Shown here: one piece after another, positions 1 through 53,168 of the stretch
Layout of the letters: every line of letters starts with the position of its first letter
How positions within the stretch are numbered: position 1 is the first letter of the stretch
Origin: Thermoproteota archaeon
GTDB taxonomy: Archaea > Thermoproteota > Methanomethylicia > Methanomethylicales > Methanomethylicaceae
Direction of reading: 5' to 3'
DNA length: 53,168 nt
Assembly: GCA_016882195.1 (NCBI GenBank)
Contig: VGLU01000004.1
Coordinates: 69,572 to 122,739 of the forward strand
Made by a program: the position numbers and the translations under genes
Notes under the pieces: generated by a model
Database searches by the model: none
Told to the model about the DNA's origin: nothing
The model's input: only the letters and a program-made list of their open reading frames with translations

Positions 1-1
1 C

Positions 2-115
2 AAGCACAATGAGACCGAGAGGCTAAGGGACATCTATGAGGGCATAATCCTCGGCTACACCTACGCCACAGACCCTGCCACCGGCAACGTCTACCCGATA
101 GGGAGGATCACGTGA
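2..115 (+). CDS. 3' end of an unidentified gene (partial)
   Basis: An open frame enters from the left edge and stops at TGA 113-115. The visible 37 residues end in YPIGRIT and contain a short Tyr/Thr/Gly-rich stretch. The next gene starts at 116 directly after this stop, which suggests co-transcription with the two small membrane-anchored or exported proteins that follow. Nothing in the fragment identifies a family; an exported or pilus-related protein is a guess from the neighbours only. Confidence 0.55.
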   Translation, partial: KHNETERLRDIYEGIILGYTYATDPATGNVYPIGRIT

Positions 116-445
116 ATGGGAAGGGGCAACTTTGCGTTGATAGACGCCATAGGGGCACTGGTCATAGTGCTCATACTTTATTCGATAGTGGGCAGTTTCA
201 TTGCGGGTGATGGCAACGCCATCCTAAAGAAGGGGATAGAGAGGGAGGAGGTCAGGTCAGAGTTCTATGGAGTCTTGTTCTCAGGAGGGCTGCAGGGATT
301 AGCCAAAGAGGGCGGACTAGGTGCACCGTTACAAATTGGGGGACTGCAGATCGGTACTTCCATGCCGACCGATAGACCTTTTGTGAATTTTTTTGCGACT
401 TGTGATGGAGGAGTGAGAGTATTCTACATCTGCAAAAGGGAGTAG
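116..445 (+). CDS. small protein with N-terminal membrane segment, pilin-like
   Basis: This 109-residue protein starts at ATG 116, immediately after the upstream stop. Residues 1-7 are short and polar (MGRGNFA), then residues about 8-30 form one hydrophobic helix. A mostly polar C-terminal domain follows, with two cysteines near the end. A short basic N-terminus followed by one helix and a small exposed domain resembles archaeal type IV pilins or other single-anchor surface proteins. No clear class III signal peptidase site is visible. Product function is unknown; the pilin-like label is inference. Confidence 0.5.
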   Translation: MGRGNFALIDAIGALVIVLILYSIVGSFIAGDGNAILKKGIEREEVRSEFYGVLFSGGLQGLAKEGGLGAPLQIGGLQIGTSMPTDRPFVNFFATCDGGVRVFYICKRE

Positions 446-465
446 TTCTACTGCTGAGTGAGATC

Positions 466-909
466 GTGATATTCGTGTTGCTCCTTCAAGGCGCACTTAT
501 GTTGCAATCGAGGGGAATTTCCATGACCGCAGAGGTCGAGGGGGCGGGCGAGGTAAAGAACCTTGAACTCCTCTCGTATAACATTCTGCTCGACCTCTGT
601 CTGAATCTCAAGAACTGGGCAGTAAACCTTACAGATTCAGGAGACGGTCAGCAGTTTATTCCAAAGCTGATGGCCTGGGAGGACTCCATCAGGAATTACG
701 TGGAGGGGGGAGGGACCATATCCTTGGAGATCTCCTTTGACGGACCAAGGATAGATGGCTACTACGGACAAGAGGTGGATGGATTTCAGATGGGCTACAT
801 CGGCACTTCAGGGAGCGCAAGGTGGCACATATCGGGCGTTTTGTACGTAAAGACGACAGAGTCATGGATCACCCGGAGCGCTATCTATAGAATAAGCATC
901 GCGGTGTAG
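466..909 (+). CDS. hypothetical membrane-anchored or exported protein
   Basis: This is a 147-residue protein if read from GTG 466. It begins with a hydrophobic stretch (VIFVLLLQGALML) and continues as a soluble domain rich in Gly, Ser and aromatic residues, compatible with an extracytoplasmic beta-rich domain. The open frame continues upstream past 466 with more hydrophobic residues (codons for LLLSE), so the true start may lie at a CTG or other codon near 451 that overlaps the previous gene end. It is the third of three closely packed plus-strand genes. No family recognised. Confidence 0.5.
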   Translation: MIFVLLLQGALMLQSRGISMTAEVEGAGEVKNLELLSYNILLDLCLNLKNWAVNLTDSGDGQQFIPKLMAWEDSIRNYVEGGGTISLEISFDGPRIDGYYGQEVDGFQMGYIGTSGSARWHISGVLYVKTTESWITRSAIYRISIAV

Positions 910-936
910 CGCTTGTCGACTTGGCAAGTTGTCCTC

Positions 937-1887
937 TTATAGCGGTGCTTGTATCAAGAGTGCACCGACCTCTTTTTGTTCTCCGAATACCGAGGCGAGG
1001 TGGCTTCGGAGGGTATACTCGGCTATACCCACATCTTTTGAAAACTGCGTCTTCGTGAATATGTTGGGAATGTCATGACGTTTTGCAATTATTGTGCCCG
1101 ATGCAAAGACGGCAGATGCCGCCAGCAGGAAGGGATTCTTCCCCGACCTTCTTGGAGGGGGGATGTTGGACAATAAGTCTTTCGAGTAGAACCCCAATTC
1201 CGCGAAGTATTCATCTGGATCCATCTTGGCCGCACGAATTCTCACCACTATGTAGGGGGATTCCTTCAATTTGCAGACAACCTTGCTTACAAACTCTTCG
1301 CTTGACCGGAACTTCTTATTGAACGATATGATATTTGATGCGTAGGAGAGGGTCTTTGCGAGCACCCTTGTTGAGAGTTGATGGCCTCTAAGACCGAATG
1401 CCTCCACCACCTCCGAGAGCTTCACGGGTGCCCTCTCTCCAAGCTCCCTAGAGACTACCATCAGGCAGATCGCCATTAGCAGTACGTAGTTGTTGTAGGG
1501 GTTCCGGACCTTCGAGACTACGTCCTGAAAGAGCTTCATGGTCTTGTTGATTACTTCTTCGGGCAATAGCAAGTAGTCGACGACGAACTGCAGATCCGTG
1601 TTGAGGCGGAATAGATCCAGACATGAGCCACGATATATAGAGTCTTGCAGCTCCTTGAGCCTTTTAAATTTCAGCTGGTTCGATGCTGAGAGGCTTCTTT
1701 TACCGTGGTCGGTGAACGCCGAGGACCTTCTGGACATTATGCTTCCCAACCTCTGTTTACTTAAGCCGGGCGTTCTGAAGGAAACCGGCGGCGGAAGTTC
1801 GTGGACTAGCCCACAACCAGTACAAACCAGTTCACCGTGATTGTCGGTTATCAGCGCGCCCTTACACTCATCACAGACTGCGCTCAT
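937..1887 (-). CDS. tfb: transcription initiation factor B (TFB), divergent
   Basis: TFB bridges TBP-bound promoter DNA and RNA polymerase. The N-terminus has a zinc ribbon of the form CDEC-x13-CTGC. Then comes a short Arg/Ser-rich linker in the B-reader region (LSKQRLGSIMSRRSS) and two cyclin-like repeats filling roughly residues 90-310. Length is normal for the family (about 300 residues). The linker and repeats are diverged from typical TFBs, so it may be one of several paralogs. ATG 1887 is preferred over the upstream TTG 1899: a BoxA-like TTAAAAAG lies at about 1908-1915 on the minus strand, placing transcription start close to this ATG, as in a leaderless transcript. Confidence 0.85.
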   Translation of the reverse strand: MSAVCDECKGALITDNHGELVCTGCGLVHELPPPVSFRTPGLSKQRLGSIMSRRSSAFTDHGKRSLSASNQLKFKRLKELQDSIYRGSCLDLFRLNTDLQFVVDYLLLPEEVINKTMKLFQDVVSKVRNPYNNYVLLMAICLMVVSRELGERAPVKLSEVVEAFGLRGHQLSTRVLAKTLSYASNIISFNKKFRSSEEFVSKVVCKLKESPYIVVRIRAAKMDPDEYFAELGFYSKDLLSNIPPPRRSGKNPFLLAASAVFASGTIIAKRHDIPNIFTKTQFSKDVGIAEYTLRSHLASVFGEQKEVGALLIQAPL

Positions 1888-2150
1888 CCATACCACCAAA
1901 ACTGAATCTTTTTAATGCGGCTCGCTCGGTAGCACAGGGAGGAGGAATAAAATTCTTTTCGGAAAGACAAGTCAGTTTGAGGGGAACTACCTTCCAGTAG
2001 GAGTTAGATACCTTCCATTTAGTAGGTATAGGAGTAGCAGTTAGAGTGTGCGTGATGAAAGTAATATTGCTGGCAGTATCTGGCAAGAGCAGGTCGCAGG
2101 GACGCTTTAAACAAAAGATAAAATAAATCCTTCGTATTAATGAGTGGTAG

Positions 2151-2585
2151 GTGAGGCAGGTGAGCGTTACCACTGGTGGACGAAGATACATCGGCGAGTT
2201 GAACATGTTCATTGACAAGAACGTAAAGGTCGTGACGACAAGAGGCACAGCGTATGACGGTAAGTTGGTAGGTTTTGATCCTTCTACCCTGAGTGTTGTC
2301 CTTGAGGATACGTCTTTTGGCAACGAGAAGTACTCGAGGGTGGTAATCAGAGGGGAGGCTCTCTCGGAGATCCTACTTAAAGAGAAGCCTTTTGACATGA
2401 GGGGGCTCTCTGATAGGCTGTCTAAGTTATTCCCCAACATGGTAAAGTATTACGAGGACGCAGGATTCGTGACAGTCATGGACAGGATAAGGGTAACCGT
2501 TGAGGGAGTAGAGGGCACAGGACCGATGGTTGATAGGGTAAAGAAGGTCTACGATCAGTACGTTATAGAGCAGAGAGGTCCATGA
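2151..2585 (+). CDS. Sm-like archaeal protein with C-terminal domain (SmAP3-type)
   Basis: Residues about 10-75 form an Lsm fold (GELNMFIDKNVKVVTTRG ... GKLVGFD ... VVLEDTSF ... VIRGEALSEI). This matches the Sm1 and Sm2 motifs of archaeal RNA-binding Lsm proteins, which assemble into rings on U-rich RNA. A further 70 residues follow, as in the SmAP3 group known from Pyrobaculum, where an alpha/beta C-terminal domain decorates the ring. Two in-frame GTG starts are possible (2151 and 2160), both near a GGTGAGG sequence. An AT-rich promoter stretch lies at about 2112-2130. It sits just upstream of tgtA, 35 bp away, so a shared RNA-related transcription unit is likely. Confidence 0.8.
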   Translation: MRQVSVTTGGRRYIGELNMFIDKNVKVVTTRGTAYDGKLVGFDPSTLSVVLEDTSFGNEKYSRVVIRGEALSEILLKEKPFDMRGLSDRLSKLFPNMVKYYEDAGFVTVMDRIRVTVEGVEGTGPMVDRVKKVYDQYVIEQRGP

Positions 2586-2620
2586 ACCACCTATATTTTT
2601 TCTTTTCGGGATGAAGACGG

Positions 2621-4138
2621 ATGAGTTTTGAGGTAAGAGAAGGAGACCTAGCCGGTAGAATTGGAACTTTACACACAAGAAGGGGAGAGGTTGAGACCCC
2701 ACACCTCATGCCGGTTGTAAACCCCGTCAAGAACACCATCCCCCCGATAGAACTCAAGGAAAGATTTGGCTTTAACATGATTATTACGAACTCATACCTC
2801 ATCCTCAAACACTACGGTAAGGAGAGACCGGACGTGCACGAGCTCACCGGTTTTGATGGACCGATAATGACCGACTCTGGCGCATACCAGCTCCTCATCT
2901 ATGGGGGTGTGGATACGAACCCGGAGGAGATAGTAAAGTTTCAGGAGGGCATAAGAAGCGACGTCGGGGTTATACTGGATGTTCCCACAGGGGGGTATGC
3001 TGCTCGGGAGGAGGCGGAATTCACGGTCGAGGAGACGATCAAGAGGGCTGAACAGAGCATAAAGTACAGGAGCGACCCGACAATGCTCTGGGCCGGACCC
3101 ATACAGGGCGGAAGGCACCTGGACCTGGTGGAGAGGAGCGCGAGGAGGATGGGGAGGATTGACTTTCAAATACATCCCCTCGGTAGCCCGACGCAGATAA
3201 TGGAGGAGTACGATTACCCGGCGCTCGTGGACATGATAGTGACCGCAAAGAGGAACCTGCCACCTGAGAGGCCACTTCACCTATTCGGCGCAGGGCACCC
3301 AATGATGCTGGCGCTGGCTGTGGCTCTGGGCTGCGACCTCTTCGACTCGGCAGCGTACGCCCTCTTTGCCAAGGATGGAAGATATATGACGGCGACGAGG
3401 ACCATACGTTTCGAGGATCTGACGGAACTCCCATGCAGCTGCCCGGTGTGTGCTGGACACGGCTTGGATGGTCTCCTGGAACTCCCTAAGATGGAACGGG
3501 AGGGGCTACTGGCGAGGCACAACCTCTATGTTACGGTGGAGGAGGTTAGGGTGATAAAGCAGGCGATAGGGGAGGGATCGCTCTGGGAATTGCTCGAGAC
3601 AAGATGCAGATCACATCCAAAGCTATACGAGGGCTTCAAGAGGCTATCGTTTTACTCGGATTACCTTGAGACCAATGATCCTGTTTTGGGGAAGAGGGTC
3701 AGAGGGCTCTTTTTCTACGACAACGTATCGACCTTTAGACCTGAGGTCATTCGGCACAGGCGGAGGATCTCGGAGAGGTACAGAAGGCCGAGAGGGAGGA
3801 ATGTTCTGGTGCTCCTGCCCACCCCTGATGAAAAGCCGTTCAATAGGTCGAGGGTCTTTAGGGAGGTGAGGGAGCGCCTGGGAGGGAGGGAGGATATACA
3901 CGTCTGCTTCTACGGCGGGCCCTTCGGCATCATCCCTTCCGAATTGGCTGAGACCTTCCCATTGTCTCAATATGAGAGCTCCAACGGTTTAGGGGGGAAT
4001 TGGAGGAAAGATCTGCCCTCCTTCATAAGGAAGAACAGGTACAAAAAAGCGATGATTCTCATTCAAAACGGCGCAGTAAAGATAAGAGGGGCAAAGGCCG
4101 TGAGGTCGCTTGACGAGATCTTGGCAGAGGTGGGATGA
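2621..4138 (+). CDS. tgtA: archaeosine tRNA-guanine transglycosylase, PUA domain absent
   Basis: TgtA swaps guanine-15 of archaeal tRNA for preQ0, the first step to archaeosine. The N-terminal TIM barrel is clear: PHLMPVVNP, NSYLI, then MTDSGAYQ with the likely catalytic Asp85, and GPIQGG. A zinc site follows in the segment CSCPVCAGHG. After about residue 370 a second domain resembles the N-terminal part of the TgtA C-terminal region (FYGGPFGIIPSELAETFP). The protein ends at 505 residues, shorter than the usual 560-640, and I see no PUA domain at the end. Start ATG 2621. The PHP gene begins one base after its stop, so the two are translationally close. Confidence 0.9.
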   Translation: MSFEVREGDLAGRIGTLHTRRGEVETPHLMPVVNPVKNTIPPIELKERFGFNMIITNSYLILKHYGKERPDVHELTGFDGPIMTDSGAYQLLIYGGVDTNPEEIVKFQEGIRSDVGVILDVPTGGYAAREEAEFTVEETIKRAEQSIKYRSDPTMLWAGPIQGGRHLDLVERSARRMGRIDFQIHPLGSPTQIMEEYDYPALVDMIVTAKRNLPPERPLHLFGAGHPMMLALAVALGCDLFDSAAYALFAKDGRYMTATRTIRFEDLTELPCSCPVCAGHGLDGLLELPKMEREGLLARHNLYVTVEEVRVIKQAIGEGSLWELLETRCRSHPKLYEGFKRLSFYSDYLETNDPVLGKRVRGLFFYDNVSTFRPEVIRHRRRISERYRRPRGRNVLVLLPTPDEKPFNRSRVFREVRERLGGREDIHVCFYGGPFGIIPSELAETFPLSQYESSNGLGGNWRKDLPSFIRKNRYKKAMILIQNGAVKIRGAKAVRSLDEILAEVG

Positions 4139-4139
4139 G

Positions 4140-4742
4140 ATGAGGATAGTCATTGACCCACACATCCATACCAACAGCTCCCCCGACAGCTCGATAACAT
4201 CCAATCAGGTTCTGGACGGGATGCTGGCCTCAGGGATTAATGCCATAGCCGTGACCGATCACGACACGATGGAGGGGTATAGGAGGCTCAAGCACAGCTA
4301 TGCCTTCAGAGAGTTCCTGATGATCCCAGGCATAGAGGTGACGACAGACCTGGGCGACATAATTGTGTTGGGGCTCGAAGACCCGTCCATCACGAAGGAT
4401 GCCGAGTTGCTGATCGAGCTGGCGCATGAGGCTGGCGGACTGGTCGTGGCCCCCCACCCGTTTGATGGTTCGAGGGTCTCCCTGGGCGAGAGATGTGGCA
4501 CCCTAAAGGTGGATCTTATGGAGACTGCCAATGGAAAATGCCGAGGCGATTCGAACAGGCAGGCCAAGGAGTTCTCCACCGTCTTAGGTCTGCCAGGCAT
4601 AGGTGGCAGCGATGCACACGAGAGGAATGAGATAGGGACGGTCGTTGACATCCTCGAGTGCGAGAAGAACCTCGAGTCAGTTCTCGAAGGGTTGAGAAAG
4701 GGAGCAAAGATAATTGTGAGGCAGAGGACCGGCCGTTGTTGA
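4140..4742 (+). CDS. PHP-family metal-dependent phosphoesterase
   Basis: This 200-residue protein carries the four PHP motifs in order: DPHIHTNSS (HxH), VTDHDT, APHPFD and GGSDAHE. Such proteins coordinate two or three metal ions and hydrolyse phosphoesters; stand-alone archaeal members act on small phosphoesters or nucleotides. ATG 4140 is chosen because GAGGTGG lies 7 bases upstream; an earlier in-frame ATG at 4110 would overlap tgtA by 29 bases. Its substrate cannot be read from the sequence. Coupling to tgtA is positional only. Confidence 0.85.
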   Translation: MRIVIDPHIHTNSSPDSSITSNQVLDGMLASGINAIAVTDHDTMEGYRRLKHSYAFREFLMIPGIEVTTDLGDIIVLGLEDPSITKDAELLIELAHEAGGLVVAPHPFDGSRVSLGERCGTLKVDLMETANGKCRGDSNRQAKEFSTVLGLPGIGGSDAHERNEIGTVVDILECEKNLESVLEGLRKGAKIIVRQRTGRC

Positions 4743-4760
4743 GCCACTCTGCGCCGGTGA

Positions 4761-5474
4761 TCAGATGTAGAGGGTACGATGATCCGTCTTGACCCTGTCC
4801 TGCCTCTGTTTCATGAGTTCCTGTATCTCGGACTCTATCCTGTGAGCGTCGCTCACCAGTTGGGAGACGCCCATGGACAGTTTGGTGAGCTTGTTCAGGA
4901 AGTCCACGGCCACCGCGGCAGCCATGGGATCTGGGCGTGTCGGGTTTGCATACGGGAGCAGAGCTATGGCAGGAAATTCATCGATCTCGAAGCCGGCGAG
5001 CATTACAGCAAGCGGACCGACCACGAAGAGCCCCTTCTCGAGGAGTGGTACCCCGAGCTCGGATTGACCCTTGAAGGTCTTTGTCACCGCGCACCTGATC
5101 TTGTCATTCTCGGACTGCCTGAGCCTGTTGTCCAGACCACCAACAAGGTACGATCCGCTGAAGCCCTCCTGCACAGCCCAATCCGCCAGCGCCCTTGAGA
5201 ACTCCTGCCTCTCCCTCGGGTGAGGCGGAACGTTCGTGAGTACAAATACGAACTTGTCCCGTTTGTATATCTCGAAGGGCAGCGAGAGGCGCCCGTCATC
5301 CATGGAGACGAAGGGGGGAATCCTCTCGGTATCGATATAGCCTATGAGTCCGGCGTTGAGCGAGGTGACGGCATGCTTGACCGAGATGTAGCCTGTGGCA
5401 CCCAGACCGTGAAAACCAGTGATCAATATCGAGCCCTTAAGGGGCACCTTCTTGACGTGAAAATTTATCGTCAT
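4761..5474 (-). CDS. PAC2-family (proteasome-assembly-chaperone-like) protein
   Basis: The protein contains the PAC2 fold hallmarks: ILITGFHGLGATGYIS near the N-terminus, then LTNVPPHPRE, a Gly-rich YLVGGLDNR, and VGPLAVMLAGFEI further on. A long helical C-terminus rich in charged residues follows (about residues 190-237). PAC2 proteins in eukaryotes chaperone 20S proteasome assembly; archaeal members are widespread but mostly uncharacterised. ATG 5474 is selected because GGTGAAG directly precedes it; a longer frame from 5600 would read through the promoter region shared with the divergent aCPSF2 gene. The gene is convergent with the PHP gene. Confidence 0.8.
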   Translation of the reverse strand: MTINFHVKKVPLKGSILITGFHGLGATGYISVKHAVTSLNAGLIGYIDTERIPPFVSMDDGRLSLPFEIYKRDKFVFVLTNVPPHPRERQEFSRALADWAVQEGFSGSYLVGGLDNRLRQSENDKIRCAVTKTFKGQSELGVPLLEKGLFVVGPLAVMLAGFEIDEFPAIALLPYANPTRPDPMAAAVAVDFLNKLTKLSMGVSQLVSDAHRIESEIQELMKQRQDRVKTDHRTLYI

Positions 5475-5619
5475 CTTCACCGACTCCAGATTTGCTATCA
5501 GACTCTGCCTAATAAAGTGTAGGATTGATCCGAATATATTGACTAACCCTGTTGCGGAAGAGTTTTTAAGCAGGAAACAAACTTTGTTTTTAAAGTTCAT
5601 TACGGAGGTTTAGTTTAAA

Positions 5620-6879
5620 GTGGTTAATGTTACGGTATTTGGCGCAGGCAGAGAGGTCGGAAGGTCCGGCTTTGAGGTAAAGGGAGAGGATACCAAGCTG
5701 CTCCTAGACTACGGAGTGCTGATAAAGGAGGACAGACCGGTACTGCCCCTCTCGACCTCACCAAAGGATCTAAATGGCATAATAATAACTCATGCGCACC
5801 TCGATCACTCTGGTTCGGCACCGATGTTGTACGTCTCCGGGACGCCCCCGGTCTACATGACCAACATGACGAGGCAGCTGACGGACATCCTGATCCGCGA
5901 CCTGCTTCATCTCTCGGCGTATTACATACCCTTCGAGGCATTAGAGCTGAAGACGATGATAGACAAATGCACGGAGATAAGGGAGAACGGCGCAAGGATC
6001 GGGAGGGCGGAGGTGGAGTTTCACAACTCGGGGCACATCCCGGGCAGCGTCAACGTACTGGTCAACCTTGAGGGGAAAGGGATCTGGTACTCCGGCGACA
6101 TAAATACGATCGATACCGCCCTTCTGAACAGGGCTAGGATCGACCTGCCGGAGCTCGATATGGCGATCATAGAGAGCACCTACGCCACGGTTGAGCATGC
6201 CCCAAGGGACGAGAACGAAAAGAGACTGATTGAGGTGGTCAATGACGTCGTTGAGGGCGGGGGCTTGGCTCTTATTCCTGCGTTCTCGGTGGGGAGGTCG
6301 CAGGAGTTACTCTGCGTGCTTCAGAGGCACGGATTCAAGTACGACATAGCCATAGACGGAATGAGCAGGACGGCTACCAGGATGGTAGCCAGCAGGCCCG
6401 AGGAGCTGCGCGACCCCGCCTTACTGAAGAAGGCAATGTCCAGGATCAAGTGGGTGGCAGGGGACAAGGACAGGAAGAAGATCGTGAACAAGCCCGGCGT
6501 GGTGATAGCCTCTTCGGGCATGCTCAGTGGCGGCGCCTCAATCTACTACATGGAGAAGGCTAAGAACAGGTCGAGGGACTGCGTGATCCTGGTGTCATTC
6601 CAGGTCCCGGGTACTCCTGGAAGAACCCTGCTGGACGAAGGGCTATACGGCCCGCCAGGGGAGCTGAGGAAGGTCAAGTGCAGAACCGAGTGGATCAACT
6701 TCTCATCGCACTGCGGTAGGAGCAACTTGATGGAGATAGTGAGGTCCTTCAAGGGCAATCCGAAGATACTCTGCGTTCACGGCGAGGCGGCGTCCTGTAT
6801 GGAATTTGCCGAAAGGATAAAAGAGGAGACAGGACACGACGCGTACGCCCCGGCCATAGGGAACTCCTTCACCCTATGA
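5620..6879 (+). CDS. beta-CASP metallo-beta-lactamase ribonuclease, aCPSF2 type
   Basis: This 419-residue protein has the metallo-beta-lactamase signature HAHLDHSG (H58, H60, D62, H63), a later NSGHIPGS, the Asp in YSGDINT, and beta-CASP motifs including ESTYA, IPAFSVGRSQELL, ASSGMLSGG and SSHCGR. No N-terminal KH domains are present, which separates it from aCPSF1. aCPSF2 proteins are predicted or shown to be RNA endo/exonucleases in archaeal RNA maturation. Start GTG 5620 lies 10 bases after a clear GGAGGT (5604-5609). It diverges from the PAC2 gene with an AT-rich promoter between them. Confidence 0.88.
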   Translation: MVNVTVFGAGREVGRSGFEVKGEDTKLLLDYGVLIKEDRPVLPLSTSPKDLNGIIITHAHLDHSGSAPMLYVSGTPPVYMTNMTRQLTDILIRDLLHLSAYYIPFEALELKTMIDKCTEIRENGARIGRAEVEFHNSGHIPGSVNVLVNLEGKGIWYSGDINTIDTALLNRARIDLPELDMAIIESTYATVEHAPRDENEKRLIEVVNDVVEGGGLALIPAFSVGRSQELLCVLQRHGFKYDIAIDGMSRTATRMVASRPEELRDPALLKKAMSRIKWVAGDKDRKKIVNKPGVVIASSGMLSGGASIYYMEKAKNRSRDCVILVSFQVPGTPGRTLLDEGLYGPPGELRKVKCRTEWINFSSHCGRSNLMEIVRSFKGNPKILCVHGEAASCMEFAERIKEETGHDAYAPAIGNSFTL

Positions 6880-7148
6880 TCCAAGTTTCAATCGTTTTTT
6901 GCATAAATGACGGAGGGATCAAAGGGTTTTGTGGACTACCCCTTCCCAAGATAGGGCTTCCTCCAGCCTTCTCTCCGCTTCCCTATTTGGCTATAACCTG
7001 AAATGGTAACTTCGATGAATTCATTTGACCATATTATCCATGACCACAATTCATAGACCACATTTCATCTCTCCTCTGAAGAAAGGAACCTTGCAGAGTT
7101 AAGTTAAATAATAAGCCATTCTTAATCCAAAGTCCAAGGTGGATAACG

Positions 7149-8405
7149 TTGAGCATGAGGGACGTCAAAGCCATCAAGAATATAGTCAAGGAGCACACCG
7201 AATGGAGAGGCTCCTGCATAAATCTGATAGCGAGCGAGAATGTTGCGAGTAGGGCCGTTAGGGAGATGCTGATCTCTGATCTTGGCAACCGCTACGCCAT
7301 AGGCTTCCTCCACAACAGGTTCTACTCCGGAACCAAGTACGTGGACGAGTTGGAGGGGTACACCACAGATCTGGCGAGGCGGGTGTTCAGGGCAGAGCAC
7401 GTCAATTACGTCCCGATCTCAGGGACAATGGCAAATCTGGTCTTGTTCAACGCGCTGACAGACCCCGGGGATGTGGTCACGGCGCTCAGCGTCATAGACG
7501 GTGGCCACGCCAGCTTCAGGGAGTGCTCCAAGATACACGGGGTGAGCCTTGTGCCGCTTCCCTTCTCGATGGAGACTATGAACGTTGACATTGGAGAAGC
7601 CGAGAGGCTCATAGCGAGGGTGAAGCCGAAGTTGGTGCTCCTCGGTGCCAGTGAGATCCTGTTCCCCCATCCGGTGAGGGAGATCAGGAGGATCGCCGAC
7701 GAGATGGGAGCGGCGGTGGCATACGACGCCGCCCACGTGCTCGGGCTGATAGCAGGAGGGACATTCCAGGATCCGCTGAAGGAAGGGGCCGACGTGATTA
7801 CAGGTAGCACCCATAAGACGTTCTTCGGACCCCAAGGCGGGATAATACTGTGCAAAGGCAGGTACGCAAAGGCTATAGACAATGCCGCATGGCAACTCGT
7901 GAATAACCACCACATCCACCGCGTTGCGGGCCTCGCGGTCGCCCTAGCAGAGTTCCTTGCCTTCGGTCAGGAGTACGCGGCCCAGATAGTGAAGAACGCG
8001 CAGAGGCTGGCGGAGTATCTTTACAGCATGGGGCTGGATGTTCTCGGATCCAAGATGGGGTTCACGCGGTCGCACGAGGTCATATTCAGGGCGCCAAACA
8101 ATAACGGCGATGCTAGCGCCAAGAGGCTTGAGGACGCCAACATAATAACCACAAAGACGCCCCTACCAACCGACAAGACCGAGGAGGAGTGCTCGGGGGT
8201 GAGGTTGGGCACGCAGGAGATCACGAGGCTCGGCATGAATGAGGACGAGATGACCAAGATAGCGGAGTTCATAAAGAGGGTAGTGATCGATAGGGAGGCG
8301 CCCTCCAACATTAGGGAGGATGTAAAGAAGCTCGCGGCGGAGTTTGGCGAGGTAAAATATGCCTTTGAGGGCGGGGACGAGGCTTACAAATACCTAAGTC
8401 TATGA
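7149..8405 (+). CDS. glyA: serine hydroxymethyltransferase, archaeal type
   Basis: SHMT interconverts serine and glycine while loading a one-carbon unit on a pterin. Visible motifs are NLIASENV near the N-terminus, the substrate-binding region RFYSGTKYVDELE, YDAAHVLGL with the cofactor Asp, and the PLP lysine in STHKTFFGPQ (K223 from the TTG start). Length, 418 residues, is typical for archaeal enzymes, which often use tetrahydromethanopterin derivatives. TTG 7149 and ATG 7155 are both possible; AAGGTGG at 7136-7142 fits either. The 269 bases upstream (6880-7148) show no gene. Confidence 0.93.
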   Translation: MSMRDVKAIKNIVKEHTEWRGSCINLIASENVASRAVREMLISDLGNRYAIGFLHNRFYSGTKYVDELEGYTTDLARRVFRAEHVNYVPISGTMANLVLFNALTDPGDVVTALSVIDGGHASFRECSKIHGVSLVPLPFSMETMNVDIGEAERLIARVKPKLVLLGASEILFPHPVREIRRIADEMGAAVAYDAAHVLGLIAGGTFQDPLKEGADVITGSTHKTFFGPQGGIILCKGRYAKAIDNAAWQLVNNHHIHRVAGLAVALAEFLAFGQEYAAQIVKNAQRLAEYLYSMGLDVLGSKMGFTRSHEVIFRAPNNNGDASAKRLEDANIITTKTPLPTDKTEEECSGVRLGTQEITRLGMNEDEMTKIAEFIKRVVIDREAPSNIREDVKKLAAEFGEVKYAFEGGDEAYKYLSL

Positions 8406-8500
8406 CACGCGCGTTCAGTTTCACTTTTTTGCGTTAGTTATAATAGATTGCAACATTCAAAATTGAAAACATAAGGGGTTACAATAACTGGTGGGTCACA

Positions 8501-9034
8501 ATGTCTGAACAGAAATTCTGCAAATATTGTGGAGCTCCACTACCCGAGGGATCAACGTACTGTCCCAAATGCGGCAAAGCGGTGGCAGAGGCGGCCCGTC
8601 CGCCACCACCTCCGCCCCGAGGGGAGTGCTTTGGAGAGAGGGCTGAGAAGGAGGAGAAGGGCGAGAAGCACGAGAAGGGCGAGAAGGGAAGGGGTGGGGA
8701 CATGGTGGGCGCCATCTTCGGCGGCGGTGTTCTCGTATGGCTCGGCATCACCTTCTGGCTGGCCCAAAGCGGTACAGTGAGTTGGACCAACTGGTGGGCC
8801 TACTTCCTAGCCGGTATTGGCGCACTTCTGATTATCCAGGGAGTGCTTCGCGTCGCGATGAGGGGGAGCACGTATGAGTTCTCCGGCCTCTTCATAGGAG
8901 GGGCCATATTATTGATCATAGGTTTGGCATTCGTCTACGGGACAACAATACGCTGGTATTACATACTGATCCTGCTCGGGATACTGGTGATAGTCATGGC
9001 GATCTTTGGGATGAAGAGGACCCCAAGACCCTAA
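8501..9034 (+). CDS. zinc-ribbon membrane protein with four predicted helices
   Basis: Residues 1-30 form a double CxxC zinc ribbon (FCKYCG ... YCPKCG). A Pro-rich stretch follows, then a strongly charged Glu/Lys/Gly repeat (about residues 45-66). From residue 68 to the end there are about four hydrophobic helices and a short basic tail (KRTPRP). The ribbon should face the cytoplasm. This architecture is common in archaea and its role is unknown. Its last 41 bases overlap the 3' end of the convergent GH3-like gene. Confidence 0.75.
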   Translation: MSEQKFCKYCGAPLPEGSTYCPKCGKAVAEAARPPPPPPRGECFGERAEKEEKGEKHEKGEKGRGGDMVGAIFGGGVLVWLGITFWLAQSGTVSWTNWWAYFLAGIGALLIIQGVLRVAMRGSTYEFSGLFIGGAILLIIGLAFVYGTTIRWYYILILLGILVIVMAIFGMKRTPRP

Positions 9035-10154
9035 AGATCCTCCCAGTGAAGACGTTGAAAAGGACGTGTTCAATAACGGTTAGCCTCTTTGCCCTGCCGA
9101 ATATCCGGAAGTAGCCCTTCCCCATAGCCTCGACCAGATCCCCGATATCGTACCTCGGAAAGAGGACTGAGGAGATTATCAGTCTGCCCCACTCGCCCTC
9201 CCTCAGCTCGTGGAGCATCTTTACGCCGCCCCCCGTAGCAACCTCGAAGAGGTAGACGTCGTAGTTGGGGCAGACGTAGGGACGATCGTCGAGCTGCTGG
9301 GCGAAGACGCCCTCGGTGGCGGTGTAAAGCTCAACGACGGGGGCTTCGCCGTAGAGGCGTCTGAGGTATGGGGCATAGTTTGTCTGGATCTTGGCGACGC
9401 TTGTGCAGAAGAGGGCCCTAAGTCTCCAGAGATCTTTAGGGAGAACGTTGTGCCCCCTCTTCATGTACCTAGCGAAGGCGGTTATCACCGGAGCGACGCC
9501 CATCAGACTCCCTATCTCACGTTCCTTCGCCCTTTGGTAGACCAGCTCGAAACGGCGTTCCCAGTCCCTGTTTGTCACGCCACCGCCCAACGAGTCGATC
9601 TCCTCTTGCCTCGGGAAGAGCCTTGCAGGACCAAGTTCAGGATTGAATTTGGCATATGTGCCCGAGCTGTATCCGTAAGGCATGGCACAATTCTGGGTAT
9701 TTGTTACGCCCACTTCGGACGGGAAGTTCAGGTTGAGAACCTCACCATGCAACACATCGGGATTCTTTCTCAGTGCGAAGTTGATGATTCCGCGGGCCCC
9801 CACGGAGAGGATCTGCGAGAGATGGGTCTTGGTGGCGGGTATGAGCTTCGAGATGCCGGTCGTCCCCCGTGTCATGACCCATCTCACCACGGGCTCCGCC
9901 AGAATCGCAGAGTACTTTCCGCCCATGACCTCATTTATGTAAGGCCGGAGATCCTGGTACTTAACGATGGGGAATGAGACCTGGAAACCTCTGATGCCCT
10001 CCACCTTCTCTGCGTTGTATTTCTTGCCGTACTCGGTCTTTGCATAGGATAGGGCTAATTTGCGTACAACCTCTTCCTGGGACTCCCTCGGTCGGGCTAG
10101 GGATTGGTACCATGGCTCCACGAACTCTCTGAGAAGGCCGAGTTGGTCGCTCAT
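8994..10154 (-). CDS. GH3-family acyl-adenylating enzyme, C-terminally short
   Basis: GH3 proteins activate carboxylic acids as adenylates and, in plants, conjugate them to amino acids. Features here are an N-terminal segment YQSLARPRESQ, the nucleotide-binding loop TRGTTGISKLIP, a central AVEYTATEG-like strand (VELYTATEGVF) and the late motif PRYDIGD ... FRIFGRAKRLTV. The protein has 386 residues, against about 550-600 in plant GH3s; it ends soon after the GR motif, so most of the C-terminal transfer domain is missing. ATG 10154 is preceded by GGGGAG. The last 41 bases overlap the convergent zinc-ribbon gene, so truncation by a frameshift near the end is possible. Confidence 0.75.
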   Translation of the reverse strand: MSDQLGLLREFVEPWYQSLARPRESQEEVVRKLALSYAKTEYGKKYNAEKVEGIRGFQVSFPIVKYQDLRPYINEVMGGKYSAILAEPVVRWVMTRGTTGISKLIPATKTHLSQILSVGARGIINFALRKNPDVLHGEVLNLNFPSEVGVTNTQNCAMPYGYSSGTYAKFNPELGPARLFPRQEEIDSLGGGVTNRDWERRFELVYQRAKEREIGSLMGVAPVITAFARYMKRGHNVLPKDLWRLRALFCTSVAKIQTNYAPYLRRLYGEAPVVELYTATEGVFAQQLDDRPYVCPNYDVYLFEVATGGGVKMLHELREGEWGRLIISSVLFPRYDIGDLVEAMGKGYFRIFGRAKRLTVIEHVLFNVFTGRIFRVLGSSSSQRSP

Positions 10155-10224
10155 AAACTCCCCTTTGATAATGCCACGGTTCATCCGAGTAGAGACGTTC
10201 CCGCTCCTTAGATTCATTTTTAGG

Positions 10225-10302
10225 TGGTGGGCCGGACCGGACTCGAACCGGTGACCACTGCCGTGTCAGGGCAGTATCCTAACCAAACTAGACGACCGGC
10301 CC
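10225..10302 (-). tRNA. tRNA-Val (GAC) with encoded CCA
   Basis: On the minus strand a seven-base acceptor GGGCCGG pairs with CCGGCCC. The anticodon stem CTGCC/GGCAG encloses loop CTGACAC, giving anticodon GAC. The T-arm ACCGG-TTCGAGT-CCGGT is perfect. A73 and CCA follow at 10225-10228. No intron is visible. Confidence 0.95.
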
Positions 10303-10375
10303 ATCATCAGAGTATTCTAAAATGGTGGAATATTAAATTAACCTTTTTTGACCTGATGGAGGTAACGAGTCATAC

Positions 10376-10654
10376 TCATCCAGTGAGTTTCTTTATATGA
10401 GCCTTTAGGAAGTCTCGTAGCACAGCCTCATCCATTGTCTGTTCGCCGGTCAGCACCCCGTCCCCAATACTCAGGGTGGGGACACATTCGGTGTTGAGCA
10501 TCATCAGATCAGCCAGAACGTCAGAGTTGCCTATGTCAAGCTCTGCGATCGCTGTTTTGTACTGCAGGCCGAGCTCAGGCAGGATGCTCTGCAGAAGTTG
10601 CTTTACGCTCCTGCATTTTGCACAGCCCTTGTGGGCGAAGAGTTTCATTTTCAT
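10376..10654 (-). CDS. small thioredoxin-fold protein (CxxC)
   Basis: A 92-residue protein opens with KLFAHKGCAKCRSVKQLL, a CAKC active site placed as in glutaredoxin/thioredoxin folds. Later TECVPTLSIGDGVLTGE contains the conserved cis-proline loop (VPTL) and the final helix ends the protein. Such small proteins reduce disulfides or serve as partners of metal-dependent enzymes. ATG 10654 is chosen for the upstream GGTGA; an ATG two codons later is also possible. It is divergent from the radical SAM gene at 10817, which may hint at a functional pair, but this is only position. Confidence 0.75.
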   Translation of the reverse strand: MKMKLFAHKGCAKCRSVKQLLQSILPELGLQYKTAIAELDIGNSDVLADLMMLNTECVPTLSIGDGVLTGEQTMDEAVLRDFLKAHIKKLTG

Positions 10655-10816
10655 GGTTTTCACCGTGACGTTCGAGATCACTATCTCTCAAATATGCATT
10701 GACAGTAGGCTATATGATCTGCGTTTACAATATTTTGTTTTCGTTCGAGATAAGAAACGTGCGCTAGAGATAATAAGTCAGGGTTCCATAGTTATGGGGT
10801 CTTGCGGGGAAATCTG

Positions 10817-11833
10817 ATGCTCAAAGAGTTAAGTTACATGAACCGGTACCTTGTTTCGCGTTTCAGAACCCGTAAGCCAGTAATTTTAACGCATATGGTC
10901 ACGGCGGCTTGCAACTGCAGGTGCAAGATATGCGATATTTGGAGGGGGCAGAAGGAGGGCAGAGAGATGACCACTCAGGAGATCTTCAGGATGCTTGACG
11001 AGGCGAGGGAGATGAACTTCGTTGCCTATGTTGCGTGGGGCGGAGAGCCTCTCCTGAGACCGGACATAGTGGAGATACTTGGGCATGCGCGTGAAATAGG
11101 GCTCTACACCTGCGTCACCACGAACGGATTCTATCTGCCGCAGAAGGCAGACGAGCTTGCAGATGTAGCAGACCTTACCTGGGTCTCGTTGGATCACCAT
11201 ACCAGACGCCACGACCAAATGAGGGGGTTGGAGGGAACCTTCGAGAGGGCAACGACCGGGATAGTAAAACTGAGGGACGCCGGCGGCAGGATTGCCATCA
11301 ACTGCGTACTAAACAAGCTAAACAAGGACTGCGTGGGCGGTATGGCGAGTCTGGCACGAAATCTGGGAGTGGCGTTGACCTTCGATGATGCTGAGGTATT
11401 CCCGGGGTTCAACGACGAATACGTGCTATCCCCTGAAGAGAGCGGAGATCTGTTCTCAAAGGTTCTAGAGTACAAGAAGACGGGGCATCAGATCCTCAAC
11501 TCGAGGCATTTTATCGAGTCCCGAATAAACGGCAAGAGATATCCGTGCGTCCAGCCTAATTTCTTTGTCAAAGTGACTGAGGACGGCAAGGTCACGCCCT
11601 TCTGGTGCAGGAGAAACAGATCGGTCCTAGGGGACCTCCGTAAGCAGAGCCTAGGCAAGATCCTCAATTCTGGGGCATTCGAGAATTTTGCAAGGATGGC
11701 GAAGGACTGCAGGCTCTGCAATAACCTTACGGCTCTTGAGGTATCGCTATTTTACTCGGCAAGGAGGTTCTTTACCAGCTACTATAAGATGCCTAACCCG
11801 TATCTCGATTTCATTGTAAATTTCGGCTTTTGA
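10817..11833 (+). CDS. radical SAM protein with C-terminal cysteine cluster
   Basis: The [4Fe-4S]-SAM motif CxxxCxxC is present in AACNCRCKICDIW near residue 32. Downstream, WGGEPLLRPDIVEI and TTNGFYL are typical radical SAM core strands. Toward the C-terminus Cys residues in RYPCVQPN, FWCRRN and KDCRLCNN form a SPASM/twitch-like second cluster region. The substrate cannot be deduced; related proteins modify peptides or lipids. ATG 10817 follows GGGGAA at good spacing; a TTG at 10802 is an alternative start. The gene stands alone, with the thioredoxin-like gene divergent. Confidence 0.85.
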   Translation: MLKELSYMNRYLVSRFRTRKPVILTHMVTAACNCRCKICDIWRGQKEGREMTTQEIFRMLDEAREMNFVAYVAWGGEPLLRPDIVEILGHAREIGLYTCVTTNGFYLPQKADELADVADLTWVSLDHHTRRHDQMRGLEGTFERATTGIVKLRDAGGRIAINCVLNKLNKDCVGGMASLARNLGVALTFDDAEVFPGFNDEYVLSPEESGDLFSKVLEYKKTGHQILNSRHFIESRINGKRYPCVQPNFFVKVTEDGKVTPFWCRRNRSVLGDLRKQSLGKILNSGAFENFARMAKDCRLCNNLTALEVSLFYSARRFFTSYYKMPNPYLDFIVNFGF

Positions 11834-11984
11834 GGATCCGGGTCTGTTGTGCCTTTTTGTCAACGGTGGATCGGAACGACAAGGTAGATCGTTGAGCCGG
11901 CAGTAAAGCCTTCAATTCTCGGGTTTGACGCATGGCGAGGGGTGGATAATAAAGCTAAATAGTGGCCTTAGGACTTTTAGCGTG

Positions 11985-12503
11985 ATGGCAACCAGCTCCT
12001 CCAAGGTTACGCGTGGACAGGTAATTATCGGCGGGATAGTACTCATTCTGCTAATTCTGGCACTCTTGGGATTCGGGCTGTTACAATCGGAGAGAGGTGC
12101 GCCACCGCCCATTCAGGGAGAGCCGAGAAAGGACCCGACCACCGGTCTGTATACTGTATACGTGCTCGTCAGCGGGCACAGGGACTATACCATTCTGCAC
12201 AGCAACCTCCACGCCAACATCCATGTAGATTTTGTCTCGTACTACTTCCAAGATTATCAGAACCCGCCCTCGGGACGATCTTGGATGGACTTCAGTAAAT
12301 CCATACACGTAGCGGTTTCCGTGACCGGCGCTAGCCTCAATTCCACACTGCTTAACACCTTTGATACGAGCGTTTCCCTCGGCGCAAGCTGGGGTCAGGT
12401 GCTTACATATACGCTTCCGCCGGGAAATTACAGCATAAGAGCTCTTGGGATCGATCAGGATGGGTTCGAGAGCTCAGCATCGGCGGAACTGGTTCTTCCC
12501 TAA
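11985..12503 (+). CDS. membrane-anchored exported protein, unknown
   Basis: The N-terminus reads MATSSSKVTRGQ, then a strongly hydrophobic helix (residues about 13-35), a Pro-rich spacer (APPPIQGEP), and about 130 residues that look beta-rich, with repeated Thr/Val/Ser and an N-linked glycosylation-type NYS site. This predicts a surface domain tethered by one helix. ATG 11985 probably starts a leaderless message: an AT-rich box (TAATAAAGCTAAATA) sits about 25-35 bases upstream at 11947-11961. An in-frame upstream start at 11925 would add a poorly hydrophobic N-tail across the promoter, so it is rejected. Confidence 0.6.
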   Translation: MATSSSKVTRGQVIIGGIVLILLILALLGFGLLQSERGAPPPIQGEPRKDPTTGLYTVYVLVSGHRDYTILHSNLHANIHVDFVSYYFQDYQNPPSGRSWMDFSKSIHVAVSVTGASLNSTLLNTFDTSVSLGASWGQVLTYTLPPGNYSIRALGIDQDGFESSASAELVLP

Positions 12504-12608
12504 AATGTAATGGGAATTCACGTGGGCGCTATTTTAGCAAGTCCTTTCGGAAGGGGAAATTAAAATAATGACACCTGGAATCAGGGTACCCTAATTGGTG
12601 GCAACGGG

Positions 12609-13196
12609 TCATTCCTTAACAAGGGAGCAGAGCAGTTCCCTGAATCGTTTCTTCAGCTCCTGTTGTTTGGCGAAGTCCTTATCGCACATTGATAGAATTT
12701 CAGCGTACTCTAAGACCATCTGTTTTGTGAGGAAGTCCACATCGTCCAATTCCGAGATCTTATCCTCAAAATCACCGGACTTGCAACATTCTTCGAGCCC
12801 AATCTGGATGTCCACCAGTTGTGAGATCGCCTTGTCGTCATATTCAACCTTGAAACCTAGGGTCTTCAAAGCCTTAAGAGCGATAGGTATCTGTTCCTTG
12901 ATAGCCTTCGCACCATGCGACGTCTTTCCAACGCTGCAGTTGAAGGTCTCTGCGGTCGTCCTGTAGTAACTCTCGATGAGGTGGTCGACGCGCTCCTCCC
13001 TGGTCACCTCCACCATGTCTGCCTTCAAGAGCTTCTTTATGTGGTGGTAGACCGCTTGTGGCGTGACGTTTAGCTCAGCCGCAATTTGACTAACGGTCAT
13101 CTCCTTGACACGGAGCAGAAAGACTATCTTTCTTCGCGTCTCGTCGGCCAACAGTTGAAAGGCTTCTGGATCCTTTATCGTCTTTAACGGTTTCAT
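12609..13196 (-). CDS. ArsR-like winged-helix transcriptional regulator
   Basis: Residues 8-75 form a clear winged helix: LLADETRRKIVFLL, then MTVSQIAAELNVTPQAVYHHIKKL as recognition helix, then a wing with EVTREERV. The remaining 120 residues are helical with several cysteines (EECCKSG ... MCDKD ... LLCSL), perhaps a metal or redox sensor or dimerisation domain. It diverges from the small gene at 13325; the shared 129-bp region holds TATA-like sequences for both directions, so control of that gene or itself is plausible. Its effector is unknown. Confidence 0.8.
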   Translation of the reverse strand: MKPLKTIKDPEAFQLLADETRRKIVFLLRVKEMTVSQIAAELNVTPQAVYHHIKKLLKADMVEVTREERVDHLIESYYRTTAETFNCSVGKTSHGAKAIKEQIPIALKALKTLGFKVEYDDKAISQLVDIQIGLEECCKSGDFEDKISELDDVDFLTKQMVLEYAEILSMCDKDFAKQQELKKRFRELLCSLVKE

Positions 13197-13324
13197 TCTG
13201 CCTTACCTAACAAAGATATAGCTTAAGTCAGTATAAAAGCATTTTCCCATTAAAACGTAAGCTTTATAAGAATCCTTTGTTTTACTATTAAAACAGATGT
13301 TTGGATATGTAAAAGGTGGTTAAA

Positions 13325-13564
13325 ATGAGTCACAAATTCGGATGGAGACCTCGATTGGGGTGGACGGGTCACAAAAAAGCAGCCGCGCCCAGTGCTTTGG
13401 GGGAGGATCTGAAGACTTTGCCGCATGGCTTTACGGTTTTATCCTACTGCACTGTTAGGCTTCCAAATCATGAGGAAAGAAGGGCAATCGAGTTCCACAA
13501 GATAGAGGTTGACCGGCAACGTGCTCTGGCATCTGCATATCTACAACGCAAATTAAATCAATAA
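13325..13564 (+). CDS. small hypothetical protein
   Basis: A 79-residue basic protein starts at ATG 13325, 6 bases after GGTGG. Its N-terminus is MSHKFGWRPRLGWTGHKK; there is no membrane helix or recognised motif. A TATA-like GCTTTATAAG at 13261-13270 lies about 60 bases upstream. It is divergent from the ArsR-like regulator and so may be under its control. No family recognised. Confidence 0.5.
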   Translation: MSHKFGWRPRLGWTGHKKAAAPSALGEDLKTLPHGFTVLSYCTVRLPNHEERRAIEFHKIEVDRQRALASAYLQRKLNQ

Positions 13565-13701
13565 TGAGGCAGTCGAGTGATTCCGTGAGATAATGGCAGA
13601 GATCGATCATAATATCTTGAAAGGTTGGTCACGCCATAGGATCGCAGTGTATTTTTGAAAAGGTTATTAGTCCAAAAAGGCAAAGTAATAATGGGGATTT
13701 T

Positions 13702-13854
13702 ATGCCTAAGGAACAACAATATCCCCGAGCTATTTGTCCGCATTGTGAATCTACCGATGTTATCCCGGTGGACGATTCTTACTCCATGCTGAAGTGTAAA
13801 AGGTGCGGCTTCTCGGCAGAAAGGGAGATGTTCTGGACGAGAAGCGATCGGTAG
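13702..13854 (+). CDS. 50-residue zinc-ribbon protein
   Basis: The frame from ATG 13702 to TAG encodes 50 residues starting MPKEQQYPRA. It has two metal-binding knuckles, ICPHC and KCKRCGF, 17 residues apart, and a C-terminal EMFWTRSDR. The arrangement is a small rubredoxin-like zinc ribbon. It lies between the hypothetical 13325 gene and the VOC gene on the same strand. Function unknown. Confidence 0.6.
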   Translation: MPKEQQYPRAICPHCESTDVIPVDDSYSMLKCKRCGFSAEREMFWTRSDR

Positions 13855-13893
13855 TGGTTAATAAAATAGGAAGAGAACACATGTTGGGGAAAA

Positions 13894-14326
13894 ATGGTGG
13901 CACCGAAAAAGGGGATACAGGCATCCGTGGGTCATGTCGGGATCGAGGTTTCCAGTGTCAAGAATGCAAGAAGTTTCTACGAGGTATTGGCGGAAGCTCT
14001 TGGTTTAAGGCGTGTGTATGAGTCAAAGGAGACCATAGGGTGGGGGAATAAAGAGTTCCAGATTTGGATCGCAGTTTCTGAAACCCCCCCGGGTAAAAAG
14101 GGAGCCACCCACCGGCGAGGAGATGGTGGTCTCAGAACACCTAGCCATCTACGTTACGGACAAGAAATCAGTAGATGCGGTAGATGAGGTGATGAAGAAG
14201 GGCGGATTTTCTCCGCTGTTTCCGCCAGAAGAACATCCGGAGTTTTCGCCAGGATACTATTCGGCCTCGTATTGCGACCCAGACAATTACGTGATTGAGA
14301 TCTTCACGTTCCCTGAGCAAGAGTAG
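13894..14326 (+). pseudogene. VOC (glyoxalase/bleomycin-resistance-fold) protein, frameshifted
   Basis: The first part (from ATG 13894) reads SVGHVGIEVSSVKNARSFYE and FQIWIAVSETP, a first beta-alpha-beta-beta-beta module with the metal His. The second module (EHLAIYVTD ... YYSASYCDPDNYVIEIFT) is in another frame and supplies the second His and the Glu ligand. The frames join at a run of seven C (14084-14090); removing one C gives a continuous VOC protein of about 143 residues. Either the gene is disabled or the run length is a sequencing error. Substrate unknown. Confidence 0.75.
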
Positions 14327-14361
14327 CCAAATAGTATGAAGGGATGGGAGGATTTAGTTTT

Positions 14362-15336
14362 TTAAACGAACCCACTCTTGATTATCTCAACCAACAGCTC
14401 TGGCTGGATATTCCTTCCAGTAATGGGAAGGACGACCTTCTTACCCTTTAGCCTGTCTCGTATCTTGAAGGCTGCGGCTGTGGCGGCGGCCCCGGCGTGC
14501 TCGGCGACCTGCCCACTGGTGAAGAGAAGGGCCTGTATGGCGCGAGCCATGTCATCATCGCTCACAAGGATCAGATCGTCTAATTTCCCCCTCATGATGC
14601 TGAGTGGTAGCTCGTACGCCATGGAGGCAGCGAGCCCCTCGGCCTTGGTCTTCACGCCGCCCGTCGAGACCAGCCTCCCCGTCTTCCAGGACTGGTAGAA
14701 GGCTTGCGCCCCCTCCGCCTGGACTCCTACAACTGAAACCGACGGCTTGAGCCTCTTATAGACTATACAGGCGGTTGCCGCGCCCGAGCCGCCTCCTATG
14801 GGATGGATTTCGATATCAATGCTTGGAAGCGCCTCAAAGACCTCGAGGTGCATCGTCCCAACACCCTCGTACAGCAGCGGCTCGTTTATGGCGTGGACTA
14901 GAAGATGACCTTTATCATTAGCCAACTTCGTGGCGTATTGGAAGGCCTCCTCGAAGTAATCCCCCTGCATTACCACGCGGGCGCCGAGGGACTTTACCGC
15001 ATCTACCTTAACCTGCGAGACACCATTTGGCATCACTATGGTGGTATCTATGCCGAAGAGCGCCCCGGAGTAGGCGATGGACTGGGCGTGGTTCCCCGTG
15101 GAGGCCGTGACCAGCCCCCTCCTCTCTGCCTCCTCCCTCATCCTGTATACGTAGTTGATCCCGCCCCTTATCTTGAAGGACCCTACGGGCTGCAGGTTCT
15201 CCAGTTTGAGGTAGGCATCGCACCCGAGCTCCTCCGACAGCCTCTTGGCGTAGACGAGGGGCGTGCGCTTCAGGTACTTGTTGATCACGAGCCTGGCCGC
15301 GTATACGTCGGCAAGCGTTGGTATCCGGATTGACAT
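14362..15336 (-). CDS. threonine/serine dehydratase-like PLP enzyme without ACT domain
   Basis: This fold-type II PLP enzyme has the cofactor lysine in GSFKIRG (K55), the substrate loop TASTGNHAQSIAY, and a glycine-rich phosphate loop GGGSGAATA where most dehydratases have GGGGL. Length is 324 residues with no C-terminal ACT regulatory domain, as in catabolic threonine dehydratases and serine racemases. The reaction is probably deamination of threonine or serine to the keto acid, but racemase or related activity cannot be excluded. ATG 15336 follows GGGTGG; a longer start at 15399 would lack a Shine-Dalgarno. It lies downstream of the 15403 gene on the same strand. Confidence 0.85.
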   Translation of the reverse strand: MSIRIPTLADVYAARLVINKYLKRTPLVYAKRLSEELGCDAYLKLENLQPVGSFKIRGGINYVYRMREEAERRGLVTASTGNHAQSIAYSGALFGIDTTIVMPNGVSQVKVDAVKSLGARVVMQGDYFEEAFQYATKLANDKGHLLVHAINEPLLYEGVGTMHLEVFEALPSIDIEIHPIGGGSGAATACIVYKRLKPSVSVVGVQAEGAQAFYQSWKTGRLVSTGGVKTKAEGLAASMAYELPLSIMRGKLDDLILVSDDDMARAIQALLFTSGQVAEHAGAAATAAAFKIRDRLKGKKVVLPITGRNIQPELLVEIIKSGFV

Positions 15337-15402
15337 CTTCCACCCTCGCTGAACATTTGTGGCTATCCTATAATAAAATTGAGGGTACGCCCAGATCACG
15401 CC

Positions 15403-15885
15403 TTATTTTTCAACATTGTCCTGTATGGCGTCATAGGTTAACCTTTGCGCCATGGCATCAAATGTGGGCACCTGATGTGTTTTACCGTGGTATGTTTCCT
15501 TAAAGATTTTTTCGAGTATCTCCAGAATTTTCCTTGCATGGTCGGCCATAGTTTTATCATTCATAGCATCCAGATGCTTAGTAATTGCCGTTACGCCTTC
15601 TATTGTATCATTGATCCTCTCTTTTTTTGTCTCTATCCTTATGGGAGTGAGGTCTGAAATATCACCCAAGTTCAGATCCGAACCGGTGATTTTGGAGGGG
15701 TATGTTTCGTGCGGTATACCGATATACATGGTGGACGTGCCAAGAAATTCGTTCACTCGAATTATTTTTTTGGCCATCTCATCTTGCTTGATGGATTTGA
15801 GGTGCGAGCCGATAATGCGCCCTTCCTCCCTCAGTCTTTTGATGTCACCCGCGGTGACAAAATACGAGGCTAATTCTTCGCCCAT
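15403..15885 (-). CDS. hypothetical soluble helical protein
   Basis: A 160-residue protein with mostly helical composition and no membrane segment or cysteine cluster. It begins MGEELASYFVTAGDIKRL after a run of G. The middle has ITGSDLNLGDISDLTPI and the C-terminal half is two predicted amphipathic helices. It ends 67 bases before the dehydratase-like gene and may share its transcript. No family recognised. Confidence 0.55.
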   Translation of the reverse strand: MGEELASYFVTAGDIKRLREEGRIIGSHLKSIKQDEMAKKIIRVNEFLGTSTMYIGIPHETYPSKITGSDLNLGDISDLTPIRIETKKERINDTIEGVTAITKHLDAMNDKTMADHARKILEILEKIFKETYHGKTHQVPTFDAMAQRLTYDAIQDNVEK

Positions 15886-16107
15886 TGTTTCGCCCCCCAG
15901 AGTACATACATGAAGCTATTCTATAAACTGCTCGATATTCAGTAATGATGTCTTATATTTCTATTTTTTAAAATTTCAGGATTGAAGCGTCAATCCAAGT
16001 GACGAGTATTGAAAAGTGGCAGGAGGGAGTTGGATTGGAGGTAAAAATTTAATTGCTGTAGTGTTATCGGAAAAGAAATCCATATGAGATTGCATTGAAC
16101 GGTGCGC

Positions 16108-17538
16108 TTAGGCTCCACTGCGGATATTCTCCCTGATCGCCCTTATCCTACTCAGGTTGTTCAAGACGAAGTTCATTCGAAAACCGCTTCCGAGAGTCCT
16201 TGCCATTTCCTCCAATATAAAATGGGGCCGTCTTAAGAACTCATACAGCGCCTCGCGCAGCATCTGCCTGATCTCGGAGTGGGGTACGGCGCTCAAGCTA
16301 AGGGTGGGAACGGGTACGCCTGTCTCCCAATATTCCTCTGGACTTAATCGCCCCTTTCCCACGAGTTCGTTCCAGATCTCCATTCCGGGATAAGCGCCGA
16401 GTATGTTGAACTGGGGCAGATCGATGGGCATGCTTTTGGCAAATTTGATGGTATTCGAGATCTCTTGCCTGCTCTCGTCGGGGGCGCCTACAATGAAAGA
16501 CCCAATTATGATTTCTATCCCGGCCCTTCTAGCAGTTTTGACCGCACGCTCAGACTGGCCGGGTGTTGTCTGTTTCCTATAATAATCCAAGAGTCTCTGA
16601 TTTGCACTTTCTATGCCAAATAACAGGATTTTACAGCCTGCCTTCGACATCTCCCACAGCATCTCGTAGGAGCAGGTATCAACTCGCCCTTCGCAAATCC
16701 AATCCATGTCGATTCGCTCTCTTCTCATCGCCCTGCAAAGCTCGATTACCCTTTTACTGTTCGTTGTGAAGCTGTCATCCGTAAGGATAAACTGCCTGTA
16801 GCCCTGACTCGTCAGCAGAAGCAACTCGTCCAGGGTATTTTTGACAGACCTTGGCCTCCACCTGTGGCGGGCTATCTGCGAACATGCACAAAACCGACAC
16901 CTATAGACGCATCCCCTCGAGGAAATGATGCTGGTAAACTTTTTCGGCGCGACGTTTGCTCCAGCGATCATGCAGTGGTACTCAGAGTCGATGGAACTGC
17001 GGTCAGGGAAGGGAAGGGAATCCAGATCCTCTATTAATGGTCGGTCAGAGGTGGAAATTATCCTTCCTTGATCTCTATAGGTAATTCCCTTAACATCCTT
17101 CAGGCTGCCCCCCTTTTCCAAGCAGTCCACTAGTTCAGGAACCGTGCGTTCCCCTTCTCCACGTACGATCACATCCGCTGAGGGGTATTTCGCCAGTATT
17201 CGATCTGGATTCAATGTTGCATAATGGTTGCCGAAAACAGTGATGATGCCAGGGTTTCTTTCTTTTACCTTGCTGCAGATGTTAGCGGCTGTTTTGCCGG
17301 AACTCCCGGTGGCAGAGAAGCCCAGAATGTCTGGATCCTCCTTCTCCGCCCACCTTGCGGCTTCTTCTACCGTCAGACCTTTAGCGGGCTGATCCAAAAC
17401 TGAAACCTCAACACCGTATCCTTTTAGCACCGCTGCTAAGTACAGGATACCGAGAGGCGGAAGTGATGCAATGGCCCTGGCCCTTTCACGATCCTCAAGC
17501 TCTTCGTTGGGGCTAGCATTTATGAGAGAGAATTTCAA
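16108..17538 (-). CDS. B12-binding-domain radical SAM protein
   Basis: The first 150 residues form a Rossmann-like cobalamin-binding-type domain (FSLINASP, PPLGILYLAAVLK, ILGFSATGSSGKTA, VFGNHYATLNPD, VIVRGEGERT), though no DxHxxG base-off motif is evident. The radical SAM core follows with SSRGCVYRCRFCACSQ (CxxxCxxC), then TDDSFT, GRVDTC and FGIESANQ. This order is typical of class B radical SAM methylases and related enzymes. The start is TTG 17538 with GAGG eight bases upstream. The substrate is unknown and there are no pathway neighbours. Confidence 0.85.
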   Translation of the reverse strand: MKFSLINASPNEELEDRERARAIASLPPLGILYLAAVLKGYGVEVSVLDQPAKGLTVEEAARWAEKEDPDILGFSATGSSGKTAANICSKVKERNPGIITVFGNHYATLNPDRILAKYPSADVIVRGEGERTVPELVDCLEKGGSLKDVKGITYRDQGRIISTSDRPLIEDLDSLPFPDRSSIDSEYHCMIAGANVAPKKFTSIISSRGCVYRCRFCACSQIARHRWRPRSVKNTLDELLLLTSQGYRQFILTDDSFTTNSKRVIELCRAMRRERIDMDWICEGRVDTCSYEMLWEMSKAGCKILLFGIESANQRLLDYYRKQTTPGQSERAVKTARRAGIEIIIGSFIVGAPDESRQEISNTIKFAKSMPIDLPQFNILGAYPGMEIWNELVGKGRLSPEEYWETGVPVPTLSLSAVPHSEIRQMLREALYEFLRRPHFILEEMARTLGSGFRMNFVLNNLSRIRAIRENIRSGA

Positions 17539-18022
17539 ATCGCATGCCTCATTAACTCTTTCGCACCCCTCCTCGGCGCTCGATTGGTACTATCTTGGTG
17601 TTATAATTAATAGTTATCATTGAAAATAATAACCTTTATATTCAGTTTATAGATACACGATGTCATTTCTTATACCAAGGGGCATCAATGTGGTGAGTGA
17701 CTGGACTGGCAGCTATTCAGGAGAAAGGATGGGTGGTATTTTCTGCATCTGCCAAAGGATATGGTTGAGGATACTGTCCTCCCATTTTCTCCAAGTTCCT
17801 CGGCAAGGGTGGAGGTACGCTTCACTCGACAAGAAAATTATAGGAGCTCTCCGAGGTTTGAGGTTTTCAAAGGAAAAAGTGGGGCGGTGGATTTGAGCCC
17901 GGTACACTGGGGAGCCATCTCCCCGCAAATTCCTCTTCTCTATCTTCAAATTGCATTTTTGCCTGAACTTAAATATTGGGCTCACGATAATTTAGGTAGC
18001 TCGCAGTCATGACGGGATAATA
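17539..18022. other. 484-bp stretch without a convincing gene
   Basis: Short open frames here lack good starts or protein-like composition. The main structure is a tRNA-T-arm-like/hairpin segment at 17879-17926, described separately. AT-rich sequence at 17590-17660 may hold the promoter of the minus-strand radical SAM gene. The last 90 bases lead into the small gene at 18023. Confidence 0.5.
17879..17926. other. structured T-arm-like segment, copy A
   Basis: The plus strand contains GTGG ... GGATTTGAGCC and then a hairpin GGGGAG-CCAT-CTCCCC (17909-17924). The segment aligns without gaps to 18403-18437 (24 of 35 positions, most differences transitions). GGATTTGA(R)CC is what a minus-strand tRNA T-loop looks like, but the flanking bases cannot form a T-stem. 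It lies about 97 bases before the plus-strand gene at 18023. Either a tRNA relic or a leader RNA; orientation unresolved. Confidence 0.3.
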
Positions 18023-18361
18023 ATGGCAATGTTTAATGAGGAAAACATTCGGATAGTTTCGCTTGATGCTGAGTCGAGGGTGAGGGGGGTCTGCCAATTA
18101 ATGGAGGGATTAATCTTCGATCTGCGTATAACCCCGTCGAGTTCTGAGGGGGAGGTTGCTTTTACGATCAAAAGTTTCAGCATTGCCATGGATTTTCTCG
18201 ATAATTACCTTTTAATGGCGTATAGTTTCATTGAAAAGTACAGGCGTCTTAAAAAAATTGATGAGAAGGAGGTTAAAAAATATCGTCGAATAGTTGAGAG
18301 AAAGCGAGACGATATTGCCGAAGTTCTCCTAAAGGCGTATGTGGTGTTAGGTTCGCCCTAA
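18023..18361 (+). CDS. hypothetical 112-residue protein
   Basis: A soluble, helical protein starting at ATG 18023 or the ATG two codons later. The first 55 residues look alpha/beta (IRIVSLDAESRVRGVCQLMEG); residues 56-112 are long helices with a Lys/Arg-rich segment (KYRRLKKIDEKEVKKYRR). No motifs or close family recognised. It lies between the two T-arm-like segments. The next gene on the strand is methylglyoxal synthase. Confidence 0.5.
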   Translation: MAMFNEENIRIVSLDAESRVRGVCQLMEGLIFDLRITPSSSEGEVAFTIKSFSIAMDFLDNYLLMAYSFIEKYRRLKKIDEKEVKKYRRIVERKRDDIAEVLLKAYVVLGSP

Positions 18362-18402
18362 TTTGAAGGTTTTACCTAAAAAGTAGCACAGTTAGAAATG
18401 AG

Positions 18403-18474
18403 GTGGACAGGGGGATTTGAACCTAGTTCAATGGAGGCGACACTCGCCACATGTAAAGGTCAGCTATCGTCCAC
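18403..18474. other. structured T-arm-like segment, copy B
   Basis: Ends GTGGAC (18403-18408) and GTCCAC (18469-18474) pair to close the segment, and GGCGA-CAC-TCGCC (18436-18448) forms an inner hairpin. The left 22 bases resemble the 3' end of the tRNA-Ala genes in this window (GTGGAC-GGG-GGATTTGAACC), read on the minus strand. A canonical tRNA cannot be folded: the T-stem has two pairs, position 8 is not T and no D-loop GG is present. It lies 66 bases upstream of the methylglyoxal synthase gene. Confidence 0.35.
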
Positions 18475-18540
18475 GCTTTTTGCTCTCAGAAAGGCTTATG
18501 ATTATTGGATATGTCATACTCTATCTGAAGAGGTGAGATC

Positions 18541-18960
18541 TTGTTGCCAAAACGAAGCATTGGTTTAGTGGCGCATGACAATAAAAAGGATGATTTGGTT
18601 GAATGGGCTGAGTTCAATAAAGGAACATTGTCCCTTCACGCCTTGTATGCAACTGGGAACACTGGGGAGAGAATTATAGATAAGACGGGGCTGAAGATCG
18701 CCCTGCTCAAGGGCGGCCCCTATGGAGGGGACATGGAGCTGGGCGCCTTGATTGCAAATGACAAATTGGATTATTTAATTTTCTTCTGGGATCCCTTGCA
18801 GACTCAACCTCACGATGTTGATGTAAAGGCACTTCTTAGGATAGCTGTATTGTATAATGTGCCGACTGCGTGCAACAGAGCGACAGCAGATCTAATAATT
18901 TCCAGTCCGCTGTTTCATAGTGCAGAATACAAGCTTGAAAAGGAACGAAGGAGAGGATAA
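18541..18960 (+). CDS. mgsA: methylglyoxal synthase
   Basis: The enzyme converts dihydroxyacetone phosphate to methylglyoxal and phosphate, a bypass when sugar phosphates build up. Hallmarks are IGLVAHDNKK with the substrate His, ATGNTG (phosphate loop), KGGPYGGDMELGALIA with the catalytic Asp, LIFFWDPLQTQPHDVDVKALLRIA with the second His, and NRATADLIISS. Length of 139 residues is slightly under bacterial enzymes (about 150). TTG starts at 18541 and 18544 follow AGGTGAG; no ATG is available. Methylglyoxal synthases are mainly bacterial, so transfer is likely. Confidence 0.9.
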   Translation: MLPKRSIGLVAHDNKKDDLVEWAEFNKGTLSLHALYATGNTGERIIDKTGLKIALLKGGPYGGDMELGALIANDKLDYLIFFWDPLQTQPHDVDVKALLRIAVLYNVPTACNRATADLIISSPLFHSAEYKLEKERRRG

Positions 18961-19055
18961 GCGCATTAGTCACCCGCATCTCCACATTAAGTCGTGAGCC
19001 CTACAGCAAATTTATTTCCTGCATCCTGATTAGGGGTTAATAATTGGTGTTCTAG

Positions 19056-19876
19056 ATGGAAGATGAAAAAGTGAGAAAGGTCGTTCGAAGAAGATACGGT
19101 AAAATGGCAAAGGAAGAGCGTTCTTGCTGCGGGGATTCAACTCCTTGTGGGGCGGAAAAGCTCCAGAGACTTTTAGCAGGAAGATTGGCTATACTGAAGA
19201 GGATATCAGTTCAGTACCGAAAGGGGCAAATCTTGGTCTCGGGTGCGGCAATCCGGTGGCGCTTGCCTCATTGAAGGAAGGAGAAGTGGTGCTCGATCTG
19301 GGCTCTGGCGCAGGTTTTGACTGCTTTCTGGCCTCGAAGAGGGTTGGAGAAAGTGGGAGGGTAATAGGCGTTGATATGACGCCAGAGATGCTCGACAAAG
19401 CTCGGGCTAATGCAAAAAAGTGAGGCTTCAAAAACGTAGAGTTCAGGTTGGGAGAAATCGAGAACGTGCCCGCACCAGATAACGCTGTGGATGTAATAAT
19501 CTCAAATTGCGTGATCAATCTGTCCCCAGACAAGAGACGGGTTTTTTATGAGGCATACAGGGTGCTCCGGCCTGGCGGCAGGTTGATAGTTTCTGATGTT
19601 GTGTTGCTAAAGAAGATCGCCGATTTTCTCAAAAAACCAGTCGCGGCGTATGTTGGATGCGTGTCTGGAGCGATGATGAAGGACGAGTATATCGGGGCGA
19701 TCAGAGAGGCAGGGTTCAGGAACATATCAATAATGGGCGAGTCGAATTTCGATGCAGATTCCATAGTAAAAAATCCTGAAGTGAAGGCAACGCTGAAGAA
19801 AGAGAAGATACCCCTGGCGAAAGCGAAGGAGTTTGCAGGCTCCGTAATCAGCATTAAACTCTGCGGTTTCAAATAG
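19056..19876 (+). pseudogene. arsM: arsenite S-adenosylmethionine methyltransferase, damaged
   Basis: ArsM methylates arsenite. The N-terminus ([15 protein letters not shown] ... SCCGDST), SAM motif [33 protein letters not shown], the ISNCVINLSPDK segment and AAYVGCVSGAM are typical and hold the As-binding cysteines. Two lesions exist: a frame change in the AAAA run at about 19155-19158 (one A missing restores frame) and an in-frame TGA at 19421-19423 where homologs usually have Gly. With both it cannot make a full protein. TGA is used as a normal stop elsewhere in the window, so recoding is unlikely. Confidence 0.85.
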
Positions 19877-19906
19877 GTACGCCACGTTGTGAGGATAGTT
19901 AAGTGA

Positions 19907-20191
19907 GTGACCTCCTCCCACAGCCTGAAGGCTGGGGCTTCCACTTTTTCTGTCGGTTGTCTCCTCACAGCCTCTGCTCGGAGGGCGTTTTGCGGAATTT
20001 TCGGTTCCTGCTTCACCGACCAGACTCGATCCCTGCCCAAAAGGGCAGGTTACGGAGGTCTTGATCTCCGCGGGCGTATATTCGGGGTAGCCCCTCCCTA
20101 CTTGATCAACTGTTGGATGTGGAATGGATAAAAAAGTTTCGGCTTTCATCCCCAGCCTAAAGTTTGGGGACTTCCCGCCGACAGAGTTAAA
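19907..20191. mobile_element. IS200/IS605-type non-autonomous element (PATE-like), 285 bp
   Basis: The left end reads GTGACCTCCTCCC followed by a hairpin CAGCC-TGAA-GGCTG. The right end has CCCCA ... TGGGG followed by GGGGACTTCCCGCCGA and GAGTTAAA. Both termini recur in a 53-bp copy at 27510-27562. End hairpins without long terminal inverted repeats and without coding capacity fit non-autonomous relatives of IS200/IS605 elements, moved in trans by a Y1 transposase. No such transposase is in this window. Exact ends are inferred from the two-copy comparison. Confidence 0.6.
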
Positions 20192-20214
20192 CTGCGGATT
20201 GTATGATCGGCAGT

Positions 20215-20540
20215 GGCGTTAATGGTCCCCGAAGACTTGGTCATGAAGCAACTGGAAGAGTTCACAAAAAATATGGTCAACTGCCTATAGTGCCAGTAAG
20301 GGTCAGTTTCTACGTTAAGGGAGAGAAATGGGGGGGCTACATTCCGATACTGGCATTTGGGAAATTTCCAATATTCGGATACCCGGGTGGGACTTGTGTT
20401 TGCAATTACGTCGTTTCAGAGGCAGTGTTTTGTACGATGGACAGGGGCGCTTGTTCCCGGGCATAACCGAGGAAATGTGCGAGAAGCCCCCCCAAAGGCA
20501 TAATCGCGAGGGCAGAGTACCAATTAATTTGAGGGCAGAG
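20215..20540 (+). pseudogene. possible decayed coding region
   Basis: Protein-like pieces occur in three frames in order: VPEDLVMKQLEEFTKNMVNCL ends at a TAG, then SFYVKGEKWGGYIPILAF and FGYPGGTCVCNYVVSEA with several cysteines, then GITEEMCEKPPQRHN ending at TAA 20540. The pieces could derive from one Cys-rich protein of about 105 residues with at least two frame lesions. No family recognised. The position next to a mobile element and the damaged arsM supports decay. Confidence 0.3.
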
Positions 20541-20585
20541 TAAAGTCAGTTCATTTATATTAGCGACAAGAACCTGAAAATCCTT

Positions 20586-20756
20586 TCAAAGAACCTTCCG
20601 ATTTGCGATCAGCAATATTATGATGATTATTGCCACGACGATGTTAATGTTGCTCATTGTGTTATCTCCGCTAGTCCTTATCTGCCAGGCCAGTACTAAC
20701 AAGAAAGCGGCTACTGCCAATCCGAGGACGAGCTTGAGATGCAGGTTCCTGCTCAA
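20586..20756 (-). CDS. 56-residue two-helix membrane protein
   Basis: The minus-strand frame from TTG 20756 encodes 56 residues: a short basic start (MSRNLHLK), a hydrophobic helix (residues about 9-24), a polar linker with RTSGDNTMSN, a second very hydrophobic helix containing five consecutive Ile (about 37-50), and a basic tail NRKVL. GTTGATC lies just upstream as a Shine-Dalgarno-like site. The regular helix-linker-helix layout favours a real small membrane protein. Function unknown. Confidence 0.5.
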   Translation of the reverse strand: MSRNLHLKLVLGLAVAAFLLVLAWQIRTSGDNTMSNINIVVAIIIIILLIANRKVL

Positions 20757-20848
20757 TTAGATCAACTCGCTTTTTCCTACCAAAATTAGCTATTTTGCCT
20801 GTATGCTAAAAAGGTTTGCGAAATAAGAACAAAAAATAGCTTGTATAA

Positions 20849-20923
20849 TGGTGGACCGGGTGGGATTTGAACCCACGACCCCCTGCGTGCAAGGCAGGTG
20901 ATCTGCCGCTAATCTACCGGCCC
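20849..20923 (-). tRNA. tRNA-Ala (TGC), intact, CCA encoded
   Basis: Acceptor GGGCCGG pairs with CCGGTCC, including the G3-U70 wobble that marks alanine tRNAs. Anticodon stem CCTGC/GCAGG encloses CTTGCAC, anticodon TGC. The T-arm GTGGG-TTCAAAT-CCCAC is perfect. A73 is at 20852 and CCA at 20849-20851. An almost identical second copy lies at 25220-25291. Confidence 0.95.
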
Positions 20924-20938
20924 TCTGCGGTATAGGAG
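20854..20938. repeat. 85-bp exact direct repeat, copy 1 (contains tRNA-Ala)
   Basis: The 85 bases from 20854 recur without a difference at 25222-25306. They cover all of tRNA-Ala except its last acceptor base, plus 15 bases of 5' flank (CTCTGCGGTATAGGAG on the plus strand). Sequence on either side differs at once. The 4.3 kb between the copies could be an inserted or duplicated island. Confidence 0.9.
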
Positions 20939-21069
20939 GGGAGGGGATTTTTATGCATTTCGCGATTTATCCATAACATTCTGACCAAGAAACGTGTGGA
21001 AAGAAATAAAATCAAAGGAGGATGGGGGCGCCACCTCGTTGTGCAGCCGATCCCTTTCTTTGTCTGAGC

Positions 21070-21738
21070 TTAAGCTAGCTTGTTCCCACACTCGCCACAG
21101 AATCTTGTTCCTGCCGCATTCTGCGCGCCGCACCTCGGGCACTTCGCTAAAGCGAGGGGTGCGCCGCAGTTGTTGCAGAACTTGCCTTCCCCCGCAGGCT
21201 TGCCGCACCTGGGACAGATGGTCTGCTTGCCCTCGATCTTGCCGGTAAATATCTCGGTCGCTCTAGCCTTTTCCCATACCTGCTCACTTGCAACCTGCGA
21301 CTTTGCGGCGGCTATCTCAACGCTTAGGCGCGGGGCGTCCTCGATACAAAGACCCTCCTGCTCATTCCAATCGTTTTCGCAGACGTATCTATGGCATTTC
21401 GGGCAGCGTTTGAAGTGACCCATAGCCTCGTTCTGGGCCAGTTCAAAGGCCTGTTCGTGCTCCTTGTGCCACTCAGGTGACATACCTTGAAACCGTTCAG
21501 AGAGAACGCCCCCCGCCCTCTCGCCGGCGTAACCTGCACCGCCGAACCTCCCAGTAAGGGACGTGCCAATGCTCGCGGCTGCGCCTAGACCCCGTAGCAG
21601 CCCTGCTTTCTTGTAGGTCTTGGAGGGGATGAACTGGGTTTTGTATCCGTCTGAGCAGATATCGCAGTGAAAGGTAAACTGGAAACCGGCCTCCGTGCTG
21701 TTGTCATCGAAATTGCGCGTAAAAGGTTGAAGAGGCAG
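21070..21738 (-). CDS. multi-zinc-ribbon protein, no ordinary start codon
   Basis: The C-terminal 60 residues hold two double-CxxC ribbons (ICPRCG ... FCNNCG, KCPRCG ... FCGECG). The middle has another pair (RCPKCHRYVCENDWNEQEGLC). Upstream of the first ATG (21483) the same frame stays open and keeps protein character: FHCDICSDGY, a Lys/Gly-rich stretch and YAGERAGGVLSERFQG. These are also part of the known archaeal zinc-ribbon proteins of this type, so the gene begins earlier. The frame is closed by TAG at 21742-21744, leaving CTG 21738 as the best start, 6 bases after GGTGAGG. It follows the 21751 gene by 12 bases. Function unknown. Confidence 0.7.
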   Translation of the reverse strand: MPLQPFTRNFDDNSTEAGFQFTFHCDICSDGYKTQFIPSKTYKKAGLLRGLGAAASIGTSLTGRFGGAGYAGERAGGVLSERFQGMSPEWHKEHEQAFELAQNEAMGHFKRCPKCHRYVCENDWNEQEGLCIEDAPRLSVEIAAAKSQVASEQVWEKARATEIFTGKIEGKQTICPRCGKPAGEGKFCNNCGAPLALAKCPRCGAQNAAGTRFCGECGNKLA

Positions 21739-21750
21739 GGTCTACCTCAC

Positions 21751-22080
21751 CTATATTAATGGTTTACCACATTTTATACATTTCGCAACCAAGGGGGGCT
21801 GCTCAGTTTTGCATTTTGGGTTCGGGCAGACGACCACCAGACGGGCGCCGCACTGCTCGCAGTAGTCCCCAAAGAAGGTCGTCTTTTTGCAGCTCGGGCA
21901 GGTGAGCTCTAGGGAGAGACCGCAGTTGTTACACCTCTTCCAACCCTTCTCAATGGGGGCGCGGCATCTGGCGCACCTAAGAGGTCCCAAGGGGTTAACC
22001 CTCCCGCACAGAGGACAGACCTTGGACTCCGGCGGAATTAAGCCATCGCAGTATCGGCACGGGTGTTTGTAGCCCGGCAT
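21751..22080 (-). CDS. small protein of tandem zinc ribbons
   Basis: This 109-residue protein is almost entirely zinc knuckles: PCRYCDG, VCPLCGR, RCARCRA, RCNNCGL, TCPSCKK, YCEQCGA, VCPNPKC and KCIKCGK. That makes four double-CxxC ribbons in a row with no other domain. Such proteins bind nucleic acid or other proteins. ATG 22080 is used; a GTG at 22095 overlaps the Shine-Dalgarno AAGGTG. It is the middle gene of a minus-strand trio with the gene at 22127 and the ribbon protein at 21070. Confidence 0.75.
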   Translation of the reverse strand: MPGYKHPCRYCDGLIPPESKVCPLCGRVNPLGPLRCARCRAPIEKGWKRCNNCGLSLELTCPSCKKTTFFGDYCEQCGARLVVVCPNPKCKTEQPPLVAKCIKCGKPLI

Positions 22081-22126
22081 AGAATAAATTAACACCTTCT
22101 TCTCTTTTATGGAGCTACGGTTTTAT

Positions 22127-23523
22127 CTATTTTTTGGACGCTGCCTCCTCTTTGTCTTCGTCCGTGTCGGGGGGCTCCCCTTTCGACCACTTCGCAGAGT
22201 CATCCTCTGTGCTGACGTTGAACTTCAGCAGGTCCTTTACGTCACCTTTCCACTGTTCAGGTGTGGAGTGGATCACTCTTCCGATGAAGAGTTCGCGAAG
22301 AACTTTTAGCGAGGGGATTTTCTGCAGGGCAAAGCGGTACCTCTCATACTTGGGCTCATCGAGCCTCTCCGCTGGAAGGTATATCGGCTCCCGCCTGAAG
22401 TTTATGTCTATCATGCACCGGTTCATCCTCTTGATGAAGAGGTCCACCTCTCTGTGCAGGTCGTCAATATTCCTGAAGTCTTTGTATTCCTTCCTGCCAA
22501 CTATCCTGAAGAAATATGTGGCCTTGCCGGTGCCCTCTTGAGAGGAAGCCTCCATCACCACAGCGTTGCCCGGATCGCTAGGATTCGTGCTGTATATGGG
22601 AATTAAGAACCAGACGTACTCCCCAGTAAGATCGCCCAACAAGCTCTGCTTCACACCGATGCATATCTTCTCCTGCTGAGACATGGCCTTCAAGAAGTCA
22701 TACTCCTCCATTACCCCAACCGTGCCAAGCTTCTTCTCCAGTTCTTTCCAGAGCGTGGGTGAGACGGACTCGATATCCACCCTCCTAGCTGCTCGCCCTT
22801 CTTTCATGAATCGAGCAACCCTTCTTATGAGGGAGGGGTCGGCATTCGGAAACAGCCTCATAAGTAAAGAGTTCACTTTGAGCTGGAGTGCGGCGTTTGC
22901 CTCGGACAGCGCTCTTGCGAAGGGATCGAACTGCCCGCCCATCTGGGAGAGGGACAGCTTTTCGCCAGTCTCTGTGTTTATGGTCAGGGTGTAATTCTGG
23001 CTGTCGATCCCTGAGAGATCGCTGTATGGAAATCTTATTAATTCTCCTTTGTCCGGCATCACCACCAAGGCAGTCTCATAAAGGCGGAGCTCACACCCTC
23101 CTTTTTGCAAAGCATCCCCTGCAGAACCATAATAGACAAACTCCGCCTCTGCGACGGACTTCCTCATTTTTTCGTTCATGAGCAGGTCCTTCAGAAGGAG
23201 CTCATTCCGAAGCTTTATCATGATTCGGAGGAAGTCCTCGTATCGATAGCCAAGGTTGAAAATGGACAGTTGCTCGTTGGAAGTCAAAAGGATTTCAATT
23301 CTGTAGTCATGTTCAGAAATATCTAGGATGCTCCTGTAGGAGAAGGAAAGGACTTCGCCAAACTGTGGTGAAATCAAGAGGTGATCAACATTGAGCTGAC
23401 CACTGCCCTCCCCCTTTGCGACCTCTTCGCCTCCAACGATTCTAAGAGAATAGCTTAGTGGAAATTCGAGAGCGGGTTTTTTACCTCTTTGGTGGTCTCG
23501 GCAGGCTCACCTTCCTCTTCCAT
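22127..23523 (-). CDS. uncharacterised two-domain protein, frameshifted near N-terminus
   Basis: The main frame encodes over 416 residues. Residues about 90-160 of that frame (ELRLYETALVVMPDKGELIRFPYSDLSGI ... LTINTETGEKLSLSQ) look like a PH-like beta sandwich. The latter half is mixed and ends with a charged acidic tail (TDEDKEEAASKK). The real start is ATG 23523 after AGGAGATC: MEEEGEPAETTKEVK runs to a six-A run (plus-strand T at 23477-23482) and then must gain one A to continue as KPALEFPLSYSLRIVGGEE. So the gene is about 465 residues with one homopolymer lesion. Function unknown; its partners are the two zinc-ribbon proteins. Confidence 0.65.
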
Positions 23524-23577
23524 AGATGATCTCCTGTGACATTATATGTCGAGGCACCACTAATTTGCTTTTGTCCT

Positions 23578-23766
23578 CTAATGGAAAGGGTTCTGTAGGA
23601 GTTGGAGGATAAATTCAACAAGACTGTACTGGACTTTCTGGCCGAGTTGTAGGGTAGGAAAATTAAGCGAGTCCATTTCACATGTAGAGTCTGTAACGCG
23701 CAGAAGTTTTCCTTCAGCGCGTTGCGAAAAAGCCCTTTCAACCCAATGCCTATCCATTTTTTCCAA
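23578..23766 (-). CDS. short hypothetical frame
   Basis: A 62-residue frame beginning MEKMDRHWVERAF has a balanced composition (LLRVTDSTCEMDSLNFPTLQLGQKV) and ends LLQNPFH. A competing frame on the same strand starts MAWKKWIGIGLKGLF. It may be a small gene or the remnant of a longer one. There is no recognised motif and the Shine-Dalgarno is poor. Confidence 0.25.
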   Translation of the reverse strand: MEKMDRHWVERAFSQRAEGKLLRVTDSTCEMDSLNFPTLQLGQKVQYSLVEFILQLLQNPFH

Positions 23767-23813
23767 GCCATGACATCAACCAATGGTGTAATCGATTCCC
23801 GGAATTAAGGCTA

Positions 23814-25082
23814 TTATTCTAGGTTCTTCTCGCTGCCACAGCAATTTTCCTGCACGTGTTCACCCAGTATCTCTGACCTGTGATTCCAAGTGTCCCTACA
23901 TAGGCAGACATTAAATCCCACTCCACCGGGCGGCTCGATTCCATATTTCATGTAGATATCTGCCAGTCCCACCTTGACCTTGCGGTAATATTCCAGCCCT
24001 GGTGCTTGCATTTTGCCCATCACAGGTCTCCCAAATGGTATCCATACCGACGCTATGGCGACAATGCCCTCGGTCGCGAGGTACTCGGCACCTTTGAGGA
24101 AGCTCTCCGCGGGTTCAACGCCGACTACGAATGAGCTGCATGCCTTATTGGGGCCATATTCCTTTGATATGTACTTCAGGCAATCCAGATGCCTCTTCCG
24201 CCCCGTGAACTTCGATTTTCCAGGGGTTATGGCCTTTGCCAACTCCTCGTCCCAGACCTCGAGACTGCAGGCTATCCTGTCGGCTCCTGCCTCAAATACT
24301 TGGTCGACCACCTTAGGATCGGTTGGAGGAGTCGTATACACCAAAACCTCGCCACGGATGTTCTTGAGCCCTGCAACAGAATCTATCTCATCGAGGTAGC
24401 TCTTTATGATGCGACATTCCGCTTGCGGGTCCATAGTTGAGCCCCCAGTCAGTTGGAGATATTTTGCCGCCTTTTCCTTGTTGACGGCATAATCCGTGAT
24501 CTCAGCCACGTCCCGAGTTGTCGGAACCGGAGGGTTTGGTTTGTTTTTGCGAGCTAGTTGCTCGAAGACTCCTCCTGAGTAGCAGAATTGGCATGGATAG
24601 CCCGCACGGGCATAGTCACACGCCCACAGGCATTGGAAGGACAATACATCGACACCCTGCAATACAGCGTTGCCAGTATATGGCAGGCCGCTGGAAGTCA
24701 CCTGTTCGTAGAAATGAGACTTTGAAGGGAACTCCACCTCTGTGATCTTTTCGCCATTGTGCAAAAGGATAGGTCTTCCAGAATTTGAGACCTCAAGTTT
24801 GAATGGAGAATTCATCTGGAAAAAGTACTTCAATTGCTTCAAGCTCTCCAAAGACATTGCGGATTTCAGATACTTCAAGTGGAGTGCCACGTCGGTCATC
24901 TGAACGACGGTCTCATCTGGCAGGATAAGGCAATTACAGGTTAAAGGATCAGGGCATATCCGGTGGGTTTTTCTGAATTTCTCGTAGATTTTATTGCTGA
25001 CTTTAATCCCCTTAGTAACTACCATTGCTTTCAAATCCAAAGAGTCGACTTCTTCCCCATTTATCCGAAATCTGCTAAGCAT
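23814..25082 (-). CDS. radical SAM protein with wide cysteine spacing
   Basis: The core contains CLWACDYARAGYPCQFCYSGG. Instead of CxxxCxxC the three likely cluster ligands are spaced C-x8-C-x2-C (CDYARAGYPCQFC), or use the earlier Cys. Radical SAM strands follow: LQLTGGSTMD, EVLVYTTPP, DRIACSLEVWDEE, SSFVVGVEP. The C-terminus has a further group of cysteines (FNVCLCRDTW ... ENCCGSE). The first 130 residues form a separate N-terminal domain. ATG 25082 follows GGTGG. Substrate unknown; it lies in the island flanked by the tRNA-Ala repeat. Confidence 0.8.
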   Translation of the reverse strand: MLSRFRINGEEVDSLDLKAMVVTKGIKVSNKIYEKFRKTHRICPDPLTCNCLILPDETVVQMTDVALHLKYLKSAMSLESLKQLKYFFQMNSPFKLEVSNSGRPILLHNGEKITEVEFPSKSHFYEQVTSSGLPYTGNAVLQGVDVLSFQCLWACDYARAGYPCQFCYSGGVFEQLARKNKPNPPVPTTRDVAEITDYAVNKEKAAKYLQLTGGSTMDPQAECRIIKSYLDEIDSVAGLKNIRGEVLVYTTPPTDPKVVDQVFEAGADRIACSLEVWDEELAKAITPGKSKFTGRKRHLDCLKYISKEYGPNKACSSFVVGVEPAESFLKGAEYLATEGIVAIASVWIPFGRPVMGKMQAPGLEYYRKVKVGLADIYMKYGIEPPGGVGFNVCLCRDTWNHRSEILGEHVQENCCGSEKNLE

Positions 25083-25219
25083 ATCGCCCACCAATGAGAA
25101 CTCAAGGGAATCTGATGGTTCTTGCTCTCGGTATAAGGGAAATATAAATGCTGTTTTGATATTTTATTAATGCTACGAGCGATTGACCTTAAAATAAACG
25201 GTTTCAATTATACTTGAAG

Positions 25220-25291
25220 TTGACCGGGTGGGATTTGAACCCACGACCCCCTGCGTGCAAGGCAGGTGATCTGCCGCTAATCTACCGGCCC
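25220..25291 (-). tRNA. second tRNA-Ala (TGC) copy with altered 3' end
   Basis: Identical to the 20849 copy from position 1 through acceptor position 71, then it diverges. Position 72 is A instead of C, so the first base pair G1-C72 is lost, and the genome reads CTT rather than CCA after A73. Anticodon TGC and G3-U70 are kept. It may still be functional after CCA addition or may be a pseudogene made by the event that duplicated the 85-bp segment. Confidence 0.75.
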
Positions 25292-25306
25292 TCTGCGGTA
25301 TAGGAG
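25222..25306. repeat. 85-bp exact direct repeat, copy 2 (contains tRNA-Ala)
   Basis: Exact second copy of 20854-20938 in the same orientation. The left boundary falls inside the acceptor stem, one base short of its end; the right boundary falls 15 bases beyond the tRNA 5' end. The stretch 25083-25430 otherwise contains only AT-rich intergenic sequence. Confidence 0.9.
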
Positions 25307-25430
25307 AAGGTGGCTATTTTTGTCTTTTTATGACGTTTTCAATCCTAGTTCCAGTACATATCACGCTTTATAGGTAAGCTAACACAACATTCTAATTGTA
25401 GACCTTGGAATAGAACTTAGGGACTGAACC

Positions 25431-26288
25431 ATGAAGATTTGTGACTTGGGTCCCCTAGTATCGGCCATGAATTTGAATGATCCTTTGATAACGGCACTTC
25501 ACATACTAGGCAACATCAAGGGTCACTACAGGATCGTGGTCGTAAACGGAGGGGGGAAGGTGCATGGCCTCATAATAGGCAGAAGGCTACTCGAGATACT
25601 TCTTGGGAGGAGAGGGTCTTCTATAAGAGCAAAGAAAGGTTTCGAGAGCGTGCTCCAAGAGCCAGTTAATTTATTTATGGACGAAAGCTACCAGATCTTC
25701 CCCGAAAACACTGATACTGAGACAGTAATCAAGTACATGGTAGAGAATTCCCTGGGATATGTGATCTTGGTAGATCAGGCAGGCGCTTACAAGGGTATCA
25801 TTGAGGAATCTTGCATCTTGAGTAGGTTGAGGGGGAAGAGGTTCGGGCTTCGGACAAGGAACATAATGAGCAAAAATGTCCGTACAATAGACCCGGAGGC
25901 CACTATACGCAATGCGGCGCAGACAATGATAGACAATATGGTGAGACGCCTTCCTGTGACCTTGAAAAGTACCATCGTTGGGATCGTCACGGCATCCGAC
26001 ATCATCAGACATATAATTCGACAAGAAGGTAAGACAGGCAAGCTCGGACTATTGGATGTGGCGAGGATACTAGACGAGGGAGTGGCCAATGTAATGAGCC
26101 AAAACGTCCATTCAATCCAACCAGATTCCGATGCAGGAGAGGCTTTGGACAAGATGGTTAACCTAGATGTAAGCGGTCTGCCAGTCGTATCAAAGGAAGG
26201 GCAACTGTTTGGCATAGTCTCGAGGGTAGACTTCATCAAGATTGCCAAACTGAAAGGCGTCAGCACAATAGTTGAGATGATGACATAG
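25431..26288 (+). CDS. four-CBS-domain protein, partner of TreT
   Basis: The 285 residues are two CBS pairs: about residues 5-60 and 80-130, then RNIMSKNVRTIDPEATIRNAAQTM (about 142-198) and NVMSQNVHSIQPDSDAGEALDKM (about 222-280). CBS pairs bind adenosine nucleotides and signal energy state. There is no enzymatic domain. Its TAG stop (26286-26288) directly abuts the TreT start at 26289, so the two are co-translated. A role in adenylate-responsive control of trehalose synthesis is inferred from that pairing. Confidence 0.85.
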   Translation: MKICDLGPLVSAMNLNDPLITALHILGNIKGHYRIVVVNGGGKVHGLIIGRRLLEILLGRRGSSIRAKKGFESVLQEPVNLFMDESYQIFPENTDTETVIKYMVENSLGYVILVDQAGAYKGIIEESCILSRLRGKRFGLRTRNIMSKNVRTIDPEATIRNAAQTMIDNMVRRLPVTLKSTIVGIVTASDIIRHIIRQEGKTGKLGLLDVARILDEGVANVMSQNVHSIQPDSDAGEALDKMVNLDVSGLPVVSKEGQLFGIVSRVDFIKIAKLKGVSTIVEMMT

Positions 26289-27500
26289 ATGGTGCGCATA
26301 GAAGACTACACCCCGATAGTGGGTAGCACAGAGATCGACAGCATTAGGGAATTGACCGAGCATGTCAAGGGTGCCAAAGTTGTACATATAAACGCCACTC
26401 CATTCGGCGGAGGGGTAGCCGAGATCCTCAACTGTATCGTTCCCCTTGCCAAATCAGTAGGCATCGATGCCATTTGGCAGACCATCAAGGGAGAAACTGA
26501 TTTCTTCCTGACGACCAAAAAAATCCACAACGCGTTGCAAGGAGACAACACCGTCGAATTAACTGAGGACATGATGAGGGTCTATCTGGGTACAAATCGT
26601 TCCAACGCCTCTCAACTGGATCTAGATGGCGAGGTCGTGGTAATCCACGACCCCCAGCCTCTGCCTCTAATTGAGGGAGGGAGGGAGGGAAAGTGGGTTT
26701 GGCGCTGCCACATCGACACCTCGAGCCCCAATACAAAAGTTTGGTCCTTAATAAACGGCTACATCAAGAAGTATGACGCTGTCATCTTCTCTCTCGAGAG
26801 ATACGTTCCAAGAGACCTATCGAAAATGAGGGTTTTAATAGATTACCCGACAATAGACCCGCTCTCAGCCAAGAACGCCCCTCTGAGCACAGGAGAGATA
26901 CAGAAGGTTTTGGATCGTTATGATGTGGACCCAGACAGACCAATCGTGGGACAGGTGGCTAGGTTTGACCCGTGGAAGAACCCTCTTGGGGCGATTGATG
27001 TGTACCGGAGGGTCAAAGAGAAAATACCAAACCTTCAGTTATTAATGATCGGCTCATTTGCAAATGATGATCTTGATGGGGTGGAATGGCACAAGAAGGC
27101 GGTTAAATATGCGGGGAGCGACAGAGACGTGCATATTCTCACGAATTTGGATGGCGTGTTGAATAAGGAGGTAAACGCATTCCAAAGATCTCTCAGCGTT
27201 GCGCTTCAACTCTCGATAAGGGAGGGGTTCGGCCTTACAGTAACAGAGGCTCTTTGGAAGGGCGTTCCAGTGGTTGGGACGAAGGCGGGAGGCATAACCC
27301 TGCAGGTTATTGACGGCGTAACAGGCTATCTTGTGGAAAGTCTTGAGAAAGCGGCTGAAAGTACAGAGCTTCTGATCCGGAGGCCGTGGCTTGCAAGGGA
27401 GCTTGGTCACGCAGGGATGCAACATGTTAGGCTAAATTTTTTGATAACCAAGGGGCTGAAAAATTACCTGAGGATGCATATAGAATTGGTCGGTAAGTGA
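26289..27500 (+). CDS. treT: trehalose glycosyltransferring synthase TreT (GT4)
   Basis: TreT makes trehalose in one step from an NDP-glucose and glucose, as described in Thermococcus and Thermoproteus. The N-terminus VVHINATPFGGGVAEIL and IDAIWQTIKGE, then HDPQPLPLI, VWRCHIDTSSPN and GQVARFDPWKNP, are all typical. The GT4 donor-site pair is E312 and E320 (REGFGLTVTE). Length of 403 residues is normal. The start ATG immediately follows the stop of the CBS protein gene. This supplies trehalose independently of TreY/TreZ and TreS encoded further along. Confidence 0.92.
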   Translation: MVRIEDYTPIVGSTEIDSIRELTEHVKGAKVVHINATPFGGGVAEILNCIVPLAKSVGIDAIWQTIKGETDFFLTTKKIHNALQGDNTVELTEDMMRVYLGTNRSNASQLDLDGEVVVIHDPQPLPLIEGGREGKWVWRCHIDTSSPNTKVWSLINGYIKKYDAVIFSLERYVPRDLSKMRVLIDYPTIDPLSAKNAPLSTGEIQKVLDRYDVDPDRPIVGQVARFDPWKNPLGAIDVYRRVKEKIPNLQLLMIGSFANDDLDGVEWHKKAVKYAGSDRDVHILTNLDGVLNKEVNAFQRSLSVALQLSIREGFGLTVTEALWKGVPVVGTKAGGITLQVIDGVTGYLVESLEKAAESTELLIRRPWLARELGHAGMQHVRLNFLITKGLKNYLRMHIELVGK

Positions 27501-27509
27501 GCTGTTCTT

Positions 27510-27562
27510 GTGACCTCCTCCCCACCCTTTCGGATGGGGGACTTCCCGCCGATGGAGTTAAA
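27510..27562. mobile_element. 53-bp solo end of the IS200/IS605-type element
   Basis: The sequence begins GTGACCTCCTCCC and ends GGGGACTTCCCGCCGATGG then AGTTAAA, matching both termini of the 285-bp element at 19907. The middle is one hairpin CCCCA ... TGGGG. It looks like an internally deleted copy placed just after treT. The following 170 bases to 27732 hold nothing recognisable. Confidence 0.55.
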
Positions 27563-27732
27563 GACAACTTACATCAGAGCCGAACACCTCTCGACGTTTC
27601 AGCGATCGGGCAAAAGGAGTGAAAGGGAGGCTTTCCAACCATGGCGGCTGTGACGTCCTATTAGTTAAGAGATTAGGTAGGGAAAAAGAGGGATGGTCAA
27701 AAAGTGAGATCCTTGCAAAGGAGTCCACAGAA

Positions 27733-28266
27733 TCATCGATTTGATGTTTGTTTTGATTTGTGCTTTGGAGACGCTTTGGAGACTGTTTCAGCTGCCATCC
27801 TAAGCAAGGGTTTTAAATCATTATATTTAATATGATTCGAGACGATAGACGTAGAAAGGCCGACGTTCATAGTCTCCAAAGGAATGCTTATCCTCTCCCT
27901 AAATTTTTGGAGATCTTCACAGATCGTGTACAAGACATATTCATATGCACCAACAGTGCTGTCCACGCTCACAATCCTTGGATGCTTATTGAAGAATTCA
28001 TACAGTTTTGTTCGCATGCCTTCTTCGCTTACGAAAGGAGTGGTGCTCGAGTAGGCGGTCACGTCGAAGCCCAACTTTGACCAGTCAATTTCGATGGTAA
28101 ACTGCTTAATCACGCCCTCCTTGATCATCCAGTCGATTCTTCTCGAGACCATCCGCTCATCAAGATTTAGGGTCTTCCCGATATCCTTGATCTTCATTCG
28201 GCTATCATCAAGTAGCATCTCAAGGATCTTAAAGTCGGTCTGATCCAGCCTAACTTGCTCTACCAT
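27733..28266 (-). CDS. Lrp/AsnC-family transcriptional regulator
   Basis: The N-terminal helix-turn-helix is clear: LDQTDFKILEMLLDDSRMKIKDIGKTLNLDERMVSRRIDWM. Residues about 60-160 resemble an AsnC/RAM ligand-binding beta-alpha-beta domain (VSVDSTVGAYEYVLYTI), with a basic Lys/Ser tail. ATG 28266. A palindrome TTACAT-N4-ATGTAA sits 16-31 bases upstream, over the predicted transcription start, which fits autoregulation. The ligand is unknown. It is divergent from the small gene at 28404. Confidence 0.85.
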   Translation of the reverse strand: MVEQVRLDQTDFKILEMLLDDSRMKIKDIGKTLNLDERMVSRRIDWMIKEGVIKQFTIEIDWSKLGFDVTAYSSTTPFVSEEGMRTKLYEFFNKHPRIVSVDSTVGAYEYVLYTICEDLQKFRERISIPLETMNVGLSTSIVSNHIKYNDLKPLLRMAAETVSKASPKHKSKQTSNR

Positions 28267-28281
28267 AATGGAGATCCAGCT

Positions 28282-28297
28282 TTACATTAATATGTAA
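28282..28297. promoter_or_regulatory. inverted repeat, likely operator of the Lrp-type gene
   Basis: TTACAT-TAAT-ATGTAA is a perfect inverted repeat. A BoxA-like TTTAAATATA (minus strand) lies at about 28309-28318, putting transcription start near the centre of the repeat. Binding here should block initiation of the regulator gene. Confidence 0.5.
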
Positions 28298-28386
28298 TTA
28301 GAATACGTTATATTTAAATTTTGTTGCTATAAAACTGCATCTATTACTATATTATTTGTATTTTTGCCGAAAAATTTTTATACGAT

Positions 28387-28403
28387 GTGCTATAGAATAG
28401 CAC
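28387..28403. promoter_or_regulatory. inverted repeat between BoxA and start codon
   Basis: GTGCTATAGAATAGCAC has six-base arms GTGCTA/TAGCAC and ends directly before ATG 28404. TTTTTATA at 28375-28382 is about 25 bases before the ATG, which predicts a leaderless transcript. A protein bound to the repeat would occlude the start site. Confidence 0.5.
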
Positions 28404-28637
28404 ATGGGCAATAGCATTGAGTACGCAGCTTGTGGTAAGGCTGAGGCGCATAATCCCGCGCAGGTCAAGGAGTGTCCCGGTCCAGGTCCCAAGAAAGAGG
28501 CGCAGGGTAGGAAGGCGCGACAACCTAAGCAAGCGGTTGGAGAGGGCGTGGAACAGCCAGATCGAACTGTACGATCCCATAATGTAAAAAAAGTAGACGG
28601 CAACTGGGCACTTAGGAGCGACCTTGGCAAGGGTTGA
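28404..28637 (+). CDS. small basic low-complexity protein
   Basis: A 77-residue frame rich in Gly, Lys, Glu, Gln and Pro (CPGPGPKKEAQGRKARQPKQ) without hydrophobic core or membrane helix, so likely disordered. It begins at the predicted transcription start downstream of BoxA and an inverted repeat. It ends 23 bases before the UspA start, so the two are probably co-transcribed. No family recognised; a structured transcript rather than a protein cannot be excluded. Confidence 0.45.
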   Translation: MGNSIEYAACGKAEAHNPAQVKECPGPGPKKEAQGRKARQPKQAVGEGVEQPDRTVRSHNVKKVDGNWALRSDLGKG

Positions 28638-28660
28638 AGAAAGGTTCGTGGGGAAAAATA

Positions 28661-29128
28661 TTGATTAAAAAAATTTTGGTGGCCATCGATGGCTCTGAGC
28701 AGGCGGAGAGAGCGCTGTTATGGGGACTTGAACTCGCGGAGAGGTTCAATTCCAAGGTTTTGTTGGTGAGCGTTGCAGAGCCAGTAGTCGTACCTTTAGC
28801 TCCAAGTGTAACAATGAACCCTATGCAAGCCGCTGTAATACCCCCAGACGCAATAGACTCTCATAAAAGAGAGTTGAAAGCGCGCCATATGCAAGTTCTT
28901 TCAGATAGTTGTGAAAGAGCGAAGATGAATAAACCCAATGTATACGTCGAGATCAGACTTGAGGTCGGGAGCCCGGCTAATAAAATTATTGAGGCGGCAA
29001 GGGAGGGCAACTTTGACATCATCGTAATGGGCAATAGGGGCCTTGGGGGGATAAAGCAACTTCTGCTTGGAAGCGTCAGTAAAAAGGTAGCTGACGAAGC
29101 GCATTGCCCTGTTCTTATAGTCAAGTAA
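28661..29128 (+). CDS. universal stress protein, UspA family
   Basis: The protein begins IKKILVAIDGSEQAERALLWGLELA, the standard UspA start, and ends with the ATP-binding loop GNRGLGGIKQLLLGSVSKKV and CPVLIVK. It has 155 residues, typical length. The TTG at 28661 fits the family start and follows GGGGA; an upstream TTG at 28634 would add nine unrelated residues. UspA proteins act as nucleotide-binding stress or regulatory proteins. It lies in the leaderless transcript with the 28404 gene. Confidence 0.88.
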   Translation: MIKKILVAIDGSEQAERALLWGLELAERFNSKVLLVSVAEPVVVPLAPSVTMNPMQAAVIPPDAIDSHKRELKARHMQVLSDSCERAKMNKPNVYVEIRLEVGSPANKIIEAAREGNFDIIVMGNRGLGGIKQLLLGSVSKKVADEAHCPVLIVK

Positions 29129-29136
29129 TCGAATTT

Positions 29137-30165
29137 TCACTTCCCATTGGCAATGGATATCAGATCGGTCAGCAGGGCGTAGCCAGTTGCCCGTCGACCG
29201 GCCCCCGGTCCCACTATCGTAATATTACCCAGGCAGTCCGTCGCGAATGTAAGGGCGTTGGTTACCCCCATAATATTGGCGAGAGGGTCGGATACTGGCA
29301 AGGGTATCGGAGAGACCTCTGCCAAGATGGAGTTGCCCTTCTTCTCCGCACGGGCTATCAGCTTTATCCTCCCGCCACGATCCTTTGCCTTCTTGACCTC
29401 CTTTGTGGTGACCGAGGTGATCCCCTTTCTCTTTACATTGTCTGGCCTGATGTTGATACCCAGCAATGCATTCGCAAGTATGGTGACCTTTGCGGCGGCG
29501 TCTCCGCCCTCAACGTCCATGGTTGGATCTGCCTCTGCATATCCCAAACGCTGGGCCTCCTTCAGTGCGTCCTTGTAGTCCAGCCCCTTCTCCATCTCCG
29601 TTAGGATGTAGTTGGTCGTCCCGTTGAGGATCCCCCTTATGGAAGAGACGGAGCATCCCGCAAGCACGCCGTCGAAGAGATTGAATGCAGGAGTGCCGCT
29701 CAACACCGTGCCCTTGAACTTCAGCTTGACGCCGTTGGCGTCTGCCAGTTTCATCAGCTCGCGGTAGTATAATGAAATGGGACCTTTATTTGTGGTAACG
29801 ACGTGCTTCCCTAGTGAGAGAGCAGTTTTTATGTGGCTGTAACCAGGCTCGCCGTTCACGATGTTCGTCCACGTGACCTCGACTATGGCGTTTGAGTGGC
29901 TCGCTCTGATCGTCTCAATGGCGGAGAGACCCTTCTTCTGCGCGGGTAGGGTCTCCAGGCTCGTTCTGGCTTCTGCAAGCCTCAGCGCCTCCTTTAGGTC
30001 TATTCCACGATCGTCGAGGATGGAGCCGACCTTGATGTCGGATATGGCAACCACCCGGTACTCCATGCCGTATCTCTTCTTTAGCTCCTCCTTCTTCTCC
30101 AAGAGAAGGTCTGCTAAGCCCCGGCCGACGGTGCCGAAGCCTATGAAGGCGAGGTCGAATCTCAT
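29137..30165 (-). CDS. hom: homoserine dehydrogenase
   Basis: The enzyme reduces aspartate semialdehyde to homoserine in threonine and methionine synthesis. Sequence marks are the dinucleotide loop IGFGTVGRGLADLLL, TTNKGPIS, GTVLSGTPAFNLFDGVLAG, ILNGTTNYILTEM, and the active-site Asp/Lys region GYAEADPTMDVEGGDAAAKV. Length is 342 residues with no ACT domain, as usual in archaea. ATG 30165 follows GGCGATGATT. It is convergent with the UspA gene, 8 bases apart. Confidence 0.93.
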   Translation of the reverse strand: MRFDLAFIGFGTVGRGLADLLLEKKEELKKRYGMEYRVVAISDIKVGSILDDRGIDLKEALRLAEARTSLETLPAQKKGLSAIETIRASHSNAIVEVTWTNIVNGEPGYSHIKTALSLGKHVVTTNKGPISLYYRELMKLADANGVKLKFKGTVLSGTPAFNLFDGVLAGCSVSSIRGILNGTTNYILTEMEKGLDYKDALKEAQRLGYAEADPTMDVEGGDAAAKVTILANALLGINIRPDNVKRKGITSVTTKEVKKAKDRGGRIKLIARAEKKGNSILAEVSPIPLPVSDPLANIMGVTNALTFATDCLGNITIVGPGAGRRATGYALLTDLISIANGK

Positions 30166-30177
30166 AATCATCGCCGT

Positions 30178-30681
30178 TCAGTAATGTTCTAGCCGGATTT
30201 TAAATAGGTATCGAATGAAAGAAGGACTAAAAAGATTAAGAGCATCATCTGTTACGGCAAAATTACGAATTAGATCAGGATCGGAAAGTACCTCCCGGGT
30301 GTGCCTATTTAAGGGTATGAAAAAGAACTTCTTGCAATCCAATGGTATCCTTATGGCATCATTGGTCAATTTAAACCCATAACAGGAGACGGTTGTTGCT
30401 TCGCAGAATATGGATTTTTAGTATATTTGCCTCTTTTTAATGATTTTTCCTTGATGATAGTATTCCAGAGGCCCTTGATATTGCGCAGAGTTTGTAGCAG
30501 GATGGAACCTCATAACGCCTAAGTTTTGGTACGCCCTTGAAGATAGTGCCTTAAGGGATGAAATATTATTCAACATGCCTATTTCTATGCAATTATTAAC
30601 CATAAGCCTGAACTGTTCCAGCAACTCCATGACTTTGTCTGATGGAACATAGCTCTGCTTAACGCTTTTTGTTGCTAACAC
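30178..30681 (-). pseudogene. tnpB remnant (IS605/IS1341 type), N-terminal half
   Basis: The frame SDKVMELLEQFRLMVNNCIEIG ... ISSLKALSSRAYQNL is the start of an archaeal TnpB. In the same frame, after a TAA at 30418-30420, comes YGFKLTNDAIRIPLDCKK and FIPLNRHTREVLSDPDL, the next conserved TnpB segment. The catalytic RuvC part and zinc ribbon are missing. With an internal stop and truncated end it is non-functional. Confidence 0.65.
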
Positions 30682-30786
30682 TTTTTAAGGCGTCCCTCAA
30701 GCTTTGCTAGCATGTATAAATCCTACGAAAAATTGAACAACTTAAATATCGCTTTGTTGTATCATACCGTCGGTAGATGGTCAAAG

Positions 30787-30969
30787 TTGGTTGAGATCGT
30801 ACTATTCTTTGAGCTACACCAGCCGAGGAGGTTCAGGCGGCAGTTCGGGAGGCCGCTGCCAGAGGATCTGAGGAAGATCTTAGCGGAGCTAGACAGGACG
30901 ATAAAGGACGCCGAGGTAAACCTCTACGGAAAGGAGACCGGAAGACTTGAGGCTGGAAAGGTTCACTGA
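30787..30969 (+). pseudogene. short frame with GH57-like N-terminus, probable relic
   Basis: From TTG 30787 the frame reads VEIVLFFELHQPRRFRRQFG, which resembles the first strand and HQP motif of GH57 amylases. The rest (DLRKILAELDRTIKDAEVNLYGKE) is a helical segment without GH57 features. This looks like a GH57 gene with most of its body deleted, or a coincidence in a short protein. It overlaps the GalT-like start by 23 bases. Confidence 0.35.
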
Positions 30970-31948
30970 ATGCGCTAGAATACTCGATCCGCGTTCCGGT
31001 TTCTCCGATGGCAGACACGAAATAGAGGTGAGGATAGATCCTCTCACCGGCGCGACTTGTAGGATAAACATCACGAGGACGGCTAGGCCGAAGCATATCC
31101 TTAGGGGGGCTGAGGAGGTTGTTCCATCGAAGTGCCCCTTTTGCCCGGAGAACCTGGAGCGGGAAACGCCGAAGTTCACCCCGGACCTTATTCCTGAGGG
31201 GAGGCTGAAGTCGGGCGGTGCAATACTCTTCCCCAACCTCTTTCCCTTATCGGATCTTCATGGGGTCTGCGCCTTCACTCCTGCACACAAGCTCGACTTG
31301 GACAAGTTTCTAAAAGAGGAGATCTATGACGGAATAACCTGCTGCAGAAAGTTCTTCGAGATCGTGGGCGGAAGGGGGGCACCCTTCCACTTCCTCGGAT
31401 GGAACCACCTGTCCTCGTCGGGCGCGTCCCTGCTCCACCCGCACTTCCAAGTTATGGCGTCCAAGAGGCCCCTGCATGGACCAAAGTCCTGCCTTGAGGC
31501 CTCTGAGCGGTACTGGAGGGGGGAGGGGAGGAGCTTCTGGTCCGATCTTATCTCCTCGGAGCGGGGTTCTCCGAGGTACATCGGGGAGACGACAGGATTC
31601 CTCTGGTTTGCCCCATGGGCCCCGACCGGAGCGTTTGAGGTGATGGGGGTGAGCGGGGATGCCAAGGCGTCGCTGCTCCAGCTGGACGGGAGGGAGATTG
31701 GGGGGTTATCGGATGGCATTGTCAAGATCTTGGGCGGGCTTTGGGACCTCGGCGCAACATCAGTTACAATGGCAATCATCTCGTGGCCGAGTGGTGAGGA
31801 GGCAGACTGGTTCAGCATGAGCGTGAGGCTCATGGTCAGACCCAGCGGCAACATCTCCGACAGGGCGTTCCTGGAGCTGTACGGCGGCGAGGTCGGTCTT
31901 ACAACGCTACCCGAGGACTATGCCAAGGCATTGAGGGAGAGGTTCTAG
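30947..31948 (+). CDS. GalT-like nucleotidyltransferase (HIT superfamily)
   Basis: The protein has the features of galactose-1-phosphate uridylyltransferases: a CPFCPEN zinc-type knuckle at residues about 63-69 and the catalytic HPH triad in LLHPHFQVM. The 333-residue length matches GalT. Later motifs (WFAPWAPTG, SVRLMVRPSG) fit the second half-domain. It would exchange UMP or AMP between a sugar phosphate and UDP/ADP-sugar. The start is TTG 30947. It is convergent with the ROK kinase, overlapping by 4 bases; both may handle hexoses entering the glucan network. Confidence 0.8.
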   Translation: MRLERFTECARILDPRSGFSDGRHEIEVRIDPLTGATCRINITRTARPKHILRGAEEVVPSKCPFCPENLERETPKFTPDLIPEGRLKSGGAILFPNLFPLSDLHGVCAFTPAHKLDLDKFLKEEIYDGITCCRKFFEIVGGRGAPFHFLGWNHLSSSGASLLHPHFQVMASKRPLHGPKSCLEASERYWRGEGRSFWSDLISSERGSPRYIGETTGFLWFAPWAPTGAFEVMGVSGDAKASLLQLDGREIGGLSDGIVKILGGLWDLGATSVTMAIISWPSGEEADWFSMSVRLMVRPSGNISDRAFLELYGGEVGLTTLPEDYAKALRERF

Positions 31949-32898
31949 TCTCGAGGTTCACAGGAAGACGGCTCGAAGACCGAGAGGATGGCTCCCAGAA
32001 GCGGGGCGTCCTCTCTAAGCGGCGTGGCGACCACGGCCGGAGGGGCGTTGAAGGCGAACTTGGGCAGGCGGTCTGCTATCGGCTCGATGACGAGGTCGGG
32101 GTTCTTGAGCGCGACCCCGCCGCCCACGGAGATCACGGTGGGATCGTAGAGGTCCACGAGGTTCGCAAAGGCCATGGCGTTCACGTTGGCAGACTCCTCC
32201 AGCACGAACTTGGCGAACCCGTCGCCCCTGCGGGCAGCCATGAAGATGTCCTTGGCCTCTATCCTCTGGCTCCTCACCTCCTTCAGGAAGGGGGTGTTTC
32301 TGCCATACCTCTCGGTGAGCAGCTTGGCAAAGTTCGGCAGACCGCTCCCTGAGGTGTAGGCCTCCCAGTGCCCGCGCCCGCCGCAGCTACACTCGAGCCT
32401 TCCCTCGATGTCTATGATCATGTGCCCCATCTCGTGGGCGTTTCCCTCCTTTCCGACGAGGACCCTACCGTCCACAACGGCGCCGCCCCCTATTCCAGTA
32501 CCTATCCCCACGTAGACCAGATTGTCGAGACCCCTCCCGATCCCTATGGATCTCTCCGCCAGGGCAGCGGCGACGTTGTCGTTCAGCAGGGTCACCGGCT
32601 TGCGTAGCCTCTTCTCCAGCGCCTTCACGTTCACGTCCCTTAGAGATGTGTTTGGGGAGTATACGATCGTGCCCTCCCTAACGTTCAGCCGACCTGCCGC
32701 CCCGATCCCTATCCCGTCAACCAAGGAGAGGTCGCCGGCACAGACGAAGCGGATCAGGGACTCCAGCTGCCTCAGTAAAGAGGCTCCGCTCCTGGCATCC
32801 ACTGGCATGGACTTCCTCCTCAGGATTTCTGCGTCGCTGTTCCCGAGGGCAACCCTGATCCACGTCCCGCCTATGTCGATACCCACCGCCAAACCCAT
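31945..32898 (-). CDS. ROK-family sugar kinase (glucokinase-like)
   Basis: ATP-binding loop VGIDIGGTWIRVALG at the start, LLNDNVAAALAE, GIGTGIGGGAVVDG, and the ROK signature HEMGHMIIDIEGRLECSCGGRGHWEAY with its zinc cysteines. 317 residues, typical of ROK kinases that phosphorylate glucose or related sugars. ATG 32898 is chosen so that MGLAVGIDIGG is the N-terminus; a longer frame to 32961 is not conserved-looking. It could make glucose-6-phosphate from glucose released by TreZ or TreT reversal, by inference. Confidence 0.85.
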   Translation of the reverse strand: MGLAVGIDIGGTWIRVALGNSDAEILRRKSMPVDARSGASLLRQLESLIRFVCAGDLSLVDGIGIGAAGRLNVREGTIVYSPNTSLRDVNVKALEKRLRKPVTLLNDNVAAALAERSIGIGRGLDNLVYVGIGTGIGGGAVVDGRVLVGKEGNAHEMGHMIIDIEGRLECSCGGRGHWEAYTSGSGLPNFAKLLTERYGRNTPFLKEVRSQRIEAKDIFMAARRGDGFAKFVLEESANVNAMAFANLVDLYDPTVISVGGGVALKNPDLVIEPIADRLPKFAFNAPPAVVATPLREDAPLLGAILSVFEPSSCEPRD

Positions 32899-32997
32899 AA
32901 TCTCACAAGTCCGGTTGCAAAGGAAGCCCTCGATTTTAATCGTGGGCGGAATTGCAACCATGACCTATCTACTTTTTAAGCCTCATATTTCTTTGGG

Positions 32998-34166
32998 ATG
33001 CATACGCAGAAGTGTTTGTCTCTGAACCTTCTCGAACCAACAAGGGTCAAGGAGCGCCTCCTTCGAGAGACCTACAAAACTTTCTTCGACATATTAAAGA
33101 AGCCCTCCATCACCTTGACGGCGTCAGGTCGAGGGCCGAGCTTCATGAGAGTACCTATGAAAAATTTAAGGATAAGTACCGCGTAGCGTCCCAACTTGTT
33201 ATAGAGGCAACGAGCTACGCTCGGAGCAGCAGAAAGACCATAAATGAAAAACCCAAGAAGTGCATAGTCCGATTCGACCGCCGGCTCTTCAGCCTCAAGA
33301 AGACTAAGCGCAACAACCCGGTCCTCAGCCTCAGATTAAACCGCAGTAGAGTGGCCCTTCCAATAAGTCAAGACGGCGCCCACAAACGGCTCCAACAACA
33401 CCTAGAGGATGGCTGGAGGATAACGAGCATCATTATGAAGCGAAATCTCAGCTTCCTCGCCGTTATCTCCAAAGCTATGTCCAAGCTGACCATCAAGTCA
33501 AATGTTATGGGCATCGACATCAACAGCTCTAAAATCGCTGTATCCGTCATCAGCCCAAATAAAGTTCTGAAGCAGACTTACTACGGGCAGGACGTTTCCA
33601 CAAGGCAGTTCCATTTTGAGGAGAGGAGAGCAAAGCTTCAAGAATATCGAGACACTGTTTCCAGAGGCAAGGCTGGACTCAAGCTCAAGAGGCTCAGCGG
33701 AAGACAGAGAAACTATGTGAAAACCAACCTCTGGGAAATAGCCAACCGAGTCGTCAAGCTCGCTAAGGAACTCAACGCCAATATAGCCATCGAACGCCTT
33801 AGGCATCTCAGGAAGCGTAAGGGCGAATGGGGCAGGAAGAGTCAAAGAAAAGTCAACCGCATCCCCTATGGCTTCTTCAGACACGCCTTGAAATATGTGG
33901 CTAACAGGGAAGGTGTGGTCATCGAGGAGGTCAAACCGAACTACACAAGCCAGACCTGCCCCAAATGTGGGCACGTAGGTAAGGAGAACTGGAAAGGCTA
34001 CAGCTACTTCAAATGCGTCAAGTGCAGCTACGAGGCAAACAGAGACGGTGTGGCAAGCCTCAACATCGTCGAGAGGGCGAGTCAAGTAGCTAATTCATAT
34101 ACGGCTCAGATTCCTCTCGGGAATGCCCCAGTCAACGGGCATGTTTTGAAGGATGAGGGGTGTTGA
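32998..34166 (+). mobile_element. tnpB: tnpB (IS605/IS1341 family) with N-terminal frameshift
   Basis: The first frame from ATG 32998 gives CLSLNLLEPTRVKERLLRET, a normal TnpB N-terminus. It must shift near 33090-33105 (one A missing in the AAA run of TTAAAGAAG) to join KEALHHLDGVRSRAELHEST and the rest. The remainder is complete: RuvC motifs GIDINSSKIAVS, IAIERLRHLRKRKG and ANRDGVASLNI and a zinc ribbon TCPKCGH ... FKCVKCSYEA. TnpB is an RNA-guided nuclease. A 3' hairpin lies at 34198-34217. No tnpA is present. As written it is not translatable as one protein. Confidence 0.85.
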
Positions 34167-34197
34167 AAGATGGCATCAAACACACCAGAGTTTCAAG

Positions 34198-34217
34198 CCC
34201 ATGAATTTATTCATGGG
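34198..34217. other. hairpin at the 3' end of the tnpB element
   Basis: CCCATGAA-TTTA-TTCATGGG is a perfect eight-base stem with a four-base loop, 31 bases after the tnpB stop. Stem-loops here mark the right end of IS605-type elements and the 3' part of the TnpB guide RNA. The element end and the guide start would follow within a few bases, just before the stop of the glycosyltransferase gene at 34227. Confidence 0.55.
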
Positions 34218-34226
34218 GCGTTGACC

Positions 34227-35399
34227 CTAAAAGGTTGGTTTCCACGCGCCCCCCTCGTACTCACCCAGAACCCTCTTGTATACATTTATGGTATCGTCGG
34301 CAACTGCTCCCCAAGAGAACCCCCCGAGGGTTTGCCGGGCGTTCCTGATGCACCTCTCCCTAAGCGCGCCGTCAGTCATCATCCAGTTTAGGTTGTATGC
34401 AAGGGAGTCGGACGACCCCGGTATGAACTTCAGGCCGTTTTGGCCGTGCTGAACTATCTCGTCAAGCCCCCCGACCCCGGACACTATGACCGGCGCGCCT
34501 GCCCCCATGGCCTCTAGGGCGACTATTCCGAAGGGCTCGTAGAGGCTTGGGAAGACCGCCGCCACGGCCAAGCGGTACAGGGCGGAGAGCTCCCCATCTG
34601 GGATGTGGCCGAGGAAGCATATCTTGTCTGCCATCCCGAGCCTCCTAGTCATATCCACAAGGTAGGGCTTCATCGGGCCATCGCCAACAATAAGGTACTT
34701 CAAGTCCCACCTGCTGAGCTTACTCGCAGCCTCGATCATGAGCTGCGGCCCCTTCTCGTAGACCAGACGACCCACGTAAAGGATGATCTTCTCCCTGTCG
34801 TTTGCGAATTTTCTCCTGTCGAGCTTGGCGGGCAGACCTAGACCATTGGGATCGCAGCCGTTTGGGATCAAGGTAATCTTGTCCCACGGACAGCCGAGGT
34901 TATTGGAGACCTCCCTCCGCATATAGTTGCTACAGCATATCATGTGCCACGCCTCGTAGGAGAGCATCCACTCCAGCTCGTGTATGTGCCTCTCGTGGTC
35001 GTTTCTGAGGCCGCCCCTCCTTCCAGTCTCGGTGGAGTGGATCGTGGCTATGAGGGGCCTCCTCCTGAGGTGCTTCATCATAATGCTCGAGGGTGCCGTG
35101 AGCCAGTCATGGACATGTATTATGTCAAAGTCATTCATGGAGGCGGCGTGCTCCATCATCAGCATATTCAAACCATGGACCCAAGATACGAAGTCCGGGT
35201 ATCTCAGGCCGTAAGGGTTGACGCGGATGACATCAACCTCATGCACCCGTTCCTCCGCCTTTGATGAGCCATCGGTGAAGGTTAGGACTTTTACATCGAT
35301 GCCCTTAGAGGTGAGGTTCTCGGAAAGGTGGAAGACATGCCTGCCCAAGCCGCCCACGACGTGGGGCGGGTACTCCCAGCTGATCATCAACACCTTCAT
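34227..35399 (-). CDS. GT4 glycogen-synthase-like glycosyltransferase
   Basis: A 390-residue GT-B enzyme with N-terminal VLMISWEYPPHVVGGLGRHV, HVHDWLTAP, and the C-terminal donor domain with YVGRLVYEKG, IVGDGP and the E288/E296 pair (EPFGIVALE). This resembles archaeal glycogen synthases and also actinobacterial GlgM, which makes maltose-1-phosphate from ADP-glucose and glucose-1-phosphate. Beside GlgE, the GlgM role is possible; motifs alone cannot separate the two. It begins one base after the stop of the half-length glycosyltransferase. Confidence 0.85.
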   Translation of the reverse strand: MKVLMISWEYPPHVVGGLGRHVFHLSENLTSKGIDVKVLTFTDGSSKAEERVHEVDVIRVNPYGLRYPDFVSWVHGLNMLMMEHAASMNDFDIIHVHDWLTAPSSIMMKHLRRRPLIATIHSTETGRRGGLRNDHERHIHELEWMLSYEAWHMICCSNYMRREVSNNLGCPWDKITLIPNGCDPNGLGLPAKLDRRKFANDREKIILYVGRLVYEKGPQLMIEAASKLSRWDLKYLIVGDGPMKPYLVDMTRRLGMADKICFLGHIPDGELSALYRLAVAAVFPSLYEPFGIVALEAMGAGAPVIVSGVGGLDEIVQHGQNGLKFIPGSSDSLAYNLNWMMTDGALRERCIRNARQTLGGFSWGAVADDTINVYKRVLGEYEGGAWKPTF

Positions 35400-35400
35400 A

Positions 35401-35991
35401 TTAGTGGGTCCACCTGCTGTACAGCTCTAATAGGTCGCGAGGCTCACCCTTCGAGACCAAAATCTTTTGTGCCTCAACGCCATAATCCCTCACCAAGTGG
35501 CGCCTCATCTCCTCGGTCTGAACAGAGAGCACATTGGCGCGGTGGAAGCAGTACCTCTCAACATCGTATATGCCCATGCTCAGGAGGGAGGTCAAGGCCC
35601 CTGCCCGCATAATCTCTGTGGTATAAACTGAGATCACAAACGGAATTTTGAAACAGGAGCTGAGATACATGCCTGCCATTGAGCTAATCCAATCGTGGGT
35701 GTGGATTAATGAGATCCCGTTCTGCTCATGTATAGCTCGACAGCCCCCTCGAACGAGATCCAAGTTAAGTGCATGGGCGTATGCCAGAACGTGAGGCGAG
35801 GTCCTCGTCGAGGGACCCACCTCATACAAGATCATATCGTCCATTTTGGAGGATCTGTCATGACCCCCCCTCACCACAAGAACAGAAGGGATTTGTCTCG
35901 CAATGGATGGAAGTATCTGCTTCAGCCTCTGAGAGAGCTCACCAACAACCCATGGAGGGTACTCCCATGTTATGTGCAATATAGATCTCAT
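35401..35991 (-). CDS. half-length glycosyltransferase (N-terminal GT-B domain only)
   Basis: The 196 residues begin ILHITWEYPPWVVGELSQRL and contain LIHTHDWISSMAGMYLSS, paralleling the N-terminal domain of the next gene (SWEYPPHVVGGLGRHV and HVHDWLTAP). It stops at an ordinary TAA where the donor-binding domain would begin, so it lacks the E-x7-E motif and should not be active alone. The GG of the family's GGLG loop is changed to GE. It precedes the full-length enzyme by one base, suggesting a heteromeric complex; this is inference. Confidence 0.8.
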   Translation of the reverse strand: MRSILHITWEYPPWVVGELSQRLKQILPSIARQIPSVLVVRGGHDRSSKMDDMILYEVGPSTRTSPHVLAYAHALNLDLVRGGCRAIHEQNGISLIHTHDWISSMAGMYLSSCFKIPFVISVYTTEIMRAGALTSLLSMGIYDVERYCFHRANVLSVQTEEMRRHLVRDYGVEAQKILVSKGEPRDLLELYSRWTH

Positions 35992-36002
35992 ATGAAGACC
36001 TA

Positions 36003-36248
36003 TCAGGTATAGATGCTTCTTATGATCGATATCCCCAGTCCGCTGAGGTAGTACAAACCATCTCGCCTTAGAACATAACCATAGGAGGCGAGTTCGTCCA
36101 ACGCGTTCTGCAACTCCTGCTCAGACATCCCTGAGAGACCGTCGATATCCTCAACACGCTTCGCGGAGCTGTAGTCAACCGCGGAAATATTGTGTAGGAG
36201 TATCAGAACGCGCATCGATGGGGATAGCTCGTATACGTCTTTCATCAT
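36003..36248 (-). CDS. small winged-helix protein
   Basis: About 81 residues: MMKDVYELSPSMRVLILLHNI, VEDIDGLSGMSEQELQNALDELASYGYVLRRDGLYYLSGLG. This is a compact winged helix with recognition helix around EQELQNALDEL and a wing at RRDGLYYLS. ATG 36248 follows GTGAGTGGT. It is 11 bases upstream of the half-length glycosyltransferase and 103 bases downstream of glgB, so it could regulate the operon or dock on one of its proteins. Confidence 0.7.
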   Translation of the reverse strand: MMKDVYELSPSMRVLILLHNISAVDYSSAKRVEDIDGLSGMSEQELQNALDELASYGYVLRRDGLYYLSGLGISIIRSIYT

Positions 36249-36351
36249 ACCACTCACGTTATCTCATGTTATTAATCTCGATAAATAACCTTTTTGTTTA
36301 AAAAGTGACAATCACAATGTCAGGTTAACAAAGGCGATTGAGGACGTAGAT

Positions 36352-38319
36352 TTATTTCAAAGAATCTCGATCACTAGGTTCTGCGTTTTTTAAGAACAAT
36401 ATGCCTAGAGGGGGTAACGTCAGCGATAGCGAGCGGTATTTGTTGTGAAAGGCTACAGGCGTGGCCTCAACAGCACCGAAGTTGCCATGACCACTTCCGC
36501 CATATTCCTTTGCGTCGCTGTTAAGGACCTCCTTCCAGATGCCGCTCCGCGGGACTCCAACCCTGTAGTTCATCCTCGGGACCGGCGTGAAGTTGCAGAC
36601 GACCAGGATGAGATCTTCGGCGGCCTTATCTTTCCTCAAGAAGCTAATGATGCTCTGCGTCCAGTCCCTACAATCTATCCATTCAAACCCTTTCGGGTCG
36701 AAGTCCAGCTCGTGAAGAGCCTTCTCTCTTCTGTACAAGTTGTTGAGATCGCGGACCCAATCTCTCAACTTTTGATGAAGTGGTAGATCCAGCAGGTGCC
36801 AGTCCAAACTCTTCTCGTGGTACCACTCATCGAACTGACCGAACTCGCCGCCCATGAACAGGTGTTTCTTGCCGGGATGGCCATACATGTACCCGAGGAG
36901 GAGCCTAAGGTTGGCAAACTTCTGCCAGAGGTCGCCAGGCATCTTGTAGATTAGCGAGCCCTTGCCGTAGACTACTTCGTCGTGGGAGAGTGGGAGTATA
37001 AAGTTCTCCGAGAAGGCATACCAGATGCTAAATGTGAGCAGGTTGTGGTGGTACTTTCTGTAGATGGGGTTCTTGGAGAAGTACTCGAGCGTGTCGTGCA
37101 TCCATCCCATATTCCACTTCATGCCGAACCCCAGCCCCCCGACGTAGACGGGCCTCGAGACCAGAGGCCAGGCCGTGGACTCCTCGGCGATCGTCTGAAC
37201 GTCGGGATAAGCCCCGTAAACTGCCTCATTCAGCGCGCGCAGGAAGGATATGGCCTCGAGGTTCTCCTTCCCACCATACTTGTTCGGGGCCCATTCGCCT
37301 GGCCTCTTTGAATAATCTAGGTAGAGCATGGAGGCTACCCCGTCGACCCTGAGGGCGTCTGCATGATATTTGTCCAGCCAGAAGAGGGCGCTGCTGATGA
37401 GGAAGGATCTGACCTCATTCTTCCCATAGTCAAAGATGTAGCTGTTCCACTCCGGGTTAACACGCTTCCTCGGATCCGCGTATTCGTAGAGGTGGGTCCC
37501 GTCGAAGTAGACCGGTCCGTGCTCGTCTGTTGGGAAGTGGGAGGGTACCCAGTCTAGGATAACGCCTATTCCATTCTTATGTAGGCGCTCTACTAGGAGC
37601 ATGAAGTCCTCAGGCATCCCGTACCTGCGTGTGGGGGCGAAGTGGCCTATGATCTGATACCCCCAAGAACCGTAGAAAGGGTGCTCCATCACCGGCATTA
37701 TCTCGGCGTGGGTAAAACCCGTATCCTTCAGATACGCAGGTAGGCAATCCCTCATCTCCTTGTATGTCGTCCATCTCCACCTCTCATTATCCCTTACCCT
37801 TCTCCAAGAGCCCAGGTGGATCTCGTATATCGAGATGGGGGAGATCAAGGAGTTGTGTCTGTGGCGTTCCTTCATCCATTCCGCGTCATTCCAATCGTGT
37901 TTAAGATCCCAGACCATGGATGCTGTCCTCGGGGGCGCCTCCCAGTAGAATGCGTATGGATCCCCTTTATCGGCGGCGTAGTTGTTGTATTTGGAGACAA
38001 CGTGATACTTGTAGAGGCTACCCGGTCCCACCCCCGGGATGAACCCCTCCCAGATTCCGGAGCTATTATCGTGTAGTTTAAGTGGATGTCGGTCATGGTT
38101 CCACGAATTAAAATCCCCTATCACGCTCACCCTTTTGGCGTTGGGAGCCCATACCGCAAAGCATGTTCCAGCCCTTCCCTCCACTTCCAATGGATGTGAG
38201 CCGAGTTTTTCATAAAGTCTGAAGTGGCGCCCTTGTCTGAAGAGGTGTACGTCAAATTCGGTTAGGAGGGTGAACTCCTGGACGTTACCAACTTTCGTGA
38301 CCTCTCTGCCGCCTGTCAT
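36352..38319 (-). CDS. glgB: 1,4-alpha-glucan branching enzyme GlgB (GH13)
   Basis: GlgB moves alpha-1,4 chains to alpha-1,6 branches. An N-terminal CBM48-type domain ([23 protein letters not shown], residues about 50-130) precedes the GH13 barrel. Catalytic residues are D326 (ALRVDGVAS), E379 (IAEES) and D447 (LSHDEVV). A beta C-terminal domain ends the protein at 655 residues, typical of the family. ATG 38319 lies one base after the TreS-maltokinase stop, after GGGGATC. Last gene of the glgE-treS-glgB run. Confidence 0.95.
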
Positions 38320-38320
38320 A

Positions 38321-41300
38321 TCAGATCCCCAGCAAGTCTCTTATTCCTCGGATGGGAATGCGAGCCCAGTCAGGCCTGTTATTTAGCTCGTAGCCCAATT
38401 CATAGATGCCCTTCTCGAGGAGATATGCCTTTAGGAGTGTCTTGAAGCTCTCTTTATCACTGGGGATTATGCCCGTATCCTTAACAGTGCTAAAGTAGGA
38501 GTTTAGGAAGGTTGTGACACAACAGTTGCTCCACTGATTTGCCCATCTCTCAAGAAGCCCAAAGTCCTCTGGAGGCAGGTACGACTTGAAGAGGGAGACA
38601 TAGGCCACGTAATGGAATGACCGGATCATTCCGGCTACATCCCGCAGGGGCGACTTCTTCAGCCGCCTCTCGCTTAGGGATCTCGCCGGCTCGCCCTCAA
38701 AGTCTATGATCACAAAATCTTTGCCTGTATAGAGGACTTGACCAAGATGGTAGTCGCCGTGTAGCCTTATTCTCAGGGAGTCCAGCTTTATTTGTCGAAG
38801 TGATCTGAACTGGTTTAGGATGAGATCCTGGTTGTTGAGTATGATCTCCAGCTCCTTACGAACATCCTCCCTGATGTTTTTTGACCTCGTAGCATTTTGA
38901 AGGATTCGTTTCGCGTAGCTAATCATAGAGTGAGACAGGGCTAATTGGTATAGATAGTTGAAGGGCTCAGGCGCGAAGTCCGGATCGTCCTTGCCCGAGA
39001 GGAGAGCCTTGTGGAACTCACCAGTCCTCCTACCAAGCAGGGCTACCATCTCAATGAATGGTTTTCCGATTAATGATAGTAGTTGGGGAGGGAGGGAGAT
39101 TTGATCCGCTACCAAGAATGAAGGGGGCAACGTCAAATTGGAGATTTCATGCCTTTGAGACATGACCCGCTCATGGTACCTTCCGACTTCATTGAGGCAG
39201 AACTTCCACGCGTCGCCCTCGTTCTTAATAAAAGCTTGGAGTATAGACACGATCACAGGCTCAGAACCGCGTTCGTAGTACCGAATATCGCCTAGGAGTT
39301 GGGGGAAATTTAGGAAGGAGGTTTTTGCGAGAAGGTCGGTTATCTCCAATTCAGGGTTCATGCCCTCCTCTGCCCGTCTGAAGAGCTTCAGGATGCCCTT
39401 TTCTTCATATGTTATGGATGTGTTACTCTGTTCAGCGCTTAGCACCTCTGAAGTCAGCTCTACACCCTCGCTCATAATACCCCTTAACTTCTCACGTGGT
39501 GATCCCCGCAACTCCCCTCGGATACCTTTTATTGTCCGTCTCTTTGCCATCATCCTTAGCAAAAACTTGTGGAATTTCTCGTCGTAGACCCCATCGCTCA
39601 GAACTCCTTCTTCCCCCCCCAAATTCACCTTGGCAATTACGGATTGGGGGTGCCTTTCGGCTAAGCTCCTCGCCTCACCCCCCAATGCGCATGTCATTGG
39701 AAGCAGGTACGCATCAGGCAGGCCCTCTTTGTAATAAACGTCAACTATGGACATCTTCAAGAAGTACGAGGTGCCGCCTTCCAAGGGTAAAATTTCGCGT
39801 ATCTTGATTCGTTCAATCTCTCTAGATTTCCCGCCGAACCATCTATTCCCTTTTAGGAAGATCGGCAGTATCTCAGACTCAAGTCGGTCAATGTTTCCCC
39901 CCTTGAAAACCTCCTCCAGGCTATTCTCCAAACGGAGCTCCAATTTTGTGAGGATCTGCGGTGCCTTGGATCCGGTCTCCTTAGCCAAGGAGAAGATGTA
40001 GTAGCCGTAGGGATGGAACGTGAGGATGTAGCTCATTTTTCCGATCGTTGGAAAGGCCGTCCCCCCGAGGACCTCATAGGGGGCGTAGCCCTCGAAGGGC
40101 GAGAGGTCTAGCTGGGCCACTTGAGAGTATCTTGAAAGGTTTGCTGCAACAAGCAGGACCTCGCCCTCATACCTCCTAAAGAATACCAGTACTTTGTTGT
40201 TTTCTGTGGATTGAAACTCGATATCGCCCCTGCCGAAGGCCTTGAAGTGCTTCCTCACCGCGATAATTTTTTTCATCCACCAGAAGAGGGAGGACGGGTT
40301 CTTTATCTGGTTCTCCACGTTGACGGCCTCGTAGTTGTACTCCGGGTCTATTATAACGGGAAGGTACAATCTCTGAGGGTTGACCTTTGAGAAGCCAGCG
40401 TTGATCTCAGCGCTCCATTGCATCGGGGTTCGGACGCCGTTTCTGTCTCCAAGATAGTAATCGTCGCCCATGCCGATCTCGTCCCCATAGTAGATAACTG
40501 GGGTGCCGGGCAATGTCAGGAGGAGGACGTTCATGAGCTCGATCTTTCTGCGGTCATTGCCGAGGAGGGGGGCCAGACGGCGGCGTATGCCCAGGTTGAT
40601 CCTAGCATGCTTGTCCTTTGCATAAACCTTGTACATGTAGTCTCTCTCCTCGTCGGTGACCATCTCAAGGGTCAGTTCGTCGTGGTTTCTCAGAAAGATC
40701 GCCCACTGCGAGTTCTTTTGGATGGATGGGGTGTTCTCAAGGATGTCCATGATCGGGAAGCAGTCCTCCAGATCGATGGCCATGAACATACGTGGCATCA
40801 ACGGGAAGTGAAAGGCCATGTGGCACTCATCGTCATTGCCGAGGTAGGCAACGGCATCGTTTGGCCACTGGTTTGCCTCGGCCAGGAGCATCTTGTTCTT
40901 GTAGTTCGCATCAACATGCGCCCTTACCTTCTTGAGGAACTCGTGCACCTCGGGCAGATTCTCGCAGTTTGTGCCCTCCCTCTCAAATAGATAAGGTACC
41001 GCATCGAGGCGAAGCCCGTCAACTCCCATTTTGAGCCAGAAATCTATGACTTCCAGCATCCTCTTCTGTACCTCTGGGTTGTCGTAGTTGAGGTCAGGCT
41101 GATGCGAGTAGAAGCGGTGCCAATAGTAGGCCCTGGCCACCGTGTCCCACGCCCAGTTCGAGGTCTCGAAGTCCTTGAATATTATTCGGGCGTCTTTGTA
41201 CCTCTCTGGCGTACCGCTCCAAACATACAGGTTCCTCCAAGTTGGATCGGTGGTGCTTCTGGACCTCTGGAACCATGGGTGCTGGTCTGATGTGTGGTTC

Positions 41301-41632
41301 AGCACGAGCTCTATTACGACCTTAATCTCTCTCTTATGTGCCTCCCTCAGAAATTCCTTGAAGTCCCTGAATGCACCATACTGGGGGTGTACATTGAAGT
41401 AGTCCGCAATGTCGTAGCCGTCGTCCTTGAGGGGTGAGGGGTAGAAGGGCAAGAGCCATACCGTGTTCACGCCCAGATCCTTGAGGTAGTCAAGCTTCAT
41501 GGTGAGACCATTGAAATCCCCGACGCCGTTTCCATCACTGTCATAGAAGGCCTTGATGTACAGCTCGTAGATTACGGCGTCCTTATACCACAGTGGATTG
41601 TCCTCGGCGTAGCCGCTGGCTATAGATCCCAC
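38321..41632 (-). CDS. treS: trehalose synthase TreS fused to maltokinase
   Basis: Residues about 1-560 are GH13 trehalose synthase: [29 protein letters not shown] (nucleophile Asp), [10 protein letters not shown] (acid Glu), [10 protein letters not shown] (third Asp), and [17 protein letters not shown]. It interconverts trehalose and maltose. Residues about 575-1103 are a maltokinase: [21 protein letters not shown] at about 957 and DFEGEPARS at about 977, the kinase-like active site. Together they give maltose-1-phosphate for GlgE, encoded 3 bases upstream. The start is odd: GTG 41632 overlaps the GGAGGTG Shine-Dalgarno; an ATA at 41623 has normal spacing. Confidence 0.95.
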
Positions 41633-41635
41633 CTC

Positions 41636-43657
41636 CTACATGAAGTAGTCAAAGTCGCTCTCTCGTCGGACCATCCTTCTTACCCTGAAGATCTGGGCAG
41701 GCATGATGTGGGGATTGAGCTCCACGTGATTAGCTTCACCCTGCCAAATATATTTTCCATCTCCGAGGAGGTCGTGCATGAGGTAGGGTTTGGCAGGGTC
41801 AACTCCCAGCTCATTCAACGGAAGTTTAAGAAGACCGGACTGAGATTGGAACGGGTCCAGGCTCACTGCCACCATTATTGTATTTGACCGATCCTCGGAT
41901 GTTTTTCCATAGCAGAGGATGTTGTCATTATTTATCTCGTAAAAACTGAGGTTGTTGGTTGTCTGGAGAGTGGGATTCTCTCTCCTTATCCTATTTATCC
42001 TGGCGATAAGTGGTCTCAGGCCATCAGGCGAGTCACTGTCCCAATGGCGTATCTCATACTTCTCAGAGTTTAGGTACTCCTCCCTCCCCGGGAGAGACTC
42101 GCCTACACAGAACTCGTAGGGAGGGCCATATATGCCATAGTTCGAGGAGAGGGTCGCAGCCAGCACCAATCTTATGATGAAAGCCGCCCTCCCCCCATGC
42201 TGGAGGTACTCTGGAAGGATGTCTGGCGTATTCGTCCAGAAGATCGGCCTAAAGTATTCCTTTATTTCGGTCTTCGTCAACTCGTTGAGGTAATCTGTTA
42301 GCTCCCTCTTGGAGTTCCGCCAGGTGAAGTACGTATAGGACTGGGTGAAGCCCAACTTTGCGAGGCGGTACATGACCTTCGGTCTTGTGAAGGCCTCAGA
42401 GAGGAAGATTACATCAGGATAGTCCCTTTTGACCTCCGATATGAGCCACTCCCAGAGGCTGAAAGGTTTTGTGTGGGGGTTGTCAACTCGAAATATCTTA
42501 ACACCACTCCTGATCCAAAAAACAACGATGCTCCTCAATTCCTCCCAAAGGGCTTGCCAGTTCTCGGTCTCGAAGTTGAAGGGCACGACATCCTCATATT
42601 TTTTAGGGGGGTTCTCCGCATGATGAATGGTGCCATCTGGAAGCCATCGAAACCATTCAGGATGCTCCTTTATGTAAGGATGATCAGGGGAGCATTGGAA
42701 GGCCAAGTCCAAGGCAATCTCCAGATTGTAATTCTTAGCCTTACCGACCAATCTCTCGAGATCCTCGAGCGTCCCCAACTTCGGATGTACCGACTTATGA
42801 CCTCCTTCCTTCGAGCCGATCGCCCAAGGACTGCCGGGGCTGTCGTCCTCCCTGATTGGAGAGTTGTTTCTACCTCTGCGATTAGTCTCGCCGATCGGGT
42901 GTATCGGAGGAAGGTAGAGCACATCAAAACCCATCTTTGAGAGCTCGGGTAGCATCCTCTCCAGATCTTTAAACGTACCATGCTCCCCCCTTGTGATGGA
43001 GCAGGACCTGGGGAAAAGCTCGTACCAAGCGCTGAAGAGAGCCCTCCCTCTATCCACGACAACTTCAAGCATTTTATTATAGGTTACCAAGAGCGATTTT
43101 TTTGAGACGGCTTCCATCAGTTCGGCTAGTTCCAAAGAGAGTGCTGCCGAGGCAGCCTTCTTTGGGTCGGTCTGGTTCAAGTTCTCAATCTTCTGCAGAT
43201 GCTCTTCCAGTTTATTCTTAGCTTCCCGTTGCTTACACTCGCTCACCGTCTTGGTCATCAGTTGTATGCCAGCCTGAATGTCCGCCTCCACATGGTGGCC
43301 TGCGTCTAATTTTCTCTTCAGATCTCTCTGCAAGGTAAGGAACGGTTCAACATTTCCTTCGACAGTATAAATATGCTTACCAAGAGCCTCTACAATAAAC
43401 TCTCCTTTCCACCTGTCATTTCCCACGTTCTGCATTTTAACATGATGCCACCCAGACTCCCCATCCCTCCGATAAAGCAACCTTGCAGAGATCGCATCGT
43501 GACTGTCGCAGAATACGTCAGCATACACTACCACCTTCTCGCCCACCGCTCTTTTTATTGGGAAACGCCCACAGTCAATCTCTGGCTCGACGTTCTCGAC
43601 TACTACGCGTTTCCCTCCTTCGGGGGAAGAGGTCTTCTGGGCCGTAAGCTTCACCAA
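41636..43657 (-). CDS. glgE: GlgE alpha-1,4-glucan:maltose-1-phosphate maltosyltransferase
   Basis: GlgE transfers maltose from maltose-1-phosphate to a growing alpha-1,4-glucan. The family-specific active site IFRVDNPHTKPFS holds nucleophile D392; E421 (FLSEAFTRP) and D479 (WTNTPDIL) follow, nearly the numbering of the Streptomyces enzyme (D394, E423, D480). The N-terminal beta domain and helical insert (about residues 105-200) match GlgE, as does the 673-residue length. The start is TTG 43657, about 11 bases after GGAGGTC, with an ATATTTAAATC promoter at about 43705-43717. First gene of the glgE-treS-glgB run. Confidence 0.95.
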   Translation of the reverse strand: MVKLTAQKTSSPEGGKRVVVENVEPEIDCGRFPIKRAVGEKVVVYADVFCDSHDAISARLLYRRDGESGWHHVKMQNVGNDRWKGEFIVEALGKHIYTVEGNVEPFLTLQRDLKRKLDAGHHVEADIQAGIQLMTKTVSECKQREAKNKLEEHLQKIENLNQTDPKKAASAALSLELAELMEAVSKKSLLVTYNKMLEVVVDRGRALFSAWYELFPRSCSITRGEHGTFKDLERMLPELSKMGFDVLYLPPIHPIGETNRRGRNNSPIREDDSPGSPWAIGSKEGGHKSVHPKLGTLEDLERLVGKAKNYNLEIALDLAFQCSPDHPYIKEHPEWFRWLPDGTIHHAENPPKKYEDVVPFNFETENWQALWEELRSIVVFWIRSGVKIFRVDNPHTKPFSLWEWLISEVKRDYPDVIFLSEAFTRPKVMYRLAKLGFTQSYTYFTWRNSKRELTDYLNELTKTEIKEYFRPIFWTNTPDILPEYLQHGGRAAFIIRLVLAATLSSNYGIYGPPYEFCVGESLPGREEYLNSEKYEIRHWDSDSPDGLRPLIARINRIRRENPTLQTTNNLSFYEINNDNILCYGKTSEDRSNTIMVAVSLDPFQSQSGLLKLPLNELGVDPAKPYLMHDLLGDGKYIWQGEANHVELNPHIMPAQIFRVRRMVRRESDFDYFM

Positions 43658-43744
43658 ATATCTGATTTGACCTCCTTTTTATAAGTTTGATGGTACTTTT
43701 AGATAGATTTAAATATTTTTTATGAGAACAGGTTCGTGTGATCA

Positions 43745-44413
43745 TTGTTGTTGGTACAGGGATCCGAGGCATTGATTGATTTTAATCTGTTGATGGGATA
43801 TCTCTTTATCATCGGATACAAGGCACTGATCTTTTTTGTAATTTTACTTGCGGGTTGGGTTGTTGGAAGAGTGGTAGGCATAATTATAGGGAAGGTTGTA
43901 CTCGTAGTTGGGGCGGACTCTGTTCTCCGAAAGACGATCTTAGGACGCGCGATTGTAAAATCTGGTTATACGGTATCGGACTTCTTTAAAGCACTTTCCA
44001 AGTGGATCATCTACCTTAGCGCCCTCCTAATCGCCTTCATGAGCCTCAATGTGCCGTATATAGACGCGCCTGTTCAAACAGTTCTCTCATTTATGCCCAA
44101 ACTGATCACCGCCATATTGATCTTTGTCATAGGAGTGACCGTGTCGGACTGGGCGGGAGAGCTGGTGAAAAGGGGCTTCACCCAGGAACAAAAGCAGGCA
44201 TTTTATCTCGACATCCTCAGCAATTTTTTGAAGGCGACGCTATATTTTATAGTGATAACCATCACCCTCTCGCAGCTTGGCGTCGATGTTACTATCCTAT
44301 ACACCATAGTGCAGGCCTTCGCGTGGGGATTTGCCATAGTTATGGCGGTAGTAGTTGGCATAATAGTTGGCTGGATATTAAAGGATAAAGTGAGGGAGGT
44401 CTTGCCCGTCTAA
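43745..44413 (+). CDS. multi-pass membrane protein, mechanosensitive-channel-like helices
   Basis: The 220-residue protein has about five hydrophobic helices: about 16-55 (with GWVVGRVVGIIIGKVV), 84-104, 112-135, 162-178 and 190-212. Gly-rich helices and the basic C-terminus KDKVREVLPV resemble conserved-TM-helix proteins related to MscS-type channels, but the MscS beta domain is missing. Start TTG 43745, 43748 or 43751 after GTGTGATC. It sits inside the glucan block, divergent from glgE and convergent with malQ. A role in responding to osmotic stress is inference. Confidence 0.65.
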   Translation: MLLVQGSEALIDFNLLMGYLFIIGYKALIFFVILLAGWVVGRVVGIIIGKVVLVVGADSVLRKTILGRAIVKSGYTVSDFFKALSKWIIYLSALLIAFMSLNVPYIDAPVQTVLSFMPKLITAILIFVIGVTVSDWAGELVKRGFTQEQKQAFYLDILSNFLKATLYFIVITITLSQLGVDVTILYTIVQAFAWGFAIVMAVVVGIIVGWILKDKVREVLPV

Positions 44414-44422
44414 CCTTCTGCC

Positions 44423-45922
44423 TCACTCACGCCCATAAGCCTTTGTAACTTCGCCGAGTTGGTCGAGAACATCCGCGGTCAGCTGACCCTCTTGAAGACG
44501 CCATAGATAGTTGTTCGTCGGTGAGGCGGGCTGATTTAGTCTTGCCTCGGCCCCAAGCGAGAGTAGATCTTGCACCGGGATTATGCAGAGGTTTGCCGCG
44601 GAGGACATAGCAAGTCTGATAAACTCCCAGCTCACCTCGTTGGCCGAGACCTCTCTGGAGATGTATCTGAAGAGATTATTTTTCTCTTCCTGGGTGGCCT
44701 CTTCCAAAAACCATCCTTTAACCGTGTTGGTATCGTGTGTTCCCGTAGAGGCTACAGAGTTCTCAGGGTGGTTATGCGGAAGGTTTGGGTTATCAGAGGA
44801 TCCGCTGAACGCAAACACCAGCACCCTCATGCCAGGGATGTTTAGCCGTGCCATGGCCTGCCTCACATCCTCGGTTATGACGCCCAGATCCTCTGCAATA
44901 AAGGGCAGAGAGGGGAAGTTGCTAATAAGGTTCTTGAAGAAGGCATCCGAGGGAGTTTCCACCCACCTTCCACTCATCGCGGTCCTCTCGCTGGCGGGCA
45001 CCTCCCAGTAGGCGAGCAGTCCTCTAAAGTGATCAAGGCGCAGTATGTCGAAAAGCCTTAGCGAGTGTGCGATGCGTCTTGCCCAAAACTCAAAGCTTGT
45101 CCTTTTGAGTTCCTCCCAGTCGTATACGGGATGCCCCCAAAGCTGACCGGTTTTGCTGAAGTAGTCAGGCGGTACGCCGCTCACGAATCTCGGTCTCCGT
45201 TTCTCATCAAGCTTGAAAAGCTCAGGATGAGCCCAGACGTCTGCGCCATCATAGCTCTCGTAGAAGGGAAGGTCGCCTATTATCTTCAGCCCCCCCTTCT
45301 TGCAGTACTCTTTGAGTGAGTTCCACTGCCTGAAGAATATGAACTGGGCAAAGTTCTCCAGTGCTATTATGTCGCCAAGGCTGTTTCTCTTCCCTGACAT
45401 CGCTGCGGGCTCCCTGTCCCTCAGGGGGGCTGGCCAGAGGAGCCAAGGTTTACCGCTCCCCTCCCTGAGTGCCTTATACAGGGAATAGTCCTCGAGCCAG
45501 TATGAATTGTCGGAGATAAATTTCTCGTAATCGGAGGCGTAGTCCTTGAAGCTTAGCCTGAATTTGGTATACGCCCCCCTCACCACCTCTCGTTTCAGGT
45601 TGGAAACGGCGACGTAATCGATATGATTGGATGGCGGGATAATGTTGCTGAGGGACTGGGGATCGAGTAGCCCCTCCTCAATCAATGACTCAGGGCTGAT
45701 GAGGAGAGGGTTTCCGGCGAACCCAGAGCTGGAGGTATAAGGGGAGTTGCCGTACTCGATAGCGGTGGGGGTCAAGGGCAGAACCTGCCAGTAGCGTTGC
45801 TTCGAATTCGCCAGCAGGTCGGCAAAACGGCATGCCCAAGGCCCTAGATCACCTATACCAAAACGGGACGGAAGGGATATTATGTGGAGCAGGACCCCGC
45901 TTGATCTCTTCTTTGGCTGCGT
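44423..45922 (-). CDS. malQ: 4-alpha-glucanotransferase MalQ (GH77), non-ATG start
   Basis: MalQ rearranges maltodextrins and releases glucose. GH77 motifs: SSGVLLHI and LPSRFGIGDLGPWA at the N-terminus, LRLDHFRGL with the nucleophile Asp, IAEDLGVIT with the Glu, and GTHDTNTVKG. The first ordinary start (TTG 45775) would cut off the conserved N-terminus. The frame is open to AGGAGG at 45932-45937, and ACG at 45922 sits 9 bases after it. Read from there the protein has 499 residues, the usual length. Either ACG is used or it is an ATG with a base change. It lies 21 bases after treY. Confidence 0.9.
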   Translation of the reverse strand, partial: TQPKKRSSGVLLHIISLPSRFGIGDLGPWACRFADLLANSKQRYWQVLPLTPTAIEYGNSPYTSSSGFAGNPLLISPESLIEEGLLDPQSLSNIIPPSNHIDYVAVSNLKREVVRGAYTKFRLSFKDYASDYEKFISDNSYWLEDYSLYKALREGSGKPWLLWPAPLRDREPAAMSGKRNSLGDIIALENFAQFIFFRQWNSLKEYCKKGGLKIIGDLPFYESYDGADVWAHPELFKLDEKRRPRFVSGVPPDYFSKTGQLWGHPVYDWEELKRTSFEFWARRIAHSLRLFDILRLDHFRGLLAYWEVPASERTAMSGRWVETPSDAFFKNLISNFPSLPFIAEDLGVITEDVRQAMARLNIPGMRVLVFAFSGSSDNPNLPHNHPENSVASTGTHDTNTVKGWFLEEATQEEKNNLFRYISREVSANEVSWEFIRLAMSSAANLCIIPVQDLLSLGAEARLNQPASPTNNYLWRLQEGQLTADVLDQLGEVTKAYGRE

Positions 45923-45943
45923 ATTTCTGTTCCTCCTTTTTCT

Positions 45944-48664
45944 TTACCGACTTAGCAGCAACGCGACTGGAAGTTGATTGAACAAATTGCCTATTTGCAG
46001 TATATAGTTTTCTCCGTCTTTCTCGACTGAAAACTCATTGTTGGAGAGGCAGTCAGTCCAGTATTCTCGCGCCCCCTTTGGAAGGATTATGCAGGTGTCC
46101 TCCCAGACTCTGGACCCTAAGGGTCGCTCGCCTGCTCTTATCAGCCTTGAGAGGAGGCGCGGAACAACGGTGATCGACCAGTCGTCCCTGTATCTCCTGC
46201 AGAAGGCAGCGATGTGATCCCTGTAAGCACCCCTAACACTGACTGGCGTATAGTCTCCCTCGAGGAAGAGCCTGCTCCTCCTCTCTCGAGACTCAAGGGC
46301 CTTGTGTATCTCGTACAGTTTTATCCGCCCGTCCTCGAAACCGCTCAGAAGCTCTCCGAGTCTGGATGGCGAGTCTGCGGCCCTCATTACGGCATCAAGC
46401 AGTTCCCTCCTCCTCTCGAAGTCTATCGGCCTTCGGTTATCCGGGTCCACGAGGTTCAGGTCCCAAAGCTCGCTGCCTTGATAGAAGTCCGGCACGCCCG
46501 GACTGGTTATTTTTATCAGGGCCTGTGATAGCGAATTGAACATCCCATAATATGCAATCTTTCTCTGGAACGGCAGGAATTCCCTCAGAAACTCGTTACC
46601 ACATGATGGATCCAATATCTCCATTATGAAAGACCTGACGGCCCCTTCGTGCTCCTCGTCGGGCTCAAGCCACGAGCTGTTGGTCTTAGCCTCCCGGAGG
46701 GCCTTGGTCATGTGGTTTTTCATCCGTTCGACAAATTCCGCAGGGTGCGGCTCGAAGGGCAAAGCCCCGATCAGGGTCTGGTAGATATAGTACTCTTCGT
46801 TCCTCTCAGGGACCGATCGATCACGGAGGATTCTCCTTTTTCCGATATTCAGACTCGACCATTTTCCCAGCCGCAACCTCCACTCAAGAGGGATCTCTGA
46901 CAAGACGTTTAGCCTCGCCCTCACGTCCTCCCCTCTCTTTGTGTCGTGCGTGGAGGTGGCATTCATGGATAGAGGCCACCTCCTCGATCTCGTCTCCATA
47001 AAGCTGTGGAAAGTATCTGCGGAGATCCCGAAGAGGGAGGGATCGCCGCCAACCTCGTTGAGGGAGATCAATCTGTTGAAGAGGTACAGGGCGGTGTCTT
47101 CAAGGCCCTTCGCCATGGCCGGGCCTGTGAGCTGTTGGAGCCTCATAAAGCAACCGAGTGCCTCTTCTGAGGATTCGATCTCGTTGAGCAGTTTTTCGAT
47201 GGCATCTATCTCGGAGGATAGCTCAGGGCGTGACCGAGCCGACCTGGCGAGCGCCTCTCGGAGAGACGTTCGACTCCCTAGGTCCTTGGATTCCTTTGAC
47301 AGGTAGCTCCTGTAGGCGGTGAAGGAGGTGAGGAGGGTGAACAAAGCCTCTCTCAACTTGGCGAATTGGATCTCTCTTCCGTGCCCCCTTTTGTTGAGCG
47401 CGTTTAGAAATAGTCGGGAGAGGTTGTCCAGATCTCCGGAGAAGAGCCTCTCGACGACTGCCTGCTTGCTCCTACGGAGCACCTCTGGGAATTCATCGGC
47501 AACCCCGGAGAAATTGGAGTATATCCTATTGAACTCGGGTTCGTTGCTGGGATCCACAAACAGTCTGTTTAGATAATTCAGGAAGTCGTAGCCGGTGGTT
47601 CCTTGGACGGGCCACTTGTCCGGAAGATCCTCCTCCGGCATCAAGATCTTCTCGACCACTATGTAGGCACCCGGTGCCTTGGCTCGGATTCTATGGAGAT
47701 ACTCGTCGGGGTCCTTTAGGCCGTCCACGTGATCGACCCTGATCCCATCTATTTTGCCCCCGTCCAGTAATCTGAGGAGCAGGGCGTGGATCTGCTCGAA
47801 TACCTCCATGTCCTCGATCCGGAGGCATATCAGGTCATTGATGTCAAAGAAACGCCTGTAGTTGATCTCCCTCGTGGCGGCCTTCCAAAAGCTCAGTCTA
47901 AAGTTCTGCCCTTCAATCAATCTGAGGAGCAGGGCTCGATCGGCATTGATCTTCCGTGCGACTTTGTTGAGGAGGTCAAGGAGCACAGTGCTTCTCCCAG
48001 AGGTCACTATGAGGCAATCTCTCAGGTCGCGGGCGGAGTAAGAGTGGATCTCACCCAAAATCTGCTTGAACTTCAGGAGTTCAGGCCCTTCTTTGCACAG
48101 GGGGCCTAATAATGAGCTGGCCGACTCAAGGATCTCCTTGTAGGAGTCCACGCTCACGGGAAATTCCCATTGGAAATATTTTATCTTGAACCCATTTTTG
48201 TACACCAGGTTTATGCGGTCGTTTCTGAGGCAGTCCTCGATGCTCTCACCCAAAAATGGTGCCAGGAGCTTTCCCCTGAGGGATTCGGAGGGGTGATCCC
48301 AGTCGATATCGAAGAATTTGAAATACCTCGATCCTTCCCTCAGCTCAAGAACGTCCATGAGCATCTGATTCTCTGGGCTGTACGCCAGATGATTGGGGGC
48401 AATGTCCTGTACCCAACCCATCCCGCGAGCCTTTAGTTCGTCTATTAGACTCTCGAACTCGTTCAGAGATCCCAGATCTGGGCTGATCGCGTTGGGATCC
48501 ACGCCGTCATAGCCGTGTAGGCTACCTTGGCGACTCTTAAATATTGGAGAGGAGTAGACGTGTGATACTCCCAGTGCCTTCAGATAATCCACTATCTCGA
48601 GCGCATCCGAGAATTTGAAGGAGGCATTAAACTGTAACCTATAGGTTGCCACGGGAGCGTTCAT
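45944..48664 (-). CDS. treY: malto-oligosyltrehalose synthase TreY
   Basis: TreY isomerises the reducing end of a maltodextrin to an alpha,alpha-1,1 linkage. The N-terminus ATYRLQFN, GVSHVYSSPIFKSRQGSLHGYDGVDP and DIAPNHLAYS is diagnostic. Catalytic motifs are IDGIRVDHVDGLKDP (Asp), YIVVEKILMP (Glu) and TSTHDTKRGEDVRAR (Asp). Its 906 residues are slightly longer than average. ATG 48664 overlaps the stop of the GH57 gene (TGA 48667-48669) closely, so the two are coupled. Its partner TreZ is encoded divergently at 51228. Confidence 0.95.
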   Translation of the reverse strand: MNAPVATYRLQFNASFKFSDALEIVDYLKALGVSHVYSSPIFKSRQGSLHGYDGVDPNAISPDLGSLNEFESLIDELKARGMGWVQDIAPNHLAYSPENQMLMDVLELREGSRYFKFFDIDWDHPSESLRGKLLAPFLGESIEDCLRNDRINLVYKNGFKIKYFQWEFPVSVDSYKEILESASSLLGPLCKEGPELLKFKQILGEIHSYSARDLRDCLIVTSGRSTVLLDLLNKVARKINADRALLLRLIEGQNFRLSFWKAATREINYRRFFDINDLICLRIEDMEVFEQIHALLLRLLDGGKIDGIRVDHVDGLKDPDEYLHRIRAKAPGAYIVVEKILMPEEDLPDKWPVQGTTGYDFLNYLNRLFVDPSNEPEFNRIYSNFSGVADEFPEVLRRSKQAVVERLFSGDLDNLSRLFLNALNKRGHGREIQFAKLREALFTLLTSFTAYRSYLSKESKDLGSRTSLREALARSARSRPELSSEIDAIEKLLNEIESSEEALGCFMRLQQLTGPAMAKGLEDTALYLFNRLISLNEVGGDPSLFGISADTFHSFMETRSRRWPLSMNATSTHDTKRGEDVRARLNVLSEIPLEWRLRLGKWSSLNIGKRRILRDRSVPERNEEYYIYQTLIGALPFEPHPAEFVERMKNHMTKALREAKTNSSWLEPDEEHEGAVRSFIMEILDPSCGNEFLREFLPFQRKIAYYGMFNSLSQALIKITSPGVPDFYQGSELWDLNLVDPDNRRPIDFERRRELLDAVMRAADSPSRLGELLSGFEDGRIKLYEIHKALESRERRSRLFLEGDYTPVSVRGAYRDHIAAFCRRYRDDWSITVVPRLLSRLIRAGERPLGSRVWEDTCIILPKGAREYWTDCLSNNEFSVEKDGENYILQIGNLFNQLPVALLLSR

Positions 48665-48666
48665 GA

Positions 48667-51096
48667 TCAAATCTTGACCCCTAGTAGCTCAGCAAGTCTC
48701 TGGAAAGAGGCCACCCAACGCTCTGCCTCTTTGTCTCCCCTCTTGCTCCTCCCTTCCATGTAACCATAGGACTGACCTATTATGGTAAAGATAGCGTTTT
48801 GCGCACGCCATAGGTTGAGAGGCAGATTGAGTTTGAAGAGTAGGGTGAGCAACCACTCAGCCCTCTCAACTCTATCTCTGTTGAAGGGATCGTTGGTGAT
48901 CTTCTCGATCTCCTTCTCCATTCTCGTGCTAGACTCAAGGCCGATCATGCCTCTGTCAACCTCAACCCCAAGATTCTGCGTATCGCACACGAGCCGCTCT
49001 AAGAGATCTAAGTTAAGCTCCTCGGAGCGGAGGACTTCGAGTATGTCAGAGCCGAGAACCACCTCCGCCGCTACCTTCAACGCTCGGGGCAGGGGGACCC
49101 TGATCTCCTTTAAGAATAATATCGCCGAATGGTTGCTCTCAAAGATCTCTCTATAGAGGGCCTTTACCTTTGAGAGCGACAGTTCCATAATCTTACTGAT
49201 TATCGCCAGTTGCCGGTCCTTGAAGAGGTCCTTGAGCGAACACGAGACGCCCTTCTTCTGGAAGTTCGCGTCTATGAGGAGGATGATTCGGTGGTCTTCC
49301 CCTTTTTCGAACACCTCTTGAAGTTCATTGCGCATTGATGTGAAGGCATTCTCGCTGATAAATGCCCGTGCCCCTCCGTAGACATAATAGTCCCCAAGCC
49401 AGAAGACCGCAAAGCTAACCCGTTGCTCGTCCCATGTGATATCTGAGGTTATCTTTGCCCTTCCTGTGGCGAGCTTGAGTTTCTCGGATGCCAATAGCTC
49501 ATAAATCTCATCGCTTATCAAGTAGCAGTAGACCCTCGATGGTCTGCTCTCGGGTTTTTCGAAGATTGACGAAATGGCATAGTGCACCCCCACCCTCATG
49601 AGGTCCATGGACGCAGGCTTCACGCACCACTCGTATACCTTCGCCCCATTCTCCAGTTCCGGTATGTTGCTCTTCGCCTTGCCCAACCTCTCAAGGTATC
49701 CAGGTTCAAATTCCGTACCATTGATCTCTTTGGCCAGTTGGATCGCCCTCGCGGCGTACTTCATAACCTGAACCGTTTCTATCCCGGATATCTCGTCAAA
49801 GAACCAACCGCAGCTTGTGTACATGAGCATGGCATGCCTCTGAGATTCGAGGAGTTTGAGGACAACCCTCCTCTCCTCCGGAGAGAGCTCCCTCTTGGAG
49901 TGCTTGGTCAGAAAAGCCTCAACGTTCTCCCTAGACCTATCCATGATGACCGCTATGTACTCGTCCCTGGCCTTCCAAGGGTTCTTGAGGTATTTTGAGG
50001 ACTCACTCTCGTAGAGAGGTATTAACGAATCTCTAAGCCAGTCCATTGTCTCTCTCAGCGGCAGGCGCCACTCCTGGCTCCAGCCTTTACCAGTATTGCA
50101 ACCGCAGTTACTCCTCCAGCGTTCTATTCCATGCGCACAGCTCCAAGAGGTATTCTCGATTACTTGAACCTCGTATTGGGGAGGGTTCTTCTCAAGGAAC
50201 TCCCCATAATTTGTGATTTTGGCTAAATTCTGTGACTCTATATGATGTAGACAGAACGCTAGGGCCATGTCGCCAAAGCGATGGTGGTGGCCGTAAGTCT
50301 CGCCGTCCGTTGCTACATGCACGAGCTGTGGGGCGTTGCTATCTGAGAATGCGCCCATGAGCTTTTTGGCAAATTCTACACCATTTTCAAGGAGACAACC
50401 AAAGGCTATGTCGTGCGATATTGGAGCGTCGTAGAAGAAGACGTTTATGGATCTTCCCGATGGAAGTTTGCAGAGGTACGCTCTCTTGGGATCGACCTTC
50501 CCCCCGCTAACGTCATCCCACCTCTCCTCCCCGAGCTTCCTAACTTTGGCGGCCTGATGCGGCGCCAGAATGGTGAACTTTATCCCCTGGGTAGCCAAGA
50601 CTTCGAGCGTCTCCATGTCCATTGCCGTTTCGGGGAGCCACATGCCCTCTGGAGATCTCTTGAAGTGCCTCTCGAAGTCTTTGATCCCCCACTTAACTTG
50701 CGTGTGCTTGTCCCTCTTGTTGGCAAGGGGGAGTATCAGATGGTTGTAAGCCTGGGCGATGGCAGAACCGTGTCCGCTGAATCTGGTAGCGCTCCATTTG
50801 TCGGCCTCGAGTATTGCTTGATAAAGCTCTGGCTCGTGGTGCTCGATCCAAGAGAGAAGCGTAGGACCGAAGTTGAAGCTCATCTTTGAGTAGTTGTTCG
50901 TTATGGCTAAGATCCTACGCTCTGGACTCATAATGCGGGCGGCTGTGTTCGGGGCGTAGCACTCAGCCAAAATTTTGTCGTTCCAGTTATGGTAAGGGTA
51001 AGCCGCTTCCTGTATCTCTATCTCCTCGAGCCAAGGGTTCTCCCTTGGCGGCTGATAAAAATGACCATGGATGCAGACATATCTGTTCACGTACAT
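48667..51096 (-). CDS. GH57 family glycoside hydrolase with DUF3536 C-terminal domain
   Basis: The N-terminus YVCIHGHFYQPPRENPW is the HGHFYQP motif of this GH57 subgroup. The GH57 barrel includes GMWLPETAMD (nucleophile Glu) and THVATDGETYGHHHRFGD (Asp and His cluster). The last 300 residues form the DUF3536 domain (VHYAISSIFE ... DFYVYGGAR-like). Length of 809 residues is normal for GH57-DUF3536 proteins, whose activity is not established but which are often found with glucan genes. ATG 51096 or GTG 51090 after GAGGG. It heads the operon GH57-treY-malQ. Confidence 0.88.
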   Translation of the reverse strand: MYVNRYVCIHGHFYQPPRENPWLEEIEIQEAAYPYHNWNDKILAECYAPNTAARIMSPERRILAITNNYSKMSFNFGPTLLSWIEHHEPELYQAILEADKWSATRFSGHGSAIAQAYNHLILPLANKRDKHTQVKWGIKDFERHFKRSPEGMWLPETAMDMETLEVLATQGIKFTILAPHQAAKVRKLGEERWDDVSGGKVDPKRAYLCKLPSGRSINVFFYDAPISHDIAFGCLLENGVEFAKKLMGAFSDSNAPQLVHVATDGETYGHHHRFGDMALAFCLHHIESQNLAKITNYGEFLEKNPPQYEVQVIENTSWSCAHGIERWRSNCGCNTGKGWSQEWRLPLRETMDWLRDSLIPLYESESSKYLKNPWKARDEYIAVIMDRSRENVEAFLTKHSKRELSPEERRVVLKLLESQRHAMLMYTSCGWFFDEISGIETVQVMKYAARAIQLAKEINGTEFEPGYLERLGKAKSNIPELENGAKVYEWCVKPASMDLMRVGVHYAISSIFEKPESRPSRVYCYLISDEIYELLASEKLKLATGRAKITSDITWDEQRVSFAVFWLGDYYVYGGARAFISENAFTSMRNELQEVFEKGEDHRIILLIDANFQKKGVSCSLKDLFKDRQLAIISKIMELSLSKVKALYREIFESNHSAILFLKEIRVPLPRALKVAAEVVLGSDILEVLRSEELNLDLLERLVCDTQNLGVEVDRGMIGLESSTRMEKEIEKITNDPFNRDRVERAEWLLTLLFKLNLPLNLWRAQNAIFTIIGQSYGYMEGRSKRGDKEAERWVASFQRLAELLGVKI

Positions 51097-51227
51097 CCCT
51101 CAAGGACGAATCTGTTCTTGAAAGAAGAAGAACAGTGTGAGAAATATATCGCTTGCGATTTGGGCTGCCTTAGCCTAGTTAATATCAAATATATCTCCTT
51201 GAGTAAGTTGATCTGGGAGGGCAAGCG
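51097..51227. promoter_or_regulatory. divergent promoter region of GH57-treY-malQ and treZ
   Basis: The 131 bases hold two AT boxes: GATATATTTC on the minus strand at about 51139-51148 for the GH57 operon and AAATATATC at about 51187-51195 for treZ. GGGAGG (51215-51220) is the treZ Shine-Dalgarno. Joint placement suggests shared control of the two halves of the TreY/TreZ route. Confidence 0.45.
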
Positions 51228-53108
51228 GTGTTTTTCCGATCCAAATTCCCCCTGCCGTCAAAAAGTAGTCCGTGGAGCATGTCTTTAGGTTCGAACGTTT
51301 CGGAGGATGGTAGCGGAACCTTTCGTGTTTGGGCTCCTCGAACCGTAGATGTCTTCTTGAAGCTGCAGGAAGAGGGCCAAAAATTGAGGATGGAACCTCT
51401 TCCAGATGGACTTTTTGAACTGGAGTTGGACAATTTGAGAGAAGGGACGCGGTATTACTTTAATTTGGACGGCAGAAGAGACCTTCCAGATCCCCTCTCC
51501 CGATTCCAGCCCCAAGGCGTGCATGGACCATCGGAGGTGGTTGATCCCAACTCCTTCAATTGGACCGACGGGAGGTGGAGGGGAATCCCTCTGGAGGGGT
51601 ACATAATATATGAGTTGCACGTTGGTACTTTCGCCTCGGAGGGGACCTTTGAGGCCATCATTCCGCGTATCGGATATCTGAGGGACGAGCTTGGCATCAC
51701 TGCCATCGAACTCATGCCAGTTGCACAGTTTCCTGGAGGGCGCAACTGGGGATATGATGGTGTCGACCCCTTCGCACCCCAGAACAGCTATGGCGGGCCG
51801 AATGGTTTGAAGAGCTTGGTCAATGCGTGCCATAGAAACGGCTTGGCGGTTATCTTAGACGTTGTCTATAACCATCTAGGCCCGGAGGGCAACTACCTAG
51901 GGGAGTATGGCCCATACTTCACAAATCGTTACAGGACGCCATGGGGCCCAGCCTTCAATTACGATGGTTCCTATTCTCACTGGGTGAGGAGGTACGTTAT
52001 AGAGAACGCTCTTTACTGGATAACCGAGTACCACATGGATGCTCTAAGGCTTGACGCCATTCACGGGATATTTGACTTTTCTGCGAAGCACATACTAGAG
52101 GAGATGGCGGAATACATGAGGGCCCAAGCCAAGGCTCTTAACCGGAGGGCGTATTTGATAGCCGAGAGCGACCTTAACGACCCCCGCTTTATTAGACCGC
52201 GTAGTCACTGTGGTTGCGGTATCAATGCGCAATGGCTTGACGACTTCCATCACTCATTGCATGCACTCCTGACGGGCGAGACTGCGGGCTATTATGCCGA
52301 TTTTGGGGGGATCAAACATCTCGAAAAATCGCTGAGGGAGGGGTTTGTTTACACGGGAGAGTATTCGCGCTATAGAATGAAGCCATTCGGTGCCCCCTCC
52401 AAAGACCTCGATTGTAACAAATTCGTAGTTTTTTCACAAAATCACGATCAGATAGGAAACAGGGCACTGGGTGAGAGGCTTTGTCACCTTGTCCCTTTAG
52501 AGAGGCAAAAACTAGCCGCGGCGTCAACTATTCTCTCGCCATATATACCTCTGCTGTTTATGGGCGAGGAATATTCAGAGGAGGCGCCATTTCAATACTT
52601 CGTAAGTCATTCGGATCCTCATCTGATCGAGAGCGTCTGTAAAGGAAGAAAGGAAGAGTTTGCCGCATTTAATTGGAGGATCGAGGGTCCTGACCCTCAA
52701 GATAGGACGACCTTTGATCGCTCAAAGATCAATATCGACCTTAGATTTGAACGAAAACACTGTAGCATATTCAAGTGGTACAGGGATTTGTTGGCCATCC
52801 GTAAGAGGCACCCCGCTCTGAGAAACTATGGTAGAAAGAGCTTGAAGGTCGAGAGCATAGGCAAAGTGTTATTATTGGAACGCCTGGCCTCCGAAGAGGA
52901 GCGAATTTACATAATTATGTCTTTTGATGAGGGCGAGGCAACCGTAAAAAATGAATTTCCTAGAGGAAGATGGTTCTTACTATTAGACTCGAACGACAAA
53001 GTTTATGGCGGCAAAGGAGGGCACATGCCCAGACACGTAGAGGGGGGGGGTGCAACCGAATTGCCCCTATTGCCCTGGGGGGTTTCGATATACCTGTGTA
53101 GAGATTAG
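51228..53108 (+). CDS. treZ: malto-oligosyltrehalose trehalohydrolase TreZ
   Basis: TreZ releases trehalose from the ends made by TreY. The N-terminal domain (GTFRVWAPRTVDVFL) precedes YIIYELHVGTFASEGTFEAII, NWGYDGVDPFAPQNSYGGP, ALRLDAIHGI (D276), IAESDLNDPR (E313) and SQNHDQIGNR (D407). These match GH13_10. Length is 626 residues. GTG 51228 is preferred for the upstream GGGAGG; ATG 51279, preceded by a too-close GGAG, would drop 17 residues that do not look conserved. Confidence 0.95.
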   Translation: MFFRSKFPLPSKSSPWSMSLGSNVSEDGSGTFRVWAPRTVDVFLKLQEEGQKLRMEPLPDGLFELELDNLREGTRYYFNLDGRRDLPDPLSRFQPQGVHGPSEVVDPNSFNWTDGRWRGIPLEGYIIYELHVGTFASEGTFEAIIPRIGYLRDELGITAIELMPVAQFPGGRNWGYDGVDPFAPQNSYGGPNGLKSLVNACHRNGLAVILDVVYNHLGPEGNYLGEYGPYFTNRYRTPWGPAFNYDGSYSHWVRRYVIENALYWITEYHMDALRLDAIHGIFDFSAKHILEEMAEYMRAQAKALNRRAYLIAESDLNDPRFIRPRSHCGCGINAQWLDDFHHSLHALLTGETAGYYADFGGIKHLEKSLREGFVYTGEYSRYRMKPFGAPSKDLDCNKFVVFSQNHDQIGNRALGERLCHLVPLERQKLAAASTILSPYIPLLFMGEEYSEEAPFQYFVSHSDPHLIESVCKGRKEEFAAFNWRIEGPDPQDRTTFDRSKINIDLRFERKHCSIFKWYRDLLAIRKRHPALRNYGRKSLKVESIGKVLLLERLASEEERIYIIMSFDEGEATVKNEFPRGRWFLLLDSNDKVYGGKGGHMPRHVEGGGATELPLLPWGVSIYLCRD

Positions 53109-53168
53109 GCTTTATGCTCCTCTATAACTTTAGAGTACACATCTATGATTTTAGATGCTATCTTCTCC
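53105..53168 (-). CDS. C-terminal end of an unidentified gene (partial)
   Basis: On the minus strand an open frame enters from the right edge and ends at TAA 53105-53107, overlapping the last bases of treZ. The 20 visible residues (KIIDVYSKVIEEHKA at the end) are helical and charged. They are too few to identify a family. The convergent 4-base overlap is typical of a compact archaeal genome. Confidence 0.5.
   Translation of the reverse strand, partial: EKIASKIIDVYSKVIEEHKA

Follow-up and report, generated by a model that had tools for sequence, protein, structure and literature searches.

The second of the two tRNA-Ala(TGC) copies in this archaeal genome is, at a probability of about 75%, a recent and clipped duplicate of the native gene, copied at the DNA level while the variable interval between a homoserine dehydrogenase (HSD) gene and the tRNA was being rearranged. 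The locus is a small rearrangement of a known kind and not a new kind of island. The window, i.e., the whole stretch of DNA that was analyzed, is a 53 kb segment from the end of contig C4 in a 1.45 Mb genome (41 contigs, 97% complete), and the closest named relatives by HSD are Candidatus Methanomethylicota / Methanomethyliaceae MAGs. For the comparison, the proteins and tRNAs of the window were mapped onto the loci of relatives, which belong to other genera than the source.

The repeat and its two tRNA-Ala(TGC) copies

The repeat, the two tRNA copies, and the promoter of copy 1 are located as follows:

20849..20923, minus strand: tRNA-Ala(TGC) copy 1 (ARAGORN; Rfam), with an encoded CCA and with neighbors as at the single gene of the sister genome G003
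20851..20938, strand not applicable: repeat unit at copy 1, 88 nt, of which 20854-20938 are exact
20924..20965, minus strand: leader and BRE/TATA promoter of copy 1, CGCGAAATGCATAAAAAT (promoter matrix)
25219..25291, minus strand: tRNA-Ala(TGC) copy 2 (ARAGORN; Rfam), a clipped duplicate with a G1-A72 mismatch and without CCA
25219..25306, strand not applicable: repeat unit at copy 2, 88 nt, with a single mismatch

The direct repeat (20851-20938 and 25219-25306) extends over 88 nt at 99% identity with an exact stretch of 85 nt, and it cannot be a chance occurrence. Of the 85 identical positions, about 71 belong to the tRNA and the remaining 14 to its leader, the 5' flank inside the repeat being 14-15 nt of leader sequence. 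The lone mismatch falls on tRNA position 72, which is C in copy 1 and A in copy 2, giving an acceptor pair of G1-C72 versus G1-A72. From this position onward, copy 1 reads CACCA and copy 2 reads AACTT; the former terminates in a genome-encoded CCA, the latter in ...GGTCAACTT, with neither CCA nor the first acceptor pair. Only these last nucleotides are missing from copy 2, which retains the whole 5' end, the leader, and the alanine identity pair G3:U70. Both copies exceed the gathering score of Rfam RF00005 (29), with copy 2 reaching 58.1 bits and copy 1 67.3 bits (a difference of approximately 9), and the folding energies were -28.6 and -32.2 kcal/mol, respectively. The copies lie 4.4 kb apart on the minus strand, with copy 2, the 5'-type fragment, upstream of the full-length copy 1. 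Beyond the two copies, no further 3'-end piece of tRNA-Ala(TGC) was found in the window except for a 15-nt match at chance level (30051), and an island located downstream of copy 1 was rejected on this ground.

These measurements bear out the first-pass annotation, which had described an exact 85-bp direct repeat, a tRNA-Ala(TGC) in both units, and the loss of the first acceptor pair and CCA from one of them. It was also right that a repeat including the 5' leader and missing the 3' end is unlike a normal attachment site. The proposal of a recent event or of gene conversion agrees with the exact 85-nt core and its 14 leader positions. However, as the tRNA-Ala(TGC) sequence is 95-100% conserved across much of the archaeal family, it is mainly these 14 positions that argue for recency, and such a short stretch of sequence can only suggest it.

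The promoter and the 3' end identify the native copy. A promoter matrix was built from the tRNA-Ala(TGC) promoters of 12 relatives, and random 120-nt windows served as the background (95th percentile 3.7, 99th percentile 7.7). The promoter of copy 1 reached a score of 26.5, with TAAAA located 30 nt upstream of the tRNA and within the family distance of 28-37 nt seen in the 12 relatives. Upstream of copy 2, the best score was 5.5 for a TATA-like CATAAAAAG at 39 nt, which is above the 95th percentile but marginal, and the matrix search found neither the BRE element nor the spacing of the family promoter there. An encoded CCA was present in 12 of 12 TGC genes among the relatives listed. Since the family promoter and the CCA end are both found on copy 1 and neither on copy 2, copy 1 is the native tRNA-Ala(TGC) gene. 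Copy 2 is most likely a truncated duplicate, with an 85/85 exact core, lost promoter and termini, and a lower Rfam score; its sequence points to a probable pseudogene, with weak use as a tRNA at most. Conservative integration would not produce this arrangement, because the original 5' and 3' flanks would then be split between the copies, whereas here both are on copy 1.

The interval between HSD and tRNA-Ala

The following genes are located between the repeats and onward to HSD:

21070..21483, minus strand: zinc-ribbon protein 1 (Pfam Zn_Ribbon_1, DZR; 81% identity to the G003 protein adjoining tRNA-Ala)
21751..22095, minus strand: double zinc-ribbon protein 2 (Pfam DZR; G003 orthologue 74% identical, order kept)
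22127..23377, minus strand: uncharacterized protein, possibly PH-like by model and Foldseek (G003 orthologue 61% identical, next to HSD)
23814..25094, minus strand: variant radical SAM protein (Pfam PF04055; NCBIfam NF045502)
25431..26288, plus strand: CBS-domain protein (Pfam CBS; forms a pair with TreT close to HSD in both G014 and G004)
26289..27500, plus strand: TreT-type trehalose synthase (Pfam TreT_GT1; 74% identity in G014, near HSD)
29137..30171, minus strand: HSD (tRNA-Ala(TGC) next in 13 other family genomes)

The gene at 29137-30171, which from general knowledge of its sequence we take to be a homoserine dehydrogenase, is followed by tRNA-Ala(TGC) in 13 relatives. The gap between the two measures 106-121 bp in G001, G012, G018, G007, G020, and G021, 63 bp in G010, approximately 60 bp in G005, and 918 bp in G008. 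A DUF169 gene lies inside the gap of G009 (956 bp), and the gap of G011 holds DUF169, HEPN, and nucleotidyltransferase genes, with a gap of similar size in G006. The gene order in these relatives shows that HSD followed by tRNA-Ala(TGC) is the family state. With 8.2 kb from HSD to copy 1, the source genome marks the upper end of a family range that starts at about 60 bp. Beside HSD or CBS of G014 (L076, G014:C4) and G004 (L077, G004:C14), no tRNA-Ala(TGC) was detected even with introns allowed, and both genomes were also devoid of a close match elsewhere; the gene may hold an intron, be unassembled, or be lost in these two.

The sister genome G003, which belongs to a different genus, carries HSD, the PH-like gene, the double zinc ribbon, the zinc ribbon, and tRNA-Ala in this order on one strand, and its tRNA-Ala(TGC) is a single copy. 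Because G003 shows the same order and strand at a single tRNA, three of the four enclosed genes were already beside copy 1. The PH-like gene and both zinc-ribbon genes would have adjoined the native tRNA in an ancestor shared with G003, or else they were gained at the same place twice. The profile searches recovered the inventory given in the first-pass annotation (two zinc-ribbon genes, an uncharacterized protein, and an odd radical SAM gene), but its interpretation of the 4.3 kb as one accessory island inserted at the tRNA does not hold, since only the radical SAM gene is new at this place. A relative with a single tRNA-Ala and no island had been named as the comparison that would define an insertion; G003 does have the single tRNA, but three of the presumed island genes already stand next to it. 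The interval is neither absent from relatives nor did it arrive as a unit, with three genes adjoining the G003 tRNA and the radical SAM gene located elsewhere in that genome.

The radical SAM protein matched NF045502 at 202 bits (cut-off 125). Its G003 orthologue (75% identity) lies next to a ChrB-like gene on another contig, among neighbors that differ from those in the window, and one genome from outside the class also encodes the protein. At the DNA level, similarity to the G003 copy extends from 23871 to 25171 and ends short of copy 2. At about 23740, the sequence was suspected to hold the truncated start of the gene located after radical SAM in G003; this match comprised 11 residues at an E-value of 1.6 and is not claimed. 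In G003, a 160-aa ORF is found near tRNA-Ala (L046:12709-13191) and again, at 95% identity, near the radical SAM gene of the other contig (L082:8145-8621).

The PH-like protein gave no Pfam, NCBIfam, or PHROGs match and is present in four family genomes and, distantly, in 1 other of 300 in the phylum. Its AlphaFold2 model, built from four sequences, had a mean pLDDT of 61.6 with a better N-terminal half, and the best single-domain Foldseek matches of this half were PH domains (probability 1.00, E ~1e-3), which hints weakly at a PH fold. Between 23377 and 23560, the frame of this gene changes in a run of A near 23480, and the G003 orthologue is about 60 aa longer upstream. Likewise, the frame of zinc-ribbon protein 1 probably extends upstream from 21483 to approximately 21740-21745, the G003 homologue having 223 aa. 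By eye, this extension contains no ATG, GTG, or TTG start; a CTG may serve, or the start may be lost.

The rearranged part extends well beyond the second repeat, up to HSD at 29137, and now also holds a USP/Lrp pair, while copy 2 sits at the seam between the CBS and radical SAM genes. In other genomes, CBS and TreT are found near HSD (G014, G004) or beside other trehalose-cluster genes (G002, G013), and in other genera they are located away from this region. As the pieces of the interval (zinc ribbons and PH-like gene, radical SAM gene, CBS-TreT) have different histories, the stretch from HSD to copy 1 is a mosaic. A large trehalose-/glycogen-type cluster (31945-53108), whose order is kept in several genera, adjoins the HSD-tRNA interval.

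Further repeats and a gene split into two frames were observed in the same region. A 290-bp MITE-like repeat (19905-20191), with hairpin ends resembling those of IS200/IS605, is represented elsewhere in the genome by no fewer than two further relatives of nearly full length (87% on C23, 73% on C3) and by partial copies at the ends of contigs C26, C30, and C36. A 52-bp MITE-like remnant follows just after TreT (27511-27562). A composite transposon made from these two repeats is only an idea, because the second is just that 52-bp remnant. An arsM-like methyltransferase (19124-19876) is present in two frames of 99 and 142 aa, both parts of Methyltransf_31, and represents either a broken gene or a sequence error.

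With regards to the order of events, copy 1 would be the ancestral tRNA-Ala(TGC), still at its original position and equipped with its own promoter and CCA, and the PH-like and zinc-ribbon genes would have stood beside it before the duplication. During the rearrangement that brought CBS-TreT, USP/Lrp, and the radical SAM gene between HSD and the tRNA, approximately 85-88 nt of copy 1, from the 14-nt leader through tRNA position 71, would have been duplicated at the DNA level to yield copy 2, leaving out the promoter, the last acceptor pair, and the CCA. We infer an illegitimate or templated insertion as the route rather than an integrase.

Alternative explanations and known systems

No PF00589 integrase was found on contig C4, in line with the earlier remark that none is present; the two matches of the genome are located on C9 and C7. 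Profile searches identified no recombinase among the four enclosed proteins. A viral origin was rejected, as the PH-like and radical SAM proteins had no relatives in IMG/VR viral contigs and no PHROGs match, and the PH-like protein had no match in phage records. A full tRNA gene and a fragment in the same orientation, with accessory genes between them over more than 2 kb, are shared with the islands described by Islander, and the side of the fragment relative to the full gene agrees as well. However, the Islander definition of tRNA-integrated islands requires an integrase (PMC4383910), while the present locus shows none inside or overlapping the interval (PF00589 on C4; profiles on the four enclosed proteins) and has the promoter on the wrong copy. 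With the promoter position, the neighbors, and the lack of an integrase on C4, an attachment pair made by an integrase was rejected.

Surveys of integration describe a preference for tRNA 3' ends, and 5'-half sites belong to pTN3-like enzymes (PMC8371274). In a remnant of such a 5' integration, the 5' end of the tRNA would remain on the left fragment, a full tRNA would be rebuilt on the right by the element behind an element-borne promoter, and the integrase would have been lost afterwards. The geometry would fit this origin, since copy 2 is a 5'-type fragment that carries the tRNA 5' end, shares the orientation of the full gene, and lies upstream of it. Such 5' sites exist in archaea, and attachment sites can extend outside the tRNA gene (PMC8371274). 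Nevertheless, this origin is quite unlikely: it predicts the original promoter on the left copy and a foreign one on the right, and the reverse is seen, with the family promoter upstream of the downstream copy 1 and not of the fragment. A fragment from the leader to position 71 is nearly the whole tRNA and far exceeds a 5' half, all enclosed genes except the radical SAM gene adjoin the single G003 tRNA, and C4 carries no PF00589 integrase. It is very unlikely that the 85-bp block (leader and nearly the entire tRNA) serves an unrecognized recombinase as a true long attachment sequence with no integrase gene close by, and that HSD-tRNA-Ala is a cassette site refilled repeatedly by this enzyme in the family.

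Given the marginal TATA-like CATAAAAAG 39 nt upstream, copy 2 could also represent a second tRNA-Ala(TGC) gene of greater age, which gene conversion has overwritten and kept identical over the 85-bp tract. The abrupt ends of the tract just outside the gene and the almost invariant tRNA cores in the family would suit this explanation, which we nonetheless consider unlikely. No second full-length TGC copy was found in the family genomes among the matches listed, the 3' end of copy 2 has decayed, and the BRE element and family spacing are missing there. An assembly artefact at the repeat deserves mention, as the source is a metagenome-assembled genome, but it is extremely improbable. Contigs C26 and C30 begin with an identical 127 nt of repeat and then diverge, the signature of a de Bruijn graph with k=127, and since this apparent k exceeds the 88-nt repeat, the graph would not tangle here. 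The copies also differ at tRNA position 72 and in all flanks, and both the linkage between copy 1 and the zinc ribbons and that between HSD and TreT-CBS recur in other genomes.

The closest precedent for the clipped duplicate comes from populations of the uncultured archaeon Caldiarchaeum subterraneum, where a full tRNA-Thr gene likewise has a partial copy, a tRNA-Thr(GGU) fragment, a few kb upstream in connection with a rearrangement (PMC3293823). That fragment comprises a 5' half, and a recombinase is encoded in the 1.8 kb that separates it from the full gene, a segment recurring in six regions, whereas copy 2 is nearly full length and no recombinase is encoded between the copies. Within the family, G001 carries an orphan, att-like partial copy of the orthologous tRNA-Ala(TGC) (G001:C6:517312-517361; L118:2313-2362), located 454 kb from the full gene. 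It matches the 3' portion of the tRNA exactly over about 50 nt, including CCA, and lacks any 5' flank, which is the usual integrase pattern and probably how integrase scars at these tRNA genes look in the family. In the same genome, an archaeal phage-type integrase frame runs across tRNA-Ala(CGC) (G001:C7; L053:1824-2975), as in suicidal SSV-type integrases.

A tRNA and its near-perfect copy flanking odd genes can mimic an integrated island, and caution is warranted in such cases; here, the neighbors and promoters reveal a duplicated tRNA in a shuffled interval. Within the family, the HSD-tRNA-Ala(TGC) interval acts as a hot spot of gene gain, if a modest one, and could serve the study of gene turnover without an integrase.
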